NCBI RefSeq assembly: GCF_037949795.1
Contig: NZ_CP149933.1
Location: 481,001-545,000 of the forward strand
Origin: Thioclava sp. GXIMD2076
GTDB taxonomy: Bacteria > Pseudomonadota > Alphaproteobacteria > Rhodobacterales > Rhodobacteraceae
DNA length: 64,000 nt
Direction: 5' to 3'
This document shows positions 1 to 64,000 of the stretch, piece after piece (positions within the stretch are counted from its first letter, which is position 1; the number at the start of each line of letters is the position of its first letter). The position numbers were made by a program, and so were the translations under genes. The notes beneath the pieces were generated by a model. The model saw only the letters and a list, made by a program, of their open reading frames with translations, did no database searches and had not been told where the DNA came from.

Positions 1-5
1 ATCCT

Positions 6-1202
6 TCAGCCCTCCGTCATGCGTGTTTCAAGATCAGGGCGGGTATAGAGATCGGCGCGCAGCCGCATGCCCAGCCCTGCGCCCTCGGGCGGGTAGACAT
101 AGCCCGCCTCGATGCGCGGCAATTCTTCGACAAGCTCCAGATACCAGCCCAGATAGGCGGCGCGCACGCTCTCCTGGATCAATGTATTAGGTTGGCTGAA
201 GCCTGCATGGATACCGGCGACAAAGCCCACCGGCCCGATACAGTCATGGGCGGCAAAGGGACGGTGATAGGTATCGGCCTGCGCGGCGATCTTGCGCCCC
301 TCGGTCAGCCCGCCGGTCCAGCACAGATCGGCCATCACCACCGCCATTGCATCGCGGTCGAGATAGTCTTTATAGGCAAAGCGGGTGCCCAGCGTCTCGG
401 AGGCGCAGGTCCATGTCGCCGTGGCGCGGGCAAATTCGGCCAGCGCCTGCGCATTGGTCATGCGGACCGGGTCCTCGTACCAATAGGGGCGGAAGGCATC
501 GACCTCGCCTGGAATCACCTTGGCCGCAGGCAGGGCCCATAGCCCGTGCATCTCGAGCATGATATCCATCCTGTCGCCCACAGCGCGGCGGATGACCTCG
601 AACGGGCGCAGCGCCGCCTTCAGCCCCTCCCCCGAGATATGCTGGCCACGGAATTCGTCCGCATGCGGATCGAACGGCCAGATTTTCATGGCGGTAATGC
701 CCTGATCCAGAAGCTCCTCCGCCAGTTCGGCCGGACGGGTCATGAAGGCATCGAGATCCTCATAATCCCCGCCTTCTCCCCTGTTCCAGTTCGACACGGG
801 GCGGATGTTGTGGCTGCGCACATAGCGCGTGCCTGCACAGGTATTGTAAAGGCGCAACCGGTCCCAGCACCGTCCGCCCAGCATCTGCCATACGGGCTGG
901 CCCATCGCCTTGCCGAAGATATCCCACAATGCGAGATCGATGGCGGATGCCGCCCGATGCTCGGCCCCCGTCGAGGCCTGACCCATCGGCAGGTTCAGCA
1001 TCTCGCGATGCAGGGCCTCGATGGCAAAGGGATCGCGCCCCAGCAGACGCGGGGCCAGCGTGTCATGGATATGGGCCGCAACCGCGCCCGCACCGTAAAA
1101 GGTCTCGCCAAGGCCCGTAATTCCGGCATCGGTCTCGATCTCGACCCAGAGAATATTGGCGAATTCCGCGGCCCGAAGGGTCCGGAGTGCGGTGATTTTC
1201 AT
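6..1202 (-). CDS. Enolase-superfamily (mandelate racemase/muconate lactonizing type) sugar-acid dehydratase
   Basis: This 398-residue protein has the two-domain enolase-superfamily plan: an N-terminal capping domain, then a TIM barrel. Visible active-site residues are Lys173 (MKIWPFD strand), metal ligands Glu217, Glu243 (WYEDP) and Glu269 (ASET), and His219 in EMHG. His319 in AAHDCIGP is the likely acid/base at the end of the barrel. The His219/His319 layout resembles acid-sugar dehydratases more than racemases or cycloisomerases, so removal of water from an aldonic acid is inferred; the exact sugar acid cannot be read. The ATG at 1202 follows a GAGGTGAG ribosome site. It is the last gene of a minus-strand run after the TRAP transporter and FAH-family genes, which fits uptake followed by dehydration and cleavage. 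The stop codon lies 5 bases from the window edge. Confidence 0.85.
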   Translation of the reverse strand: MKITALRTLRAAEFANILWVEIETDAGITGLGETFYGAGAVAAHIHDTLAPRLLGRDPFAIEALHREMLNLPMGQASTGAEHRAASAIDLALWDIFGKAMGQPVWQMLGGRCWDRLRLYNTCAGTRYVRSHNIRPVSNWNRGEGGDYEDLDAFMTRPAELAEELLDQGITAMKIWPFDPHADEFRGQHISGEGLKAALRPFEVIRRAVGDRMDIMLEMHGLWALPAAKVIPGEVDAFRPYWYEDPVRMTNAQALAEFARATATWTCASETLGTRFAYKDYLDRDAMAVVMADLCWTGGLTEGRKIAAQADTYHRPFAAHDCIGPVGFVAGIHAGFSQPNTLIQESVRAAYLGWYLELVEELPRIEAGYVYPPEGAGLGMRLRADLYTRPDLETRMTEG

Positions 1203-1261
1203 CTCTCACCTCGCTTGATCGCAAAGGCACACCCCGCAACGAAGCAGGGTGCGCGACAGGC

Positions 1262-2269
1262 TTACTGGGCGCGCATCTCGGCTAGTGTGCTCTGCACCAT
1301 CTCGACGACATCGGCACCGATCTCGTCTTTATGCGTGTCGTAGACCTCCTGCGATTTCTCCAGCATCCGCTGTTGCTCCTCCGGCGAGATCACATTGAAC
1401 TCCAGCCCCGCCTCTTCCATCTTGGCAAGCGAGGTCTTGTTCAGCTCCTGAATGACATCACGCTCGACATCGCGCCCGACCACTGCACAGTCGCGCAGCG
1501 CGGCCTGCTCCTCGGGGGAATAGGTGTCGAAGATCGGTTTCGAGAACAGGAACAGGAAGGGCGTGTAGGTGTGTTTCGTCTCGCTGATATAGTTCTGCAC
1601 CTCGAAGAATTTCGATGTATCGATCGTGACATAGGGGTTTTCCTGCGCATCGATCGCCTTGGTCTCGAGGGCCGAGAACACCTCGCCGAAGGACATGGGC
1701 GTGGCATTGGCCCCGAAATTCGAAAACGTGTCGAGGAAGATATTGTTCTGCATGACGCGCATCTTCAGCCCTTCGAAATCCTCCCATTTGGTGATGGGGC
1801 GTTTCGAGTTTGACACGTTGCGGAAACCGTTCTCCCAATAGGCCAGATTGATCAGCCCGACCTTTTCGAGCTTCTCGTTGATGTAATCGCCAAATTCGCC
1901 ATCCATCACGGCATAGGCTTCCTCGTTCGTGCGGAACAGGAACGGCAGATCGAAGACGCCGAGCGCGGGTTCGATGCCCACCAGCGGCGAGGACGATGTC
2001 ACCACCGAATCCAGCACCCCCGAACGCAGTGATTGTGTGGATTGCAGGTCTCCTCCCAGCGCCCCGCCCCAGAAGCCGGTCATCTTCATCATGCCGCCGG
2101 TCTTCTCGTCCAGACATTGCTGCATCGCATCCATGCCGTTATGGACCGGATGGTCCTCGGCAATCCCGTTCGACACCCTGATATTGCGTTTCTTGAAATC
2201 GGCCAGTGCAGGGCTTGCAACGGCACAGGCAACCGTGACCAGAAGTGCGGCCTTGAGTGACTTTTTCAT
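1262..2269 (-). CDS. dctP: TRAP transporter periplasmic substrate-binding subunit, DctP family
   Basis: The 335-residue product begins with a Sec signal peptide (MKKSLKAALLV... ending near ALA-DF, about residues 1-23). A TRAP-type solute-binding fold follows. The conserved region around residues 150-180 (GFRNVSNSKRPI, then GLKMRVMQN) is the DctP signature, and its arginine in the KMR stretch normally pairs with the substrate carboxylate. It binds an organic or sugar acid in the periplasm and hands it to the membrane subunits encoded just upstream. The ATG at 2269 is preceded by AGGGAGGA. The dctQ-dctM-dctP order and the neighbouring dehydratase suggest a sugar-acid substrate; the ligand itself is inferred. 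Confidence 0.9.
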   Translation of the reverse strand: MKKSLKAALLVTVACAVASPALADFKKRNIRVSNGIAEDHPVHNGMDAMQQCLDEKTGGMMKMTGFWGGALGGDLQSTQSLRSGVLDSVVTSSSPLVGIEPALGVFDLPFLFRTNEEAYAVMDGEFGDYINEKLEKVGLINLAYWENGFRNVSNSKRPITKWEDFEGLKMRVMQNNIFLDTFSNFGANATPMSFGEVFSALETKAIDAQENPYVTIDTSKFFEVQNYISETKHTYTPFLFLFSKPIFDTYSPEEQAALRDCAVVGRDVERDVIQELNKTSLAKMEEAGLEFNVISPEEQQRMLEKSQEVYDTHKDEIGADVVEMVQSTLAEMRAQ

Positions 2270-2317
2270 GTGATCCTCCCTAATCGGTTGAAAAAGATTT
2301 GGTTCGAGATGCAGCGG

Positions 2318-3595
2318 TCAGTAGAACCACTGCGCGGGCACCAGAACGATCTGCGGGAACAGAACCAGCGTCAGGATGACGAGGATCTGGGCCAGCAGGA
2401 ACGGCCAGACACCAACAATAACGCGACCGAGGGGGAGCCTCCCTACCCCGCTGACCACGTTCAGCACGACACCGACAGGCGGTGTCAGCAAGCCGATGCA
2501 ACAGTTCATGATGAACATCACACCGAAATAGACCGGATCGATGCCCGCTTCCTTGATGATGGGCAACAGGACCGGTGTCAGGATCAGGATGGTGGGCGTC
2601 AGATCGAGCGCCGTGCCCACCACCAGAATAAGTGCCATGATCGCCAGCATCAGCAGGATGGGACGGTCGATCAGTGGCTCGATATAGCCCGAGATCTCGG
2701 CGGGAATATTGGCCGCCGTAATCAGCCATGCGGACACAAGCGCCGCGCAGACAAGGAACATGATCGCCGCCGTCGTGCGGCCCGCATTCCGGATCACCTT
2801 GGGCAGATCCCGCAGGTGCAACTCGCGATAGACGCAGGTCCCCACGAACAACGCGTAGAACGCGGCGATGACGGCAGCCTCGGTCGGGGTGACGATGCCG
2901 AACTTGATGCCGCCCAGAATGATCACCGGCATGCCGAGCGCCCAGATGGCGCGCGCGCCCGTCCGGCCACGTTCGGCCCAACCGGCCTTGGGCAGCGTGG
3001 CGACATCGTCATTGCGCGCGACAATAATCCAGGTGACGATCAGCACGAGCCCCATCAGCACCCCCGGCACGATCCCCGCCATGAACAGCTTGGAGATCGA
3101 AATATTGCCGGCCACACCGAAGATGATGAAGGCCATGGAGGGCGGGATGACAGGCGCGATGACGCCGCCTGCCGCGATCAGCCCCGCCGAACGTGGCAGA
3201 TTATACCCCGCCCGCGCCATCATCGGCAGCAGGATCGCCGCCAGCGCCGCACTGTCGGCGGCCGCGGAGCCCGAGATACTGGCCAGAATGATGGCGGCAA
3301 AGATCGCCACGATCCCAAGCCCGCCGCGGATATGGCCAACACAGGCCACGGAGAAATCGATAATGCGTTTGGACAGCCCGCCCGCATTCATCAGCTCCCC
3401 CGCCAGAATGAAGAAAGGGATGGCCAGAAGGGTGAAGGTATCCGCGCCGATCATCATGTTCTGGGCGATAATCTGCGTATTGAACATGCCCATATAGCTC
3501 ATGAGCGCGACACCGCAGACGATCAGCGCGAAGGCCACCGGCACCCCTGTCAGCATCGATCCGATCAGCGAGGCGATAAAGACAACAAGCGTCAT
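2318..3595 (-). CDS. dctM: TRAP transporter large membrane subunit, DctM family
   Basis: This is a 425-residue, very hydrophobic protein with about 12 membrane segments, the usual length for DctM. DctM-type landmarks include GVPVAFALIVCG near the N terminus, the IPFFILAGELMNAGG stretch around residues 60-75, and the glycine-rich SGSAAADSAALAAILLPMM loop. It is the ion-driven translocation subunit that accepts substrate from DctP. Its start overlaps the end of dctQ by 4 bases (ATGA type), so the two are translationally coupled. A GGAAGGAGA ribosome site precedes the ATG at 3595. Confidence 0.93.
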   Translation of the reverse strand: MTLVVFIASLIGSMLTGVPVAFALIVCGVALMSYMGMFNTQIIAQNMMIGADTFTLLAIPFFILAGELMNAGGLSKRIIDFSVACVGHIRGGLGIVAIFAAIILASISGSAAADSAALAAILLPMMARAGYNLPRSAGLIAAGGVIAPVIPPSMAFIIFGVAGNISISKLFMAGIVPGVLMGLVLIVTWIIVARNDDVATLPKAGWAERGRTGARAIWALGMPVIILGGIKFGIVTPTEAAVIAAFYALFVGTCVYRELHLRDLPKVIRNAGRTTAAIMFLVCAALVSAWLITAANIPAEISGYIEPLIDRPILLMLAIMALILVVGTALDLTPTILILTPVLLPIIKEAGIDPVYFGVMFIMNCCIGLLTPPVGVVLNVVSGVGRLPLGRVIVGVWPFLLAQILVILTLVLFPQIVLVPAQWFY

Positions 3596-4140
3596 TTCGC
3601 ATCTCCTTCCGGCTCATGGAGTGGCTCGTCGATCAGATGGCGCTCGCCCGCGAAGGCCGCGATCTCCTTCTCGGTGATCCGCCCCGTGACAAGGCGGAGA
3701 AGCCGCGTCCCGGAGATCAGCGCGATCATCGCCGCCGTGAACAGCCCAGTCCCGTAGACCCATGCCATCGACAGCCCCGACACGGGCGCGCCCATCGACA
3801 TATTGATCGGCAGCTGTTTCCAGGTGCCGATGAACAGCACCCAGGCGCAGCCCAGAATGAGCAGCTCGGCCACGCCCATCATCAGCATCCGGCCCCTGCG
3901 GCCAAATGCTGCGACAAAGGTCTCCATCCCCATATGCATGTGATGGTGATGGGCCACGACCGCGCCGATAAAGGTCAGCCAGACGAAGAAGAACCGCGAC
4001 AGCTCCTCGGACACCGCAATGCCCGAATTGAACCCGTAGCGCAGCACGACATTGAGAAAGACCATCAGCGCCATGCCCGACAGGAGGGCGACCAGCACGA
4101 GGTCCAGCAGACGATAGAATAATGTGATCAATCGGGTCAT
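3592..4140 (-). CDS. dctQ: TRAP transporter small membrane subunit, DctQ family
   Basis: The 182-residue product has four predicted membrane segments, as DctQ proteins do. The start is placed at the ATG at 4140 (MTRLITLFYRLLDLVLVALLSG). A longer open frame runs up to 4251, but its first 37 codons are polar, proline-rich and overlap the end of the preceding FAH-family gene, so they are unlikely to be translated. The central VSEELSRFFFVWLTFIGA motif is typical of the family. It forms the membrane complex with DctM. The stop overlaps the dctM start. Confidence 0.9.
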   Translation of the reverse strand: MTRLITLFYRLLDLVLVALLSGMALMVFLNVVLRYGFNSGIAVSEELSRFFFVWLTFIGAVVAHHHHMHMGMETFVAAFGRRGRMLMMGVAELLILGCAWVLFIGTWKQLPINMSMGAPVSGLSMAWVYGTGLFTAAMIALISGTRLLRLVTGRITEKEIAAFAGERHLIDEPLHEPEGDAK

Positions 4141-4142
4141 GG

Positions 4143-5309
4143 TCAGAACCTTTCCCCGAGACCCCGGGCGGCAAGGTTGCGCATGAGGGCCGTGATGCCG
4201 AAGCTCCACTCGGGGCAATGATCGGCGCGGTCGACCCAGTTGGTCAGGCACCCCAGTTGCGGCGCCGCAATCTCCACACGGTCCCCCACCACATGGGTGA
4301 ACCCCTGCCCCTCGCCGTGGCGGTCCTTGGTGGGGGCAAACATCGTGCCCAGAAACAGCACCGCACCGTCGGGATACTGATGGCTGCGGTTGCGCATCTG
4401 GCTCACCAGATCGGTCGGGCGGCGCGAGATGGCCCGCATCGGGCTCTCGCCTGACATGATGAAGCCGTCCTCGCCTGTAACCGTCAAGGAAACCGTTGTG
4501 CTTTCAACATCTTGTAAGGAGAAATGGGCATCGAAGAGGCGGATGAACGGACCGATCGCGCAAGAGGCGTTATTGTCCTTGGCCTTGCCCAGCAACAATG
4601 CCGAGCGCCCTTCGACATCACGTAGATTGACATCATTGCCCAGTGCGGCCCCGAGGATCTCGCCGTCGGAGCGCGTGACAAGCACCACTTCCGGCTCGGG
4701 GTTGTTCCAATGCGACATCGGATGGATACCGACCGTCTCGCCGCAGCCCATCGCCGACATCGGCTGGGATTTGGTGAAAATCTCGGCATCCGGCCCGATG
4801 CCCACCTCGAGATATTGCGACCACAGATCCATTTCCTGCAGGAGCCCTTTGACCTGCATCGCCTGTTCCGATCCGGCCTGCAGGTCGCGCAGATTCTCGC
4901 CGATTACCGGCGCGAGGCGGGCGCGGATTTCGGCAGCACGCCCCACATCGCCGCGCGCCTGTTCCTCGATCACCCGCTCGAGCATACTCTCGGCAAAAGT
5001 TACGCCCGCAGCCTTGATGGCCTGCAGATCCACAGGCGCCAGCAGCCGTCCTTCCGAGCCGTCAAGGAATGCGTCAAGCGGTCCGAGACAGGGCAGATCC
5101 TCCGCCGCCAACAGCGTCAAGACATTCTTGTTTTCGAGAAGATGGGACATCGTAACGGCCTGCGCCGTCAGATCATAAAGTTTCCCATCACGGATTGTGA
5201 CAATACAGGGGCCACCTTGTGCCTGCGACCAGACACGACCAACAAGCTTTGCCAGATGTGCATCATCCGGCAAAACCTGATTGGCCTTCAACACAGATGC
5301 TGAAGCCAA
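4143..5309 (-). CDS. Fumarylacetoacetate hydrolase (FAH) family protein
   Basis: The C-terminal two thirds carry FAH-fold features: the PEPEVVLVTRSDGEILGAALGNDVNLRD region and a GRSALLLGKAKDNNASC stretch, where acidic residues normally bind a divalent metal. FAH-family enzymes cleave C-C bonds in diketo acids or hydrate/decarboxylate keto acids. Next to sugar-acid dehydratases a likely job is processing of a 2-keto-3-deoxy or 2,4-diketo-3-deoxy aldonate. The start is placed at a TTG at 5309, because a strong GGAGGAG lies just upstream of it. This gives 388 residues. A GTG at 5354 in the same frame would add 15 residues but has no clear ribosome site. It heads the FAH-TRAP-enolase operon, and a FadR-type half-palindrome lies 54 bases upstream of the chosen start. 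Confidence 0.82.
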   Translation of the reverse strand: MASASVLKANQVLPDDAHLAKLVGRVWSQAQGGPCIVTIRDGKLYDLTAQAVTMSHLLENKNVLTLLAAEDLPCLGPLDAFLDGSEGRLLAPVDLQAIKAAGVTFAESMLERVIEEQARGDVGRAAEIRARLAPVIGENLRDLQAGSEQAMQVKGLLQEMDLWSQYLEVGIGPDAEIFTKSQPMSAMGCGETVGIHPMSHWNNPEPEVVLVTRSDGEILGAALGNDVNLRDVEGRSALLLGKAKDNNASCAIGPFIRLFDAHFSLQDVESTTVSLTVTGEDGFIMSGESPMRAISRRPTDLVSQMRNRSHQYPDGAVLFLGTMFAPTKDRHGEGQGFTHVVGDRVEIAAPQLGCLTNWVDRADHCPEWSFGITALMRNLAARGLGERF

Positions 5310-5362
5310 AATCTCCTCCCTTGATTTTACGCACCGCCTCCACTCGTTGCGCACGACATTAG

Positions 5363-5373
5363 ATGTCTGACAA
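5363..5373. promoter_or_regulatory. Probable FadR/GntR-type operator upstream of the FAH-TRAP-enolase operon
   Basis: ATGTCTGACAA matches the FCD-type GntR consensus TNGTNNNACNA on the reverse strand (TTGTCAGACAT) with one mismatch at an end. It shares the TTGTCAGACA core with the perfect palindrome at 7673-7689 on the other side of the regulator gene. It lies between the operon start and the regulator gene, where a repressor site is expected. Binding is inferred. Confidence 0.55.
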
Positions 5374-5447
5374 TATTACAACAGCAGCGCGCCAATCGGC
5401 GCAAGAGAAAACTTCGGCAAAGTCAGGAAAATGTCGGAAGTAGGTTT

Positions 5448-6164
5448 TTATACGTAAAATTCGATAGTTAGACCAACTCTCTGGGCAGAACCGATCAGAT
5501 GACGGCGCATCGCCGCTCGTGCCATTACCGGATCTTTGGTTCTGATCGCGTCACGAATAGCCGTATGTTCCTCGATCGTGCGCTCGATCACCTCTTCCAG
5601 CTGACCCTCCGTGCGGGCGATCGCGATGACGTGGCTGATCCGGTCGGAAATCGCGCCGATAAACTGTGCGAAATAATTATTTCCCGTCGATTCCGCGATG
5701 ATGCGATGAAAGTCCAGATCGGCAGCCACACCCGAGTTGCCCCAATCCTCAGAGGCAGAGATCTGCGCCAAGGCCGCGTTCAGCGCCTCCATCTGTTCGG
5801 CGGTATGATGGGTTGCAGCAAGAGCAGCGGCCTCCATCTCTAGCGGAACACGCAACTGATAGAGATCCCGAAAGTTACGCCGGTCCATAGACTTGGCATC
5901 TTCGAGGAGGATCTGCCGCGCGGGGCGCTCACGCACAAACGCCCCGACCCCCTGCCGTGTCTCGACCAGCCCCTCGCTGCGCAGCTGTGCAATCGCCTCG
6001 CGCACAACCGTCCTGCTGACGCCGAAGCTTTTCGACAGCGCATGCTCGGTGGGCAGCTTGTCGCCGGGTTGCAACGCACCGTCATAGATACGCTTGGCAA
6101 ATTCCGACGCGATCCGCGTCGGAAGATGCGCCACACGCTTGATCTGTTCGAAACCGCTTTCCAT
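5448..6164 (-). CDS. FadR-subfamily GntR transcriptional regulator (FCD domain)
   Basis: The 238-residue protein has an N-terminal winged helix (about residues 15-85) with the GntR pattern GDKLPTEHALSKSFGVSRTVVREAIAQLRSEGLVETRQGVGAFV. An all-helical FCD effector domain follows (about 95-225) with the D...H...H metal-type residues (DLDFHRIIAES, RRHL). FCD regulators of sugar-acid operons are usually repressors released by the sugar acid or its keto product. It sits between the FAH/TRAP/enolase operon and the genes from 6201 to 11365. TTGTCAGACA-like palindromes occur before both sets, so it probably controls both. It shares a strand with, and follows, the FAD-linked oxidase gene. Confidence 0.9.
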   Translation of the reverse strand: MESGFEQIKRVAHLPTRIASEFAKRIYDGALQPGDKLPTEHALSKSFGVSRTVVREAIAQLRSEGLVETRQGVGAFVRERPARQILLEDAKSMDRRNFRDLYQLRVPLEMEAAALAATHHTAEQMEALNAALAQISASEDWGNSGVAADLDFHRIIAESTGNNYFAQFIGAISDRISHVIAIARTEGQLEEVIERTIEEHTAIRDAIRTKDPVMARAAMRRHLIGSAQRVGLTIEFYV

Positions 6165-6200
6165 ACCATTTCCTCTTACCAGACAAGCAGACCATAGCAG

Positions 6201-7613
6201 TCAAAGGTCGATCTGGCACCCTTTATTCATCACCATCGCCGGATCGACCGCCTTGCGGATCGCGACATTCAAACGGCGCTGAACTTCAGGAAGCCTCTCA
6301 GAAAAATCACCTTTTTTCAGCCGACCAATGCCATGCTCGGCGCTGATCGAACCGTGATACCCATCCAGCACCCGATTGGCGATCTGCTTGGCGCGGCAGA
6401 TCTGCGCATCGATATCACCGGACAGATCGGGCAACACATTCAGGTGCACATTGCCATCGCCCACATGCCCGTAGGAGACACAGATAACATCGGGCATATC
6501 GGCCAGAATGGCGGCCTCGGTTTCGGCCACAAATGCCGCTACCCGCGACAATGGCACGGACAGATCGGTGCGCAGATGCTTGCCGCGCTTGGCCTGACCT
6601 TCGTTCATGCCTTCCCGGATCAGCCAGAGATTACGCGCCTGCGCTTGCGACTGGGCCACCACCCCGTCCAGCACCAGCCCCGCCTCGAACGCGTATTCCA
6701 CAAAGCGCGCCATGAGGTCGTCCATATCCACCAGCCCCGAGCCCGCGATTTCCATGAGCACATAGGCGGGATGCTCCGCCGCCATCGGCAGGACCAGATC
6801 GGGGATGCCTTCCTTGGCCAGATCGAATGCCAGTGGCGGCAAAAATTCGAAGGCCGACATGAGGTCACAACATTGCCGCCGCGCATGCCGGTAAAGCGTG
6901 ATCGCATCCTCCAGCGACTCGAGCGCCAACAGCGCCGTCGCCACCTGATCGGGAGCGGGCAGCAGCTTGACGGAGACTGCTGTAATGATACCGATGGTTC
7001 CTTCCGAACCGATGAAAAGATGTTTAAGATCAATACCTCTGTTGTCTTTCCGTAGGCTCGAGAGCCCCTCGAAAAGACTGCCATCGGGCAAGACGACCTC
7101 AAGCCCTAGCACCAGATCGCGGGTCATCCCGTAGCGCAGCACATTCACTCCACCCGCATTGGTCGAGACATTCCCGCCCAGACGGCAGCTCCCCTGCGCC
7201 CCGAGCGTCAAGGGAAAGAACAGCCCTGCCTCGGCCACCTTGGCCTTGAACTCCTCCAAGACGATACCCGATTCGACCACCGCCGAGAAATTGTCACAAT
7301 CAAGCTGGCGTATCGCGGTCATGCGCTCCAGGGTGAGCACCACCTGATGATCGGGCATATCTGGCACCGCCCCCAGAACAAGCCCCGTATTGCCGCCCTG
7401 CGGCACGATATTCAATCCCAGCGCTCCAGCCGCACGCACGCACTCCTGCACCTCCGGCGTGTTGCGGGGGCGCAGCACCGCCAACGCGGAAGACTGCACA
7501 TCGCCATGCCAATCATGGCAATAGCGCAGGACATCCTCCCCCGTCACAACAAGTTCCGGCCCCAATCGCTGCAGCAATTCTCTGGCGACTGACGGCACAT
7601 TCACCTCGGTCAT
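6201..7613 (-). CDS. FAD-binding 2-hydroxyacid dehydrogenase (GlcD / D-lactate-D-2-hydroxyglutarate dehydrogenase family)
   Basis: The protein is 470 residues from the ATG at 7613, which follows GGGAGGAAC. The longer frame to 7643 adds ten residues without a ribosome site. The N-terminal PCMH-type FAD domain shows VVPQGGNTGLVLGAVP and the LTLGAQGSCRLGGNVSTNAGG...RYGMTRDLVLGLEVVLPDG block, the FAD pyrophosphate-binding signature. The C-terminal substrate domain has SYGHVGDGNVHLNV and ends with ISAEHGIGRLKKG, the VAO-family histidine-containing motifs. It should oxidise a D-2-hydroxy acid (lactate, glycolate, 2-hydroxyglutarate or a sugar-acid breakdown product) and pass electrons to quinone or another acceptor. 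In this locus it plausibly handles a product of sugar-acid cleavage. Confidence 0.88.
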   Translation of the reverse strand: MTEVNVPSVARELLQRLGPELVVTGEDVLRYCHDWHGDVQSSALAVLRPRNTPEVQECVRAAGALGLNIVPQGGNTGLVLGAVPDMPDHQVVLTLERMTAIRQLDCDNFSAVVESGIVLEEFKAKVAEAGLFFPLTLGAQGSCRLGGNVSTNAGGVNVLRYGMTRDLVLGLEVVLPDGSLFEGLSSLRKDNRGIDLKHLFIGSEGTIGIITAVSVKLLPAPDQVATALLALESLEDAITLYRHARRQCCDLMSAFEFLPPLAFDLAKEGIPDLVLPMAAEHPAYVLMEIAGSGLVDMDDLMARFVEYAFEAGLVLDGVVAQSQAQARNLWLIREGMNEGQAKRGKHLRTDLSVPLSRVAAFVAETEAAILADMPDVICVSYGHVGDGNVHLNVLPDLSGDIDAQICRAKQIANRVLDGYHGSISAEHGIGRLKKGDFSERLPEVQRRLNVAIRKAVDPAMVMNKGCQIDL

Positions 7614-7672
7614 CCCCGTTCCTCCCTCTCTATGCCCTCCCATCGGGCAAATCCTCTCTTGTTTTTCCTACC

Positions 7673-7689
7673 ATGTTGTCAGACAACAT
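7673..7689. promoter_or_regulatory. Perfect 17-bp palindromic operator of FadR/GntR type between divergent operons
   Basis: ATGTTGTCAGACAACAT reads the same on both strands apart from the central base and contains an exact TNGTNNNACNA core (TTGTCAGACAA). It lies in the 124-base divergent gap between the FAD-oxidase gene (start 7613) and denD (start 7738), where it could control both promoters. Its core is shared with the site at 5363-5373, so the FCD regulator at 5448-6164 is the likely ligand. The regulator assignment is inference. Confidence 0.7.
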
Positions 7690-7737
7690 TACAAGATTGG
7701 ACCAGTTGGGAGGCTGGCCCTTAACGGAGGAGACATC

Positions 7738-8709
7738 ATGCATATTCTGATAATCGGCGCCGCCGGTATGGTCGGGCGCAAGCTGACGGCAAAACTTCTG
7801 ACAACCGGCCATCTCGGCGGAACGCCCATCCAGCGGATGGATCTGGTCGATGTCATCCCCCCGCATGAGCCGCAAAGCGAGATCGATATCCACTGCGAGG
7901 CCGCGGATCTGTCTACCCCCCATACGGCACCCGCGCTGATCGCCCGCCGCCCCGATGTGATCTTCCACCTCGCGGCCATTGTCTCGGGCGAGGCGGAGGC
8001 CGATTTCGACAAGGGATACCGCATAAATCTCGACGGCACCCGCGCCCTGTTCGAGGCGATCCGTCATACGCAAAGCTACTGCCCGCGTGTGGTCTTTGCC
8101 TCCTCGATCGCGGTGGTGGGGGCACCGCTGCCCTATCCTATCCCAGATGACTTCCACTGCACCCCGCTTACCAGCTATGGAACCCAGAAAGCCATCTGCG
8201 AGCTATTGCTGGCGGATTATACGCGGCGCGGGATCCTTGACGGTGTGGGCCTGCGCCTGCCCACGATCTGCATCCGTCCGGGCGCGCCCAACAAAGCGGC
8301 CTCGGGCTTCTTCTCGGGCATCCTGCGCGAGCCTCTCGTCGGCAAGGACGCCGTGCTTCCGGTCCCCGACACCATCCGCCACTGGCATGCCTCGCCGCGC
8401 TCGGCCGTGGGGTTCATGCTCCATGCTGCAAGCATGGACACCGCGGCCATCGGTCCGCGGCGCAATCTCTCGATGCCCGGTGTCTCGGCCACGGTCGCCG
8501 AACAGATAGAAGCCCTGCGCCGCATTGCGGGCGACACTGCGGTCAAACTGATCCGGCGCGTCCCCGATCCCGCGATTACCGCCATGTGCGAGGGCTGGGC
8601 TCCGGGGTTCGAGGCCAGCCGCGCCCGCGCTCTGGGCTTTCGCGCCGAGAGTGACTTCACCCAGATTATCAAGGCCCATATCGAGGACGAGCTGGAGGGG
8701 GTCCAATGA
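7738..8709 (+). CDS. denD: NAD-dependent D-erythronate dehydrogenase-like protein (extended SDR, epimerase fold)
   Basis: This 323-residue extended short-chain dehydrogenase opens with the Rossmann motif IIGAAGMVGRKL (residues 4-15). It has VIFHLAAIVSGEAEADFDKGYRINLDGTRAL and the catalytic Ser/Tyr/Lys arrangement FASSIAVVG...SYGTQKAICE. The AAIVSGEAE segment and RLPTICIRPGAPNKAASGFFSGILREPL are typical of DenD-type proteins, which oxidise D-erythronate at C2 in tetronate catabolism. The next gene is a beta-hydroxyacid dehydrogenase, also common beside DenD. The ATG follows GGAGGAGA. The final codons overlap the next gene (ATGA). The family call is firm; the precise substrate is not proven here. 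Confidence 0.8.
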   Translation: MHILIIGAAGMVGRKLTAKLLTTGHLGGTPIQRMDLVDVIPPHEPQSEIDIHCEAADLSTPHTAPALIARRPDVIFHLAAIVSGEAEADFDKGYRINLDGTRALFEAIRHTQSYCPRVVFASSIAVVGAPLPYPIPDDFHCTPLTSYGTQKAICELLLADYTRRGILDGVGLRLPTICIRPGAPNKAASGFFSGILREPLVGKDAVLPVPDTIRHWHASPRSAVGFMLHAASMDTAAIGPRRNLSMPGVSATVAEQIEALRRIAGDTAVKLIRRVPDPAITAMCEGWAPGFEASRARALGFRAESDFTQIIKAHIEDELEGVQ

Positions 8710-9587
8710 CGATCGCTTTTCTGGGGACCGGCCTGATGGGCGCGCCGATGGTGCGCTGCCTGTTGCGCGCGGGGCATCATGTCACCGTCTGGAACCGCGC
8801 GCCGGAAAAGGCGGCGGCGCTGGTCGAGGACGGCGCGCGGCACGCACAGACGCCGCGCGAGGCCGTGGCACGGGCCGAGCTGGTCTTTACGATGCTTAGC
8901 GACGGTGCGGCGGTGGACGATGTGCTGTTTGCCCAAGGGGGCCTGCCGCAAAAAGGGGCCACATTTGTCGATTGTTCCTCGATTGCGCCCGACGTCGCGC
9001 GCGCGCACGCCCGACGGCTGGCGCAGGCGGGGATCGACTATGTGGATTGCCCTGTCTCTGGCGGCGTCGATGGCGCGCGTGCGGGCACATTGGCGCTTAT
9101 GGCCGGTGGGTCCGCCGACAGCATCGCCCGTATCGCACCGGTCATGGCCGCGCTCGGCAGGTTGACCCATGTCGGGCCCACCGGTGCGGGGCAGGTGTGC
9201 AAACTGGCCAACCAGCAGATTGTCGCCATCACCATCGGCGCCCTTGCCGAGGCAATGGTGATGGTCGGGGCCGCCGGCGCGGACCGCGCCCGTTTCCGCG
9301 ATGCCATTCGTGGCGGCTTTGCCGAAAGCCGTATTCTGGAGCTGCATGGCCAGCGGATGATCGACCGTGATTTTACCCCGGGAGGCCCCGCGCGCCTGCA
9401 GCTGAAAGACCTTGACGGAGTGCTGGGTCAGGCCGCCACCCATGCGCTGGACCTGCCCCTTTCAAAGGAGATCCGGCGCCTGTTTGCGCAATTCGTCGCA
9501 CAGGGCCATGCTGAGACGGACCATTCAGGCCTGCTGATGCATCTCGAGGCGCTGAATGCCTGCGACCCTGTGGAGGAGACACAATGA
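8706..9587 (+). CDS. NAD(P)-dependent beta-hydroxyacid dehydrogenase (3-hydroxyisobutyrate dehydrogenase family)
   Basis: The 293-residue protein has the N-terminal dinucleotide fold FLGTGLMGAPMVRCLLRAGH (residues 4-23) and the substrate signature DCPVSGGVDGARAGTLALMAGG (near 117-138). The catalytic lysine lies in GAGQVCKLANQ (near 160-170). These enzymes oxidise C3 hydroxyls of small acids; L-threonate dehydrogenase (LtnD) and tartronate semialdehyde reductase belong here. Its position between denD and the IlvD/Edd dehydratase, with 4-base overlaps at both ends, marks it as part of one translationally coupled sugar-acid operon. I cannot tell LtnD from other subgroups by eye. Confidence 0.85.
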   Translation: MTIAFLGTGLMGAPMVRCLLRAGHHVTVWNRAPEKAAALVEDGARHAQTPREAVARAELVFTMLSDGAAVDDVLFAQGGLPQKGATFVDCSSIAPDVARAHARRLAQAGIDYVDCPVSGGVDGARAGTLALMAGGSADSIARIAPVMAALGRLTHVGPTGAGQVCKLANQQIVAITIGALAEAMVMVGAAGADRARFRDAIRGGFAESRILELHGQRMIDRDFTPGGPARLQLKDLDGVLGQAATHALDLPLSKEIRRLFAQFVAQGHAETDHSGLLMHLEALNACDPVEETQ

Positions 9588-11365
9588 CCAAGACCCCGCC
9601 CAAACCCCGTCTGCGCTCGCAGGACTGGTTCGACAATCCCGACCATGCCGATATGACGGCGCTCTATCTCGAGCGTTTCATGAATTATGGCACCACCCCC
9701 GAGGAGCTGCGCGCGGGACGCCCGATCATCGGGATCGCACAATCCGGCAGCGACCTCAGCCCCTGCAACCGCCACCATCTGGATCTGGCCAAACGGGTGC
9801 GCGACGGCATTCGCGATGCCGGCGGTATCCCGATCGAGTTTCCAACCCACACCCTGTTCGAGAACTGCAAGCGTCCCACGGCCGCGCTGGACCGCAATCT
9901 GGCCTATCTGGGACTTGTCGAGCTGCTTTACGGCTATCCTTTCGACGGGGTGGTGCTGACCACCGGCTGCGACAAGACCACGCCTTCGGCATTGATGGCG
10001 GCGGCCACGGTCGACATTCCGGCCATCGTGCTGTCGGGCGGGCCCATGCTCGATGGCTGGCACGAGGGCGATCTGGTGGGCTCGGGCACCGTCATCTGGC
10101 GCTCGCGGCGCAAATATGGCGCAGGCGAGATCACCCGCGAGGAGTTTCTGGAAACCGCTCTGGAAAGTGCTCCTTCGGTGGGTCACTGTAACACCATGGG
10201 CACGGCCTCCACGATGAACGCGATTGCCGAGGCGCTTGGCATGTCGCTGACGGGCTGCGCCGCGATCCCTGCCGCCTATCGCGAGCGCGGACAGATGGCC
10301 TATCGCACCGGCAAACGCGCGGTCGAGCTGGTTCACGAGGATCTGCGCCCGTCCGATATCATGACACGGCCCGCTTTCCTGAACGCGATCCGCGTGAATG
10401 CGGCAATCGGTGGCTCGACCAATGCCCAGCCCCATATCGCGGCCATGGCCAAACATGCGGGCGTCGAGATCACCGCCAAGGATTGGCAGACCTACGGCTA
10501 TGACATTCCGCTTCTGGCCAATGTGCAGCCTGCGGGCAAATATCTGGGCGAGCGGTTCCACCGTGCAGGCGGGGTACCAGCAATCATGTGGGAGCTAATG
10601 GGGGCGGGCAAGCTGGACCTCTCGTGCCGGACGGTCACGGGCCAAAATATGGGCGCTAATCTCGAGGGCCGTCAGAGTTCGGACCGCGAGGTCATCCTGC
10701 CCTATGGCGCACCGATGATGGAGCGCGCGGGGTTCTTTGTGCTCACGGGAAATCTCTTCGATTTCGCGATCATGAAGACCAGCGTGATATCCGAGGACTT
10801 CCGCCGGCGGTATCTGACGACCCCCGGCTCGGAGGGGGTCTTCGAGGGCACGGCCTTCGTCTTCGACGGCTCGGAGGATTACCATGCGCGCATCAATGAT
10901 CCCGCGCTGGACATCGACGAACACTCCATACTTGTGATCCGCGGCGCCGGGCCACTGGGCTGGCCCGGCTCGGCGGAGGTGGTCAATATGCAGCCGCCGG
11001 ACCGTCTTCTGAAACGCGGCATAACCTCTCTGCCGACACTTGGCGACGGGCGGCAATCGGGCACTGCCGATAGCCCCTCGATCCTCAATGCCTCGCCCGA
11101 AAGCGCGGCGGGCGGCGGGCTGGCCTGGATCCGCACGGGCGACCGGCTGCGCATCGATCTGACCGGAGGACGCTGCGATATGCTGGTCTCCGATGCCGAA
11201 CTGGACCGGCGCAAGGCGGAAGGGCTACCGGAGGTGCCCCCCTCGGCCACCCCATGGCAACAGCTCTATCGCGAGACGGTCACCCAGATGCAGGATGGCG
11301 CCACCATCCGCGGAGCCGAGAAATTTCGCGCGATCTCGCGCAAACTCCCGCGCCACAACCACTGA
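9584..11365 (+). CDS. IlvD/Edd-family sugar-acid dehydratase (L-arabonate/D-xylonate dehydratase type)
   Basis: This is 593 residues, a usual length for pentonate dehydratases. The three iron-sulfur cysteine regions are present: QSGSDLSPCNRHH, TTGCDKTTPSALM and GHCNTMGTASTM. Family motifs AIGGSTNAQPHIAAMA and GAGPLGWPGSAEVVNMQPP also fit the arabonate/xylonate clade rather than IlvD of amino-acid synthesis. It should remove water from an aldonic acid to give the 2-keto-3-deoxy acid. The start overlaps the previous stop by 4 bases. It is a second, unrelated type of sugar-acid dehydratase in the same locus as the enolase-superfamily enzyme at 6-1202, so the locus may process two sugar acids or two isomers. 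Confidence 0.88.
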   Translation: MTKTPPKPRLRSQDWFDNPDHADMTALYLERFMNYGTTPEELRAGRPIIGIAQSGSDLSPCNRHHLDLAKRVRDGIRDAGGIPIEFPTHTLFENCKRPTAALDRNLAYLGLVELLYGYPFDGVVLTTGCDKTTPSALMAAATVDIPAIVLSGGPMLDGWHEGDLVGSGTVIWRSRRKYGAGEITREEFLETALESAPSVGHCNTMGTASTMNAIAEALGMSLTGCAAIPAAYRERGQMAYRTGKRAVELVHEDLRPSDIMTRPAFLNAIRVNAAIGGSTNAQPHIAAMAKHAGVEITAKDWQTYGYDIPLLANVQPAGKYLGERFHRAGGVPAIMWELMGAGKLDLSCRTVTGQNMGANLEGRQSSDREVILPYGAPMMERAGFFVLTGNLFDFAIMKTSVISEDFRRRYLTTPGSEGVFEGTAFVFDGSEDYHARINDPALDIDEHSILVIRGAGPLGWPGSAEVVNMQPPDRLLKRGITSLPTLGDGRQSGTADSPSILNASPESAAGGGLAWIRTGDRLRIDLTGGRCDMLVSDAELDRRKAEGLPEVPPSATPWQQLYRETVTQMQDGATIRGAEKFRAISRKLPRHNH

Positions 11366-11374
11366 CCCGTCGCA

Positions 11375-11393
11375 CCTGCCCCCTTCGGGCAGG
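11375..11393 (+). terminator. Short GC hairpin after the denD-dehydratase operon
   Basis: CCTGCCC (11375-11381) pairs with GGGCAGG (11387-11393) around a 5-base loop, 10 bases after the dehydratase stop. There is no T run, so it is a weak terminator candidate or an mRNA 3' end stabiliser. Confidence 0.4.
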
Positions 11394-11513
11394 CGCTTCA
11401 CCCAAAAGGCCATCGGTCCTTACCAGACCGCGCGAGGCGAGCCGGCAGACCTGAGCCGACGGATGTTCCGCGGCGCAGGGTCCATCTCCCGAATTCCGCA
11501 TCACCTTTCCCCT

Positions 11514-11819
11514 TCAGCCCATGGACAGGACGATCTTGCCGCGCGTGCGTCCGGCTTCCGGTAACTCCAGAGCCTGCCGGACCACTGCCAATCGGAAGAT
11601 CCGCTCCACATAGGGCGTGACCGTTCCGGCCTCGACAAGGGCTGTGATCCGTTCGGGCGACCGCGCGATATCCGTCGCAGGGACGACGCGAGAGTCCGAG
11701 AAGGCACCGATTCTGATCATTCCGTAAACCGTGTCGCCGCAGGCGAAGCCCGTAATGCCCTCGCCAGTCTCCTCGATGATCCCAAAAAACTCACTGCCCA
11801 GACGGAGAAGAAACGTCAT
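11514..11819 (-). pseudogene. Internally deleted zinc-type/quinone-oxidoreductase-like (MDR) remnant
   Basis: The 101 codons join two parts of a medium-chain dehydrogenase. The first part (GSEFFGIIEETGEGITGFACGDTVYG) is the N-terminal GroES-like segment, where a GSEFSGVV...VGDRVYG pattern is usual. The second (TALVEAGTVTPYVERIFRL, then the RTRGKIVLSMG tail) is the C terminus of the same family. The whole Rossmann NADPH domain between them is missing, and the frame stays open across the junction near residue 58. The protein could not bind cofactor, so it is called a decayed gene. Nothing recognisable lies upstream on the same strand between 11820 and 12091. Confidence 0.7.
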
Positions 11820-12091
11820 TCCCTCCTTGTGCCATCGCCATTGCAGATCTCCCTGTCAACGGGACTGCCCCCCGCCGCAATGACACGGTCAAACACGTCA
11901 CCCGTATCCTGTGGGCAGTCTCGGAACTCGGACACGGCAAGGCCATCTTACCAGTCGCGGGAAAGGCCGTATTTTCGTGCACTGCGGCATTCTCCCGCGC
12001 TTTGCGTCAAATGATGTCCAAGACGCCAAGCGAATTTCTCCTGTCCTGCCAGCAGCCTACACCTTTCCCCATGATGGACAGCCTCTGCGGG
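11820..12091. other. Gene-free stretch between MDR remnant and FGGY kinase
   Basis: Together with 11394-11513 this is intergenic. On the minus strand a short frame (about 11829-11945) encodes a plausible-looking but unrecognised peptide (SEFRDCPQDTGDVFDRVIAA). It has no start or length to support a gene and may be further decay of the neighbouring remnant. Confidence 0.4.
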
Positions 12092-13657
12092 TCACGCGGT
12101 TGCCGCGCTTCCTATGTCCTGCAGGCGGGTAAAGACCCCGAAACGGGCGGTATGACGCGCGAAGGCCTCCATATCGGGCTGGTTCACGCTGCCGCTGCGC
12201 GACATCGACTGCATAACCGTCTCCGCATCGGCATGGACGCCCCCCGCCAGCGCCCCCAGCATCGCCGCCCCGAGAAGCACCGGCTCCTCCGTTTCGGGGG
12301 CAATCACGGGTTTGCCGGTGGTATCGGCAAGGATCTGGCGCACCAGCGGATGTCGCCCCGCTCCGCCGCTAATCGCGATACGCTCCACCTTGGCACCGAG
12401 AGCGTCCTGCGCCTCGATGATCTGGCGCAGCCCGTAGCCCAGGCCGCAAAGCGTCGCGAGATAGAGCGCCAGCAGGCTTTCCAGCCCCCGATCCATGCCG
12501 ATCCCCATGACCGTCGCGCGACGATGCGGGTTGGCATGCGGTGCACGATTGCCCAGCACCTCGGGCACCACATGCAGCCCCGCCACCAGATCGAGAACCG
12601 GCCTATCGCCGAGTTGCGCGGCCAGCCACGCGGGCAAGGACTGGCCACAAGCTGCGGCCTGCCGATGCGCTTCGGGCGCATAGGGATGGTGATCCAGCAG
12701 CTGGTCCACCGCCGCTCCGGCCGCGCTCTGCCCGCCTTCGTTCAACCACATACCCGGCACCATCGCCGAATGATACGGCCCCCAGACCCCCGGCACAAAG
12801 GCCGGATCGCGGGTGGTCGTCATGGTGCAGGAAGAGGTGCCGAAGACATAGGCCAGATCGGCGGTCGGATCCCCCGCAGTGCCGACGGTGCCAAGCCCGC
12901 CCGCATGCGCATCGATCAGCCCCGCGCCGACGGGGATTCCCTCGGGCAGCCCCATCTCCCGCGCCGCCGCCGCAGTCAGCCCCTGACCGAGCGCCGTGCC
13001 GGCCGGAACCACGCGCCGGCCGATCCGGTCAAACCCGTCCGCACAAAGATCGGCCAGTCCGATCTGCTCGAAATAACTCGCATCCCATCGGTTCTCATGG
13101 CCCAGATAGGTCCACTTGCAGGTCACCGTGCAGATGGAGCGCGCAAGATCACCGGAGGCGCGCCATGTCAGGAAGTCGGTAAGATCCATGAACTGCCATG
13201 CCTGCGCATAGATCTCCGGCATGTTCTCCTTGAGCCAGAGGAGCTTCGGCGTTTCCATCTCGGGCGAGATGATGCCGCCGACATAATCGAGGACCCGATG
13301 TCCCGAGGCGTTGATACGCTCGGCCTGCCCGGTGGCGCGGTGATCCATCCAGACGATGATGTTGCGGTCCTGTGCCACCGGGAGCGGCACGCCGCCCGCC
13401 CCGAGGATCACAAGCGAACAGGTCGCATCGAACCCGATGCCGCCGACGGTTGCGGGGTCGATACCCGAGGCTTCAACGGCCCCGCGCACCGCGCCGCAGA
13501 CCGCGCGCCAGATATCATCCGAGGATTGCTCGACGCGGTTGCCCTGCCCCTTCCAGAGCGCGATCTCCTGCACGGATGTGCCTTTGAGAGCGCCCCGCAG
13601 ATCGAAGACACCCGCGCGCGCCGAGCCCGTTCCCACGTCTATGCCGATCAGATGCAT
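12092..13657 (-). CDS. FGGY-family pentulose kinase, probable D-ribulokinase
   Basis: This 521-residue kinase has the FGGY N-terminal phosphate motif GIDVGTGSARAGVFD (residues 5-19) and GGIGFDATCSLVIL (near 92-105). Later come a GAGLIDAHAGGLGTVG segment and the C-terminal AISGGAGRHPLVRQILADTTGKPV adenosine-binding motif. The FDATCS form is characteristic of the ribulokinase-like (FGGY-pentulose) branch rather than xylulokinase or glycerol kinase. The adjacent SDR gene resembles ribitol 2-dehydrogenase, so ribitol to D-ribulose to D-ribulose 5-phosphate is the likely route. The start at 13657 is 1 base from the SDR stop, so the two are co-transcribed. It ends the importer-dehydrogenase-kinase operon. 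Confidence 0.85.
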   Translation of the reverse strand: MHLIGIDVGTGSARAGVFDLRGALKGTSVQEIALWKGQGNRVEQSSDDIWRAVCGAVRGAVEASGIDPATVGGIGFDATCSLVILGAGGVPLPVAQDRNIIVWMDHRATGQAERINASGHRVLDYVGGIISPEMETPKLLWLKENMPEIYAQAWQFMDLTDFLTWRASGDLARSICTVTCKWTYLGHENRWDASYFEQIGLADLCADGFDRIGRRVVPAGTALGQGLTAAAAREMGLPEGIPVGAGLIDAHAGGLGTVGTAGDPTADLAYVFGTSSCTMTTTRDPAFVPGVWGPYHSAMVPGMWLNEGGQSAAGAAVDQLLDHHPYAPEAHRQAAACGQSLPAWLAAQLGDRPVLDLVAGLHVVPEVLGNRAPHANPHRRATVMGIGMDRGLESLLALYLATLCGLGYGLRQIIEAQDALGAKVERIAISGGAGRHPLVRQILADTTGKPVIAPETEEPVLLGAAMLGALAGGVHADAETVMQSMSRSGSVNQPDMEAFARHTARFGVFTRLQDIGSAATA

Positions 13658-13658
13658 C

Positions 13659-14381
13659 TTACAGATCCACGCTATTGGGAAGGATCACCATGTCGCGGAT
13701 CACGACACCCTTCTTGCGGGTCAGCATGAAGACAACGGCTTCCGCCACCTCCTCGGGCTGCATGAGGGACCCGTTGGCCAATGCCTCGTCCATCTTTTCC
13801 TGCGGCCAGTCATCGAGCAATGCGGTCACCACGGGACCGGGCAGGACGGCCCCCATCCGGATGCCATGCGGCGCGACCTGACGACGGGTGGAATGCAAGA
13901 ACGCCTGCACGGCGAATTTGGACGCGGTATAGACCGGCTCCCAGACCACGGGGATGACACCTGCCACAGAAGAGGTGAACAGGATGTCCCCCGATTTCCG
14001 TTCGATCATGCCGGGAAGGACGGCATTCACACAACGGAACGCCGCGTTGATATTGAGATTGAGCATCCGGTCCCAGGCATCCGGATCACCTTCGGCTGCG
14101 GCACCCCCGACATAGGCGCCGGCATTGGCATGGAAGATGTCAAGCGGCCCTACCCGTGCTTCGATCTGCGGCACCATTGCCGAGACGGCCTGCCCGTCGA
14201 AGAGATCGAGCACCAGCGGGTGGGCCCTGTCTCCCAGCGCCTCGCAGAGCTGGGACAGCTTCTCGGCGTCACGGTCGATCAGGACGACGCTGGCCCCCTC
14301 GTCCAGAAGGCCCTTGGCGCAGGCAAGTCCGATACCGGACGCCGCGCCGGTAATCGCTGCTGTTTTGTTTTCGAGTTTCAT
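13659..14381 (-). CDS. SDR-family oxidoreductase, probable ribitol 2-dehydrogenase
   Basis: The 240-residue classical SDR has the cofactor motif TGAASGIG (residues 11-18), an acidic residue ending strand 2 (LIDRD, favouring NAD), HANAG at 84-88, and the catalytic Ser138-Tyr151-Lys155. The [13 protein letters not shown] and [15 protein letters not shown] segments resemble ribitol dehydrogenases of rhizobia. It would oxidise ribitol to D-ribulose in the cytoplasm, feeding the adjacent FGGY kinase. Gene order (ABC importer, dehydrogenase, kinase) supports this. Another pentitol such as arabitol or xylitol remains possible. Confidence 0.8.
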
Positions 14382-14390
14382 GTCGGATCC

Positions 14391-15623
14391 TTAGGCACGG
14401 CCATGCGAGGCACGGGAGCGGCGGGCGAGGCTATCGACGATCACGGCGATGGCCAGCACGGCCCCCGTAATCATGTAGCGCAGGCTCGACGAGAGGTTGA
14501 GAAGGGTCAGGCCGTTGGAGATCGCCTGGATGACGATGATCCCGAGAAGCGCCGACCAGGCGGAGCCCCTGCCCCCGAACAGCGACGTGCCCCCGATGAC
14601 CGCAGCCGCGATGGCGTTGAGGTTCACATCGCCGGTTCCGGCCTGCTGGGAGGCGGAGGCAAGGCGCGAGGCGGCGAAAACACCGCCCAGTGCCGCAAGC
14701 GAGGAGCAGGCCATGAAGGCCGACAGGCGGATCTTCTTGACGTCGATACCTGAGCGGCGCGCGGCCTCGGCATTGCCGCCGACCGCAAACATGGAACGGC
14801 CCCATTTGGTGCGGCGCAGCGCATAGTCGAGCGCGACGACGAACAGGGTGAAGACGCCGAACATATAGGGCACGCCACGGCCCTGCTCGAGATAGGCGAC
14901 GCAGGCCAGAAGCGCGACGGTGATCACCCCTGCCTTGACCAGTAGCACGGAGAGACCGGGGCTCGAGAGATTGACCGCACGGCGGCGGCGCATGGTCTTC
15001 ATCCCGCCATAGAGCATCAGCGCGCCCGGCAGGATCGCCGCCAGATAGGACAACCATGCCGGCATGATGAGGATCTGGCCGAATTTCACAAGCGGCGAGG
15101 TATAGGGCAGATTGATCGAACCGGTGGCGCCGAGGAGATAGAGCTGCAATCCCAGCAGCGCCAGCAGACCCGAGAGGGTCGCCACGAAGGACGGCATCTC
15201 GAATTTGTTGCGCAGGACGCCGTAGATGAAGCCCACTGCCGCTCCTGCGAGAACCGCCCCGAGAACGGCCACCGGCATCGGAAGGCCGGAATTGACCCAG
15301 AGCACACCGGTCAACGCCGAGGCAAGGCCCGACATCGACCCGATAGACAGATCTATCTCGCCCAGCAGCAGCACGCAGACCACGCCAAGCGAGATCAGCC
15401 CGATAGCGGCGGCATCGAATAGCAGGTTCACGAGATTGTTCGGTGCCAGAAACACCGGATTCAATGTGCTGAAGACCAATGTGATCAGCACCAGTCCCGA
15501 AAGGACAGGCAGCATCCCCAGATCGCCGGAGCGGACCCGGTCGATGAAGGCGCGACCCGCGCCCGCGAGACCCTCGTCATGGCGCACGCGCGTATCGGCG
15601 CGGTCGAGCTGTGCATTGCTCAT
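14391..15623 (-). CDS. Sugar ABC transporter permease, RbsC/XylH family
   Basis: The 410-residue membrane protein has about ten membrane segments and the ribose-type permease landmarks LLGEIDLSIGSMSGLASALTGVLW (near residues 105-128), VIGGTSLFGGRGSAWSALLGI and GVFAASRLASASQQAG. It forms the translocation pore, presumably as a homodimer because the operon encodes only one permease. The N terminus carries about 35 polar residues before the first segment. The start overlaps the ATPase gene stop by 4 bases, indicating coupling. Confidence 0.9.
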   Translation of the reverse strand: MSNAQLDRADTRVRHDEGLAGAGRAFIDRVRSGDLGMLPVLSGLVLITLVFSTLNPVFLAPNNLVNLLFDAAAIGLISLGVVCVLLLGEIDLSIGSMSGLASALTGVLWVNSGLPMPVAVLGAVLAGAAVGFIYGVLRNKFEMPSFVATLSGLLALLGLQLYLLGATGSINLPYTSPLVKFGQILIMPAWLSYLAAILPGALMLYGGMKTMRRRRAVNLSSPGLSVLLVKAGVITVALLACVAYLEQGRGVPYMFGVFTLFVVALDYALRRTKWGRSMFAVGGNAEAARRSGIDVKKIRLSAFMACSSLAALGGVFAASRLASASQQAGTGDVNLNAIAAAVIGGTSLFGGRGSAWSALLGIIVIQAISNGLTLLNLSSSLRYMITGAVLAIAVIVDSLARRSRASHGRA

Positions 15624-16396
15624 GCGATTTCTCCCTGCTTGCGGGCCATACGGCGCGAGACAGAATTCTCGGAGGCGCCGGTGATCGCCGCGACCAGATC
15701 CTGATGCGAGGTCGCTGCGGTGAACACACCGTTGTTCTCGCCAAGGCGCAGCACGACGATCCGGTCGGCCACCGCGCGCACATCCTCCATGTTATGCGAG
15801 ATGAGGATCACCCCGTGCCCCCTGTCACGCACCCGCTCGATCAGGTTCAGCACCTCGGCGGTCTGGGCGACACCCAGTGCCGCGGTCGGCTCGTCCAGCA
15901 TGATGATCTTGGGGTCGAGCAGCAGCGAGCGCGCGATGGCCACCGTCTGTCTCTGGCCGCCCGAGAGCGAGGCGATCGGTTCGCGCACCGAGGGGATACG
16001 CGCGGCCAGTTCCTGCAGCAATGTCCAGGCGCGGACTTCCATCTCGACCTCGTCGAGCGCCCAGGGGCCTTTCTCGTGCCCGAGAAAGAGGTTCGCCACC
16101 ACATCGAGATTCTCGCAAAGGGCGAGATCCTGAAAGACGGTGGCAATTCCCAGTTCCAGCGCGGTGCCGGGGCTATCGAGCGTCACCGGCCTGCCACACC
16201 ATTCGATGCTCCCGCTGGTGGGCTGGTGCACACCCGCCAGAACCTTGATCAGCGTGGATTTCCCCGCGCCATTGTCGCCCACGAGCGCCACCACTTCGCC
16301 CGCATGAACGTCGAGTTCGATATCCTGAAGCGCGGTCACCGCGCCGAACTGCTTGGTCACGCCGCGCAGCTTCAGGATGAGATCACCCTTGTGCAT
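15620..16396 (-). CDS. Sugar ABC transporter ATP-binding protein (single-domain)
   Basis: The 258-residue ATPase has Walker A GDNGAGKST (near residues 38-46), signature LSGGQRQTVAIARSL, Walker B IIMLDEPTAALGV and an H-loop LISHN. Unlike RbsA or XylG it has one nucleotide-binding domain, not two. That is the usual form in importers where the permease has an XylH-like length. It powers uptake by the permease at 14391-15623 using the binding protein at 16450-17484. The ATG at 16396 follows GGGAGGAGAC. Confidence 0.92.
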   Translation of the reverse strand: MHKGDLILKLRGVTKQFGAVTALQDIELDVHAGEVVALVGDNGAGKSTLIKVLAGVHQPTSGSIEWCGRPVTLDSPGTALELGIATVFQDLALCENLDVVANLFLGHEKGPWALDEVEMEVRAWTLLQELAARIPSVREPIASLSGGQRQTVAIARSLLLDPKIIMLDEPTAALGVAQTAEVLNLIERVRDRGHGVILISHNMEDVRAVADRIVVLRLGENNGVFTAATSHQDLVAAITGASENSVSRRMARKQGEIA

Positions 16397-16449
16397 ATCC
16401 AGTCTCCTCCCTTGAAAGCCGGGGGCGGGTCTCCGCCCCCGGCAGCCGT

Positions 16450-17484
16450 TTATTCGAGGCCCAGCTTCGCGCAGGGTTCGGCATATTCACCGGTGCAGAC
16501 TTCAGCGACGGTCTGGATGCCCTTGTCGAAGATCTCCGCCTTGATGTTCTCCTGCGTCACCACGGCGGGGACAAAGAGCTGCGACGGCGTGTCATAGAGT
16601 TCGGTCGTCGCATCGGGTGTCTCGCCCCTTACGAGTTTCATCGCCACCCCGGCGGCGGCTTCGGCCACGATTTCGGAGGGTTTGGAAATGGTGTTGTATT
16701 GATCGCCCGCAATGATGAGCTGCAGTGCCGCGATGGTCGCGTCATTGCCGGTCACCGGCGGCAGCGGGCTGACGCCCGCGGCCTTCATCGCCGCGATCGC
16801 CCCACCGGCAGTGCCGTCATTGGCCGCCACGATCCCTTTGATATCGTCTCCGAAACGGGTGATCTGGCCAGCCGCCCACTCCTGTGCCTTGGGCGGCGCC
16901 CAATCCGGCGTATCGAATTCGGACAGGGTCTTATAAGCGGAATTGTCGAGCGCGCTGTCGATCCCGTCGCGGATCAGTCCTGCGGCGGCATCGGTCGGAG
17001 AACCGTTGATCTGCAGCACCCCCTCGCCCTCCGCGACCCCCTCGGCCTTCAGATGATCCACCAGCGATTGCGCGATCGCCCGGCCGATGCCCTCATTGTC
17101 GAAGGACACATAGAAATCCGCCGGAACATCGGGGATCGGGCGGTCATAGGCGACGACCTTCACATCCTGACTATGGGCGATCTGGACCAGCGTCGCGGCA
17201 GCCGAACTATCGACCGGATCAAGAACGACCACCGAGGCACCTTGCGCGATGACCGAGTTGAATTGCTGCTGCTGGAGCGAGACGTCGCCATTGGCGTTCT
17301 GGTAGATCACCTTGCATTCGGCACAGAGCTTGTCCATCGCGGCCTGGAAACCGGGATAGTCATGCTGCTCGTAGCGGGTGGATGCCTGATCGGGCATCAG
17401 AAAGGCCACGGTGGCTTCGGCATGGGCGGCATGGGCCGCAGCGACCGCAAGTGCGGATGCGGCGAAAATACGGAATTTGGTCAT
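16450..17484 (-). CDS. Sugar ABC transporter periplasmic binding protein (ribose/xylose type)
   Basis: The 344-residue protein begins with a Sec signal peptide (MTKFRIFAASALAVAAAHAAHA). Two periplasmic-binding lobes follow, with XylF-like motifs: LMPDQASTRYEQHDYPGF, the ASVVVLDPVDSSAAATLV hinge, VVAYDRPIP and AANDGTAGGAIAAMKAAG. The start is set at the ATG at 17484, which follows AGGAGG; the frame stays open up to 17649 but that part is not secretory and lacks a ribosome site. It is the first gene of the pentitol operon and faces the divergent LacI-type regulator. The ligand is inferred from the dehydrogenase and kinase to be a pentitol such as ribitol. Confidence 0.9.
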   Translation of the reverse strand: MTKFRIFAASALAVAAAHAAHAEATVAFLMPDQASTRYEQHDYPGFQAAMDKLCAECKVIYQNANGDVSLQQQQFNSVIAQGASVVVLDPVDSSAAATLVQIAHSQDVKVVAYDRPIPDVPADFYVSFDNEGIGRAIAQSLVDHLKAEGVAEGEGVLQINGSPTDAAAGLIRDGIDSALDNSAYKTLSEFDTPDWAPPKAQEWAAGQITRFGDDIKGIVAANDGTAGGAIAAMKAAGVSPLPPVTGNDATIAALQLIIAGDQYNTISKPSEIVAEAAAGVAMKLVRGETPDATTELYDTPSQLFVPAVVTQENIKAEIFDKGIQTVAEVCTGEYAEPCAKLGLE

Positions 17485-17602
17485 GTTACTCCTCCTGTCA
17501 GACCGGCCTTCCGGATGATGCACAAGACAACTTGGGCCCCCAATAGACGTCGCAGGACACATAGCTGATCCCCATGCGCCACCTTCGGGCGCTCTTTCGA
17601 TA

Positions 17603-17641
17603 GAGCATCCTCTCCTCAAGATGCTCAACCGATGGAGCATC
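17603..17641. promoter_or_regulatory. Triple GAGCATC/GATGCTC operator-like array
   Basis: Three copies of a 7-base word alternate in orientation: GAGCATC at 17603-17609, GATGCTC at 17620-17626 and GAGCATC at 17635-17641. They form two overlapping inverted repeats with 10- and 8-base gaps. The array lies in the divergent gap between the sugar-binding protein and the LacI-family regulator, so autoregulated control of the pentitol operon is likely. Which protein binds is inferred. Confidence 0.5.
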
Positions 17642-17706
17642 ATTGCCATTGCGCATCAGAGCTGTCAACATCCGTCAACGGGACGTTCACGCGGGAGATG
17701 GGCAGG

Positions 17707-18717
17707 ATGTCAGCCAGCAACGCCAATTCTGCAAGGCGGACAACGATCTACGATCTGGCCGAGATCGTCGGAACCTCACCCACAGCGGTGTCCTCTGTGC
17801 TGAACGGATCGTGGAAGAAGCGCCGAATCAGCCAGAATCTGGCCGATCGCGTCCTGCGCGCGGCCGAGGAGCAGGGCTATGCGGTCAATATTCAGGCAAG
17901 TGTCCTGCGGCGCGACAAATCCAAGATCGTCGGCATGGTCGTGCCGAAATACGACAACCGTTTCTTCGGCGCGATCGCCGAGCAATTCGAGGAGGCCGCG
18001 CGGGCGACGGGGCTCTTCCCTGTCATCACCTGCACACAGCGCGACCCCGATCTGGAGATCGAGGCTGCAAGGGGGCTGCTTTCCTATCAGGTGGATCGCC
18101 TCGTTGCCTGTGGCAGCACCAATCCGGACCGCATCGCGGAACTATGTGCCGCAAATGGCGTGCCGACAATCAATCTCGATCTGCCGGGCAGCCTGGCCCC
18201 CTCCATCATATCCGACAGCTACGCGGGCGCCTTCAGCCTGACCAATGCCATCCTCGACGCCTGCAAAAGGGATCTCGGCATATGTGAGGCCTTGGTGTTT
18301 ATCGGCGGGCGGCTGGACGATCATAACACGCGGGAACGGCGGCGTGGCTTCCTCGATGCGCATGCCGCACAAGGGCTCGATGTACCAGCGGAGCATATAC
18401 TGACGCCCGGCTATGCACCGCTGAAAGCGCGTCGGGTCTTGGAAGATCTCCCCGCGCGGCCGCACGGGCTCTTTGTGAATTCGACCATTACCCTTGAAGG
18501 GGTGGTGCATTGGATGCAGGCGCTGCCACCACCGGAGGCAGCCGCGATCCGTTATGGCACCTTCGACTACGATCCGTTTGCTGCATTGCTGCCGCAGAAT
18601 GTCGGCATGATCGAACAGGATGTGCCCAACCTGATCGCCCGCCTGATGGCCCAGATGGAAGAGGCTCCGGCCGCACATAAACTCATCAAGGTGCCCTGCA
18701 AACTCCATCTGAGATGA
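17707..18717 (+). CDS. LacI-family transcriptional regulator of the pentitol locus
   Basis: This is a 336-residue regulator if it starts at the ATG at 17707. Upstream ATGs at 17698 and 17632 are in frame, but the extra residues do not look like part of the domain. The N-terminal LacI helix-turn-helix is TIYDLAEIVGTSPTAVSSVLNGSWKKRRIS, followed by the hinge helix and QASVLRRDKSKIVGMVVP. The rest is a periplasmic-binding-like effector domain (about residues 65-330). Its divergent orientation to the sugar importer and the operator-like array in between suggest it controls that operon in response to the pentitol or ribulose. Confidence 0.88.
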   Translation: MSASNANSARRTTIYDLAEIVGTSPTAVSSVLNGSWKKRRISQNLADRVLRAAEEQGYAVNIQASVLRRDKSKIVGMVVPKYDNRFFGAIAEQFEEAARATGLFPVITCTQRDPDLEIEAARGLLSYQVDRLVACGSTNPDRIAELCAANGVPTINLDLPGSLAPSIISDSYAGAFSLTNAILDACKRDLGICEALVFIGGRLDDHNTRERRRGFLDAHAAQGLDVPAEHILTPGYAPLKARRVLEDLPARPHGLFVNSTITLEGVVHWMQALPPPEAAAIRYGTFDYDPFAALLPQNVGMIEQDVPNLIARLMAQMEEAPAAHKLIKVPCKLHLR

Positions 18718-18852
18718 CACAGCGTAGACCCGGCCCGATCGAACAGGCGCCGATCAAACCATAAGTCGCCGCGGGTCATGGCGCCATGTCGGGACAGGCG
18801 GTTTCCCTCCGCCTCCCCTGCTCCCACAATCGCATCCGAGAAAGCGCTGCCA

Positions 18853-20466
18853 TCAACTGTTGAGCCAGACATATTCCGAGAATGCGTAGCCGTTCAATCC
18901 GCCCAAGGGGTTGGGCTCCAACCCGCCGAGCCGGTCGGTATAGGCGTCGATATTGCTCATATAGGCCGGAATGATCGTCCCTGCCTGCTGCGCGACCATC
19001 TCCTGCAGATCCCAGTAGATCTCGGTGCGCTTGCTTTCGTCGGTCAAACCGCGCGCCTCTTTCAGAAGACTGTCAAAACGGGAGGAGATATAGCGGCTCT
19101 CGTTCCAGGGCGCGTCCGAGCTGTAAAGCAATGAGAAGAGGATATCGGGTGTGGGCCGCGGGTTGATATGCCCGAAATGGACTGGCGCCTTGAGCCAGTA
19201 ATTCGACCAGTAGCCATCCGCGGGCACCTGATCGATCCTGATATTCATCCCGATCCCTGCCCCTGCCTGCTGGATGAGCGTCGCCATATCGACCGAGGAC
19301 GCGGCGGCCTCCGAGGCCACAATCGGGATTTCGACCCCCAACAGGCCCGCCTTATCGAAGGCTGCCTTGGCACGGTCGGGGTCGAATTCCGCAGGTTTCA
19401 ACTCGGTATTGTAATAGCGGCTGGCCGGCGAGACGGGCTGGTCATTGCCGATATCGGCAAAGCCGCGCAGCACGGATTTCTGGATCGCCTCGCGATTGAC
19501 CAGATGCTTCATGCCTTCGATGAAACCCGCCTTCGACCCTGGATCAAGGTCCATACGCATATTGAGATCGGTGTAATTGCCAGCGGTCGTGGTCAGCGTC
19601 GAGATACCGCCCCGTCCCTCGAGCGTCCGCATGGCACGCGGGTTGATCTTGGCCGCGATCTGGATATCGCCCGACATAAGCGCGTTGAGGCGCGCGCTGG
19701 CATCGGCGATCGCGAAGAACTCGACACTGTCGAGATAGGGGCCTTCGGATTTGAAGTAGCTGTCGTTACGCTGCCCGACAGAGCGCACGCCCGGCTCGAA
19801 GACCTCGCAGGTAAAGGGACCGGTTCCGTTGGCTGTGGTGAAATCGGTCGTTCCATCCGCGATGATGGCGAAATGATGGAGCCCGAGGATCGTAGGCAGG
19901 TCGGCATTGGGCTCGGCCAGCACGATCCGGACGCCGAGTGCTCCGGTGGCCGAGATCTCGACCATCTGCTTGGCAATCGCATTGACCTTGGAGCCGACCT
20001 CCGGATCCAGATGGCGCTGAAGCGAATAGACCACATCCTCCGCACCAAAGCTCTTGCCGTTGTGGAACGTGACACCCTTGCGCAGAGTGATCTGCCATGT
20101 CTGGGCATCTGGTGTCTCGATGCTCTCGGCCAGTTCCATCTGCGGCACGCCCGCGCGGTCGATGAAGGTCAGCCGGTTATAGAATGTGCAGGCGCGGACA
20201 TAATCGGTCGTGTTCGAGCCCTTGGCCGGATCGAGCGTATCGGCAATCGAGGCCGACCAGCCTGCCGCTTTCAGATGGCCACCGCGCATGGGGGTTGCGG
20301 CATTCGTGCGCCCTGCAAGGCCTAAAAGTGTGCCGCCCGCGCTCAGGCCAACGCCTGCGACCATCAGCATATGCAGAAGCTCACGCCGCGTAGCGCCTTG
20401 CCGCAATGCGCCCTCCAGCAGGCGGCTATCACGATCTGTCCAGTTTGTCGGTCGTTCGGTCGTCAT
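18853..20466 (-). CDS. ABC transporter family-5 (peptide/opine-type) substrate-binding protein
   Basis: The 537-residue SBP family 5 protein has a long N-terminal leader with twin arginines (ATRRELLHMLMVAGVGLSAGG, about residues 25-45), suggesting Tat export. The conserved stretch WQITLRKGVTFHNGKSFGAEDVVYSLQRH lies at about 135-165. Family 5 proteins bind oligopeptides, opines, polyamines, nickel or sugars. No dipeptide-type permease or ATPase gene lies within the window near it. The following genes encode a DAO-type amine oxidase and a HAD hydrolase, so an amine or opine-like ligand is a reasonable guess. It must use transporter subunits encoded elsewhere, or serve another role. Confidence 0.85.
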   Translation of the reverse strand: MTTERPTNWTDRDSRLLEGALRQGATRRELLHMLMVAGVGLSAGGTLLGLAGRTNAATPMRGGHLKAAGWSASIADTLDPAKGSNTTDYVRACTFYNRLTFIDRAGVPQMELAESIETPDAQTWQITLRKGVTFHNGKSFGAEDVVYSLQRHLDPEVGSKVNAIAKQMVEISATGALGVRIVLAEPNADLPTILGLHHFAIIADGTTDFTTANGTGPFTCEVFEPGVRSVGQRNDSYFKSEGPYLDSVEFFAIADASARLNALMSGDIQIAAKINPRAMRTLEGRGGISTLTTTAGNYTDLNMRMDLDPGSKAGFIEGMKHLVNREAIQKSVLRGFADIGNDQPVSPASRYYNTELKPAEFDPDRAKAAFDKAGLLGVEIPIVASEAAASSVDMATLIQQAGAGIGMNIRIDQVPADGYWSNYWLKAPVHFGHINPRPTPDILFSLLYSSDAPWNESRYISSRFDSLLKEARGLTDESKRTEIYWDLQEMVAQQAGTIIPAYMSNIDAYTDRLGGLEPNPLGGLNGYAFSEYVWLNS

Positions 20467-20550
20467 ATCTGTCTCCCTGTGAGGAACTATATCCGAGGAT
20501 CATGGTTTGGCGGGGTGATCTGGTGCCACCTTCCGCCATTCTCTTTGTCG

Positions 20551-21861
20551 TTAGAAGCCGAGCCGGTCGAGGGTCTCGTAGCCCGCCGTAACCGCCCTGA
20601 CCCCGATGGAGCGGAACGCGAAGAACGGCACTTTGGGGAGGGTGTCCCGCGCCACAAGCCCCAGATCCGGCGCCTCGCCCAGGAACCTGCGCGCCATACA
20701 ATGCCCGACATAGCCCGACATCGCGACACCCGCGCCGTTGAAGCCCGCCGCGAAGTGCTGGCGTCGCGTAAGTGCCCCCGCCATCGGTAAGGCATCGAAG
20801 GTCAACGCAACATGGCCGGACCAGCGGTGGGTCACCGGATGCCCCTCAAGCTGCGGAAAAATCGCGCGCATCGCGCTTTCCAGCCGCGCGAAGGCCGCAG
20901 GGGCATCCACCGCGCCAAGCGCACCGCGTCCGCCAAAGATCAGCCTGTCACCCTCGCGCCGGAACCAGCGCATCATCCGCCGAGTCTCGGTATAGCTACG
21001 GGCATTGGCACAGATCTCCTCGGACATTGTGGCAGGCAAAGGCGCCGTGGCCACCATCGCCGAGCGGAACGGCACGACCGACCGGCGCAATGGTGCCGTG
21101 ACGCGACTGATGGAGGAATAGGCATCGGTCGCATAGAGCACATGATCGGCGCGGATCTCGCCGTTCGGGAGTGTCGCTCGGAGAGATCCGGTGGCTTCTT
21201 CGACCTCCAGCACAGGGCTTCGGGCATAGAGCCGCACGCCGGCCCTTACCGCCGCCTGCGCCAGTCCGTGCAGATAGTCGAGTGGACGGATCGTGCCCCC
21301 TTGCGGCGCAAGCACTCCGCCGCAGAAATCCGTGCTGCCGGTTTCGCGTTGCATCTCCTGACGGTCGAGCAATGCGAGACCGCTCACGCCCAGTTCGGCC
21401 TTCTGCCATTCGGCATCCCGCGCCAGCGCCTCGAATGCGCGCGCGGTATGGGCACAGCGCAGCGCGCCGTGACGCGCGTAATGCGCCCCGATATCATACC
21501 TCTCGAGCGTCTCCTCGAGATAGGCCACCGACCTGTCGGCGATCTCGTGCATTCTGCGGGCTGTCGCGATCCCGTGGCTCTGGGCCAGAGCACTATAGGA
21601 TATGCGGAACTTCGCGTTCACCACGCCCCCATTGCGCCCCGAGCCGCCCGTGCCTAAGGGCCCCGCCTCTGCCACGATCACGGTCTTGCCCGCCCGCGCA
21701 AGGGTCAGGGCCGCATGAAGCCCCGCATAGCCCCCGCCCACCACCAGCACCTCGGCGCGATCGGAGACGGCAAGCGACGGATACTCTGGCGCGGCAGGAG
21801 CAAGCTCCTCCCAGAGCGAGGGCGCTTTGGGAGGAACCGAGACAGTATCGCGCCCGTTCAC
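20551..21861 (-). CDS. FAD-dependent amine/amino-acid oxidase (DAO family, PuuB-like)
   Basis: The 436-residue flavoprotein has the FAD dinucleotide motif VLVVGGGYAGLHAALTLARAGKTVIVAEAG (around residues 34-63), then GTGGSGRNGGVVNAKF, the second FAD-contact region of gamma-glutamylputrescine-oxidase-like proteins. The C terminus has HFAAGFNGAGVAMSGYVGHCMA, the usual DAO-family flavin loop. It should oxidise a primary or secondary amine with oxygen, releasing an aldehyde or keto acid. The start overlaps the HAD gene stop by 4 bases, and a family-5 binding protein follows, so uptake and oxidation of the same amine is plausible. Confidence 0.85.
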   Translation of the reverse strand: MNGRDTVSVPPKAPSLWEELAPAAPEYPSLAVSDRAEVLVVGGGYAGLHAALTLARAGKTVIVAEAGPLGTGGSGRNGGVVNAKFRISYSALAQSHGIATARRMHEIADRSVAYLEETLERYDIGAHYARHGALRCAHTARAFEALARDAEWQKAELGVSGLALLDRQEMQRETGSTDFCGGVLAPQGGTIRPLDYLHGLAQAAVRAGVRLYARSPVLEVEEATGSLRATLPNGEIRADHVLYATDAYSSISRVTAPLRRSVVPFRSAMVATAPLPATMSEEICANARSYTETRRMMRWFRREGDRLIFGGRGALGAVDAPAAFARLESAMRAIFPQLEGHPVTHRWSGHVALTFDALPMAGALTRRQHFAAGFNGAGVAMSGYVGHCMARRFLGEAPDLGLVARDTLPKVPFFAFRSIGVRAVTAGYETLDRLGF

Positions 21862-22565
21862 TTGGCGAAGGCGGCATCAACCGCATCGGCCAGATCCGCA
21901 AGCGAATGGAGATGCAGATCGGGTTCGGTATATTCGGCCGGATCGGGCGAGCCGCCGTAACCTTCCTGATCGAAGCGCCGCTGGATCCAGCAGGTCTTGT
22001 AGCCGAGTGCCTTCGCCACGCCGATATCATGATGCTGGCTTTGAGCCACATGCAGGATCTCGTCCTGTTTGATCCCGAGCACCGAAGCACGGCCACGGCT
22101 ATAGTCGAAGACGCGCGGATCCGGCTTGGGGACGCCCGCATCGTCACAGGTAATGGCGTCATGGAAGGGCAGCCCCAGCGTCCAGTGATAGGCGCTGAAG
22201 GCAGTGCGATCGGCATTGGTCATCGCGCACAAACGAAAACGCGCCCGCATACGCCCGAGCGCCTCGGGCGCATCGGGGAAAGCAGGAAGCTGCAACAGCC
22301 GCAACTGGAACAGCTCCGCATTACGGTGCGCCGTTTCAAGCCCTAGCACCTTGGCCATATGAAGATAGACATCGCCAAAGGCTTCGCTGGTGCGGCCATG
22401 ATGGATGTCACGCGCCTGCACATAGGGTTTGAAAATCTCGTCATCGCTCAGGCCCCTGGCCGCATCGCCGCCCAGTTCGCGGATCGCGTCGAGCACGCCT
22501 TTCTCGAAATCGATGCAGGTGCCGACCACATCGAAGGTCAACAGTTTGAAACGGGTCAGATCCAT
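21858..22565 (-). CDS. HAD-family hydrolase, L-2-haloacid dehalogenase-like (type II)
   Basis: The 235-residue protein has HAD motif I FDVVGTCIDF with nucleophile Asp12. The usual second aspartate is replaced by Val14, as in L-2-haloacid dehalogenases, which do not use phosphate esters. Motif II is CAMTNADR and the KPDPRVFDYS lysine region is motif III. Dehalogenase activity is therefore possible, but many such proteins act on other small acids or have unknown substrates. It is the first gene of the HAD-oxidase-binding-protein run and lies divergent from the LysR gene, 97 bases apart. Confidence 0.83.
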   Translation of the reverse strand: MDLTRFKLLTFDVVGTCIDFEKGVLDAIRELGGDAARGLSDDEIFKPYVQARDIHHGRTSEAFGDVYLHMAKVLGLETAHRNAELFQLRLLQLPAFPDAPEALGRMRARFRLCAMTNADRTAFSAYHWTLGLPFHDAITCDDAGVPKPDPRVFDYSRGRASVLGIKQDEILHVAQSQHHDIGVAKALGYKTCWIQRRFDQEGYGGSPDPAEYTEPDLHLHSLADLADAVDAAFAK

Positions 22566-22661
22566 GACAGGCCTCTAATGGGATATGTGTTGACCTCATG
22601 TTGCGGTGCAATAAAGGTAAATTCAATTGAAGAAGTCTGATAACTATTATAACTTCAGATC

Positions 22662-23588
22662 ATGGATAGTCTTCGTCGTAAATTGCCCTCAGTCGGTAGC
22701 CTTTTCATCTTCGAGGCCGCCGCGCGGCATCAGAACTTCTCGCGGGCCGCAGATGAGCTGAACGTCACGCAGCCGGCAATCAGCCGTGCGATCCATGCAC
22801 TCGAGACCCATCTGGGACAGCCCCTGTTCGAACGCTCGCGCAGCGGAGCGACGCTGAGTGCCGAAGGAGCGCGTCTGGCGCAGGTTGTCGGACGATCGTT
22901 CAGCGACATCTCCGCCGAGCTCGATCGCCTGACCCGCAAGAGGGATGAGGACCGGGTGATCACGCTTTCGGTCTCGACGGCCTTCGTCGCGCATTGGCTC
23001 ATGCCGCGGATCTCGGTCTTTCGGGCCGCGTTTCCGCAACTCGAACTGCGCTTCCAGCTGATTGCCGGACCGGTATCGGGCCCGATCGAGGGCGTCGATC
23101 TGGCAATGCGCTATTACGAGAGCCCGCCGGACGGGGCCCGTGTTCTCCTGCGCGAGGGATATATCGATATCTGCGCGGCCTCGATCGCACGGACCGCGCG
23201 CCATGGAACAGTGCCGCGTGTCTATCTCGAAGGCATAAACGATCCGGCGAGCATCATCACCCCCGAGGAAAGCGACAGGACGTCGGCGCTCTCGTTTGCC
23301 GATTATTCCATTGTCGTCCAGGCAGCCTTGTCAGGTCAGGGAACTGCCACGGGGTGGCTGAACATCGTAGCACATTGGCTCGATAACGGCCTTCTCGTCC
23401 CCGTATACCCCGAGCCCGTCATGCTGACGTCGCGCCTGTGCTGTCTCCAGTTCAACGAAACCTCCGCCAGATCCCGCGCCGTTGCCGATTGGATCGAGGG
23501 ACAGATGATGGCTGATTTTAAATCGCTTTCAGCGAAATACCCTGAACTGAAGCTCGAACGAATGATGATTTCGCCAGCCCGTGCCTGA
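22662..23588 (+). CDS. LysR-family transcriptional regulator (GcvA-like)
   Basis: The 308-residue regulator has a LysR helix-turn-helix at about residues 10-65 (FEAAARHQNFSRAADELNVTQPAISRAIHALETHLGQPLFERS) and a two-lobed effector domain. The SRAADELNVTQPAISR form and later VSTAFVAHWLMPR segment are typical of the GcvA group. It is divergent from the HAD/oxidase/binding-protein operon at 18853-22565, which it probably regulates. LysR proteins commonly control the adjacent divergent gene. The inducer is unknown. Confidence 0.88.
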   Translation: MDSLRRKLPSVGSLFIFEAAARHQNFSRAADELNVTQPAISRAIHALETHLGQPLFERSRSGATLSAEGARLAQVVGRSFSDISAELDRLTRKRDEDRVITLSVSTAFVAHWLMPRISVFRAAFPQLELRFQLIAGPVSGPIEGVDLAMRYYESPPDGARVLLREGYIDICAASIARTARHGTVPRVYLEGINDPASIITPEESDRTSALSFADYSIVVQAALSGQGTATGWLNIVAHWLDNGLLVPVYPEPVMLTSRLCCLQFNETSARSRAVADWIEGQMMADFKSLSAKYPELKLERMMISPARA

Positions 23589-23860
23589 GTGTGTAAGTTG
23601 ATCTTCCCCCATTTGAGTGGTCCGGTCTGAAACCTCGTGCCTCATGGAGTTCGGCCTACGGACATGATGCGGTTCAGGGCTGCTGGGCGATACGACCTCT
23701 TCTGGGCACGGGTCTAGGCCAGTCAAATGCGGGAGACCAGATCGTAGAATTGGCTGAAACTGCCATGTCGTTGGCCTGAACTGTCAAGACGGGTTCCAAG
23801 CTGCCTCACTAGAATTTTCCTGATGGCAAGTGTCACACTTCTCTCGGAAAGGAATTCCAT

Positions 23861-25315
23861 ATGGCGGATCCACAACCTCAAACCACTCTCAGGAAAGGAT
23901 CCTTGGGTGTTACCCATATCCTCTTCTTCGTTATCGCTGCCGCCGCACCGCTGACAGCGATCGTCGGTGCGGCACCTCTGGCCTATTCGATCGGCAATGG
24001 TGCGGGTGCGCCTATGGGATATGTCATTGCGGGGCTGATCTATCTCCTGTTCAGCGTGGGCTTTACGGCAATGAGCCGCCATGTCGGAAGCGCTGGTGCC
24101 TTTTACGCCTTTGTCTCCAAAGGGCTGGGATCACGCTGGGCACTGGCGGCAGGTGCAATGACGCTGCTGACTTATTATGCGATCCAGATTGCCATCTATG
24201 CCTTTTTCGGGATCGTCATTGCGGGACTTCTGGAACCGCTAGGACTGCCTCTGCCGTGGTGGGCCGCGGCTCTGATCTGCGTGATCCTCGTGGATCTCTG
24301 CGGCCGACGCCAGATCGAGTTCTCAGGCTGGATTCTCGGGATCTGCATGCTATGCGAAATCGTTGTGCTGATGGTGCTCAACCTGCTGATCCTTGCCCAA
24401 GGCGGGCCGGAAGGCATCAGTGCAACCTCGTTCTTGCCCTCGGTCGGGTTCTCGGCGGGGATCGGTGTCAGCCTTCTATTTGCTGTGGCCTCCTTCCTCG
24501 GCTTCGAGGCAACCGTGATTTTTGCGGAAGAAGCCAAGCGCCCGCGCCGCACGATCCCGATGGCGACCTATCTTGCCGTGATCTGTATCACCCTGTTCTA
24601 TGCCTTTTCAGCGTGGTGCATGGTGATTGCCTATGGCCCGTCCAATATCCGTGACGCGGCAACCGCCGATAGCTCGGATCTCTTCGTGAACACGGCACAT
24701 GCACTTGGCGGCAGCCTGCTCAGCACGACGATGAGCGCTCTGCTGGTCACCAGCCTTTTTGCCTGTATCCTGTCCTTCCATAACACGATCAGCCGCTATC
24801 TCTTTGCAGGCGGGCGCGAAGCTGTCCTGCCCAAGGCGCTGGCACAGGTCCATCCGCATTTCGGCTCGACCCATACAGCCAATCGTGTCCAGAGCCTCTC
24901 GGTCGCCCTGATCATCGGCCTATGTGCCCTGTTCAGGATCGATCCCTATGCAACCGTCTATTCGTTCATGGCCGCACTCTCGGCACTGGGGGTCCTCTCG
25001 GTCCAGATCCTCGTGGGCATCTCGATCCTGCGCTATTTTGCCCGCACACCACATGACACGACACTCTGGCAAAGGGTGATTGCGCCGGTTGTGGCATTGA
25101 TCGGTCTGATCATCGTCTTGCTGCTCGCACTGTCGAACCTTCCAATGCTGACAGGCGCCACCAATGTCGCAGTGATCCTGCTGCTTCCGGCGGCGGTTAT
25201 CGGCACGGGGCTCATGGGCTGGGGCTATGCCGTCTATCTCTCGCGGCGGGACCCTGCCCGTTATGATGCGCTCGGCACGAGTTTCCTCTCCATCGCAGGA
25301 GCATCGCATGACTGA
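23861..25315 (+). CDS. APC-superfamily amino-acid/amine permease
   Basis: This 484-residue integral membrane protein has about 12 membrane segments. APC landmarks near the N terminus are SLGVTHILFFVIAAAAPLTAIVG and YVIAGLIYLLFSVGFTAMSRHVGSAGAFYAFVSKGLG. The FLGFEATVIFAEEAKRPRRTIP motif around residues 210-235 is the consensus for APC carriers of amino acids and amines. The ATG at 23861 follows GGAAAGGAATTC. It overlaps the next gene by 8 bases, so the two are coupled; the transported compound is probably the substrate of the alpha/beta hydrolase or its product. Confidence 0.9.
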   Translation: MADPQPQTTLRKGSLGVTHILFFVIAAAAPLTAIVGAAPLAYSIGNGAGAPMGYVIAGLIYLLFSVGFTAMSRHVGSAGAFYAFVSKGLGSRWALAAGAMTLLTYYAIQIAIYAFFGIVIAGLLEPLGLPLPWWAAALICVILVDLCGRRQIEFSGWILGICMLCEIVVLMVLNLLILAQGGPEGISATSFLPSVGFSAGIGVSLLFAVASFLGFEATVIFAEEAKRPRRTIPMATYLAVICITLFYAFSAWCMVIAYGPSNIRDAATADSSDLFVNTAHALGGSLLSTTMSALLVTSLFACILSFHNTISRYLFAGGREAVLPKALAQVHPHFGSTHTANRVQSLSVALIIGLCALFRIDPYATVYSFMAALSALGVLSVQILVGISILRYFARTPHDTTLWQRVIAPVVALIGLIIVLLLALSNLPMLTGATNVAVILLLPAAVIGTGLMGWGYAVYLSRRDPARYDALGTSFLSIAGASHD

Positions 25316-26141
25316 CGCTCCGGATATTGCAAGCGAGATGATCACCTTCGGGCGGCAGCCACTGGAGACCGGCATCACCATGGAATATGCCCGTAAAGGG
25401 CACGGGCCCCATAGTTTCGTTCTGGTCCATGGCTATGGTGATAGCTGGTATTCCTTCTATGGCATGATGCAGGCCTTTCCCGACAGCTGCAGCGTCCTTG
25501 CCGTGAGCCTGCGGGGGTTCGGCGAGAGCGACAAGCCGGAGACCGGCTATTCCATCGGCCAGCATGCAGAGGATGTTATCGCATTGCTGCAGGCGCTCGG
25601 GACAGGGCCTTCCGTCATCGTCGGGCATTCGATGGGCACATTCATCGCCCGGGAGATCGCACTCCGAGCGCCCGGTCTGGCCCAAAAACTTGTGCTGGTC
25701 GATACCGCTGCCACAGGAGCGACACCGCCGCTGGTGGCGCTGGCACGGGACCTCTCAGAGCTTCAGGATCCTCTTCCACGCAGCTTTGCCCATGAGTTTC
25801 AGGCAGGCACATGCGTCAACCCCTTGGGAGGAGGCATGACGCTGGACAAGATCGTGGACGAAAGCATGAAGGCTCCCGCCCATGTGTGGAAATCGGCGCT
25901 TGCGGGGTTGCTTGACTACCGGCCACCGGCGGGACCGTTCCCCGAGCTGGCACAACTGACGCTCCCGGTCCTTCTCGTCTGGGGCGCTCATGACGAGATC
26001 TTCCTGCGCGAAGATCAGGACACCCTGCTCGCCGCCTTACCCGATGCGCGGCTCAGCGTATATGCTGCGGCCGGCCACGCCCCGAACTGGGAAGTACCCG
26101 AGGAGCTCTGCTCCGAAATCCGGAACTTCTGCGGCCTTTAA
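25308..26141 (+). CDS. Alpha/beta-fold hydrolase
   Basis: The 277-residue protein starts at the ATG at 25308, overlapping the permease stop. A longer frame from 25227 would sit fully inside the permease gene. It has the oxyanion region LVHGYGDSW (residues 39-47), nucleophile Ser108 in VGHSMGTF, an acidic residue in LLVWGAHDEIFL and the late histidine in AAGHAPNWE. This is the complete Ser-Asp-His triad of carboxylesterase, haloalkane-hydrolase or proline-iminopeptidase-like enzymes. An ester or amide taken up by the coupled APC permease is the likely substrate; the exact reaction is not readable. Confidence 0.85.
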   Translation: MTDAPDIASEMITFGRQPLETGITMEYARKGHGPHSFVLVHGYGDSWYSFYGMMQAFPDSCSVLAVSLRGFGESDKPETGYSIGQHAEDVIALLQALGTGPSVIVGHSMGTFIAREIALRAPGLAQKLVLVDTAATGATPPLVALARDLSELQDPLPRSFAHEFQAGTCVNPLGGGMTLDKIVDESMKAPAHVWKSALAGLLDYRPPAGPFPELAQLTLPVLLVWGAHDEIFLREDQDTLLAALPDARLSVYAAAGHAPNWEVPEELCSEIRNFCGL

Positions 26142-26157
26142 AAGCGCACACGCCCGA

Positions 26158-26190
26158 CATGGGCCTTCCGGTCTTTCCGGCAGGCCCATG
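26158..26190. terminator. Convergent hairpin terminator between hydrolase and AraC gene
   Basis: CATGGGCCT (26158-26166) pairs with AGGCCCATG (26182-26190), and an inner CCGG/CCGG pair extends the stem. It fills the gap between two convergent genes, so it may serve both strands. T runs are weak. Confidence 0.6.
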
Positions 26191-26191
26191 C

Positions 26192-27238
26192 TCACGAGAT
26201 CAGGCGACCCCTCAAACGGAAATTACTGGGCGACAGGCCGGTTTCTGCCTTGAACGCCCGCGAGAAAGCGCTGCTCTCGCTATAGCCCAGACGATAGCCG
26301 ATCTGGGATACAGACATGGAGCTTCCGAGGAGATACTCACAGGCGATTTCCATGCAGACAGCGGCGCGCAGATCTCGGAAGCTTGTGTCATAAGCCTCAA
26401 GCCGACGGTGCATCGTGCGTTCGCTGAGCCCGAGTTCCGCTGCGATTTCACCCGCGCTACAGGTCGCGAGACCCCGACCGTCACTGCGGGACTGCATCGC
26501 GTCATGGAGTGCGCCAATCAGCCCCGTCCGGTTGCTGCGCGTCAGAAGCTCTCGCTCCAAATCCTCCAGGATCAGCCGATGCATATATCGATCGGCCTGC
26601 GGCGCGGGCCGTTCCAGCCATGCCGCGTCGAAATAAAGCGCGGTCATCGGCTGGCGGCTACGGATTTCAACCTCTTCAAGACAGGTGCCACGGGCAGAAG
26701 CGCGAAATACATGCTGGAAATCTATGCGCGAGGGGACGAATGCCGGTGACAGACGCGTTAGCGCACGACATAAAAGCGCAATTGAAAACTCCGCATCCTG
26801 CGCACGAAGATCCGAGTGCAACGCGCTCAGCTCGTAGCTCAGGCAGGCCAAACCGCCGCTACGCTTCAGCTGCATATGCGAATGGTCCTGAACAACCGAA
26901 AAGTTGCTGCAAAAGGTTTCCAGTGCCTCGCCCCAGCTTCCGGCATGCAACATCTGATAGCCGATTGCGCCAAGATTACGAATATCGAAAACGTCACCGA
27001 AACAGATCCCGAAATTACCTGTCGGACATTCGGCGGCCGCCACATCCAGCACACGCGTATACAGGCTTAATGGGATCATGCGATCGGGCGTGGATAGCGA
27101 TTCAGGGCTCAGCCCCGCCTTGCGGACAACTGCCTCGAAAGAGCTACCGTTCCGGCTGACGATGTCCGCGCACCCAATCAGGCATCCGATCCGGATCGAG
27201 CTGTCGAGACTTCTTGTCAGCGAGCTGTGCTGCTGCAT
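26192..27238 (-). CDS. AraC-family transcriptional regulator (arabinose-binding-type sensor domain)
   Basis: The 348-residue regulator has an N-terminal sensor domain (about residues 20-215). Its C-terminal AraC/XylS DNA-binding domain has two helix-turn-helix units: IAAELGLSERTMHRRLEAYDTSFRDLRAAV and MSVSQIGYRLGYSESSAFSRAFKAETGLSPSNFR. The sensor type, with a GNFGICFGDVFDIRNLGAIGYQMLHAG segment, is the one in OruR/ArgR-like regulators of amino-acid and aromatic catabolism. It could control the permease/hydrolase operon, with which it converges, or the DUF2848-amidase locus upstream of it. Position alone does not decide this. Confidence 0.87.
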   Translation of the reverse strand: MQQHSSLTRSLDSSIRIGCLIGCADIVSRNGSSFEAVVRKAGLSPESLSTPDRMIPLSLYTRVLDVAAAECPTGNFGICFGDVFDIRNLGAIGYQMLHAGSWGEALETFCSNFSVVQDHSHMQLKRSGGLACLSYELSALHSDLRAQDAEFSIALLCRALTRLSPAFVPSRIDFQHVFRASARGTCLEEVEIRSRQPMTALYFDAAWLERPAPQADRYMHRLILEDLERELLTRSNRTGLIGALHDAMQSRSDGRGLATCSAGEIAAELGLSERTMHRRLEAYDTSFRDLRAAVCMEIACEYLLGSSMSVSQIGYRLGYSESSAFSRAFKAETGLSPSNFRLRGRLIS

Positions 27239-27577
27239 ATCCGATACCCTGCCATGGCTCTGGCGCCAACGTCTTCCTTCCTTGGCTCTGGCCTATAATA
27301 TCGCAGCAGACGAGAAATATGTCTCCGGCGAACCCGAGTAATGAGAGCATCAGAATGAACTGCCCAGAAATCGTTCGGATCTGGTTGCGGGCGCCAGTAA
27401 AGTAGGCACTGGAAATGTTTGCCGCGAGGAACATGAAGCCGGTGCGCGACTTCGGGTCTCGAATGGTGCATGAGGACCATTCGAGACCTGTTTTCACAGG
27501 AGCATCGATCTTACCGAACTGGTAGAGCCATAGAGCAAGAAGAGCGCCGCAGAACAAGCCGCGCTCTTGAATGTGGG
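27239..27577. other. Intergenic stretch without a convincing gene
   Basis: This 339-base gap separates the AraC gene from the DUF2848 gene. It would hold the AraC promoter and the 3' end of the catabolic operon. A 137-codon minus-strand frame (27144-27557) runs through it and into the AraC coding region. Its peptide has one hydrophobic stretch and resembles nothing I recognise, so it is not called. Confidence 0.5.
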
Positions 27578-28255
27578 TTAGCCAAGGATCGGCAGACTTG
27601 CTATTTTATAGCCCAGCGTAATGGTGCGCCCGAGGACAGGATCTTCGAGTTCTGCACTGAAATATGTGGAGTACTGTATGCCACCGATGGCGGGCATGGT
27701 GCCACAGAGCATGGCGGTGCCGTCCTCGAAATGTCCCTCGGCCTCGTAGCGGGCCATCGTCTCGAGCGGCATTAGCAGCGAGGCAACCGAGCCTTCCTGA
27801 TAAAGCACGCGACCGGTCTCGGTCTCGATCCAGCTGCGAAGAACTAGACTGTCCCAATGGTCTTTGACTTCGTCCATGGGCCAGAGCGTTGTCGAAACCG
27901 GCTTGGCACAGAGCTGCTTGGACACGGAGATCCCGTAAGCTTCGACTTCGCGGTCAGTATGATCAGAACCGAGCCCAACATAGAGCGCACCATTATGGCG
28001 CAGCAGAAGCGGCTCGACCTCACCGGAGGACTTGTCGCCAAGTTCTTCGATCATGTCGGCCTGCGTCAGGCGTTCGGCAGCCACGCGGTAGAAGGTCGGC
28101 GTGGTCTTGGGGCGCGCGATGCCGAGCGCTTCCAGCTCGACGATATGGTGCTCCATTGCCGCCTTGTCGCGTCCGGCCCAGCCAGCAATGACGAGCTGGC
28201 GCGGGTCGAAGACGATCTCCTGCGATCCGGTGCGGGATATGATCTCGAATTTCAT
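27578..28255 (-). CDS. DUF2848-family protein
   Basis: The 225-residue protein starts at the ATG at 28255; an in-frame extension to 28336 lies inside the amidase gene. It resembles DUF2848 proteins: VIAGWAGRDKAAMEHHIVELEALGIARPKTTPTFYRV near the N terminus and LYVGLGSDHTDREVEAYGISVSKQ in the middle. Both the lone fold and the KTTPTFYRV motif recall fumarylacetoacetase-like or fumarate-hydrolase-like beta folds, but no reaction is assigned to the family. Last gene of the HpaC-HpaB-cupin-amidase-DUF2848 run, with a 1-base gap to the amidase, so a role in the same pathway is likely. Confidence 0.75.
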   Translation of the reverse strand: MKFEIISRTGSQEIVFDPRQLVIAGWAGRDKAAMEHHIVELEALGIARPKTTPTFYRVAAERLTQADMIEELGDKSSGEVEPLLLRHNGALYVGLGSDHTDREVEAYGISVSKQLCAKPVSTTLWPMDEVKDHWDSLVLRSWIETETGRVLYQEGSVASLLMPLETMARYEAEGHFEDGTAMLCGTMPAIGGIQYSTYFSAELEDPVLGRTITLGYKIASLPILG

Positions 28256-28256
28256 G

Positions 28257-29639
28257 TCATTCTCCTGAAAATGCGGGCGCGAGATGACGCAGCACCGCCT
28301 CGACGGTTGTGCCGATGCCAAGCAGGCGGCGGTCATCCATGGTTTCGCCCATGAGGGTCAGCCCTACCGGCAACGCGCCATCGGGCTGCGGCAACGGAAG
28401 GGACAATGCACAGCGGTCGAGGAAATTCGTGACCGTTGGATTTCGCAGAGCGCGCAGGTTCGTCTGACCATAAAGCGCCTCGTCCGTCTCAAGCGGCGCA
28501 AGCTCGGGCGCAAGCATTGGCACCGTGGGCAGAAGCACCGCATCAAGCCCCTCGGTCAGCGCATCACATTCGGCGATCATCGCCGCGCGGGCAGCTAAAA
28601 CGGCGGCATAGTCCTCAGCCGTCATCGTTTCGGCCTTGCGGATACGGACCGCAACGCGAGGGTCATAATCCGCTTCTGCTTCAACAAGTCGTTCGCGATG
28701 CACGGCAAAGGCTTCCGCGCCGGTGATCCCGCCTCCTGCATTGAGCGCCGGAATCGCTTCGATGGGAGGCAACTCGAGATCTACCAGCTCGGCTCCGGCC
28801 TGCCTCAAACGCTCGAGTGCATCAGTCCACGCTTGCGAAACTTCGGGCTCGAGCCCGTCGACGACATAATTCCGCAGGACGCCAAAGCGAAGGCCGACGA
28901 TGCTCTCGGGCACTGAGAGGCCGAGGTCGGGCTCGTTGACCAACACCGCATCCGCAAGCGCCACGCCAGCCACATCTGCGGCGATCGAGCCGATGGAATC
29001 AAGCGTATGTGACAGTGGATAGCAGCCCTCCTGCGGTATGCGCCTTGCAGTAGGTTTGAACCCTGTCAGCCCGCAGAAAGCTGCCGGGATACGACACGAT
29101 CCGCCGGTATCGGTGCCGAGACCGATCACCGCAAGCCCCGCACCAACCGATGCCGCAGCCCCCGACGATGATCCACCAGGGATGCGCGCGGGCAAGTCCG
29201 GCGCTACCGCCGGATTGCGCGGGGTGCCGAAATGGGGATTGAGACCAAGACCGGAATAAGCAAATTCGGTCATATTTGTATGGCCGACAATCACGGCCCC
29301 TGCGGCGCGCAACCGCTTGATAACGTCAGCATCGGCTGCAGCAGGTGCGGCATTTGCCAATACTTTCGAGCCCGAATGCGTGACAAAGCCTCTCATATCG
29401 AAAAGGCACTTGACCGAGATCGGCACTCCGTCAAGCGGCCCCAAAGTCGCGGCTTCCGCACGGCGGGCGTCAGAGGCGCAAGCCGCCCTGCGGGCACCTT
29501 CCAGATCGAGCGCGGTATAGATGCGCGCCGCCTCGGGGCCCGCAGCGTCGAGCGCTGCCTCAACACGCTCGAGCAGGCCCTGGGCGGTAACCGCGCCGCT
29601 TTCCAGCGCCGCGGTTACTTCAGCAATGGTCAAACTCAT
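28257..29639 (-). CDS. Amidase-signature family hydrolase
   Basis: The 460-residue protein has the amidase-signature Ser-cisSer-Lys catalytic set. The lysine is in GVPISVKCLFDMRG (near residue 75). The glycine/serine-rich block is PARIPGGSSSGAAASVGAGLAVIGLGTDTGGSCRIPAAFCGLTGFKPT (about residues 149-200). Such enzymes hydrolyse amides or carbamates to acid plus ammonia or amine. It overlaps the cupin gene by 4 bases, so it belongs to the same operon as the HpaB-type monooxygenase. An aryl amide or a ring-opened amide product is a plausible substrate; the true one is unknown. Confidence 0.87.
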   Translation of the reverse strand: MSLTIAEVTAALESGAVTAQGLLERVEAALDAAGPEAARIYTALDLEGARRAACASDARRAEAATLGPLDGVPISVKCLFDMRGFVTHSGSKVLANAAPAAADADVIKRLRAAGAVIVGHTNMTEFAYSGLGLNPHFGTPRNPAVAPDLPARIPGGSSSGAAASVGAGLAVIGLGTDTGGSCRIPAAFCGLTGFKPTARRIPQEGCYPLSHTLDSIGSIAADVAGVALADAVLVNEPDLGLSVPESIVGLRFGVLRNYVVDGLEPEVSQAWTDALERLRQAGAELVDLELPPIEAIPALNAGGGITGAEAFAVHRERLVEAEADYDPRVAVRIRKAETMTAEDYAAVLAARAAMIAECDALTEGLDAVLLPTVPMLAPELAPLETDEALYGQTNLRALRNPTVTNFLDRCALSLPLPQPDGALPVGLTLMGETMDDRRLLGIGTTVEAVLRHLAPAFSGE

Positions 29640-30034
29640 GCGACCACTTCATCCTCGGCAACGTAGTAATGCAGTTCCATCAGAACGCAGCCCTTTTCGG
29701 ATTTGAAAGGCCCGTGATAGGCGCCCTTGGGGCGGCAGGCATAGGTGTGCTGGCCAAATGCCTCGCCCCCTTCGCCATTCTCATCATTTCCGACGGTCAG
29801 ATCGCCCGAGACGAGATAGACCTCTTCCCAGTAATCATGCACGAAAGGTTTGGTCGTATAGATCCCCGGTGCAAAACGCAGAAGGCGGGTTCGGAAGCCC
29901 TCCTTCTTTTCTTCGTCAAGGAAACCCGAGAGGATTTTCTGCTCGATGCCCTGCGGATATCCCGGCGGCACTTCCCAGCCCTCGGTGCCCATATCAATCG
30001 GATAGAACTCTTCATGCGACTTTGCGATTTTCAT
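29636..30034 (-). CDS. Cupin-domain protein
   Basis: The 132-residue single-cupin protein starts at the ATG at 30034, which follows AGGAAAAAAA. A longer frame to 30091 lacks a ribosome site. Visible cupin features are FVHDYWEEVYLVSGDLTV (motif 1, with His and Glu metal-ligand positions) and AYHGPFKSEKGCVLMELHYYV (motif 2). It may bind a metal and act as a small dioxygenase, isomerase or regulator-like accessory. Its place between the HpaB-type monooxygenase and the amidase makes an enzymatic step in the same pathway likely, possibly ring modification after hydroxylation. Confidence 0.75.
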   Translation of the reverse strand: MKIAKSHEEFYPIDMGTEGWEVPPGYPQGIEQKILSGFLDEEKKEGFRTRLLRFAPGIYTTKPFVHDYWEEVYLVSGDLTVGNDENGEGGEAFGQHTYACRPKGAYHGPFKSEKGCVLMELHYYVAEDEVVA

Positions 30035-30112
30035 TTTTTTTCCTGTGGTTAGATAAGAGGTTTTCGACTTGAGCCAAGTGATGCCGATCAAACACCAAAG
30101 CTCGGATTACAT

Positions 30113-31570
30113 TCAGGACACAGCCGGCAGCTCGTAACCTGCCATCATGGCATCGACGAGCCCGGTGGAGCGGTCCCAATCAAAGTGCCGGAAGGAATGC
30201 CCCTTTGTGACGAAGGTCGCACCTGCATAGAACATTTCGTATTGCTGGTGGCGTGAGCCGAATTCCGACCCAAGCGCATCCCATGCAAGCTTGAAGAACT
30301 TCACGCGGCCCTTCGCGTCGGTGACAGGGCTGGCCTGCGTCTTCTCGATCAGACGCGCCACTTCGGGATTTGCGAAATCGGCGACCGAGGAGGGCAGCAT
30401 AATCAGCCCACCGCCTGCCAAATCACGCATGGTAGTAATGACTTGGGCATAGAGTTGCTGGGTCAAGACTTGCGCCGAGTAAAGCAGATGCGTATCGGGG
30501 ATGTAGTATGCCCCGCGCATCTTGCCCTTGGCTTCCATACCATAGACAAACGCTTCAACCATTGCCGCTTGCGCAGCCAGTTGGCCCAGCGTCTCGCGCA
30601 CGGCGGGAATAGCCAATGTTCCATTGGTCTCGGCTGTCTTGCGCGCAATCCCCATAAGGAAACGCATCTTCACCATAAGCCGGATCTGCGCCTGATAGTT
30701 TTGATAGACATGGGCGGGGGTCGCATGGAACTGTCGCGCGCACATTGAGGTATTCTGATTGATGAAGACGCGCTCCCACGGAACTTTCACATCATCGAAA
30801 TAAAGCACCGCGTCATTCTCGTCGAACTGCGCGCCAAGCGGATTATCAAAGATCTCGGGGCTTTGCGCTTCATAGGATTTCCGCGACAGGATTTTGAGGC
30901 CGGGAGTATTCATCGGGATCGCGAAGGAGATGGCGTAGGGCTCCTCGCCTTCACGCATCGGTTGAATACATGTTACGAAAACCTCGTTGGCCAGCACGCC
31001 CCCCGTGGCCAGCATCTTGCCTCCACGCACGGTGAGCCCTGAAGAGTCCTGATCAACCACACCACACGCGAAGAACGGATCTTTCTGCTCATTGGCGGCC
31101 TTCGAACGATCGGCCTGCGGATTGATGATGACATAGGTCAGATAAAGCTCGTTATCGCGCGCATAATGGTAGTAATCCGCCAGAGCCGAAGCGCGCGTTT
31201 GGTCATATTCCTCAAAGACCTCGAGCCCCATATACATGCCCGCGATGCAAGAGGCGACGTGATCGGGCGCGCGGCCCATGAAGCCGCCATGCAGCTCGGT
31301 CCAAGCTTCCAGCGCGTGACGGCGCTCGACTAGCTCGGCATAGCTCTTGGGAAGCTGCCAGATGCGATTGGCGCGGGCGCCATTACCGGTCTCGAAAGTC
31401 ATCAGGGCCTGATTTTCCGGCGCCGCCTGAAAATCGTAGAGTTTGCCCATGGATGCCACCGAGTGGCGGAAAGCGGGAGCTGTGGTCACGTCCTCGACAC
31501 GCTGGCCGTAGATATAGATTTCGCGTCCGTCGCGAAGCGATTTGGTGTGCTGGGCACCGTTCTTGATCAT
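30113..31570 (-). CDS. HpaB-type flavin-dependent aromatic monooxygenase, large subunit
   Basis: The 485-residue protein has the three-part layout of 4-hydroxyphenylacetate 3-monooxygenase oxygenase subunits. An N-terminal LRDGREIYIYGQRVEDVTTAPAF opens it. A central beta region carries YLTYVIINPQADRSKA and GGKMLATGGVLANEVFV. The C-terminal helical part has LIMLPSSVADFANPEVARLIEKTQ. HpaB-family enzymes use reduced FAD from a partner reductase to hydroxylate phenols ortho to the hydroxyl. The reductase (HpaC type) is the next gene upstream on the same strand. Related family members also hydroxylate chlorophenols, resorcinols or heterocycles such as pyrroles, so the substrate stays open. Confidence 0.87.
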   Translation of the reverse strand: MIKNGAQHTKSLRDGREIYIYGQRVEDVTTAPAFRHSVASMGKLYDFQAAPENQALMTFETGNGARANRIWQLPKSYAELVERRHALEAWTELHGGFMGRAPDHVASCIAGMYMGLEVFEEYDQTRASALADYYHYARDNELYLTYVIINPQADRSKAANEQKDPFFACGVVDQDSSGLTVRGGKMLATGGVLANEVFVTCIQPMREGEEPYAISFAIPMNTPGLKILSRKSYEAQSPEIFDNPLGAQFDENDAVLYFDDVKVPWERVFINQNTSMCARQFHATPAHVYQNYQAQIRLMVKMRFLMGIARKTAETNGTLAIPAVRETLGQLAAQAAMVEAFVYGMEAKGKMRGAYYIPDTHLLYSAQVLTQQLYAQVITTMRDLAGGGLIMLPSSVADFANPEVARLIEKTQASPVTDAKGRVKFFKLAWDALGSEFGSRHQQYEMFYAGATFVTKGHSFRHFDWDRSTGLVDAMMAGYELPAVS

Positions 31571-31613
31571 CGGGGGGATCCTTCAGGCAGGGGAGAGGCG
31601 GCGAGCCAGCGCT

Positions 31614-32117
31614 TCAGCGCAGCTCGACATAGCCTCCTTGGGAGAAAATAAGCGGGTAACTCGGTTCAGCGAGATGGATCTCGCTGACCTGCGCCACGAA
31701 GAGGCGATGGTCGCCCGCGTCATGGATGGCGTTGGGAACGCAGTCGAAAATGGCCTGGGCGCCAGTGATATGGGGCGCGCCATTCAGACCGGGAGTCGTC
31801 TCGACCCCGGCGAATTTATCCGCACCTGCTCGCGCGAAGCGGTTCGACAGATCGGTCTGATCCTGCGAGAGCACATGGATCGCATAGCTTTCGGCCTTCT
31901 CGAAGAGTGGCAGCGAATGTGCATGGCGCCCGATAGAGAATAAGATCAGCGCAGGATCAAGCGAGAGCGCGTTGAACGAGCTCATCGTCATGCCGATACG
32001 TTCCCCGGCAACAGTCGCCGTGACGATAACGACGCCGGTGGGAAAGCGTCCGAGCGCGTTGCGCAGGCTGCGGGTATCGGCAGGATCAGGCGTAAAGGTC
32101 TGGCGGTAATGGCCCAT
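31614..32117 (-). CDS. HpaC-type flavin reductase
   Basis: The 167-residue protein has the flavin-reductase-like FMN/FAD-binding fold: RNALGRFPTGVVIVTATV near the N terminus, RIGMTMSSFNALSLDPALILFSIGRHAHSLPLFEKAESYAIHVLS and the C-terminal DHRLFVAQVSEIHLAEPSYPLIFSQGGYV. It supplies reduced flavin to the HpaB-type oxygenase, using NADH or NADPH. First gene of the minus-strand catabolic operon. It faces the Liv-type importer genes across a 519-base AT-rich gap, which should hold both promoters. Confidence 0.88.
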   Translation of the reverse strand: MGHYRQTFTPDPADTRSLRNALGRFPTGVVIVTATVAGERIGMTMSSFNALSLDPALILFSIGRHAHSLPLFEKAESYAIHVLSQDQTDLSNRFARAGADKFAGVETTPGLNGAPHITGAQAIFDCVPNAIHDAGDHRLFVAQVSEIHLAEPSYPLIFSQGGYVELR

Positions 32118-32636
32118 AACGGAGGTCCCTTATCAAACGGCTGGCCCCACAATCCTGTCGGGCCGCAACTGTTCTTAAGGTTCAGTCACCAAGGATCATC
32201 TGTCAATTTAATTAACTTACAAAGGTATTTCCAAAATATATTTGCCTAGAAATTTGGCGTCCGGCACCTAAACGCGTCGAAGATCCCTTAAGAGATCTCT
32301 AATATTGCATATTTTAAAGTCATACAATGTTCTTGGATCCGCGAATGTCCGAATCAATAATCGTTTATTAATATCACTAAATTCAATAGCTTATTTTCAA
32401 TAGAACTACAGGTGAAAAACATAGATTCTTGTAATGTCTATATTTTGCTCACTCAACATGCCCAAGCTGGGCGCCGATGATGCATACATGAGCGCATCAA
32501 TATAAATAGCTTTGTTAGGAAGTTTTTATTTGAAAGTTTTTCTGTATCGAAGCGTGATTGACTAAGCGGCAGAATCCCTGCCCTGAAAAATAAGAATGCG
32601 CGGGCTCTCGGGTCTGCAACAACAGTGGAGTGAGAC
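32118..32636. promoter_or_regulatory. AT-rich divergent intergenic region of the aromatic/amide locus
   Basis: This 519-base gap separates the flavin reductase (minus) from the binding protein (plus). The stretch 32160-32560 is strikingly AT-rich against the GC-rich genes either side. No gene, tRNA or clear palindrome stands out. It probably holds both divergent promoters and the operators of the MarR regulator at 37145 or another regulator. Confidence 0.5.
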
Positions 32637-33851
32637 ATGGAATTCAATAAGATGATGCTCGCGCGATCCGGAGCAGCTGCACTCGCCATCACGCTGGCAT
32701 CTAGCGCGGCCTATGCTGACACGATCCGTTTTGGCGCAGTCGTACCCGCCTCGGGCCCGTTCGCTGAATGGGGCCGCGCGAATACGGTGGCGCTCAAGAT
32801 GCTCGAGAAGGAGGTCAATGACGCCGGCGGTATCAATGGCGAGAAGCTCGAGATCTCGATCTATGACGATGGTGCAAAGCCCGGTCAGGCTGCATCGATG
32901 ATCCGCAAACTAACGGATGACGACAAGGTTCTGGCGATTGCTGGCCCCGCGACCTCCTCGGCTGCCGAGGTCGCCTTTCCGCTCGCAAACCAGCTCGGGA
33001 TCGTCGCGGTCTCGCAAAACAGCTCGAAACCAGGACTAGCAGCTTCGAACCGTCCCTGGGCCTTCCGAAATACGGTCGATGAGGCCAAGCTCGCGAATGT
33101 TACTCTGCCGTGGTTTGTCGAAACCTATGGTGTGAAGAAGGTTGCCATCATCTATGACGCCAAGGATGCCACCGCGACCGCTGTCGGCTCCTCGATCTTT
33201 CCCAAGGTGCTAGAGGCAAATGACATCGACGTCGTGGACGGCGCAAGCCCTATTACCTTCAATACCGGCGATCTTGATGTCTCTGCGCAAGTCACCAAGA
33301 TCCGTGCAATGGCCCCCGATGCCGTAATCCTCTCCGCAGATTACAGTCAGGCGATCACCGTGCTGCGCGAGATGCGTCGTCAAGGTGTCAAACTGCCTGT
33401 TCTAGGCTCGACCCAGCTAATCTCGAGTGCAATCCTCGCGGCCGATCCCGAAATTCCGGTAGTAGCTCCGACAACCTTCTTCGCCGGCCTCGATACGCCC
33501 GCAGTGCAGGATTTCACCGCCAAACTTACCCCCCTTCTGCGTGCGCAGAAGAACCTCCCCGACACAATCGAACCTTCACAATTCGATGCCAATATCTATG
33601 AAATCATGTCGCTTTTTGTCGAAGCGGCAAAATCGGCAAAAATCACCGGCAAGCCTGAGGATCTAGCGTCCGACCGCGAGAAGATACGCGACTATATGGC
33701 TTCCGAGCACGATTTCTCCGGCCTGGGCGGCAAAATCTCCTTTGGCGAGGATGGTGATGCTGTGAAGTCCTTCTTCATCGTTGAAGCCAAAGATGGCGCA
33801 TGGACAGCCAAAGACACGGCGTGCTCCGCTGAAGGCGCCTGCAGCCAGTAA
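32637..33851 (+). CDS. Branched-chain-amino-acid-type ABC transporter binding protein (LivK family)
   Basis: The 404-residue precursor has a signal peptide of about 27 residues (ending SSAAYA-DT). The LivK-type fold includes FGAVVPASGPFAEWGRANTVALKMLEKEVNDAGGINGEKLEISIYDDG and the AIAGPATSSAAEVAFPLA ligand-pocket region. Family members bind branched amino acids, but many in this branch bind aromatic acids, amides or urea. Next to the HpaBC/amidase operon, the ligand is more likely an aromatic or amide. It is the first of five genes in a complete importer operon. The ATG follows GTGAGACATG-type spacing with a weak ribosome site. Confidence 0.9.
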   Translation: MEFNKMMLARSGAAALAITLASSAAYADTIRFGAVVPASGPFAEWGRANTVALKMLEKEVNDAGGINGEKLEISIYDDGAKPGQAASMIRKLTDDDKVLAIAGPATSSAAEVAFPLANQLGIVAVSQNSSKPGLAASNRPWAFRNTVDEAKLANVTLPWFVETYGVKKVAIIYDAKDATATAVGSSIFPKVLEANDIDVVDGASPITFNTGDLDVSAQVTKIRAMAPDAVILSADYSQAITVLREMRRQGVKLPVLGSTQLISSAILAADPEIPVVAPTTFFAGLDTPAVQDFTAKLTPLLRAQKNLPDTIEPSQFDANIYEIMSLFVEAAKSAKITGKPEDLASDREKIRDYMASEHDFSGLGGKISFGEDGDAVKSFFIVEAKDGAWTAKDTACSAEGACSQ

Positions 33852-33918
33852 GCACTCTGCGTCCCAACCTCAGGGTTGGGACGATCTTCTTTCTCTCACC
33901 AGGGTTCGCGTCGCCTCG

Positions 33919-34812
33919 ATGTATGTCAGTATCTTTATCCAGCAGGTCTTGAATGGCCTAACTTTGGGCGCGGTGTATACGCTGATCGCTCTCGCTTTCT
34001 CGCTGGTGATGGGGGTGCTCGGCATCCTCAACCTCGCCATTGCCGAAATTTTCATGTTCGGAGCCTACCTGGGCTTTGCACTGCTATTGTCTGGTTTCCC
34101 CCTCTGGCTTGCGCTTGTGGCCGCGATGGCGGGTACGGCTATCATCGGGGCGATTGTCGCACGTATCGGTTACGAACCTCTGCGTAATGCCGGTCATGTC
34201 ACGCCGATGTTAAGCACGCTCGGCTTCTCGATGATCTTACAAAACCTTGCGACCAACCTATGGGGCTCGGACCCGCTACAACTGTCGCTTGATGGTCTCC
34301 TTGCCACACGTTTCTCAATCGGACTGGTCTCTATCAGCCTGGTGCAGATCATCGTCATCGTAGTCACTGTTCTTTTCTGTGTGGTCATTGGCCTCCTGAT
34401 CCAGCGGAGTGCTGTGGGACGGGCGCTGCGTGCCGTTGCCGAAAGCCGCGAAATCTCACGCCTTTTGGGTATCTATCCGGGACGGTTGATCCTGATCACC
34501 TTCGCGCTATCCGGAGCCCTAGCAGGCGCGGCGGGCGTGCTTGTGGGCGTGCAATACTCCGCTATCACGCCCTATATCGGGGCGGATGTCGGGGTAAAGG
34601 CAATCGCTGTCATGGTGGTCGGCGGGGCGACCAATATCTGGGGGGCGCTCTTGGCAGGACCGATCATCGGTGTGCTCGAGGTTCTTACCGTTGCTTACCT
34701 GGGCGCGGAATTGCGTGATTTTATTGTATATGGCCTGATGATCGTCATCTTGCTGGTCCGCCCGCAAGGATTGCTCGGAGGCTCGGCCAAGACTTCCGGA
34801 GGACGCGTATAA
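33919..34812 (+). CDS. livH: Branched-chain-type ABC transporter permease, LivH family
   Basis: The 297-residue membrane protein begins at the ATG at 33919 (MYVSIFIQQVLNGLTLGAVYTLIALAFSLVMG). The open frame extends back to 33781 inside the binding-protein gene, but those residues are polar. It has about eight membrane segments and LivH features (GVLGILNLAIAEIFMFGAYLGF; AVGRALRAVAESREISRLLGI; VMVVGGATNIWGALLAGPIIGV). It forms one half of the translocation pore with the LivM-type partner; its stop overlaps that gene's start. Confidence 0.9.
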   Translation: MYVSIFIQQVLNGLTLGAVYTLIALAFSLVMGVLGILNLAIAEIFMFGAYLGFALLLSGFPLWLALVAAMAGTAIIGAIVARIGYEPLRNAGHVTPMLSTLGFSMILQNLATNLWGSDPLQLSLDGLLATRFSIGLVSISLVQIIVIVVTVLFCVVIGLLIQRSAVGRALRAVAESREISRLLGIYPGRLILITFALSGALAGAAGVLVGVQYSAITPYIGADVGVKAIAVMVVGGATNIWGALLAGPIIGVLEVLTVAYLGAELRDFIVYGLMIVILLVRPQGLLGGSAKTSGGRV

Positions 34813-35648
34813 TGTTGTCAGCCTATCAATCCGGCCTCTTGGCCGATGGCTCCATCCTGCTTTTGGGCGCGCTTTCGGTCTATGTCATCCTTGCAACCGG
34901 CCAGTTATCACTGGGCAACGCGGGTTTCATGGCAATCGGCGCCTATCTTTCCTCCTGGCTCACGGTGAGCGCGGGGTTTGCCCTCACGCCAGCCATCCTA
35001 ATTTCAGTGGTGGTCGCCATGGGGTTTGGACTGCTCATCGGCTTTCCGGCGCTGCGGCTTCGCGGCATTTACCTTGCGATGGCCACACTGGCTTTTGGCG
35101 AGATGGTCCGCAGCTTTTTCCTGAACTTTGAACCGACAGGTGGCTCCGGCGGCTACGCGGGGATGGAACATGTGTCTTTGGGCTACATCCTTGCTTGGAC
35201 GCTAGGCTGTCTGGCACTGGTGCTGGCACTTGAACGCACACGCCTCTGGTTCGAGGTGAAGTCAATCAAGGATGACGAACTCGCGGCAGGGCTTATGGGC
35301 CTCAATACCACCGGCATCAAACTCGCAAGCTTTGCGTTTGGCTCGGGTCTTGCAGCGGTATCCGGAGCGCTGTTCGCGCATCAAAACCTCTATATCGAAC
35401 CGGCAAACTTCGGGTTCGACCATTCGGTCTCGTTTGTGCTGGCTGTTATTCTGGGTGGTTCAAGCCTTGCGCTGGGTTCGCTTTTGGGCGCTGCAGTGCT
35501 GATCCTATTACCCGAAGTTTTGCGCGATTTCACAGACTGGCGTCAGGCAATCTTCGGAGCGCTGCTGATCGGCGTCCTGCTCGTGCGCCGTCAGGGGCTT
35601 GTCGACCGGAATTTCTTCGGTCTGGCGCGTTTACGGAGGAAATCGTGA
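34812..35648 (+). CDS. livM: Branched-chain-type ABC transporter permease, LivM family
   Basis: The 278-residue membrane protein has [46 protein letters not shown] and the coupling-helix segment [45 protein letters not shown], all typical of LivM. It pairs with LivH. The start shares a base with the LivH stop (TAATG), and the ATPase follows after 1 base. Confidence 0.92.
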
Positions 35649-35649
35649 T

Positions 35650-36387
35650 ATGACCCATATCCTTACTTTTGAGAACGTAACCCAGAGCTTTGGCGGGATC
35701 CGCGCGCTCAATGAGGTCTCGTTCGATTGTCGCGCGGGGGAAATTACCGGCATCATCGGCCCCAATGGCGCTGGTAAGACCACGATCTTCAACGTCATCA
35801 CTGGCGCCTATCGCCCCGACAGCGGAGCCGTAAGACTGTCGGGCGAGAACCAACTGGGCCGTGCTTCCTGGCGGATCGCGCGGACAGGGATCTCGCGCAC
35901 TTTCCAGAATATCAGGCTCTTCCCATCATTGAGCGTACGCGAGCATATTCTGCTGGCGCAGGCCCCGAAACTAGGGCTGGCACGCAGATTTCTGCCCGAC
36001 GGCAAAGTGCAGGCGCGTGCCGACGAGATGATGGAGTTGTTCGGTATTGCCCAATATCGCGACCGTGTCGCCACCTCCTTGCCTTACGGCGTGCAACGCA
36101 AGATAGAGATGGCGCGGGCCTGTGCTATGGCCCCGAAACTCCTCCTGCTTGACGAACCCGTTGCCGGGATGAACCATGACGAGGCCGAAGATCTACGTCA
36201 GACCCTGCTAAGACTGCGTATGGATGGGCTCTCAATCCTCATTATCGAACATGACATGCGCTTCATGATGCGATTATGCGACAAGATCCATGTCATGAAT
36301 TTCGGCACCCGCATTGCCAGCGGTACACCAGCGCAGATCCAGGCTGATCCTACTGTGATCGCCGCTTACCTAGGAGAAGAGGCTTGA
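35650..36387 (+). CDS. livG: Branched-chain-type ABC transporter ATPase, LivG family
   Basis: The 245-residue ATPase has Walker [10 protein letters not shown], a Q-loop followed by [10 protein letters not shown], the LivG-type signature [16 protein letters not shown] in place of LSGGQ, Walker [13 protein letters not shown] and H-loop IIEHDM. The start is the ATG at 35650 after GGAGGAAATC; an upstream frame from 35599 lies in livM. It is one of two ATPases of the importer. Confidence 0.93.
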
Positions 36388-37091
36388 TACTCGAACTGAA
36401 TGCATTGGCGGTGAATTACGGCGCCATTCCCGGGGTGCGTACAGTCGATCTGACTCTCGACGAGGGAGAGATCGTTGCAATGATCGGCGCAAACGGTGCA
36501 GGCAAAAGCACGACCATGAAAGCAATTGCCGGCTTGCTACCCTATCGTGGCGAAATCCGATATCGCGGATCGGTATTGGCACCAATGCGCGCCGAGGCCA
36601 ATTTGGCGGCAGGTCTGTCACTCGTGCCGGAAGGACGGGGCATTCTGGCAAGAATGACAGTCGAGGAAAATCTTCGGATGGGCGCCTATCTGCGCCGCGA
36701 CCACGCGGCAGTAAACCGCGAAATCATTAGCGCCTTCGAGCGTTTTCCGATCCTCGGCAAGCGCCGGAACGGCCTGGCAGGCTACCTGTCCGGGGGGGAA
36801 CAGCAGATTCTTGCGATCGTACGGGCCCTGCTTGCACGACCAAAACTTCTGCTTCTGGACGAGCCATCTCTAGGCTTGGCTCCGTTGATGACGGCCGAAA
36901 TCTTCTCGTTCATTGCAGGATTCCGCGCTCAGGGGTTGAGTGTGCTTGTAGCGGAACAGAAATCCAAGCATTCGCTCGCAATTGCCGACCGTGCCTATCT
37001 TCTCTCGATGGGCGAAGTGGTTGCAAGCGGTGCCGCAAACGAGCTGGCGGAAGGTGGCCTCATTCTCAATACAATGTTGGCCATCGGCTGA
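36384..37091 (+). CDS. livF: Branched-chain-type ABC transporter ATPase, LivF family
   Basis: The 235-residue ATPase has Walker A GANGAGKST, a LivF-type SLVPEGRGILARMTVEENL region, signature LSGGEQQILAIVRALL and Walker B LLLLDEPSLGLAP. It starts with a TTG at 36384 that overlaps the LivG stop (TTGA) and follows AGGAGA, which argues for coupled translation from a weak start. It completes the five-gene importer. Confidence 0.92.
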   Translation: MILELNALAVNYGAIPGVRTVDLTLDEGEIVAMIGANGAGKSTTMKAIAGLLPYRGEIRYRGSVLAPMRAEANLAAGLSLVPEGRGILARMTVEENLRMGAYLRRDHAAVNREIISAFERFPILGKRRNGLAGYLSGGEQQILAIVRALLARPKLLLLDEPSLGLAPLMTAEIFSFIAGFRAQGLSVLVAEQKSKHSLAIADRAYLLSMGEVVASGAANELAEGGLILNTMLAIG

Positions 37092-37104
37092 CAGGCATAT
37101 CACT

Positions 37105-37130
37105 GGTTCGGACCAAAACTGGTCCGAACC
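37105..37130. terminator. Perfect convergent hairpin terminator
   Basis: GGTTCGGACCA (37105-37115) pairs exactly with TGGTCCGAACC (37120-37130) around an AAAC loop. It lies between the convergent livF and MarR genes. T runs are poor on both sides, but the 11-bp stem and position support a bidirectional terminator. Confidence 0.7.
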
Positions 37131-37144
37131 CCCATCGCCGCATC

Positions 37145-37777
37145 TCAGGCGTCTTTGCTCGGCTCGGGCTGGATGTGGTCCGGGTTACTGCGCAAATAAT
37201 CTTGCAGCTTCAGCGCTCGCTCAGCCCCCTCGATGAGGCTCTCCATCATATTAACCATAAAGCTCAGATCGCCCCGGCGAAGCGTCCCGAATTCCACATC
37301 GTTCACCTTTTGCTGGATTGGTGCCAACGTGCACAGCAGTCCATATGCAGTCTCGGTGATCGTCAGCTGGATTTTTCGGCGATCCTCAGGATCGACGGTT
37401 TTCTCGACCAAGCCCATTTTTTCTAGGCGCTTTGTCACAGTAGTGACAAACGCACTTGAGAGATGGAGATGCTCGGCCAACTGACTGACAATAACGAAGC
37501 CATCGTCGGCGGTCATGTGGCTGATCGCAACGAGAACGCTATATTCCACCCCCCCCAGTCCAATATTCGCCCCGAAATTTGCGCGCACCTTCTCGTGGCG
37601 AGACAAAAACCCGAAAAAAGCATGGATAAGTTTGCGGAACTCTGCATCTGATCCGTTTATTAGCAGCTCAGGCCGCGACACTGTCAGAGGACGGTCTGTC
37701 CGATCATATAAATCTACAGCCACGGGCGTAAAATTATGCCCTGCAATAGGTTTGACTGTAGGCTTTTCTGAAGGCAT
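37145..37777 (-). CDS. MarR-family transcriptional regulator
   Basis: The 210-residue protein has a MarR winged helix at about residues 65-160: VSQLAEHLHLSSAFVTTVTKRLEKMGLVEKTVDPEDRRKIQLTITETA, including the wing DPEDRRK. The N-terminal extension of about 45 residues is longer than in basic MarR proteins. MarR repressors commonly respond to phenolic or aromatic acids, which fits a locus with an HpaBC-type oxygenase. It probably regulates the Liv importer and the divergent oxygenase operon, although its binding site cannot be read here. Confidence 0.87.
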   Translation of the reverse strand: MPSEKPTVKPIAGHNFTPVAVDLYDRTDRPLTVSRPELLINGSDAEFRKLIHAFFGFLSRHEKVRANFGANIGLGGVEYSVLVAISHMTADDGFVIVSQLAEHLHLSSAFVTTVTKRLEKMGLVEKTVDPEDRRKIQLTITETAYGLLCTLAPIQQKVNDVEFGTLRRGDLSFMVNMMESLIEGAERALKLQDYLRSNPDHIQPEPSKDA

Positions 37778-38008
37778 CTAACGCGATCTTTCCAAATTGA
37801 AGCACCAGCATAACAGAGACTTGCAGGTACGAACACCTTCTGCGGGCAGGTTGGCACCGCGATTGATGCTAGCGGTGATAAATAATTTGCGAGTTTGGCG
37901 CTATGGGAATTAGGAAAGGTGTACAGTCCCATCAGTTGGTGGATCGGGTTCAAAATGAAGCTGTCTGTCACTGCAGCCCAGATCTTGCAGTTTTATTCTT
38001 CGGGTATT

Positions 38009-38325
38009 GCTCTGCCCCCTGAAAACCGGATTGTTTAAATCTGGAGGCTTTGGCTATTCTGTTCTGGCCGGGAGAGGAGCGGAAACGCTTGAAAGCCTCG
38101 AAGTTCACGGAGGCGCAGAAGGCGGCCATCCTGAAGAAGGACAGGCAAAGCACCCCGGTTTCTGAGATCTTCCGAAAGGCGGGAGGCAGCCAAGCGTCCT
38201 ATTTCAACTAGAAGAAATTACCGCGACCCGTTTCCGAACAAGATGTGTCAACTGAAGGCGCTGGAGAAAAAGAACATACGGCTCGATAAGCTTGTGGAGG
38301 ACCTGACGCTCCGCCCTGAGATATG
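38009..38325 (+). pseudogene. IS3-family element remnant (OrfA fragment with nonsense codon)
   Basis: A left-end-like CCCCCTGAAAACCGG precedes an OrfA frame from a TTG at 38089: MKASKFTEAQKAAILKKD, then STPVSEIFRKAGGSQASYFN and a TAG at 38209 where a tryptophan codon (YFNWKK) is normal. Downstream, in another frame, QLKALEKKNIRLDKLVEDL continues the leucine-zipper part of IS3/IS407-group OrfA. OrfB is absent. The copy is cut off at about 38326, where another IS3-family end begins. Confidence 0.75.
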
Positions 38326-38422
38326 AGCTGCCCCCCGAAAATCGGACAGTTTCCCGAGAAGCGGTCTTGGACATTCGGGCCAGAGCTTAAGCTGGGTCGC
38401 CGAATGAAAAAGGCGATCTACC

Positions 38423-38911
38423 ATGGCAAAGAGAAAGAACCACTCAGCTGATTTGAAGGCGAAGGTCGCATTGGAAGCGATCCGCGAGGAGATGACGCTG
38501 GCGGAATTGCCGAAGAAATACGGCGTTCATCCGAACATGATCAGCGGGTGGAAATGTCCGGCGGTTACCAACATGGCGCAGGCTTTCGAGCCCGATCAAA
38601 CCGATAGGGCTCGCGCCTCCGAGGCCGAGATTGAGAAACTGCATTCGAGGATCGGACAGTTGGTCGTGGAGTGGTTTTTTCCATCGAGCGCCTCGCACCA
38701 GTTGCTCGGGGCGCAAGCTAAAAATGGAGAGCGCGGATCATCAGTTGAGGCCGCGACGGCAATCCGCACTGCTGCAGCGGGGCTGTATTACCGTCCTGTT
38801 GGAGAAAGTGCCGAGAGCCTGAGATTTATGGACCTCATCGACAAGCAGTTCTTGGAAGCGCCGTGGTATGGTTTGCGGCAGATGGCGGATACATCCAGCA
38901 TCAGGGGCTAA
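38423..38911 (+). pseudogene. IS3-family transposase, 5' part (OrfA and OrfB start)
   Basis: The frame encodes an OrfA-type helix-turn-helix: MAKRKNHSADLKAKVALEAI, then MTLAELPKKYGVHPNMISGWK. It runs directly into OrfB-like sequence ending with FLEAPWYGLRQM. There is no normal OrfA stop, and the reading continues in frame, suggesting small deletions between OrfA and OrfB. After residue 158 it leaves the OrfB frame, which resumes in the 38863-39384 frame. Confidence 0.75.
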
Positions 38912-39384
38912 AATGCGGCTGCCACAGGGTACACCGTCTAAGGCGCAAGATGCGGCTGGTTCCGATTTATCAGACGCCCAACACCAGCAAGAAACGTCCC
39001 CAGCATAAGGTCACGCCCTATCTACTGAAAGGACTGGCGGTAACTCGACCCAGCCAGGTCTGGTGTGTCGACATCAGCTACATCCCGATGCATCGGGGCT
39101 TTCTGTATCTCGTCACCATCATGGACTGGTTCAATCGCAAAGGTTTGGCTTTGCGGCTTTCTAAGAGCATGGAGGCAGACTTCTATGTTGAGACTTTGAA
39201 AGCGGCTTTGACCAAATATGGCCCGCCTGAGATCATGAATAGCGATCGGGGCAGCCAGTTCACCGGCTGTGAATGGGCCGACACGCTGACCGAGGCCGGG
39301 GTGAAAATCTCTATGAATTGTCGGGGCCGCTGGATCGACAACCGGATGATCAAACGGCTTTGGCGCTCTGTGAAATACAAATGA
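38863..39384 (+). pseudogene. IS3-family OrfB integrase-core fragment lacking the catalytic Glu
   Basis: The fragment has the rve core: RPSQVWCVDISYIPMHRGF (first Asp), GPPEIMNSDRGSQFT (second Asp) and RWIDNRMIKRLWRSVKYK. In active IS3 transposases the last motif reads DN-hydrophobic-IERLWR with the catalytic Glu; here it is Lys. Together with the upstream frame break and lost C terminus, this copy cannot transpose by itself. Confidence 0.78.
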
Positions 39385-39391
39385 GTCCATC

Positions 39392-40228
39392 TTAGGCTCC
39401 AGACTCATTCCCTTTCACAGCCAGAACAGAACGGTAGCGGCGAGCATCATCGCTGAGAGGAAGGTTTCCGGGCAGCGGTCTTATCGCGTGACGACGCGCC
39501 GCCAGTCTTTGAGGCTGTCGAACATGATTTCGATACGGTTGCGCCGTTTGTAGCGCCTTTTGTCATATTTCACCGCCACCCTGCGGGACTTCCGACCTGG
39601 GATTCACACTTTCATTCCCTTGTCTTTCAACGCTTCTCTGAGCCGATCTGCATCACATCCCCGATCGCCCAGCATCCATTTCACCTGTGGCAGGCTGTCG
39701 AGCAACGCCTGCGCACCGGTGAAGTCGCTGAGCTGACCTGCTGTTATGAACAGTCGGATCGGGCGGCCATTCATGTCGGTGACGGCGTGGAGCTTCGTGT
39801 TCATCCCGACCTTCGTGCGGCCGATCAGGCGTCGACGCCCCCCTTTTTGACCCGCAGCCTGGATGCCGTGCAATGCGCTTTCAGATATGTCGCATCGATC
39901 ATCACGGTTCGAGTGTCGGAATTTTCGGAGGTCAGGCCTTCCATGATCCGAGCGAAGACACCCATTCGGCTCCAACGATTGTAGAGCGTTTTGGGCGGAC
40001 CAAATTCCTTGGGGCGCGTCACGCCACCTCAACCCATTGCGATTAATGAAGACAACTCGCTCAACACACGCAGATCATCGACGCGAGGCCGCCCACGGCT
40101 TTTCGGAAAATAGGGGCCAATGCGCTTCATCTGCGCCTCGGTCAGCCAGAACAAGTTATTCATCACCTCAAACTCCAGATCGTTCAGATCCAGATTCGAC
40201 TTCAAAAGTTAATAGGTCCTGAGCCTAG
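39392..40228 (-). mobile_element. Decayed IS5-family (IS427-type) insertion sequence with readable inverted repeats
   Basis: The end at 39392-39409 (TTAGGCTCCAGACTCATT) matches the reverse complement of 40211-40228 (CTAGGCTCAGGACCTATT) at most positions. This defines an element of about 835 bases. Its outer four bases are TTAG and CTAG, the YTAR-type target used by this group. The right end coincides with the stop codon of the IclR gene at 40225-40227. The transposase inside is broken in several places. Confidence 0.8.
39440..40163 (-). pseudogene. IS5-family transposase broken by frameshifts and a nonsense codon
   Basis: Pieces appear in order on the minus strand. From an ATG at 40163: MNNLFWLTEAQMKRIGPYFP, then RPRVDDLRVLSEL. 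Next RWRDAP, then in another frame KEFGPPKTLYNRWSRMGVFARIMEGL and VMIDATYLKAH. Back in the earlier frame come RRLIGRTKVGMNTKLHAV and LGDRGCDADRLREAL. At 39604 a TGA replaces a conserved residue before PGRKSRR. The last piece is RNRIEIMFDSLKDWRRVVTR. The DDE residues are recognisable but never in one frame. Confidence 0.78.
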
Positions 40229-40953
40229 AACCGTGCCCTGATCGCGTCTGCCGCCTGCCTTAGGGCATCGCGGATCATATCCTCGCGTCCGTCCAGCCGC
40301 GCGAGTGGAAGGACGACCGACAGCGCGTAGCGTTCGCTCACGGGGAGATCAAGCGTAAGTGCGAACGCACAGACACCAGCGAGATATCGCTGCGCCTCAA
40401 AAGCGATCCCGTCGCGACGGATCACGTCAAGCTCCTTGCAAAGTGCCAGGTAATCGCCGGCCTGTGTAATCTCCAGCCCGAGCCGCGCTCGGAGATCGGC
40501 CTCCGGTAGCGCAGCTAGAAACGCATGACCCTGCGCAGTAACGGTCAGCGGCAGGACCTCGCCGACCGGCGAGACTACCCTTAACGGCTGGCGCGAGGCG
40601 ACCTGATCTACCAGCAGCGCCTGATCCGCCCGCAAAACCGAAAGATTGACTGTTTCTCCACAGCATTCGGCAAGCCTTTCCAATTCGGGGCGCGAAAGGC
40701 TCTGGACATCATGCTGGTTGGCTGCGGCAAGGCGCGGGAGCGCAGGGCCCAGACAGACCCGTCCGTTAGCAAGGAGCAGCAGGTGTTCTTGAACCAAATC
40801 GGTGATAAGACGATGTACGGTAGAGCGCGGCAGAGCTGCCTCGCGCGCAAGTTCCGAGATGCTCATCCCGCGCGGGGCCCTCTCGAGCACGCGAAAGATC
40901 GTCGCGGCCCGTGCGATTACGCCAATCGCCTTGCTCTCACTGGCCTGGGTCAT
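40225..40953 (-). CDS. IclR-family transcriptional regulator
   Basis: The 242-residue protein has an N-terminal IclR winged helix (about residues 10-65: MSISELAREAALPRSTVHRLITDLVQEHLL) and the C-terminal effector domain with LSVLRADQALLVDQVASRQPLRVVSPVGEVLPLTVTAQGHAFLAALPE. It is complete in length. Its TAG stop lies exactly at the CTAG edge of the IS5-type insertion. IclR regulators often control aromatic-acid catabolism. The amidohydrolase lies just upstream on the same strand, with a 68-base gap, and may be its target. Confidence 0.87.
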   Translation of the reverse strand: MTQASESKAIGVIARAATIFRVLERAPRGMSISELAREAALPRSTVHRLITDLVQEHLLLLANGRVCLGPALPRLAAANQHDVQSLSRPELERLAECCGETVNLSVLRADQALLVDQVASRQPLRVVSPVGEVLPLTVTAQGHAFLAALPEADLRARLGLEITQAGDYLALCKELDVIRRDGIAFEAQRYLAGVCAFALTLDLPVSERYALSVVLPLARLDGREDMIRDALRQAADAIRARF

Positions 40954-40967
40954 TTCCAGCCCTCCTT

Positions 40968-40993
40968 CTTGTCGTGAGAGTTATCACGGCAAG
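40968..40993. promoter_or_regulatory. Inverted repeat directly upstream of the IclR gene
   Basis: CTTGTCGTGA (40968-40977) and TCACGGCAAG (40984-40993) pair with one mismatch around a 6-base loop, and flanking TTC/GAA adds to the stem. It sits between the amidohydrolase stop and the IclR ribosome site. It could be an autoregulatory operator or a weak terminator without a T run. Confidence 0.45.
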
Positions 40994-41021
40994 AAGAAAG
41001 GGCCAATCAATCCCATTGGGC

Positions 41022-42104
41022 TTAAAGCGAGATATTCATCAGCTTGGCCGCATTGCCCTGCGAAACAGCGAAGCGCTCGTCCTCGCTGATCTCGGCATTA
41101 TCGATCCACTTGGCCGCGATTTCGGGTTTCTCGAAGGGATAGTCTACCGAGAACAACACGCGATCTCCGCCGATATTATCAAGCGCACAGCGCAGCGCCA
41201 CGTCGTCGCACACGCCAGACGTCGTCAGCCAAAGGTTATTGCGTAGATACTCGGAGGGCTTCTTTTCAATCTCGAAAGCTGTGTTGGAGATCGGGTAGCG
41301 GCTATCTAGACGCCACGGTTGCATGGGAAGCGTCTCACCCATATGCCCAAGAATAACCCGCGCATCGGGAAAGCGGTCAAAGACACCGCTGAAGACCAGT
41401 CGAAGCGCATGGGTACAGGTCTCGGCCGCCCAACTCCAGGTCGGCCCCCAAAGCTCGGGATGCCCGGCATAGGCAGCCGACTTGCCTGCGGGATTTCCTG
41501 GATGGATATAAATTGGCGCCTTCAGCGCCGCGGCGCGCTCCCAGAACACATCGAAACGGCGATGGTCGAGATATTCGCCATTGGTTTCTCCATTGATCAG
41601 CGCGCCCTGAAAGCCGAGATCTGTCATACAACGTTCCAGTTCATCCGCCGCACCTGCCGGATCCTGCAATGCCAGATGGGCAAAACCGCCATAACGTTTT
41701 GGCTGTTTCTGGACCTGCGCGGCCAGCCGATCGTTTGCCGATTTCGCAAGTTTTGCTGCTTTGGCGTGATCGGGTTCGATCTGCACCCCTGGCCCCGAGA
41801 TAGACAACACCGAGTAAGCAATGCCGTTCCGATCCATTGCCTCAAGGCGCCTGTCGCCAAAATCCTCTAGAATAGGGACCACCTTATCGAACAGGTCAGA
41901 ACGAATATTCTGTTTTGTTTCAGCTAGATATTCCACAAAATCAGGGAAGATAATATGTTCTTCGAGCGCGATCTTCGGCACAGCTTTTTTGGTCGCCGCC
42001 TGGCCTTCAGTTTTTGCTGATTGCGCCTTGGCTGCAGCAGGTGCGAGGGCACTTAAGGCTCCCGCGGCAAGGACCGTACGGCGATCGAACTGATTGCGTA
42101 ACAT
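41022..42104 (-). CDS. Tat-exported amidohydrolase (ACMSD/gamma-resorcylate decarboxylase type)
   Basis: The 360-residue protein starts at the ATG at 42104 after a GGAG site. It opens with a twin-arginine signal, DRRTVLAAGALSALAPAAAKAQSA. The mature part is an amidohydrolase barrel of the ACMSD family: KIALEEHIIF (the EEH form in place of HxH, as in resorcylate decarboxylases), APIYIHPGNP (metal His), RVILGHMGETLP (His) and FSVDYPFEKP (Asp). Members decarboxylate aromatic acids such as 2,6-dihydroxybenzoate, usually in the cytoplasm, so a signal peptide is unusual. It may act on an aromatic acid in the periplasm. IS remnants flank the IclR-amidohydrolase pair on both sides. Confidence 0.85.
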   Translation of the reverse strand: MLRNQFDRRTVLAAGALSALAPAAAKAQSAKTEGQAATKKAVPKIALEEHIIFPDFVEYLAETKQNIRSDLFDKVVPILEDFGDRRLEAMDRNGIAYSVLSISGPGVQIEPDHAKAAKLAKSANDRLAAQVQKQPKRYGGFAHLALQDPAGAADELERCMTDLGFQGALINGETNGEYLDHRRFDVFWERAAALKAPIYIHPGNPAGKSAAYAGHPELWGPTWSWAAETCTHALRLVFSGVFDRFPDARVILGHMGETLPMQPWRLDSRYPISNTAFEIEKKPSEYLRNNLWLTTSGVCDDVALRCALDNIGGDRVLFSVDYPFEKPEIAAKWIDNAEISEDERFAVSQGNAAKLMNISL

Positions 42105-42346
42105 AAGAATCTCCACGTAATGACCGAATAATGGATATGATGTCCAATTAAAGGACACAGGAAAATTTGGCTATTAACCATTTATCACGTCGATGAGAGT
42201 TGATGAGAACGGCGGTCACAAACTCCATTGCGGTAGCGGTGGGATGGTTCTGGGGGCACGGAGTAGACGTTGTCCATTCAGACGAGCAGATCAGGCGACA
42301 TCACAATAGCGCGCACCACCGGAGAGTTGATCTACCTGCTGAAAAC

Positions 42347-43498
42347 CTGACCATGTAAAGCTGGAGTTTCCTGGCAGTCTTCTCTAGCTGGGCAAGGTGA
42401 AGAGGGAATGCCTGTCGCCGTGATATGCCGGAAGATCGGCATCAGTCAGTCGGTATATTTCAATCGGAAGAAAAAGTTCGGTGGTTTGCTGCCTGACGAA
42501 ATGCAGCGGCTGAAGTTGCTTGAAGACGAGAATGCGCGTCTCAAGATCCTTACAAGCCCGACGCTGGGCTGCGAGAGGGGACGCGGGGAAGGCCACCGGT
42601 TCGAGTATACCCGCGAACGGAAGTCATCCGGCGAAAGTTCGCAAGCACCGGAGCGGTCGCGTACACTCGTTCGCGGGATGTGCACAGATTGCGCGCTCTT
42701 GATCCGCAAGGCGTGCGGAGCCCCGCGTTTGGACTGATCAAGCGACAATCTCCGTTCCGCCGCACCGATCCGGCAGCGCCAAAGGCGCGCAGCAATGAGA
42801 GTTACGAAACGCGTGTCCGGTCGGGGTATCGGCGCTTGCATTTCCTCCTTGATCGCGAAGCTTGGCATCACAGGGTTAAAAGACCCTTCAATGTTTACAA
42901 GGCTATGGGCATGCAGTTGCGGAACAAGACACCGGATAGGCGGAGCTCCAGAAAAATCGCGCAAGCGCTCTAGGGCAGAAGTCGCGCAGTATTACGGTGG
43001 GCGCACACACTCGCGCGCCTACCGCGTTTTTGAGGCCCGCTTCAGCTACAGCGGCGACGATGTCATCCAGATATTGGTAAAGGTCTGCGCAAAAACGGGC
43101 CATCCGAAAACGATAAGAGTCGATAAGGGCCGTGACCTCTTTTGCCGAGGCCTCGATCTATGGGCCGATGCAATAACGTCGCGCCGCACTTCTTACGACC
43201 GGGAAAGCCAACGGATAACGGCTTCATCTTGCGTCGGGGCCAGTAAAGTCTCCCGGCCTGTTTGCTGATCCCGCCTCGCCTTCAACAACACATTCAGGCC
43301 CGAATGCCAGAACGCATATGGGGTCTTGAGCCTTGAAGACACCGGCGAAAAGCTGGAGGCTTGGCGTAGACGCTACAGCGAGGACAGACCACATCGCGCC
43401 ATCGGATACACAATCCCGAGCGCGCTATACTGTCTCGACGAACCCAGCCGCCCGCCATCATGATCAAAGGTCCGAAACTCCAGCTTCGGGTGGTCCAG
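42347..43498 (+). mobile_element. Decayed IS3-family element with matching terminal inverted repeats
   Basis: The left end from 42347 (CTGACCATGTAAAGCTGGAG) matches the reverse complement of the right end at 43474-43498; both share ACCA and AAGCTGGAGTTTC. Inside are scattered transposase pieces: OrfA (VICRKIGISQSVYFNRKKKFG, then QRLKLLEDENARLK, 42408-42560), OrfB pieces YRRLHFLLDREAW near 42830, and the OrfB C terminus (EAWRRRYSEDRPHRAIGYTI) up to about 43463. Stops and frameshifts separate all of them. No clear target duplication was seen. Confidence 0.75.
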
Positions 43499-43766
43499 AG
43501 TTGGTAGGCACAGCTGGGGTCAGGTCAGCCGCTTTTGCGTAGGTTTGGCAGGGACGTCGCATACAATCGCACCGAGCTAAGCACATACTATTTGGCTGTC
43601 TTCGAACAGGGGCCGCCCGTCTTTCGCGCAAAACGCGGCGTTCTGTCTATTCTATCAGCGCCCTAACGCCATATGTCTGCCATTACTCGCCGAAACCGAA
43701 GATAGACGCTTAACAAATAAGCGTCCGCTCTCCAGTCTCGGGCCATTCCCTGAACGAGTGAAGTAC

Positions 43767-44708
43767 ATGTCCCCGCTTTATGACACCACGCAGGTCGCGG
43801 CCGCCGAACAGCTCTCTTTCTGGGAGGACGTGGTTCATAAGATCTATGCGCCCTGTGTCGGGACTGCAGCTGACAGGCAAAGTTTTCAGGCGCAACTCCA
43901 TCTGGCCCAGTTCGGACCGATGGTGATCAGTGATGTCCGCTCCAGTCCAATCACCTATAACCGGCGCCCTGCAGATATTTCTCTCTCATCCAGAGATGAT
44001 TACCACGCGATCATCATGCTTGCCGGTCGGACCTTTCTCAGACAATCCGGCCGCGAGGTCTGGGCCAATACCGGCGACATCTATCTTTACAGCTCGGCCT
44101 ATCCCTATCAGCACCATACCGAGACGCCCTATCGGAGTATGGCCCTGCGGATCCCGCGCTCGCTCGCACTGGGGCGGCTGGAACGGGCCGATGACATGAA
44201 CGGGCGTATTCTCAAGGCCAATAGCCCCTATAACCGCATCGTCACAGCGCTCATCCACGAAGGGATCGCCTTGGCCGCACATGACGATGCCGAAGGACAA
44301 ATCCAGCGGTTCTCGAGTTCAGTGCTGGATCTGATCGCAGCGGCAATCAGTGCGGGCACCTGCGAAGGGCAGGATCTCAGTTCGCGCGGCCGCAAGCTGA
44401 TGTTGCGCGTTCAGCGCTATATGCGTGACAATCTCGAAGACCCAGAACTGGGGCTGGCCGATATTGCACAGGCACAGGGTATCTCTACCCGTACGCTCAC
44501 GCGCATGTTTGCAGATATGGGCACAACACCTATGGCATGGCTGCAATCGCAACGCCTTGCCGTGGCCTATGCGGCGCTGGCGGAAGGACGCGTCGACAAT
44601 GTCAGCGAAGCCGCGTTCACCTACGGCTTCAACGACAGTTCGTATTTCGGGCGGGCGTTCAAGAAGGTCTATGGCTTCCCGCCCAAGACGCTTCTCGATC
44701 AGCAATAG
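43767..44708 (+). CDS. AraC-family regulator, paralogue of the one at 58175
   Basis: The 313-residue regulator starts at the ATG at 43767; a GTG at 43758 is the alternative. The N-terminal AraC-ligand-binding-like domain has YAPCVG, SSPITYNRR, DDYHAIIMLAGRTFLRQSGRE and GDIYLYSSAYPYQHH. The C-terminal DNA-binding domain has LGLADIAQAQGISTRTLTRMFADMGTTPMAWLQSQRL and VDNVSEAAFTYGFNDSSYFGRAFKKVYGFPPKTLL. The gene at 58175 has the same blocks almost word for word. It stands directly upstream of the GH3-importer operon and is probably its activator. Confidence 0.88.
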   Translation: MSPLYDTTQVAAAEQLSFWEDVVHKIYAPCVGTAADRQSFQAQLHLAQFGPMVISDVRSSPITYNRRPADISLSSRDDYHAIIMLAGRTFLRQSGREVWANTGDIYLYSSAYPYQHHTETPYRSMALRIPRSLALGRLERADDMNGRILKANSPYNRIVTALIHEGIALAAHDDAEGQIQRFSSSVLDLIAAAISAGTCEGQDLSSRGRKLMLRVQRYMRDNLEDPELGLADIAQAQGISTRTLTRMFADMGTTPMAWLQSQRLAVAYAALAEGRVDNVSEAAFTYGFNDSSYFGRAFKKVYGFPPKTLLDQQ

Positions 44709-44800
44709 ACAGCACCGGACCTTTGTCCCTCTCGTCCTATGCTCTGGCCATCTGGTCCGAGACCCCGTGACAAGGTTCCTCCTAGGCTCGTGATCATGAC

Positions 44801-44817
44801 GCCTGTGTCCGACAGGC
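44801..44817. promoter_or_regulatory. Short inverted repeat upstream of the GH3 operon
   Basis: GCCTGT (44801-44806) and ACAGGC (44812-44817) flank a 5-base centre, 35 bases before the GH3 start. It may be part of the AraC-type activator site or a short hairpin. Confidence 0.3.
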
Positions 44818-44851
44818 GACGCCTTCACAAACCACGAGAACCGATAGCCCC

Positions 44852-46543
44852 ATGACCATCTACGAAAGCCTCAAGGCCGCGCCGTTCAATCTGACCGATG
44901 CGCAGGTCGCCGATATCCGCTCCCGCATCGACACCATGCCGCTTGCCGACCGCGTGGCACAGGTCTTCTTCCTGATCCTGCTGGGCGACAAACCGGAAGA
45001 CTTGGAGCTGGTGCTGAAGATGAAACCTGGCGGGGTGACGCGGTTTTTCAGTGACGATCTGGACCGCGAAACGACCCAGATGCAGCGCATCTTCGACAGC
45101 CTGCCCATTCCACCCCTGGTCAGCGCCGATATGGAGGGCAGCCATCTGAGCTTTGCCTTTGGCACCAAGGTGCCCAACCAGATGGCGTTTGCTGCCGTCG
45201 ACGATCCGGCACTGACCGGATCCTGCTCGGCGCTGATGGCCCGGGAGGGCCGCACGATGGGCGTCACATGGTCGTTCACGCCGGTGATCGACATCAATGC
45301 GGCCTTCCGCAGTTCTATCGTGGGATCGCGCTCCTATGGCAGCGATGTCTCGCGGATCGAGCGCCACGCGCTGGCTCATATCGAGGGGCTCCAGAGCAAC
45401 GGCATCGCCGCTACCGTCAAACACTGGCCCGGTGAAGGCTATGATGACCGCGACCAGCATCTGGTCACCACCCAGAACCCGCTGAGCATCGAGGAATGGC
45501 AGGCGAGTTTCGGGCATCTCTATCGCGCGGCCTTCGATGCGGGCGTGCTGTCGATCATGTCGGCCCATATCGGCTTTCCTGCCTATATGCAGTCCATTGA
45601 TCCCGATTGCGGCATTGACGCCTATCGTCCCGCCTCGATCAATCCGGCACTGACCACGCGGCTTCTGCGCGAGGAAATGGGCTTTAACGGCATCGTCGTA
45701 TCGGATGCGACCGAAATGGGCGGGATGAGCGCATGGATCTCGCATCGCGAAATGCCCACCGAAGTGCTGCGCGCGGGCTGTGATGTGATCCTGTTCTCGC
45801 TCGACCCCGAGGCGGATATGGCACAGGTGCGCGGCTCGGTTGAAAGCGGCTCGCTGCCCGAAAGCCGGTTGAACGAGGCCGTCGCGCGGGTTCTGGCGCT
45901 CAAGACCGTGGTCGGGCTTCTCGATGGCACGCATCGTCCGGTTACTGCCGAAACGGCCCGCGCCCGCCTGCGCCAGCCCGAGGATGCAGCGCTTGCCGAG
46001 GAAGCCTTCCGCCGTGCCCCCACGCTGGTGAAGGATGTCAACAAGACGCTTCCGGTCTCGCCGCAGACGCATAAGCGCGTCCTGATTATCGAGACCGGCA
46101 TCCGCAACGCGCTGATGGGCTGGGAGAACAAACCTCTGGACGTCGCCGATATGCTGCGCGCCGAAGGTTTCGAGGTGCAGGTCTATGACAAGGACACATT
46201 CGAGGGCCCGACCTATGATCCGGCCAAAACCGATCTTGTGCTCTATCTGATGGCCGATGAATCGCTGAATATGAAGAGCCATATCTATATCGACTGGTTC
46301 CGTATGATGGGCGACTTCTTCCGGACCACCGAACGGCCCTGGCACGATATCCCGACGGTCATGGTGGGCTTCGGGCATCCCTATTTCCTCTATGATGCGC
46401 CGCGTGTGCCGACCTACGTAAACGCCTATTCCACCCTGCCCGAGATGCAGCAGGCTGTGGTCGACGCGCTGACCGGCAAAACGCCGTTCGTCGCAAGCTC
46501 GCCCGTCGATGCGTTCTGCGGACAGGGTCAGGCGCGGTACTGA
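44852..46543 (+). CDS. Glycoside hydrolase family 3 protein (NagZ-like N-terminal domain plus C-terminal domain)
   Basis: The 563-residue protein has a GH3 barrel (about residues 10-350) and an alpha/beta C-terminal domain (about 390-545). The KHWPGEG segment at 190-196 and DDRDQH at 198-203 correspond to the NagZ-type KHFPGHG...DSH loop, although the usual His is Glu195. The likely nucleophile is Asp285 in VVSDATEMGG. No signal peptide is present, so it acts in the cytoplasm on imported sugar, probably as a beta-N-acetylhexosaminidase or a beta-glycosidase. It is the first gene of an operon with a complete ABC importer directly downstream. Confidence 0.85.
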   Translation: MTIYESLKAAPFNLTDAQVADIRSRIDTMPLADRVAQVFFLILLGDKPEDLELVLKMKPGGVTRFFSDDLDRETTQMQRIFDSLPIPPLVSADMEGSHLSFAFGTKVPNQMAFAAVDDPALTGSCSALMAREGRTMGVTWSFTPVIDINAAFRSSIVGSRSYGSDVSRIERHALAHIEGLQSNGIAATVKHWPGEGYDDRDQHLVTTQNPLSIEEWQASFGHLYRAAFDAGVLSIMSAHIGFPAYMQSIDPDCGIDAYRPASINPALTTRLLREEMGFNGIVVSDATEMGGMSAWISHREMPTEVLRAGCDVILFSLDPEADMAQVRGSVESGSLPESRLNEAVARVLALKTVVGLLDGTHRPVTAETARARLRQPEDAALAEEAFRRAPTLVKDVNKTLPVSPQTHKRVLIIETGIRNALMGWENKPLDVADMLRAEGFEVQVYDKDTFEGPTYDPAKTDLVLYLMADESLNMKSHIYIDWFRMMGDFFRTTERPWHDIPTVMVGFGHPYFLYDAPRVPTYVNAYSTLPEMQQAVVDALTGKTPFVASSPVDAFCGQGQARY

Positions 46544-46586
46544 CGCGCCGCCCGACCCCATAAAACAAACCCAACAGGAGAAGACC

Positions 46587-47822
46587 ATGCTGAACTCCCC
46601 GCTCAGGGCTGGCCTGCTTGCCGGTGCCGCGCTGACCTGCCTCACGGCTGCCGCCCATGCACAAGATGCCGAAGTCATCCATTTCTGGACCTCCTCCAGC
46701 GAGGCCGCCTCGGCGCGGGTGCTTGCCGATGCCTATGACAAAGCGGGCGGCCACTGGATCGATAGCGCGGTGGCGGGCACCGATGCCGCCCGTGCAGCCT
46801 TTACCACGCGCGTGCAAGCCGGCAACCCACCCACTGCGATGGTCGCAACATCCGTGCTTGAATATCAGGATATGGCGCGCGCCGGCTATTTCGCCAATCT
46901 CGATGATCTGGCGAAAGATCTGGGCTGGAAAGATGTTGTGCCTGAAGCGCTGATGGGGGCTGTCACCGTTGACGGCCATATTTACGGCGCTCCCGTCGGC
47001 ATGGCGGTGAACAACTTCCTGTGGACCTCGCCCAAGGCACTGGCCGCCATTGGCGAGACCGAGCCTCCCAAGACATGGGACGAATTCTTTGCCGATGGCG
47101 ACAAGCTGAAGGAAAAGGGTATCATCCCCTATGCCCATCCGGGTAAATGGTACTGGGATCTCAACCTCTTCGGCTTTGTTCTCGCCTCTCTCGATACCGA
47201 AGCCTATATGCAGTTCCACAAAGTCGATCCGCAGGTGTTCGACAACCCGAGCTTCACCGAAGCCACAGAGATTTTCGCCCGTCTGCGCGACTATTCCGAT
47301 CAGGGGGCTGCGGGGCGCGAATGGAACCTCTCGACGCAGCTTGTCATGAAGGGCGATGCGGCCTTCCTCTTCATGGGGAGCTGGGTCAAGGGCGAACTGG
47401 ATGCGGCAGGCGTGGTGCCGGGCAAAGATATCCTGTGCAGCATCGGCGTGAATGATACCCCCGTCTCGCTGAATGGCGATGCGATGATCTTCCCTGCGAT
47501 GAATGACAGCAAGACACCCACCGAGGCGCAGGCGTTGCTGGCAAAGACCGTCACCTCGGTTGACACGCAGGTGGCCTTCGCCACCACGAAAGGCGCCCTG
47601 CCCATGCGCACGGATGCGCAGATGCCCGATCTTGACATGTGCTCGACCAAGGCGCTTGCGCAGGCCAAAACCGCCGGCAGCGTGCCGGCCTATCCCGCGA
47701 TGCTCTCGGGCGATGTGGCAGGTAGCATCGGCGATGTCCTCGACAATTTCTGGGTCGACACCGGTGCCAGCGCCGAGGATCTCGCAGCCGAGCTGCAAGA
47801 CGTCTTCGCCGACTTCCAGTGA
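46587..47822 (+). CDS. Carbohydrate ABC transporter binding protein (SBP family 1)
   Basis: The 411-residue precursor begins with a signal peptide (MLNSPLRAGLLAGAALTCLTAAAHAQ). The start is the ATG at 46587 after AACAGGAGAAG. SBP-family-1 features include EVIHFWTSSSEAASARVLADAYDKAGG, the ELKEKGIIPYAH-like region and the KGDAAFLFMGSWVKGEL ligand-cleft motif. It delivers an oligosaccharide or disaccharide to the permeases encoded downstream. A strong hairpin follows its stop. Confidence 0.92.
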   Translation: MLNSPLRAGLLAGAALTCLTAAAHAQDAEVIHFWTSSSEAASARVLADAYDKAGGHWIDSAVAGTDAARAAFTTRVQAGNPPTAMVATSVLEYQDMARAGYFANLDDLAKDLGWKDVVPEALMGAVTVDGHIYGAPVGMAVNNFLWTSPKALAAIGETEPPKTWDEFFADGDKLKEKGIIPYAHPGKWYWDLNLFGFVLASLDTEAYMQFHKVDPQVFDNPSFTEATEIFARLRDYSDQGAAGREWNLSTQLVMKGDAAFLFMGSWVKGELDAAGVVPGKDILCSIGVNDTPVSLNGDAMIFPAMNDSKTPTEAQALLAKTVTSVDTQVAFATTKGALPMRTDAQMPDLDMCSTKALAQAKTAGSVPAYPAMLSGDVAGSIGDVLDNFWVDTGASAEDLAAELQDVFADFQ

Positions 47823-47828
47823 GGGTGG

Positions 47829-47858
47829 GCGCCGCGCGGCTGTCTGGCCGCGCGGCGC
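47829..47858 (+). other. Strong intercistronic hairpin between binding protein and permease
   Basis: GCGCCGCGCGGC (47829-47840) pairs exactly with GCCGCGCGGCGC (47847-47858) around TGTCTG. It lies between the binding protein and the first permease. No T run follows. In other importers such hairpins protect the binding-protein mRNA and reduce downstream expression, so the binding protein is made in excess. Confidence 0.65.
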
Positions 47859-47882
47859 TACCGGATCACAAAGGGCTAAAAT

Positions 47883-48764
47883 ATGACACGATATTACAGA
47901 CATATCAGCCGACAGGTCGCGCTGCTGCCGGGGTGGTTCATCCTGATCGGGGCCTATCTCGCGACCATCGTCTGGACGGTGCGGATGTCTTTCACCACCT
48001 CGCGCTCTATCCCTGTCAATGATTTTGCGGGGCTCAGCCAGTATCGGCGCCTGTTCAGTTCGAGCCGCTGGACGCAATCTCTCGAGAATATGGTCGTCTA
48101 TGGAGGGATCTTCATCATCGGCTGTCTGGTGATCGGTTTCCTGCTGGCGGTTCTGCTGGACCAGAAGGTAAAAGGCGAAGGTCTCTTCCGCACGATTTTC
48201 CTCTACCCCTATGCGGTCTCCTTCGTGGTGACGGGGCTGGTCTGGCAATGGGTGCTCAACCCGACACTTGGTCTGCAGAAAGCCGTTCAGGATCTAGGGT
48301 TCAGCAGTTTCACCTTCGACTGGCTGGTGGACCGCGATCGTGCGATCTATGTGCTTGCGGGCGCCGCGATCTGGCAAGCCTCGGGGCTGGTGATGGCACT
48401 GATGCTGGCAGGGCTGCGCGGCGTCGATGGTGATTTGTGGAAAGCCGCCCGCGTGGACGGGGCCTCGGCAAGCCGCTACTACCTGCGCGTAGTATTGCCG
48501 CTGATCAGACCCTCAATCGTGTCTTCGACCGTGCTTCTGTCGGTTGCGGTGATCAAATCCTACGATCTCGTTGTTGCCATGACCGGTGGCGGGCCGGGAA
48601 ATGCCACGGAACTGCCTGCAAAATTCATCATGGATTACCTGTTCGGGCGGTCGAACCTTGGCCTTGCGACAGCGGCCTCGGTCGTTCTGCTGGCCACCAT
48701 GATCGCAGCCCTTGCACCCGTTCTCTATGTCCAATCCCATCGCGCGCGGAAGGCCAAATCATGA
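47883..48764 (+). CDS. Carbohydrate ABC transporter permease (MalF/UgpA type)
   Basis: The 293-residue membrane protein has six membrane segments and the coupling-helix EAA motif in LWKAARVDGASASRYYLRVVLPLIRPSI (about residues 187-214). It pairs with the MalG-type permease, which overlaps its end by 4 bases. Confidence 0.92.
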   Translation: MTRYYRHISRQVALLPGWFILIGAYLATIVWTVRMSFTTSRSIPVNDFAGLSQYRRLFSSSRWTQSLENMVVYGGIFIIGCLVIGFLLAVLLDQKVKGEGLFRTIFLYPYAVSFVVTGLVWQWVLNPTLGLQKAVQDLGFSSFTFDWLVDRDRAIYVLAGAAIWQASGLVMALMLAGLRGVDGDLWKAARVDGASASRYYLRVVLPLIRPSIVSSTVLLSVAVIKSYDLVVAMTGGGPGNATELPAKFIMDYLFGRSNLGLATAASVVLLATMIAALAPVLYVQSHRARKAKS

Positions 48765-49654
48765 AGGATCTCTATCCGAGTCACGCCGAGGGCCTGCGCC
48801 CGAACCGGCTTAACCTGCGGCGGCTGGCACTTTATGGATGCCTTGGTCTGGCGGGGCTGCTGTTTCTCTTTCCGCTTTATGTGATGGTTTCGACCTCGCT
48901 GAAAACGCTGCCCGAAATCAGTCAGGGCTCGATCTTCGCCCTGCCCCAGCACCCGAGCCTCGGCGCGTGGAAAACCGCCTGGCAGAGCGCATGCACGGGG
49001 CTCAGCTGTCACGGGCTGCAGGGCGGGTTCGTCAACTCCGTCTTCATCCTCGTGCCTTCGGTGGCACTGCCTGTCATGCTGGGGGCGATCACCGGATACG
49101 CGCTGTCTTTCTGGCGTCCCAAAGGCGGAAAGCTCCTGTTTGGCGGGCTGCTTCTGGGCCTGTTCGTGCCCTATCAGGTCTTCATCTATCCGCTGGTGCG
49201 TGTGCTCTCGACGGTGGGGCTTTATGGCAATCTGGGCGGCATCGTAGCCGTGCATACCATCTTCGCGATGCCGATCATGCTGCTGTTGTTCCGCAACTAT
49301 TACGCCAGCCTGCCAATGGACCTGTTCAAGGCCGCAAGGGTTGATGGCGGTGGGTTCTGGGCCATTTTCTGGCGTGTGGTGTTGCCGATGTCGACGCCGA
49401 TCATCATTGTCGCGGTCATCTTGCAGGTGACAGGCGTATGGAACGACTTCCTCTTCGGCCTCATCTTCGCAGGGGCGGACAACCTGCCGATGACCGTGCA
49501 GCTCAACAATATCGTCAATAGCGCGAGGGGCGCACAGGAATATAACGTCCATATGGCCGCAACCATCCTCACGGCCATTGTCCCGCTGTTCGTCTATTTC
49601 GTCTCCGGACGCTGGTTCGTGCGCGGCATCGCCGCAGGCGCTGTCAAAGGATAA
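48761..49654 (+). CDS. Carbohydrate ABC transporter permease (MalG/UgpE type)
   Basis: The 297-residue protein starts at the ATG at 48761, overlapping the previous stop (ATGA). An upstream open frame from 48437 reads through the MalF-type gene out of frame and is not used. Six membrane segments and the EAA motif DLFKAARVDGGGFWAIFWRVVLPMSTPI (about residues 188-215) mark it as the second importer permease. Confidence 0.92.
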   Translation: MKDLYPSHAEGLRPNRLNLRRLALYGCLGLAGLLFLFPLYVMVSTSLKTLPEISQGSIFALPQHPSLGAWKTAWQSACTGLSCHGLQGGFVNSVFILVPSVALPVMLGAITGYALSFWRPKGGKLLFGGLLLGLFVPYQVFIYPLVRVLSTVGLYGNLGGIVAVHTIFAMPIMLLLFRNYYASLPMDLFKAARVDGGGFWAIFWRVVLPMSTPIIIVAVILQVTGVWNDFLFGLIFAGADNLPMTVQLNNIVNSARGAQEYNVHMAATILTAIVPLFVYFVSGRWFVRGIAAGAVKG

Positions 49655-49661
49655 TCCGCAA

Positions 49662-50750
49662 ATGTCTCAAGTCTCAATCAAAAACCTCGATATCGCCTTT
49701 GGCTCACATAAGGTTATCCGTAATCTCGACCTCCATATCCAACCCGGAGAATTTCTCGTGCTGCTGGGAGCGTCCGGTTGCGGAAAATCCACGCTGCTGA
49801 ACGCGGTGGCGGGCCTCACTGATGTGGCCGGCGGCCAGATCTGGATCGGGGATCGCAATGTGACATGGGCCGAACCCAAGGATCGCGGGATCGGCATGGT
49901 GTTCCAATCCTACGCCCTCTATCCGCGGATGACGGTCGAACAGAACATGTCCTTCGGGCTGGAGATGGCGCGCCTGCCCAAACCCGAAATCCGCGAACGC
50001 GTGGCGCGCGCGGCCGAGATGCTGCAGCTCAAACCGCTGATGCAGCGCCGTCCGGCAGAGCTGTCGGGCGGCCAGCGCCAGCGTGTGGCTATCGGGCGGG
50101 CCTTGGTGCGCGATGCCGATGTCTACCTCTTCGACGAACCGCTTTCCAACCTCGATGCGAAGCTGCGCACCGAACTGCGTGTCGAACTCAAGAAACTCCA
50201 TGCCCGGCTCGGAACGACCATGATCTATGTGACCCATGATCAGGTCGAGGCCCTGACGCTGGCGAACCGGATTGCCGTTATGCAAGGCGGGGTGATCCAG
50301 CAACTCGATGCCCCCGACGAGATTTATCGCAGGCCGGTCAATAAATTCGTGGCGGGTTTTGTCGGCTCTCCGGGGATGAATTTCATCGAGGGAGAATTAC
50401 TGGTCCGCGATGGCAAGATCGACCTGAAAACGGCAAAAGGCACGCTTGATCTGACCCGCTATCCGTTCATGGAACCGCCACAAAACGGCCATAAGGTGAC
50501 GTTGGGCCTGCGCCCCGAACATTTGCAACCCGAGCCGGAAGAGGGCTATTGCCCCGCAACAATGACGATCTCGGTGCATGAGAGCATGGGAGCCGATGCG
50601 CTTCTGTGGGCGGAACTTTCAGGGGCGACCGTGTCGGTCAAACTGCCCTCCGACTGGTCGCCCGTGCCGGTTTCCGGCGAGCGGGTAACGATGTGGTATG
50701 ACGCCGCGCGTCTTTCGGTCTTCGATGCCAAAACGGAGGAACGCCTCTGA
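49662..50750 (+). CDS. Carbohydrate ABC transporter ATPase (MalK/UgpC/MsmK type)
   Basis: The 362-residue ATPase starts at the ATG at 49662, 7 bases after the permease stop. Motifs are Walker A GASGCGKST, Q-loop VFQSYALYPRMTV, signature LSGGQRQRVAIGRAL, Walker B VYLFDEPLSNLDAKLR and H-loop VTHDQVEA. The C-terminal regulatory OB-type domain (about residues 240-362) includes FVAGFVGSPGMNFIEG and LGLRPEHL. It energises the adjacent permeases and may serve other family-1 importers too. Confidence 0.93.
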   Translation: MSQVSIKNLDIAFGSHKVIRNLDLHIQPGEFLVLLGASGCGKSTLLNAVAGLTDVAGGQIWIGDRNVTWAEPKDRGIGMVFQSYALYPRMTVEQNMSFGLEMARLPKPEIRERVARAAEMLQLKPLMQRRPAELSGGQRQRVAIGRALVRDADVYLFDEPLSNLDAKLRTELRVELKKLHARLGTTMIYVTHDQVEALTLANRIAVMQGGVIQQLDAPDEIYRRPVNKFVAGFVGSPGMNFIEGELLVRDGKIDLKTAKGTLDLTRYPFMEPPQNGHKVTLGLRPEHLQPEPEEGYCPATMTISVHESMGADALLWAELSGATVSVKLPSDWSPVPVSGERVTMWYDAARLSVFDAKTEERL

Positions 50751-50856
50751 TCCATTGCCCGCGACCGCAGCCCAGAGTTCCGGCAAACACCCGCTTTTAC
50801 CAAGGCAAACAGTACAACCCATACCCGCCTATCCACCGCGACATGCACTGACCGAG

Positions 50857-50874
50857 CCGAGTTTGTAAACTCGG
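50857..50874. promoter_or_regulatory. Perfect 18-bp palindrome before the isochorismatase-like gene
   Basis: CCGAGTTT GT AAACTCGG (50857-50874) is a near-perfect palindrome, lying 106 bases after the ATPase stop and 65 bases before the next start. It could be an operator for the gene at 50939 or a weak terminator of the importer operon. No T run follows. Confidence 0.45.
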
Positions 50875-50938
50875 TCAGGCTTGCGCTAGGCCCGTCTGCA
50901 CCGGGGTCTCGAACCCTGATAACAAGAAAGGAAATCAG

Positions 50939-51649
50939 ATGCATAACATTAAGATGACCCCCGCCTCCCTGGCTCGGGGCAAGCATAACCGCAATGGCCG
51001 CGACCATGCCTTCGAGACCATTGATCCTTCGCGCACGGCGCATATCATCGTCGATCTCCAGAACGGATTCATGGAAGAAGGCGCCGTCTCCGAGGTGCCT
51101 GTCGCGCGAGACATCGTCCCTAATGTCAATGACCTCTCGCGAGCGGTCCGCGCGGCGGGCGGCGTCAATATTTTCCTGCGCTATACCTATGATCCCGATG
51201 AGAAAAAGCAGTGGAATAGCTGGTATGGGTCGATGCTTGGCACGCCATTCTCCGAAGGTCTGAAAAAAGGCTTCACCGCGGGCGAACATGATCACGCTCT
51301 ATGGCCGGGTCTCGATGTCGCCGAGGGCGAGGCGATCCTCGACAAGACCCGCTTCAGCGGGTTCATCCAAGGCACCTGCGATCTGCAGAGGGTTCTGGAG
51401 GATCTCGATATAGACACGGTTCTGATTACCGGCACCGTCACCAATTGTTGTTCCGAGGCAACGGCCCGTGACGCCCATCAGCTGAGCTATAAGGTGATCT
51501 TCATCTCTGACGGTAATGCGGCGCTGAATGATGACGAGCATAACGGCAGCTTGGACAGTCTCTATCCGGTCTATGCCGATATCCGCAGCACGAAAGAGGT
51601 CGTGGGGCTTTTACAGGCGGGAGCGGAAAGCCGCGCGGCCGCTGAATGA
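50939..51649 (+). CDS. Isochorismatase-like cysteine hydrolase
   Basis: The 236-residue protein has the family triad: Asp39 (HIIVDLQNGF), Lys136 (DKTRFSGF) and Cys171 (GTVTNCCSEATARDA). The ITGTVTNCC segment has an extra cysteine (Cys170) before the catalytic position. Family members hydrolyse amides (nicotinamide, biuret, N-carbamoyl compounds, ureidoacrylate) or isochorismate. The longer N terminus (about 30 residues before the first strand) resembles N-carbamoylsarcosine/ureidoacrylate-type proteins. The start follows AAGAAAGGAAATC. It is transcribed after the GH3-importer operon and faces the arginase-family gene, so nitrogen release is a possible theme; this is a guess. Confidence 0.85.
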   Translation: MHNIKMTPASLARGKHNRNGRDHAFETIDPSRTAHIIVDLQNGFMEEGAVSEVPVARDIVPNVNDLSRAVRAAGGVNIFLRYTYDPDEKKQWNSWYGSMLGTPFSEGLKKGFTAGEHDHALWPGLDVAEGEAILDKTRFSGFIQGTCDLQRVLEDLDIDTVLITGTVTNCCSEATARDAHQLSYKVIFISDGNAALNDDEHNGSLDSLYPVYADIRSTKEVVGLLQAGAESRAAAE

Positions 51650-51679
51650 ACCCGATCTGTCACGCCTGCATATAAAACA

Positions 51680-51700
51680 GGGGCGCCAATTGGGCGCCCC
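51680..51700. terminator. Bidirectional terminator between convergent genes
   Basis: GGGGCGCC (51680-51687) pairs with GGCGCCCC (51693-51700) around AATTG. The minus strand runs into GTTTTATA, giving a short T run; the plus strand has a poorer one. It lies between the convergent isochorismatase-like and arginase-family genes. Confidence 0.72.
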
Positions 51701-51706
51701 TTGCCA

Positions 51707-52609
51707 TTAGTCCGATAAAAGCGGCAGCTCTGCCAGCATGTCGCGCAGGTTCATCACGTCCCACGGCAGGTGCTCGGCAATACCCAGCCCCACAATCTCG
51801 ACCTCTCCCGCCACATCGCGCAGCAGCCGCACCACTTGCGCAAGGCTCATGCGGCCCTGCGGCGTGTCTGCCCATTCGGCATTGTCACTACCGGGTTTGT
51901 TAAACAGCAGCGAGCGGAACCCCTTCGGGTCGAGCACATCCAGATCCAGATGGATCGCAACATGTTTCTTCCCGCTCTGACGGAGCCAGTCCAATACAGG
52001 CGCGCTGGTTTCAGCCAGCTGATCCGGCCCGATAAACGGGATCCCCCAATCCGTCAGGCGCTCACGCTCGAGCGGGCTCATCTCGTCCATACCGGCATAA
52101 ACCACTTGTGCAGGCTCAACCTTGCGTGCCGCGATATCCGCCAGATCCTGATCGCCCTGCCCCATCAACGCACCGAGCACCATCGCATGGGCACGCTCGA
52201 ACTCGGCGGGCGTCATGATATCGGGATGGCTATCGACCCAGAGGATCGCCAGATCACCCTCGTATTTCTCGTTGAGATAGGCAAAGGGCGCCAGATCCAC
52301 GCCGCAATCCCCGCCGAATACAACCAGACGGTCGGGCGCATGGGCATCAATCAGCACGCGGGCGGATCTGGCCTGCGCGAGCACGCGGCTTTTGGCGAGA
52401 ATTCCATCCTCGAGCGGCAAAGGATCGGCGCTCGGCGGATCGACGGGCACTTCGACCATCGGTGTGTCGGAGGGTGGTGCCAGCCATGCCAGCAACTCGG
52501 CTCCGAAATGATAGGCAGGCAGATTGCCGCCCTGCCATTGCGCCATCTTCAGGCGTAACGTTTTGGGGGCGGGGGACGTTTGGGGCGCGGGTGTCGGGGA
52601 ATGCGGCAT
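51707..52609 (-). CDS. Arginase/agmatinase/formiminoglutamase-family protein
   Basis: The 300-residue protein has the ureohydrolase metal motifs LVVFGGDCGVDLAPF, ILWVDSHPDIMTP and AIHLDLDVLDPKGF. In arginases the first motif reads GGDHS, with His as a manganese ligand; here it is Cys, while Asp/His/Asp of the second and Asp/Asp of the third are present. It may therefore use a different metal or act on another guanidino or amidino substrate. The N-terminal 25 residues are proline-rich and poorly conserved, so the start could lie slightly downstream. It is alone on the minus strand in this island. Confidence 0.8.
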   Translation of the reverse strand: MPHSPTPAPQTSPAPKTLRLKMAQWQGGNLPAYHFGAELLAWLAPPSDTPMVEVPVDPPSADPLPLEDGILAKSRVLAQARSARVLIDAHAPDRLVVFGGDCGVDLAPFAYLNEKYEGDLAILWVDSHPDIMTPAEFERAHAMVLGALMGQGDQDLADIAARKVEPAQVVYAGMDEMSPLERERLTDWGIPFIGPDQLAETSAPVLDWLRQSGKKHVAIHLDLDVLDPKGFRSLLFNKPGSDNAEWADTPQGRMSLAQVVRLLRDVAGEVEIVGLGIAEHLPWDVMNLRDMLAELPLLSD

Positions 52610-52864
52610 CTATATCTCCAATCGGTGTTCGGACCTTTGATAAAGCGCGGACACCTGATGCGACCGGACGAGATTGCCCGAAAACGGGAGCATTTTGCCA
52701 AGATCATGGCCGCGTGGCAGCCAGAGACCAAGGCTGGCAAGAGAATCCCGCAATCTGGCAACAGGGTACGGGCGCAGCGCCACGCCAGTTGCTAGCCATA
52801 GGGGAACGGCCCGATCTCGAAAGGGGCCGCATAGCAAATAGACACCCAACACCGAGGACAGCCA

Positions 52865-53215
52865 ATGTATTCTGTCGCAATGATTTTCCGCCGCAAACCC
52901 GGCATGTCGCTGGAGGAATTTCAGGCGTATTACCGTGACCGTCATGGCCCGCTGATGCTGGAACATATCACCAATCGCGGCCTGATTTCTTACGAGCATT
53001 TCCCTGCCGCCAGTGCCAGCGCGGGTGCGCGCTATGTGACCGAGGGCGATCTCGAATATGACGCCATTTCGATCTACAGCTTCGAGACAGAGCAACAGGC
53101 CGAGGAATGCTGGGCTATCCCCGAGGTGATGGCAGACAGCGCGAAATTCATCGATTTCGAAACGATGATCTCTCTGCCGCTTTCGCGCCGCGCGGTTTTC
53201 CCCAAAGCCAACTGA
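52865..53215 (+). CDS. EthD-like small ferredoxin-fold protein
   Basis: This 116-residue protein has the EthD-domain pattern: a start of YSVAMIFRRKPGMSLEEFQAYYRDRHGPLM, where the PGMS-EEF and RDRHGP residues are characteristic, and a dimeric alpha/beta-barrel length. Family members assist ether or aromatic degradation, or isomerise or dehydrate small compounds; none can be chosen here. It precedes the sugar-binding protein by 50 bases and may share its operon. A CAACACCGAGGACAGCC sequence before the ATG contains the ribosome site GAGGA. Confidence 0.75.
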   Translation: MYSVAMIFRRKPGMSLEEFQAYYRDRHGPLMLEHITNRGLISYEHFPAASASAGARYVTEGDLEYDAISIYSFETEQQAEECWAIPEVMADSAKFIDFETMISLPLSRRAVFPKAN

Positions 53216-53265
53216 ATAACAAAAGGGGCAAAAGCCCCGTAAACGCTCTTCCAACAGGAGACATC

Positions 53266-54375
53266 ATGAATTTCAAGACCCTGACACAGCGCGCGGGCGC
53301 GGTGGCCGCTGCCCTTCTTGTGGCCGGTGCGGCGCATGCCGCCAATCTCAACTCCGATAAGGTCGGCACCGAAGCCGATTTCGAGGATGTCACGAAATTC
53401 TGTGGCACCAAGCCCATCAAAGTGGCGCTCTCGGTCGGTTTCATGAATGCCAACCGGCAGATGAAATTCGAGGAACTCAAGGACGAGGCCGCGAAATGCC
53501 CCAACATCACCGAGGTCGGTCTGGCCGATGGTCAGGGCAACCCCGAAAAAGAACTGGCCAATATCCGCTCGCTCGCGGCGCAAGGCTTTGACATCATCCT
53601 GCTTGGCCCGCCGGATGCAGGCCCCGCCGCTATCCCCGCCATGCGCGATGCGATGCGCATGGGCTCTGTCGTGATCCCGATCGAGGTGGGCGTGAACTTC
53701 CCCGGCAAGATCGGCACCGATTACACCACCATCGTCACCCCAAATCAGGAACAGATGGCCAGCGTTTATGCGCAATTCCTCGTCGACCAGCTGCACGGCA
53801 AAGGGAATGTAATCGTCTGGGGTGGCTCGCCGGGGGCACCGCAAACCACCGCACAGGAACCGGGTTGGAAAAAGGTCTTTGCCGATAATCCGGGCATCAA
53901 TGTTCTGGAGGGTCCGGTTGTCTCGGGCTGGGATCCGGCACAATACCAGAAAGTGACCACCGCGCTTCTGGCCAAATATCCCGAGATTGATGGCATGTAT
54001 TCGGATTATGGCGTGGGCGTTCTGGGCTCGCTGCGGGCCTTCAAGGCCGCTGGTCGTCCGATGCCGCCCGTCACGGGGCTTGATGCCAACGGCGCGCAAT
54101 GCTTCTATACCGAGAACAAGCCCAATGAGCCGAAACTCGAAATGGGTCTGACCAGCTCCTGGACCTGGATCTTCCGCCTTGCCCTGCGTAAAGGTCTTGC
54201 GGCGGTGAATGATATCGACAGCGAAGAGCCCAGCATCGTCAATGTGGATCTTCTGGTCGATAGCACCTCCGACAATCCCGAAATCCACCCAGTCTGTGAC
54301 CCTGATCTTCCGGCAGATGTCTCGCTGCACTCCTCGCTTCTGTCGAAAGAGCAGCTGATCGCAATCTTCAAATAA
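53266..54375 (+). CDS. Sugar-type ABC transporter periplasmic binding protein, partner of the fused importer
   Basis: The 369-residue precursor has a signal peptide (MNFKTLTQRAGAVAAALLVAGAAHA). The ribose-binding-like fold has IKVALSVGFMNANRQMKFEELKDEA, NIRSLAAQGFDIILLGPPDAGPAAIPAM and YSDYGVGVLGSLRAFKAAGRPMPPVTGLDANG. The start is the ATG at 53266 after AACAGGAGA; a longer frame from 53107 overlaps the EthD-like gene. It lies 95 bases upstream of the fused permease-ATPase-permease gene and must be its binding protein. The ligand is not readable; sugar or sugar-alcohol is likely for the family. Confidence 0.88.
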   Translation: MNFKTLTQRAGAVAAALLVAGAAHAANLNSDKVGTEADFEDVTKFCGTKPIKVALSVGFMNANRQMKFEELKDEAAKCPNITEVGLADGQGNPEKELANIRSLAAQGFDIILLGPPDAGPAAIPAMRDAMRMGSVVIPIEVGVNFPGKIGTDYTTIVTPNQEQMASVYAQFLVDQLHGKGNVIVWGGSPGAPQTTAQEPGWKKVFADNPGINVLEGPVVSGWDPAQYQKVTTALLAKYPEIDGMYSDYGVGVLGSLRAFKAAGRPMPPVTGLDANGAQCFYTENKPNEPKLEMGLTSSWTWIFRLALRKGLAAVNDIDSEEPSIVNVDLLVDSTSDNPEIHPVCDPDLPADVSLHSSLLSKEQLIAIFK

Positions 54376-54383
54376 AACATAGC

Positions 54384-54407
54384 GCGGCGGGAGGAAACTT
54401 CCGCCGC
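54384..54407 (+). other. Intercistronic hairpin between binding protein and fused importer
   Basis: GCGGCGGGAG (54384-54393) pairs with CTTCCGCCGC (54398-54407), with one G-T pair, around a GAAA tetraloop. It lies 9 bases past the binding-protein stop and has no T run. As after 47822, it probably stabilises the binding-protein mRNA and dampens downstream expression. Confidence 0.6.
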
Positions 54408-54470
54408 CACGCCCGTCGGGCCTGCATACGGGCCCGCCTGTTTCTACCCATTTGCAAGACGAGACACCCG

Positions 54471-57400
54471 ATGCCCGCACCCGACCCCTATCATCAAGGG
54501 GCCTCCCTTCAGGCCGCCCCCGACCCCACGCCGCAAACCGGAGCCGCGCTGCGCCAGACTTTACGGGAAAGCACCGGAACGCTGGCTTTCCGTGCAGCCC
54601 TCGGTGTCGTGCTTCTCGTGGCACTGGCGCTTGTTCTGGCACCGCGGGCCGTGTCGGCGGGCTCCCTTTTCGCGATGGCGCCTTTTATCGGGGTGCTGGG
54701 TGTTGCCGCGATCGGCCAGTATCTGGTCATCCAGCAACGCGGCTTCGACCTCTCGGTGGCAGGCACCATTTCTGTCGCGGCCGTCATGATGACCGCCCTG
54801 CCCGCAAGCGATGCAGGGCTCGGGGCGACATTGGGCTATGTGGCGCTGACACTGATCTGCGGCGCGCTGATCGGGCTGGTCAATGGTGCGCTCGTCACCT
54901 TTGTGCGGGTGCCGCCGCTGATTGTCACCATCGGCACCAATTCCCTGCTGGTCGGTCTCGTCTATTGGATGACAGGCGGCTCGATCAGCTCGGCCCCCTC
55001 AGCGCTTGTGCAGATCGCCAGCGCACGGGTCGGTCTGGTCTCTGTGCTGTTTCTGGCGTTTCTGCTGCTCGGGGCCGCCCTCGCTTGGGGCATTTCGCGC
55101 ACCCGTCCAGGCCGCCAGTTCCTCATGTCTGCTGTTAGCGCCGATGCCGCGCGCGCCTTGGGCATTCCCGTAAGCCTGTGCACGCTGGGGGCCTATACTA
55201 CGGCAGGGCTTCTCTTCGCGCTGGCCGGTGTAATGCTGGCAGGGCTTGCTGTTACGCCCACGCTCCTGTCGGGTAATCCCTATATGCTCACCACGGTCGC
55301 CGCCGTTATTGTGGGCGGCAGCCCGCTCAACGGTGATCGCGGCAGCGTGCTGGCGACGATGATCGGGGCGGTATTCCTTGTCCTGCTGGACCAGATCGTC
55401 GTGTCGCTGGGTTTTGATTATGCCATCCAGTCCATCGTGCAGGCGGCCATCATTCTGGCAGGCGTGACCCTGCCGCAGCTGATCCGGCATATCCGGAACC
55501 GGCCGCAACCGCGCCCCAAAGATCCGGCCTCGCGACCGAAGGCGGCGGTGTCCAATAGACCCGCCGTGCTGGAGCTGCGCGACATCCATAAACATTTCGG
55601 CAAGACCATAGCCCTAGACGGCGTCGATCTTTCGGTGTCGCCGGGCGAGGTCCATGCCGTGATCGGTGAAAACGGCGCGGGCAAATCCACGCTGATCTCG
55701 GTGGCCTGCGGGGTTTTGCCGGTGACGCTGGGCGAGGTCGTCATCAATGGCCAACGCATGCAGGGCGCAGATCCCGACCGCTTCCGGGCTGCCGGGATTG
55801 CCGTGGCCTTCCAGCACCCGCCACTGCCGCCGCATCTGAGCGTGCTTGAATGTCTGTCACTGGCCGACCCCTCGCTCAAAGGGGCACAAGGAGCCGCCCG
55901 CGTGCGTGCGCTGATCGCACAGGTAACCACGGGCGCTCTGGCTGCGGACCCCCATGCGCGCATCTCGGACCTGACCATCGGCCAGCGCCATGTCGTCGAG
56001 ATCGCGCGGGCGCTGGCCTCCGATCCGCGCATCATCGTGCTGGACGAGCCGACCGAACCTTTCAAGGAAGAAGATGTCCGCCAGCTTTTTGCGCTGATCC
56101 GGCGTCTGCGGGAGCGTGGCGTGGCCATCGTCTATATCTCGCACCGTCTCGACGAGGTGGAAGAGATCGCCGACCGGATTTCCGTTCTGCGTGATGGCGC
56201 ACTGATCGCCACCCGCCCGCGTGACGCGTTCACCCGCGCCGATATCGTATCGATGATTGTGGGCCGCCCTGTGGGACAGGTCTATCCGCCGAAAGCGGGG
56301 GCGCAGGGAGAGGCACCTCTGCTCGAACTGCGTGACTTCTCGGGGCAAGGGTTCAATAATATCAACCTCACCCTGCGTCCGGGCGAAATTCTGGGCCTTG
56401 CGGGCGTCGAGGGTCAGGGCCAGCGCGATGTGATGCGTGCCTTGGCGGGACTTGCGCCCCATAGTGGAACCGTCACCCTGCACGGTGAAGCCCTCGAATG
56501 GCAAAGCCGCGCTGCCGCCCGCGAGGCAGGCGTGGCCTATGTGCCTGACGACCGCCACAAAGAGGGGCTCTTCATGTCGATGAGCATCGCCGAGAACCTT
56601 GGCGCGGGTGTCAACGGCGAAGGGCTGCGCATTGACCGGCTGTCAGAACGCAGCCAGATTGCCGAGCGCACGACAGATCTTCGGATCAAGGCGCCCTCTC
56701 ATGGCGTGACCATCAATGCCCTTTCGGGTGGCAACCAGCAAAAGGTGCTGATCGGGCGCGAGATCCTTGGCTCCCCGCGCATCTTCCTCGCGGACGAGCC
56801 CACAAAAGGCGTCGATATCGGCTCGAAAAGCGATATCTACCACAAGCTGCGGGCGCTTGCCGCGCAGGGTGTGGCCGTGATCGTGGCCTCGTCGGACGGG
56901 GTAGAGCTTGAGGGGCTGTGCGACCATGTGGCAATCATGGCGCGGGGCGAGGTTGCAGCCGAGCTTTCGGGCGATCACGTCAATGACGCCGAGATTACCG
57001 CAGCCAACCTGACCGCCGGTGGCCGCCGCGAAACCGAAAGCCCAGCCACAGGCGAGCGCAGCATGCTGCGTGGCCTTCTGGACAGCAAATGGTTTGCCAT
57101 CGGCATCCTGACGCTGGCCTGCGCGCTGATCGTGCAATCGGCGGTCTCGGTAAACAGCCGCTTCCTGTCGCCCTATAACCTCGACAATGTGCAGATCCAG
57201 ATGGCAACGCTGGCCTTGATCGCCTTTGGCCAGCTCTTCCTGATCCTGCAAGGCGAGATCGATTTTTCGGTCGGGCCAATGGCGGGGTTCGTCGTGGTGC
57301 TGTCGTCGTTCTGGATCCCGGACGGCATCTCGGGCACGCAGCTTGTGTTTACCGTCATTGGCATTCTGGCCATCACCACCGCAATGGGCTTTTTGCAAGG

Positions 57401-58013
57401 CTTGATCACATTGGTGCTGGGAATTCCCTCGATCATCGTCACATTGGCAGCCTTCTTCGCGTTGCAGGGGCTCTCGCTCTATCTGCGCCCGGTGCCGGGC
57501 GGGATCATCGATGCCAAGTTGATTGACGGTGCATTGATGCGTTTCGGTCCGGTCACACTGGCCGCCATTGTGGCCGTGATGCTGGCAGTCGGGCTGGAGC
57601 TGGTGCTCATGCGCACAGCCTTCGGCAAGAAGTTGCGGGCATTGGGTTCGGACGGATCATCGGCGGCCAAACTCGGCGCCAAACGCAAGGTTCTGCTACC
57701 GGCAGCCTTTGCCCTCAACGGGTTTCTGGTCGGGTTGGCGGGGCTTATTCTGGCCGCGACCGTGGGGGTAGGCTCGGGAACAACCGGCGCCAATTATTCT
57801 CTGATGGCCATTACCGCAGTGGTGCTGGGAGGGGCCGTGATCAGCGGTGGTATGGGATCTTTCATCGCCACGATCTTCGGCGCATTGCTGATCCAGCTGA
57901 CCTTCTCGGCCACGACTTTCATGCAGGTCGGCACCGAATGGCAATACTGGCTGGTCGGTCTGGTGACTCTCTTTGCGGCAAGCCTCTTCGCGCTCGGTCG
58001 CCGGACTGGCTAA
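54471..58013 (+). CDS. Fused ribose-type ABC importer: permease-ATPase-ATPase-permease in one chain
   Basis: This 1,180-residue protein carries four domains usually made as separate proteins. Permease 1 spans about residues 40-340 (GFDLSVAGTISVAAVMM at 91-107; VGGSPLNGDRGS at 281-292). ATPase 1 (365-600) has Walker A GENGAGKST at 399-407, a relaxed signature LTIGQRHVVEIARAL at 501-515, Walker B IIVLDEPT at 521-528 and SHRLDE at 557-562. ATPase 2 (615-850) has a degenerate Walker A (GVEGQGQRD at 645-653), LSGGNQQKV at 751-759 and Walker B IFLADEPTKGVD at 771-782, as in RbsA-type proteins. Permease 2 (865-1180) has EIDFSVGPMAGF at 929-940 and LGGAVISGGMGSF. The two permeases differ, so the chain encodes a heterodimeric pore. 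No internal stop or frameshift is seen. It follows the binding protein at 53266. Confidence 0.93.
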   Translation: MPAPDPYHQGASLQAAPDPTPQTGAALRQTLRESTGTLAFRAALGVVLLVALALVLAPRAVSAGSLFAMAPFIGVLGVAAIGQYLVIQQRGFDLSVAGTISVAAVMMTALPASDAGLGATLGYVALTLICGALIGLVNGALVTFVRVPPLIVTIGTNSLLVGLVYWMTGGSISSAPSALVQIASARVGLVSVLFLAFLLLGAALAWGISRTRPGRQFLMSAVSADAARALGIPVSLCTLGAYTTAGLLFALAGVMLAGLAVTPTLLSGNPYMLTTVAAVIVGGSPLNGDRGSVLATMIGAVFLVLLDQIVVSLGFDYAIQSIVQAAIILAGVTLPQLIRHIRNRPQPRPKDPASRPKAAVSNRPAVLELRDIHKHFGKTIALDGVDLSVSPGEVHAVIGENGAGKSTLISVACGVLPVTLGEVVINGQRMQGADPDRFRAAGIAVAFQHPPLPPHLSVLECLSLADPSLKGAQGAARVRALIAQVTTGALAADPHARISDLTIGQRHVVEIARALASDPRIIVLDEPTEPFKEEDVRQLFALIRRLRERGVAIVYISHRLDEVEEIADRISVLRDGALIATRPRDAFTRADIVSMIVGRPVGQVYPPKAGAQGEAPLLELRDFSGQGFNNINLTLRPGEILGLAGVEGQGQRDVMRALAGLAPHSGTVTLHGEALEWQSRAAAREAGVAYVPDDRHKEGLFMSMSIAENLGAGVNGEGLRIDRLSERSQIAERTTDLRIKAPSHGVTINALSGGNQQKVLIGREILGSPRIFLADEPTKGVDIGSKSDIYHKLRALAAQGVAVIVASSDGVELEGLCDHVAIMARGEVAAELSGDHVNDAEITAANLTAGGRRETESPATGERSMLRGLLDSKWFAIGILTLACALIVQSAVSVNSRFLSPYNLDNVQIQMATLALIAFGQLFLILQGEIDFSVGPMAGFVVVLSSFWIPDGISGTQLVFTVIGILAITTAMGFLQGLITLVLGIPSIIVTLAAFFALQGLSLYLRPVPGGIIDAKLIDGALMRFGPVTLAAIVAVMLAVGLELVLMRTAFGKKLRALGSDGSSAAKLGAKRKVLLPAAFALNGFLVGLAGLILAATVGVGSGTTGANYSLMAITAVVLGGAVISGGMGSFIATIFGALLIQLTFSATTFMQVGTEWQYWLVGLVTLFAASLFALGRRTG

Positions 58014-58018
58014 TTTAT

Positions 58019-58053
58019 GCCGGAAATTTACGCTTATAGCCTATATTTCCGGC
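58019..58053 (+). terminator. Hairpin after the fused importer gene
   Basis: GCCGGAAAT (58019-58027) pairs with ATTTCCGGC (58045-58053) around a 17-base loop, 5 bases past the importer stop. The T run after it is weak, so it is a probable terminator or 3' stabiliser before the AraC gene. Confidence 0.5.
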
Positions 58054-58174
58054 AGATTATGCTCGGCTTCTCGGGGGAGATAGGGTGCACGCCCCATCTT
58101 CCCCAAGATGACATTCACCTAACAGCTATTTGAAGAAATACTCGGTCCAAACCAAGTTGCTATCGCGAGGGTCA

Positions 58175-59113
58175 ATGAGCGCTCTTTTTGACACCAGCCA
58201 GATCGAGACACAGAACCGTTTCGCCTATTGGAACGATCTCGTCTTCAAGAATTATGCCCCGTGTATGGGGCGTGCACCCAAAGACGAGGAATTCAGCGCG
58301 ACTTTAGAAGCCCTACCTTTCGGGCAGATGATGATCTCACGCGTGGCGTCGAGCCCGATCACCTATGAGCGCCGCCTGAGCGATGTGCGCTATGATCCGC
58401 GCGATGATTTCTTTGCCGTGGCAATGCTGTCGGGGCGCACGATGCTGGTGCAAAACGGCCACGAGACATGGGCCCGACCGGGGGACATCTACCTCTACAG
58501 TTCCGCCCGCCCCTACCAGCACCATTCCGATGCCGATTACCGCTGCGTCTCGTTGCGCATTCCCCGCGCGCTGGCACAGGCACGCCTGACCCAGCTGGAC
58601 GACATCACGGGTCGCGTCCTCAAGGGCGACACGCCTTATGGGCGTATCCTGTCCTCGTTGATTGTCGAAGCCTCCGAGATCTCGGCGCAGGGTGACCGCG
58701 AGCAAGCCCTGCAAGGCTTCTCGACCTCGGTACTGGACATGATGACCGCAGCCATAGGTGCAAGCTTTGGCGCAGAAAGTTGCGGCTCTCGCAACCAGCG
58801 GCTTCTGAGCCGCATCCAGCATTACATGCGTGACAATCTCGCCGATAGCGGCTTGGGCCTCGCCGAAATCGCCACTGCCCAGAATGTCTCGATGCGCACC
58901 TTGGCGCGGCTGTTCACCGAAGCGGGCACAACGCCTATGGCATGGCTGCAGAGCCAGCGTCTGGCCTGTGCCTATGCCGCACTCAATGAACGCCGCGTCG
59001 AAAACGTCTCCGAGGCCGCCTTTGCCTATGGTTTCAATGACAGCTCCTATTTCGGCAAGGCGTTCAAGAAGACCTACGGGATCACGCCCAAGACGCTTCT
59101 CGAGCGGAACTGA
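58175..59113 (+). CDS. AraC-family regulator, paralogue of the one at 43767
   Basis: The 312-residue regulator starts at the ATG at 58175; a TTG at 58130 in frame would add 15 residues. The sensor domain has YAPCMGRAP, SSPITYERR, DDFFAVAMLSGRTMLVQNGHE and GDIYLYSSARPYQHH. The DNA-binding part has LGLAEIATAQNVSMRTLARLFTEAGTTPMAWLQSQRL and VENVSEAAFAYGFNDSSYFGKAFKKTYGITPKTLL. Most of these blocks match the gene at 43767, so the two arose by duplication. It lies between the fused importer and the aldo/keto reductase and could activate either. Confidence 0.88.
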   Translation: MSALFDTSQIETQNRFAYWNDLVFKNYAPCMGRAPKDEEFSATLEALPFGQMMISRVASSPITYERRLSDVRYDPRDDFFAVAMLSGRTMLVQNGHETWARPGDIYLYSSARPYQHHSDADYRCVSLRIPRALAQARLTQLDDITGRVLKGDTPYGRILSSLIVEASEISAQGDREQALQGFSTSVLDMMTAAIGASFGAESCGSRNQRLLSRIQHYMRDNLADSGLGLAEIATAQNVSMRTLARLFTEAGTTPMAWLQSQRLACAYAALNERRVENVSEAAFAYGFNDSSYFGKAFKKTYGITPKTLLERN

Positions 59114-59234
59114 TCTGGCAAGATGCTCCTGCAATCGGGCAGGCTCGTCTGCTGTGCGAGCTGCAGATTTGCGTCAAGCTGCGACGCAGGTCCTGCGGAT
59201 GCGGGATGTCACGCAGACCGAAAGGACATCACTC

Positions 59235-60449
59235 TTGGCGCTCAAAGATCTCCTGACCAGCAAACTCGGCTTTGGGGCCGCGCCCTTGGGCAATATGTTC
59301 CGCGCAATCCCCGAAGACGAAGCCATGGAGACCGTCGAAGCCGCATGGGCCGACGGGATCCGCTATTTCGACAATGCGCCCATGTATGGCGCGGGGCTGG
59401 CGGAGATCCGTATGGGGCAGGCCCTCAAGGACAAGCCGCGCGATGACTATGTTCTGAGCACCAAGGTCGGGCGGGTCGTGCTCGACGAGATGGCCGAGCC
59501 GAACGATAATCCGGTCTTCGCGCATGGGCGCAAAAACAGGGTCATCAGCGATTACAGCCATGATGCCACGATGCGCTCGATCGAAGACAGCCTCGCACGA
59601 CTGCAGACCGACCGGCTCGACATCGTCTGGGTGCATGATGTGGCGCAAGATTTCTGGGGCGACGACTGGATCAGCGTGTTCGATCAGGCCCGCAAAGGCG
59701 CCTTCGTGACGCTGGATCGATTGCGAGATGAAGGGGTGATCAAGGCTTGGGGTCTTGGCGTGAACCGCGTCGAAGCGGTGGAGTTGCTGCTCTCGCTCGA
59801 CGGACCGCGCCCCGACGGCTCGCTCTTGGCGGGACGCTATACCCTACTGGACCATAGTCGCGCGCTTGAACGGCTGATGCCGGAAGTGAGTGCTCAGGGG
59901 TTGGGGATCGTGGTTGGCGGGCCTTACAGTTCGGGCGCGCTGGTTGGCGGACCCAATTTCGAATATGCCCCCATCACGCCCCCGATGCAGGCGCGGATTG
60001 ATGCGATACGGGCCATTGCCGAGGCACATGGCGTGTCGATGAAGGCGGCAGGCTTACAATTCTCGCTGGCCAATCCGGCGGTCAGCGCCGTCATTCCCGG
60101 CGCAAGCCGCCCCTCGCGGATTGCCGAAGATACAGCCGCCCTGCGCGAGACCATCCCCGCAGCCTTCTGGGCCGATCTGCGTGCGGCAGAGCTGGTCCAC
60201 ACCAAAGCCCCCTTCCCGCCTGACACGGAAAGCCCCGTCCGGACAGCGTCGTCCGGACGGGAGGCCGGGGAGAGTGATTTTCAGAACGCCGCGCGTAACG
60301 CGCGAAGCCCCTGCGAGAGCACGCCAACATCCGAACCCACCTCTTCAGCGGAGCAAGGCCAATTATGGCCTACCTCTCCCAACGTGCCCTCGAAGCCTTC
60401 CAAATTGTCCTCGAATGCGGCTCCGTCTCGGGAGCGGCCGAAATCATGA
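59235..60449 (+). CDS. Aldo/keto reductase-type aldose 1-dehydrogenase with an abnormal C-terminal extension
   Basis: The 404-residue frame starts at the TTG at 59235 after AAAGGA; an ATG at 59199 is possible but has no ribosome site. Family features are GFGAAPLGNMFRAIPEDEAMETVEAAWADGIRYFDNAPMYG (catalytic Asp and Tyr), LSTKVGRV (Lys) and IVWVHDV (His). These resemble D-threo-aldose/L-fucose 1-dehydrogenases and pyridoxal 4-dehydrogenase. The normal C terminus (LVHTKAPFPP) ends near residue 329. The frame then runs 75 more low-complexity residues into the LysR gene, overlapping it by 85 bases. A TGA at 60221 is one base out of frame at the expected end, so the natural stop seems lost by an indel. 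It would oxidise an aldose to its lactone. Confidence 0.8.
   Translation: MALKDLLTSKLGFGAAPLGNMFRAIPEDEAMETVEAAWADGIRYFDNAPMYGAGLAEIRMGQALKDKPRDDYVLSTKVGRVVLDEMAEPNDNPVFAHGRKNRVISDYSHDATMRSIEDSLARLQTDRLDIVWVHDVAQDFWGDDWISVFDQARKGAFVTLDRLRDEGVIKAWGLGVNRVEAVELLLSLDGPRPDGSLLAGRYTLLDHSRALERLMPEVSAQGLGIVVGGPYSSGALVGGPNFEYAPITPPMQARIDAIRAIAEAHGVSMKAAGLQFSLANPAVSAVIPGASRPSRIAEDTAALRETIPAAFWADLRAAELVHTKAPFPPDTESPVRTASSGREAGESDFQNAARNARSPCESTPTSEPTSSAEQGQLWPTSPNVPSKPSKLSSNAAPSRERPKS
60234..60261 (+). terminator. Perfect 11-bp hairpin just past the expected reductase end
   Basis: CCCGTCCGGAC (60234-60244) pairs exactly with GTCCGGACGGG (60251-60261) around AGCGTC. It lies inside the extended reductase frame but directly after the out-of-frame TGA at 60221, so it looks like the original terminator hairpin. 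No T run follows. Confidence 0.55.
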
Positions 60450-61258
60450 ATGTCTCGCAACCCGCCGTTAGCCGGTTGATCCGCGATCTTGAGGAGCGCA
60501 CGGGCCTGCGGCTCTTCACCCGCTTCGGTGGCAAAATCGTGCCCACGCCCGAAGCCCATGAGCTGGCGATCGAGGTAAACCGCTCTTTCGTGGGACTTAC
60601 CGCAATCGAGAAAAGCGCGCGCGATATTCGGCTGGGGCGGCGCTCGACCGTCTCGATTGCCGCGATGCCGGCACTGGCGCATTCGATCCTTGCCGATACG
60701 TTGGCCGATCTCCTGCCCCATCAGCCCGATTTCCGCGTGACATTGAACTCGATGCAGACCCACAATGTCATCAGGCAGGTCGCCAGCCGCCAGTGTCAGC
60801 TTGGATTTACCGCCCCTACCCGCCATGCCCACGACATCGATCTGATCCGTAATGTTCACCTGCCCTATGTCTGCCTGATGCCTGCAGGCCACCCCCTCGC
60901 CGCCTGCGACGTAATCCGGTTCGAGGATTTTGTTGGCCACGCGGTGATCGGATATCACGACACGACCGCCACCGGCGTGATGATGGAGCGCGCCTTCAGC
61001 CAGATGAATACTCCGCCCGAAGTGGTGGTGCGCTCACATCTGGCGACACTGGCCTCGCAGTTGGTGCTGCGCGGTCTGGGGGTCTCGGTGGCCGACCCCT
61101 GCACCGGACGGCTGCACGCGGCTGCAGGCGGGGTGACACGACCATTCGAGGCACGAACCAGCTTCGGCTTCTCTATCATTCGCCCGCGCGGCACGCTTCT
61201 GGGCCGCGATTTAGAGGCATTCGACCGCCAGCTCGCAATCTATATGTCCGCCACCTGA
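60365..61258 (+). CDS. LysR-family transcriptional regulator
   Basis: The 297-residue regulator has its helix-turn-helix at about residues 5-62 (AFQIVLECGSVSGAAEIMNVSQPAVSRLIRDLEERTGLRLFTR). The effector domain (about 90-290) has RSTVSIAAMPALAHSILADTLADLLPHQPDF, LGFTAPTRHAHDIDL and CLMPAGHPLA. The ATG at 60365 follows GGAGCAAGG-type spacing. Its first 85 bases overlap the extended reductase frame; the LysR frame is clearly real. It is the last gene on the plus strand of this island and may control the reductase. Confidence 0.88.
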   Translation: MAYLSQRALEAFQIVLECGSVSGAAEIMNVSQPAVSRLIRDLEERTGLRLFTRFGGKIVPTPEAHELAIEVNRSFVGLTAIEKSARDIRLGRRSTVSIAAMPALAHSILADTLADLLPHQPDFRVTLNSMQTHNVIRQVASRQCQLGFTAPTRHAHDIDLIRNVHLPYVCLMPAGHPLAACDVIRFEDFVGHAVIGYHDTTATGVMMERAFSQMNTPPEVVVRSHLATLASQLVLRGLGVSVADPCTGRLHAAAGGVTRPFEARTSFGFSIIRPRGTLLGRDLEAFDRQLAIYMSAT

Positions 61259-61415
61259 ACGGAGATGGATACGCCTCTGGCCTTGCCGCCCTGAAGCGGT
61301 CTAGGTTTTGGGATAGTTTATCCCGAATGATGGAGGACTAGTTCAGGAGGGCAAGACCAAGCTCGGTCCGGGATCAGCTATTCCTTCCGTTGATGCACGA
61401 TCCTCCCACCAGCAC
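61259..61415. other. Gap between LysR gene and hydantoinase remnant
   Basis: The gap contains a short inverted repeat, GGGATA (61310-61315) with TATCCC (61319-61324). No gene is seen. The repeat could be the LysR terminator or an old insertion-sequence end; neither can be shown here. Confidence 0.35.
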
Positions 61416-61965
61416 CTACGCAGTATATCCATAATCGCGCATTGCTGTATCCGCCGAGATCAGCCCTGCCTCCAGATCGTGCCGGATATCATTGGCCGAC
61501 CGCTCCGAAGGAGCGCCGAACCCGCCGCCGGATGGTGAGATATGACGGAAAATATCTCCTTTCTTCAATGGGTAGGGCTCGGTTACCAACACGGGTAGCT
61601 CGATCATTTCTTCCCCTTGGATCAGATGGCTGACCGGACCAGTGCCCTTTTGCCTGCCATAAAGCCCGTGTGGCCGGTAATCGCGTTTATCCGAGCGTAG
61701 CGACATAAGCCCCTCAGTTTCGCCAAGATATTCATATTCGCGAATAAAGGAATTTCCACCCCGATGGCGCCCCGCCCCACCGGTATCCGGCACAATACCG
61801 TATCGGCGGATGCGCAAGGGATAGGTAGCTTCGATCATCTCGATCGGGACATTGGCCTGATTGGCCCCCGGCCCCCATATGCGGCACGCCCACCTGCCCG
61901 TCGTGAACGGCAGACGCCCCCCATGTCCCCATCACCGTTTCGGTGAAGACGAAGGCCCGCCCCAT
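61416..61965 (-). pseudogene. C-terminal remnant of a hydantoinase B/oxoprolinase-type subunit
   Basis: In one minus-strand frame (61732-61965) the peptide GRAFVFTETVMGTWGASAVHDGQVGVPHMGAG is readable. After a break near 61860 it continues in another frame as NVPIEMIEATYPLRIRRYGI, then GGAGRHRGGNSFIREYEY, and ends HISPSGGGFGAPSERSANDI...DYGYTA. These are the conserved C-terminal blocks of hydantoinase B. The first 400 or so residues are missing and a frameshift splits the rest, so it is not functional. It stops about 30 bases before the rRNA operon terminator, suggesting a recombination edge. Confidence 0.78.
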
Positions 61966-61989
61966 TCGAGGAAGGTGTTGATAGACAGC

Positions 61990-62012
61990 AAAAAAGCCTC
62001 CCTAAGGAGGCT
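61990..62012 (-). terminator. Rho-independent terminator of the rRNA operon
   Basis: On the minus strand AGCCTCC (62012-62006) pairs with GGAGGCT (62001-61995) around a 4-base loop, followed directly by a run of six T. It lies 26 bases past tRNA-fMet and ends the rrn transcript. Confidence 0.85.
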
Positions 62013-62037
62013 TTGCGGCTAATTGGTAAGATTTCAG

Positions 62038-62114
<77 letters not shown>

Positions 62115-62173
62115 TAAGGATGTGTCTGATTGGGGGGGTATCGTTATAGAGATGATTGACGCTCTTTATTAGG

Positions 62174-62287
62174 TTTGGCGGTGACCTACTCTCCCACGTC
62201 TTGAGACGCAGTACCATTGGCGTGTTGGCCCTTAACGGCCGGGTTCGGAATGGGACCGGGTGTATAGCCAGCGCTATGACCACCAAA
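62174..62287 (-). rRNA. rrf: 5S ribosomal RNA
   Basis: The minus-strand sequence begins TTTGGTGGTCATAGCGCTGG and contains CCGGTCCCATTCCGAACCCGG and GGTACTGCGTCTCAAGACGT, the conserved 5S loops. Its ends pair (TTTGGTGG with CCGCCAAA). Coordinates are good to a few bases. Confidence 0.93.
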
Positions 62288-62363
62288 CCGAATAAAGAGC
62301 GTCCAAGTCAAGTTGTGTTCGTATGCATGATTTTGATCTGTAGGAGTGTCTGTCTACTACTGG

Positions 62364-64000
<1,637 letters not shown>

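Follow-up and report, generated by a model that had tools for sequence, protein, structure and literature searches.

The results indicate that positions 54471-58013 (+) of the DNA analyzed encode, in one polypeptide, the core of a CUT2 (ribose-type) importer in which one ATP site is canonical and the other degenerate, a reading given a probability of about 0.75. The DNA is a 64,000-nucleotide stretch from Thioclava sp. GXIMD2076 (NZ_CP149933.1, positions 481,001 to 545,000 of the forward strand), hereafter called the window. The gene is a single open frame that starts with ATG, contains no internal stop and specifies 1,180 residues with a predicted mass of 122.6 kDa. Pfam revealed two BPD_transp_2 and two ABC_tran stretches in the chain, in agreement with the first-pass annotation of the sequence, which had described an importer core fused into a single 1,180-residue protein. 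The frame, Pfam and the family alignment together give the order permease 1-ATPase 1-ATPase 2-permease 2.

Permease 1 occupies residues 31-340 (54561..55490, +) and permease 2 residues 866-1178 (57066..58004, +), the ends of both being approximate. Scored singly, they reached 77.2 and 86.7 bits against a Pfam cut-off of 26.8 for BPD_transp_2. The two are 28% identical over 275 aligned columns, confirming that two different permeases flank the double ATPase. Among solved structures, permease 1 gave one chance-level match (E 0.072) and permease 2 gave none. Linker 1, at about residues 341-364 (55491..55562, +), varies in length across the family. The double ATPase extends over residues 361-850 (55551..57020, +; ends approximate), with intact Walker A, Walker B and H-loop motifs in ATPase 1, and a degenerate P-loop and intact LSGGN in ATPase 2. 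Topology was called from family-averaged hydropathy and K/R counts. Ten membrane segments were predicted for permease 2, its two ends falling on the K/R-rich (cytoplasmic) side. Eleven segments were called for permease 1, the weakest of which (218-234) lies beside a K/R-rich loop and was read as a putative cytoplasmic coupling helix, leaving ten. Given this reading, both ends of both permeases are predicted to be cytoplasmic, which makes the topology first proposed for the chain plausible.

Features of CUT2 importers were identified in and next to the chain. The RbsA/XylG-type tandem double ATPase is present, residues 365-849 aligning to positions 4-504 of 513 in the xylose-type model NF010069, and the BPD_transp_2 permease is present twice, each copy passing the cut-off. 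Just upstream, where the first-pass annotation had placed a binding protein at 53266, a gene at 53266..54375 (+) encodes a periplasmic sugar-type binding protein of 369 residues with a signal-peptide-like N terminus (Peripla_BP_4, 119.5 bits). The location of ATPase and permease on separate polypeptides, a usual though not strictly defining feature of CUT2 importers, is absent from this unbroken frame. Neither the exporter membrane domain nor the TMD-NBD-TMD-NBD order of ABCB-type exporters was found; the permeases belong to an importer family and the order is TMD-NBD-NBD-TMD.

When a large protein database was searched for the four-domain order, as proposed in the first-pass annotation, 1,100 proteins matched among 8,000 scored candidates, and the 120 clusters listed were classified. 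The order was found in 37 of the 120 clusters listed, including the window's own, with Rhizobium sp. Root1204, Variovorax sp. J31P207 and Labrys wisconsinensis among the carriers. ATPase-ATPase-permease was a single gene in 81 of the 120, comprising 60 scored as carrying permease 2 and 21 with a permease nearer permease 1. A permease-ATPase-ATPase order and a permease 1-ATPase piece (P0043, 668 aa) were found in one listed cluster each. P0014 (939 aa), although scored among the 60, starts within permease 1 and is an incomplete four-domain member. The ATPase-ATPase-permease 2 protein with a separate permease 1 gene is the commoner relative, the full fusion being one step further, and a joining of three ordinary genes at once does not fit, ATPase-ATPase-permease being already one gene in so many clusters. 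Four overlapping genome samples of 101, 385, 398 and 120 genomes, each including the window's and searched at thresholds of 1e-150, 1e-180, 1e-180 and 1e-140, respectively, contained the four-domain chain in the window's genome alone, and two further samples (1 and 17 genomes) gave no four-domain match. ATPase-ATPase-permease relatives were present in six other genomes of the 101-genome sample and in one more of the 120-genome sample. At least 5,000 PLSDB records matched, with one full-length, one-piece match among the 40 listed; those examined were of the fused type (H1-H4, H8, H10, H12, H15, H16 and H20) or ordinary (H18 and H23), and 28 were skipped. A scan of genome contigs with ubiquitous ATPase motifs gave distant relatives among the matches listed.

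The occurrence of the order elsewhere bears on whether a base or assembly error merged separate genes, a source of the long frame that the first-pass annotation had itself raised. A paralogue in the same genome does carry a stop at the same junction. However, the independent record CP155823.1 (Thioclava sp. 'Guangxiensis' plasmid p2), whose identity to the window is 99.1% in the first 43.7 kb of the latter and 99.2% in the gene-bearing stretch, contains the same importer gene in the same frame and at equal length. The two copies differ at 26 bases, of which 23 are synonymous, and at three residues, two of them adjacent to each other in linker 1. Based on this second Thioclava record and the 36 further four-domain clusters among the matches listed, error was ruled out as the source of the fusion, with practically no probability left to it. 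It is also conceivable that the chain, although produced from one frame, is cleaved, or that internal starts are used too, in which case the working transporter would still be multi-subunit. Consistent with that alternative, close relatives have permease 1 as its own gene and linker 1, which ranges from 32 to 48 residues (s.d. 4.9) in the 37 four-domain members, would tolerate cutting. A conserved internal ATG in linker 1 was considered and found unsupported, since Met occurs there in 9 of the 37 members and is absent from 28. The absence of Met, which speaks to ATG starts only, and the almost constant length of linker 2 (28-34 residues in the stretch measured, s.d. 1.0) make cleavage or internal initiation improbable. 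The near constancy of linker 2 and the variability of linker 1 would fit an old, tight joint between ATPase 2 and permease 2 and a younger, loose tether to permease 1.

The canonical and degenerate sites of the single-chain importer were assigned from the motifs. All 37 four-domain members retain in ATPase 1 the Walker A Lys and Ser, the Walker B Glu and the H-loop His. The signature of ATPase 1 is altered, Leu or Ile standing in place of the first Gly. ATPase 2 has Gln-Arg in place of Lys-Ser in all 37, together with an LSGGN signature in which GG is intact and the Walker B Glu; its H-loop position is occupied by Ser in 32 and Ala in 5. The same asymmetry was found in 86 stand-alone double ATPases, where the ATPase 1 Lys is present in 84 (the remaining two are gapped) and Arg or Gln stands at the ATPase 2 Lys position in 78. 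The motif state of the two ATPases suggests one hydrolytic site, composed of the ATPase 1 Walker A and the ATPase 2 signature, and one degenerate site, like the family at large. In the working model, the binding protein would hand substrate to a pore formed by two unlike permeases of one chain and driven by the two central ATPases, with the ATPase 1 Walker A facing the ATPase 2 LSGGN at the canonical site. The direction is presumably import because the binding protein is present; a 1:1 heterodimeric transporter assembly, and which ATPase touches which permease, are presumed likewise.

The junction between permease 1 and the ATPases was compared among fused and split forms. In the paralogue (G000:C2:447527-450931), permease 1 and ATPase-ATPase-permease 2 share a reading frame interrupted by one TGA, nine bases past which an ATG occurs, while the two genes overlap as ATGA in the relative from Shinella sp. 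PSBB067 (L096). Beyond the four-domain group, the permease 1 gene is downstream in R. ruber and Rhizobium AB2/73 and, at other loci read, upstream with the binding-protein gene in between. Duplicate or short loci (L085-L091, L093, L095, L099 and L100) were dropped before trees were built. In a FastTree of 229 double ATPases, a group with local support 100 contains every one of the 37 four-domain rows. Seven further rows belong to it: the paralogue from the same genome twice (L092 and the copy in L121), Shinella L096, P0014 and P0039-P0041. Four changes of state between fused and split were needed on a better-modelled tree of 71 rows, from which P0043 and P0063-P0120 were left out, and three on a 49-row tree with P0014 taken as fused. 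Separate forms fall among the fused ones. A single clade of fused forms (38 fused rows, including the N-terminally incomplete P0014, versus 11 split) was rejected with a p-AU of 0.00082, a value that is indicative only, as the tree came from a short search and the group was defined once trees had been seen. This rejection suggests that closing or reopening of the junction probably took place on more than one occasion, either by several fusions or by one fusion followed by later splits.

A permease tree, which leaves out 141 of 302 permeases including that of L108, grouped permease 1 of the fused chains with the separate permease 1 of L092 and L096 (99), then with those of L094, L097, L098 and L118 (82) and then with more (68). 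Relatives with separate permease 1 genes already have two unlike permeases, contrary to the earlier proposal that the covalent link is what fixes a heterodimeric pore, and the grouping of fused permease 1 with these separate genes makes the unlike pair look older than the fusion. The chain would have been closed when the stop between an upstream permease 1 gene and an ATPase-ATPase-permease 2 gene was lost, the step presumably proceeding from split to fused.

The surrounding genes were inspected in the window. Two GC-rich hairpins at 54384..54436 (+) separate the binding-protein and importer genes (z = -3.24 for the 95-base gap in its entirety) and could possibly control the ratio of the two; another lies just past the importer gene at 58018..58054 (+; z = -4.52). 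An AraC-type protein at 58175..59113 (+; AraC_binding_2 and HTH_18) is a likely regulator of the cluster. On the other side are genes for an EthD-domain protein of 116 residues (52865..53215, +), an arginase-family protein (51707..52609, -) and an amidohydrolase-like protein of the isochorismatase/cysteine-hydrolase family (50939..51649, +). EthD and arginase-family genes are common to the window locus and the paralogue locus. The identities between the two loci (EthD 64%, arginase-family 46%, binding protein 45%, AraC-type regulator about 31%) suggest that they are divergent copies of one module.

The first-pass annotation had termed the system a sugar importer, and an ordinary sugar importer, fused by chance and with incidental neighbors, would account for the CUT2 sugar ATPases and binding proteins that lead the family matches. 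It would also suit the GH3 glycosidase and the other sugar-type importer encoded just upstream, and the aldo/keto reductase encoded after. Most solved structures matched by the binding protein are likewise named as sugar binders. However, no curated sugar-specific cut-off was reached among the best 25 of 195 families for the importer or the five of five for the binding protein, and the chain falls short of the XylG, AraG, LsrA, RbsA and YtfR equivalogs. The best NCBIfam model among those 25 was XylG-type, at 391.9 bits against a cut-off of 699; LsrA (361/586), LsrC (171/388) and YtfR (323/850) also scored below cut-off, and the binding protein scored 43.9 against 337 with the RbsB model. The label "sugar" is one of family resemblance and was not upheld, amide/nitrile-type genes being present in nearby and paralogous clusters. 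The neighboring genes do not clearly belong to sugar catabolism.

Gene context in the wider fused group also argues against an ordinary sugar importer. At 16 of 19 loci, EthD (6), nitrile hydratase (2, of which one has EthD too) or intradiol dioxygenase with maleylacetate reductase (9) was found, and L096, L107 and L108 have none of these markers. The 19 loci are not independent: the window's genome and its near twin together account for three, G057 contributes two, and orthologues from one genus (L114, L115, L116 and L119) make up four of the nine ring-cleavage loci. Pfam covered 9 of 13 called genes at L096, 10 of 15 at L117, and 10 of 17 at both L118 and L114; at L115, L116, L119 and L120 the check consisted solely of tblastn with selected queries, and L027 (diverged; tblastn probe only) and L123 (short flanks) stand outside the count. 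Among the 15 loci covered by annotation or Pfam scans, one has a sugar-kinase-type gene (L108, at the edge), compared with two of two ordinary CUT2 loci. Two related importer systems in CP155823.1 sit with nitrile hydratase and amidase genes, and a fused-type importer lies within 4 kb of each of the two nitrile hydratase alpha genes detected in the window's genome; six other genomes searched held one further alpha gene (G020), not near the importer. Three EthD matches were obtained in the window's genome, at 1.3 kb (window) and 6.4 kb (paralogue) from an importer and one elsewhere; in G057 all three, which represent two genes, lie within 3 kb of the two systems there. G014 and G020 have a single EthD match each, not near the importer, and none was found in G006, G012 or G013. 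An ordinary sugar importer is doubtful.

A small compound tied to nitrile/amide or ring catabolism is a likelier substrate than ribose. An amide- or nitrile-related substrate is a reasonable candidate short of even odds, a classical monosaccharide is unlikely, and the rest of the probability falls to other compounds. The amide/nitrile assignment stays a lead because the window's is the one four-domain neighborhood read and it contains no nitrile hydratase; no single substrate fits all loci, given the ring-cleavage genes elsewhere and the three loci without markers. More speculatively, a ribose-type branch might have left sugars for nitriles, amides and cyclic catabolites, in part as one obligate heterodimeric chain whose junction opened and closed repeatedly. 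If so, the matched fused and split forms are natural experiments, and with a nitrile or amide as substrate, the "ribose-type" annotation would mislead for the whole branch. In a single-chain importer of fixed domain order, each permease, ATPase and coupling contact could be mutated alone, unlike in homodimeric importers, and the paralogue split in frame within this genome offers a ready control for the effect of the covalent link.

Databases hold these proteins under names like "ribose transport system ATP-binding protein". An open-access literature search, with subscription papers mostly outside its reach, returned no description of a permease-ATPase-ATPase-permease importer, in line with the first-pass remark that such a chain is not known as a described class; thus, the sequences are known and the four-domain architecture appears undescribed in the open-access literature searched. 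In CUT2 importers the ATPase and permease are usually separate genes. RbsABC and XylFGH resemble the present system in the asymmetric double ATPase, BPD_transp_2 permeases and Peripla_BP_4 binding protein, but are encoded by separate genes, whereas here one four-domain chain carries unlike permeases. The AI-2 system LsrACD and the galactofuranose system YtfR-YtfT-YjfF also have two different permeases for one double ATPase, and the LsrA, LsrC and YtfR models match the chain; those systems comprise three genes, whereas here there is one chain, which misses the three cut-offs. Closer are the ATPase-ATPase-permease relatives of 815-876 aa in the listed clusters, such as Thioclava XBA79562.1 and Rhizobium WP_209160269.1, in which the same ATPases and permease are joined. 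Their ATPase block is 34-57% identical to that of the window's protein across the listed three-domain clusters (P0014 left out), and permease 1 is its own gene, up- or downstream, at the loci read, which do not include L086-L088, L090, L091 and L093. P-glycoprotein-like exporters likewise have all four core domains in one chain, but in the order membrane-ATPase-membrane-ATPase and with an exporter fold, whereas the present chain is membrane-ATPase-ATPase-membrane, belongs to an importer permease family and has a binding protein. The passages on a "fused permease and ATPase" matched in PMC2847192 and PMC2991359 concern other COGs. The iron/siderophore importers described in the matched part of PMC2991359 resemble the window's protein in joining permease and ATPase in one chain, but are assigned in that paper to a different subfamily (DPL/SID) and are encoded by two such genes side by side.

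Two strong hairpins lie between the binding-protein gene and the importer gene (window 54384-54436), where they possibly set a surplus of binding protein relative to importer. The aldo/keto reductase frame that follows the importer (59235-60446) extends beyond its expected end and into an overlap with the next LysR gene. In CP155823.1, plasmid p2 of Thioclava sp. 'Guangxiensis', whose genome is a near twin of the window's, the aldo/keto reductase is 329 residues long versus the longer open frame in the window; the two versions of the gene have a C run unequal by one C, and relative to the plasmid the window has ~68 extra bases near 60236-60305.

The same plasmid (locus L121) carries two nitrile hydratase/amidase clusters (L121:12666-20259 and L121:29847-40700), each adjoined by an ATPase-ATPase-permease importer and by AraC-type or helix-turn-helix regulators. 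Importers at loci L096, L098 and L118 are repeatedly neighboured by FAD-dependent oxidoreductases and SDR-type dehydrogenases.

Genes encoding an intradiol dioxygenase and maleylacetate reductase adjoin ATPase-ATPase-permease importers at nine loci (L106, L109, L110, L111, L114-L116, L119 and L120), with Dabb/YciI also present in L106, L109, L110, L111 and L114. The importers at these nine loci perhaps take up a cyclic polyol or phenolic that is broken down via hydroxyquinol.
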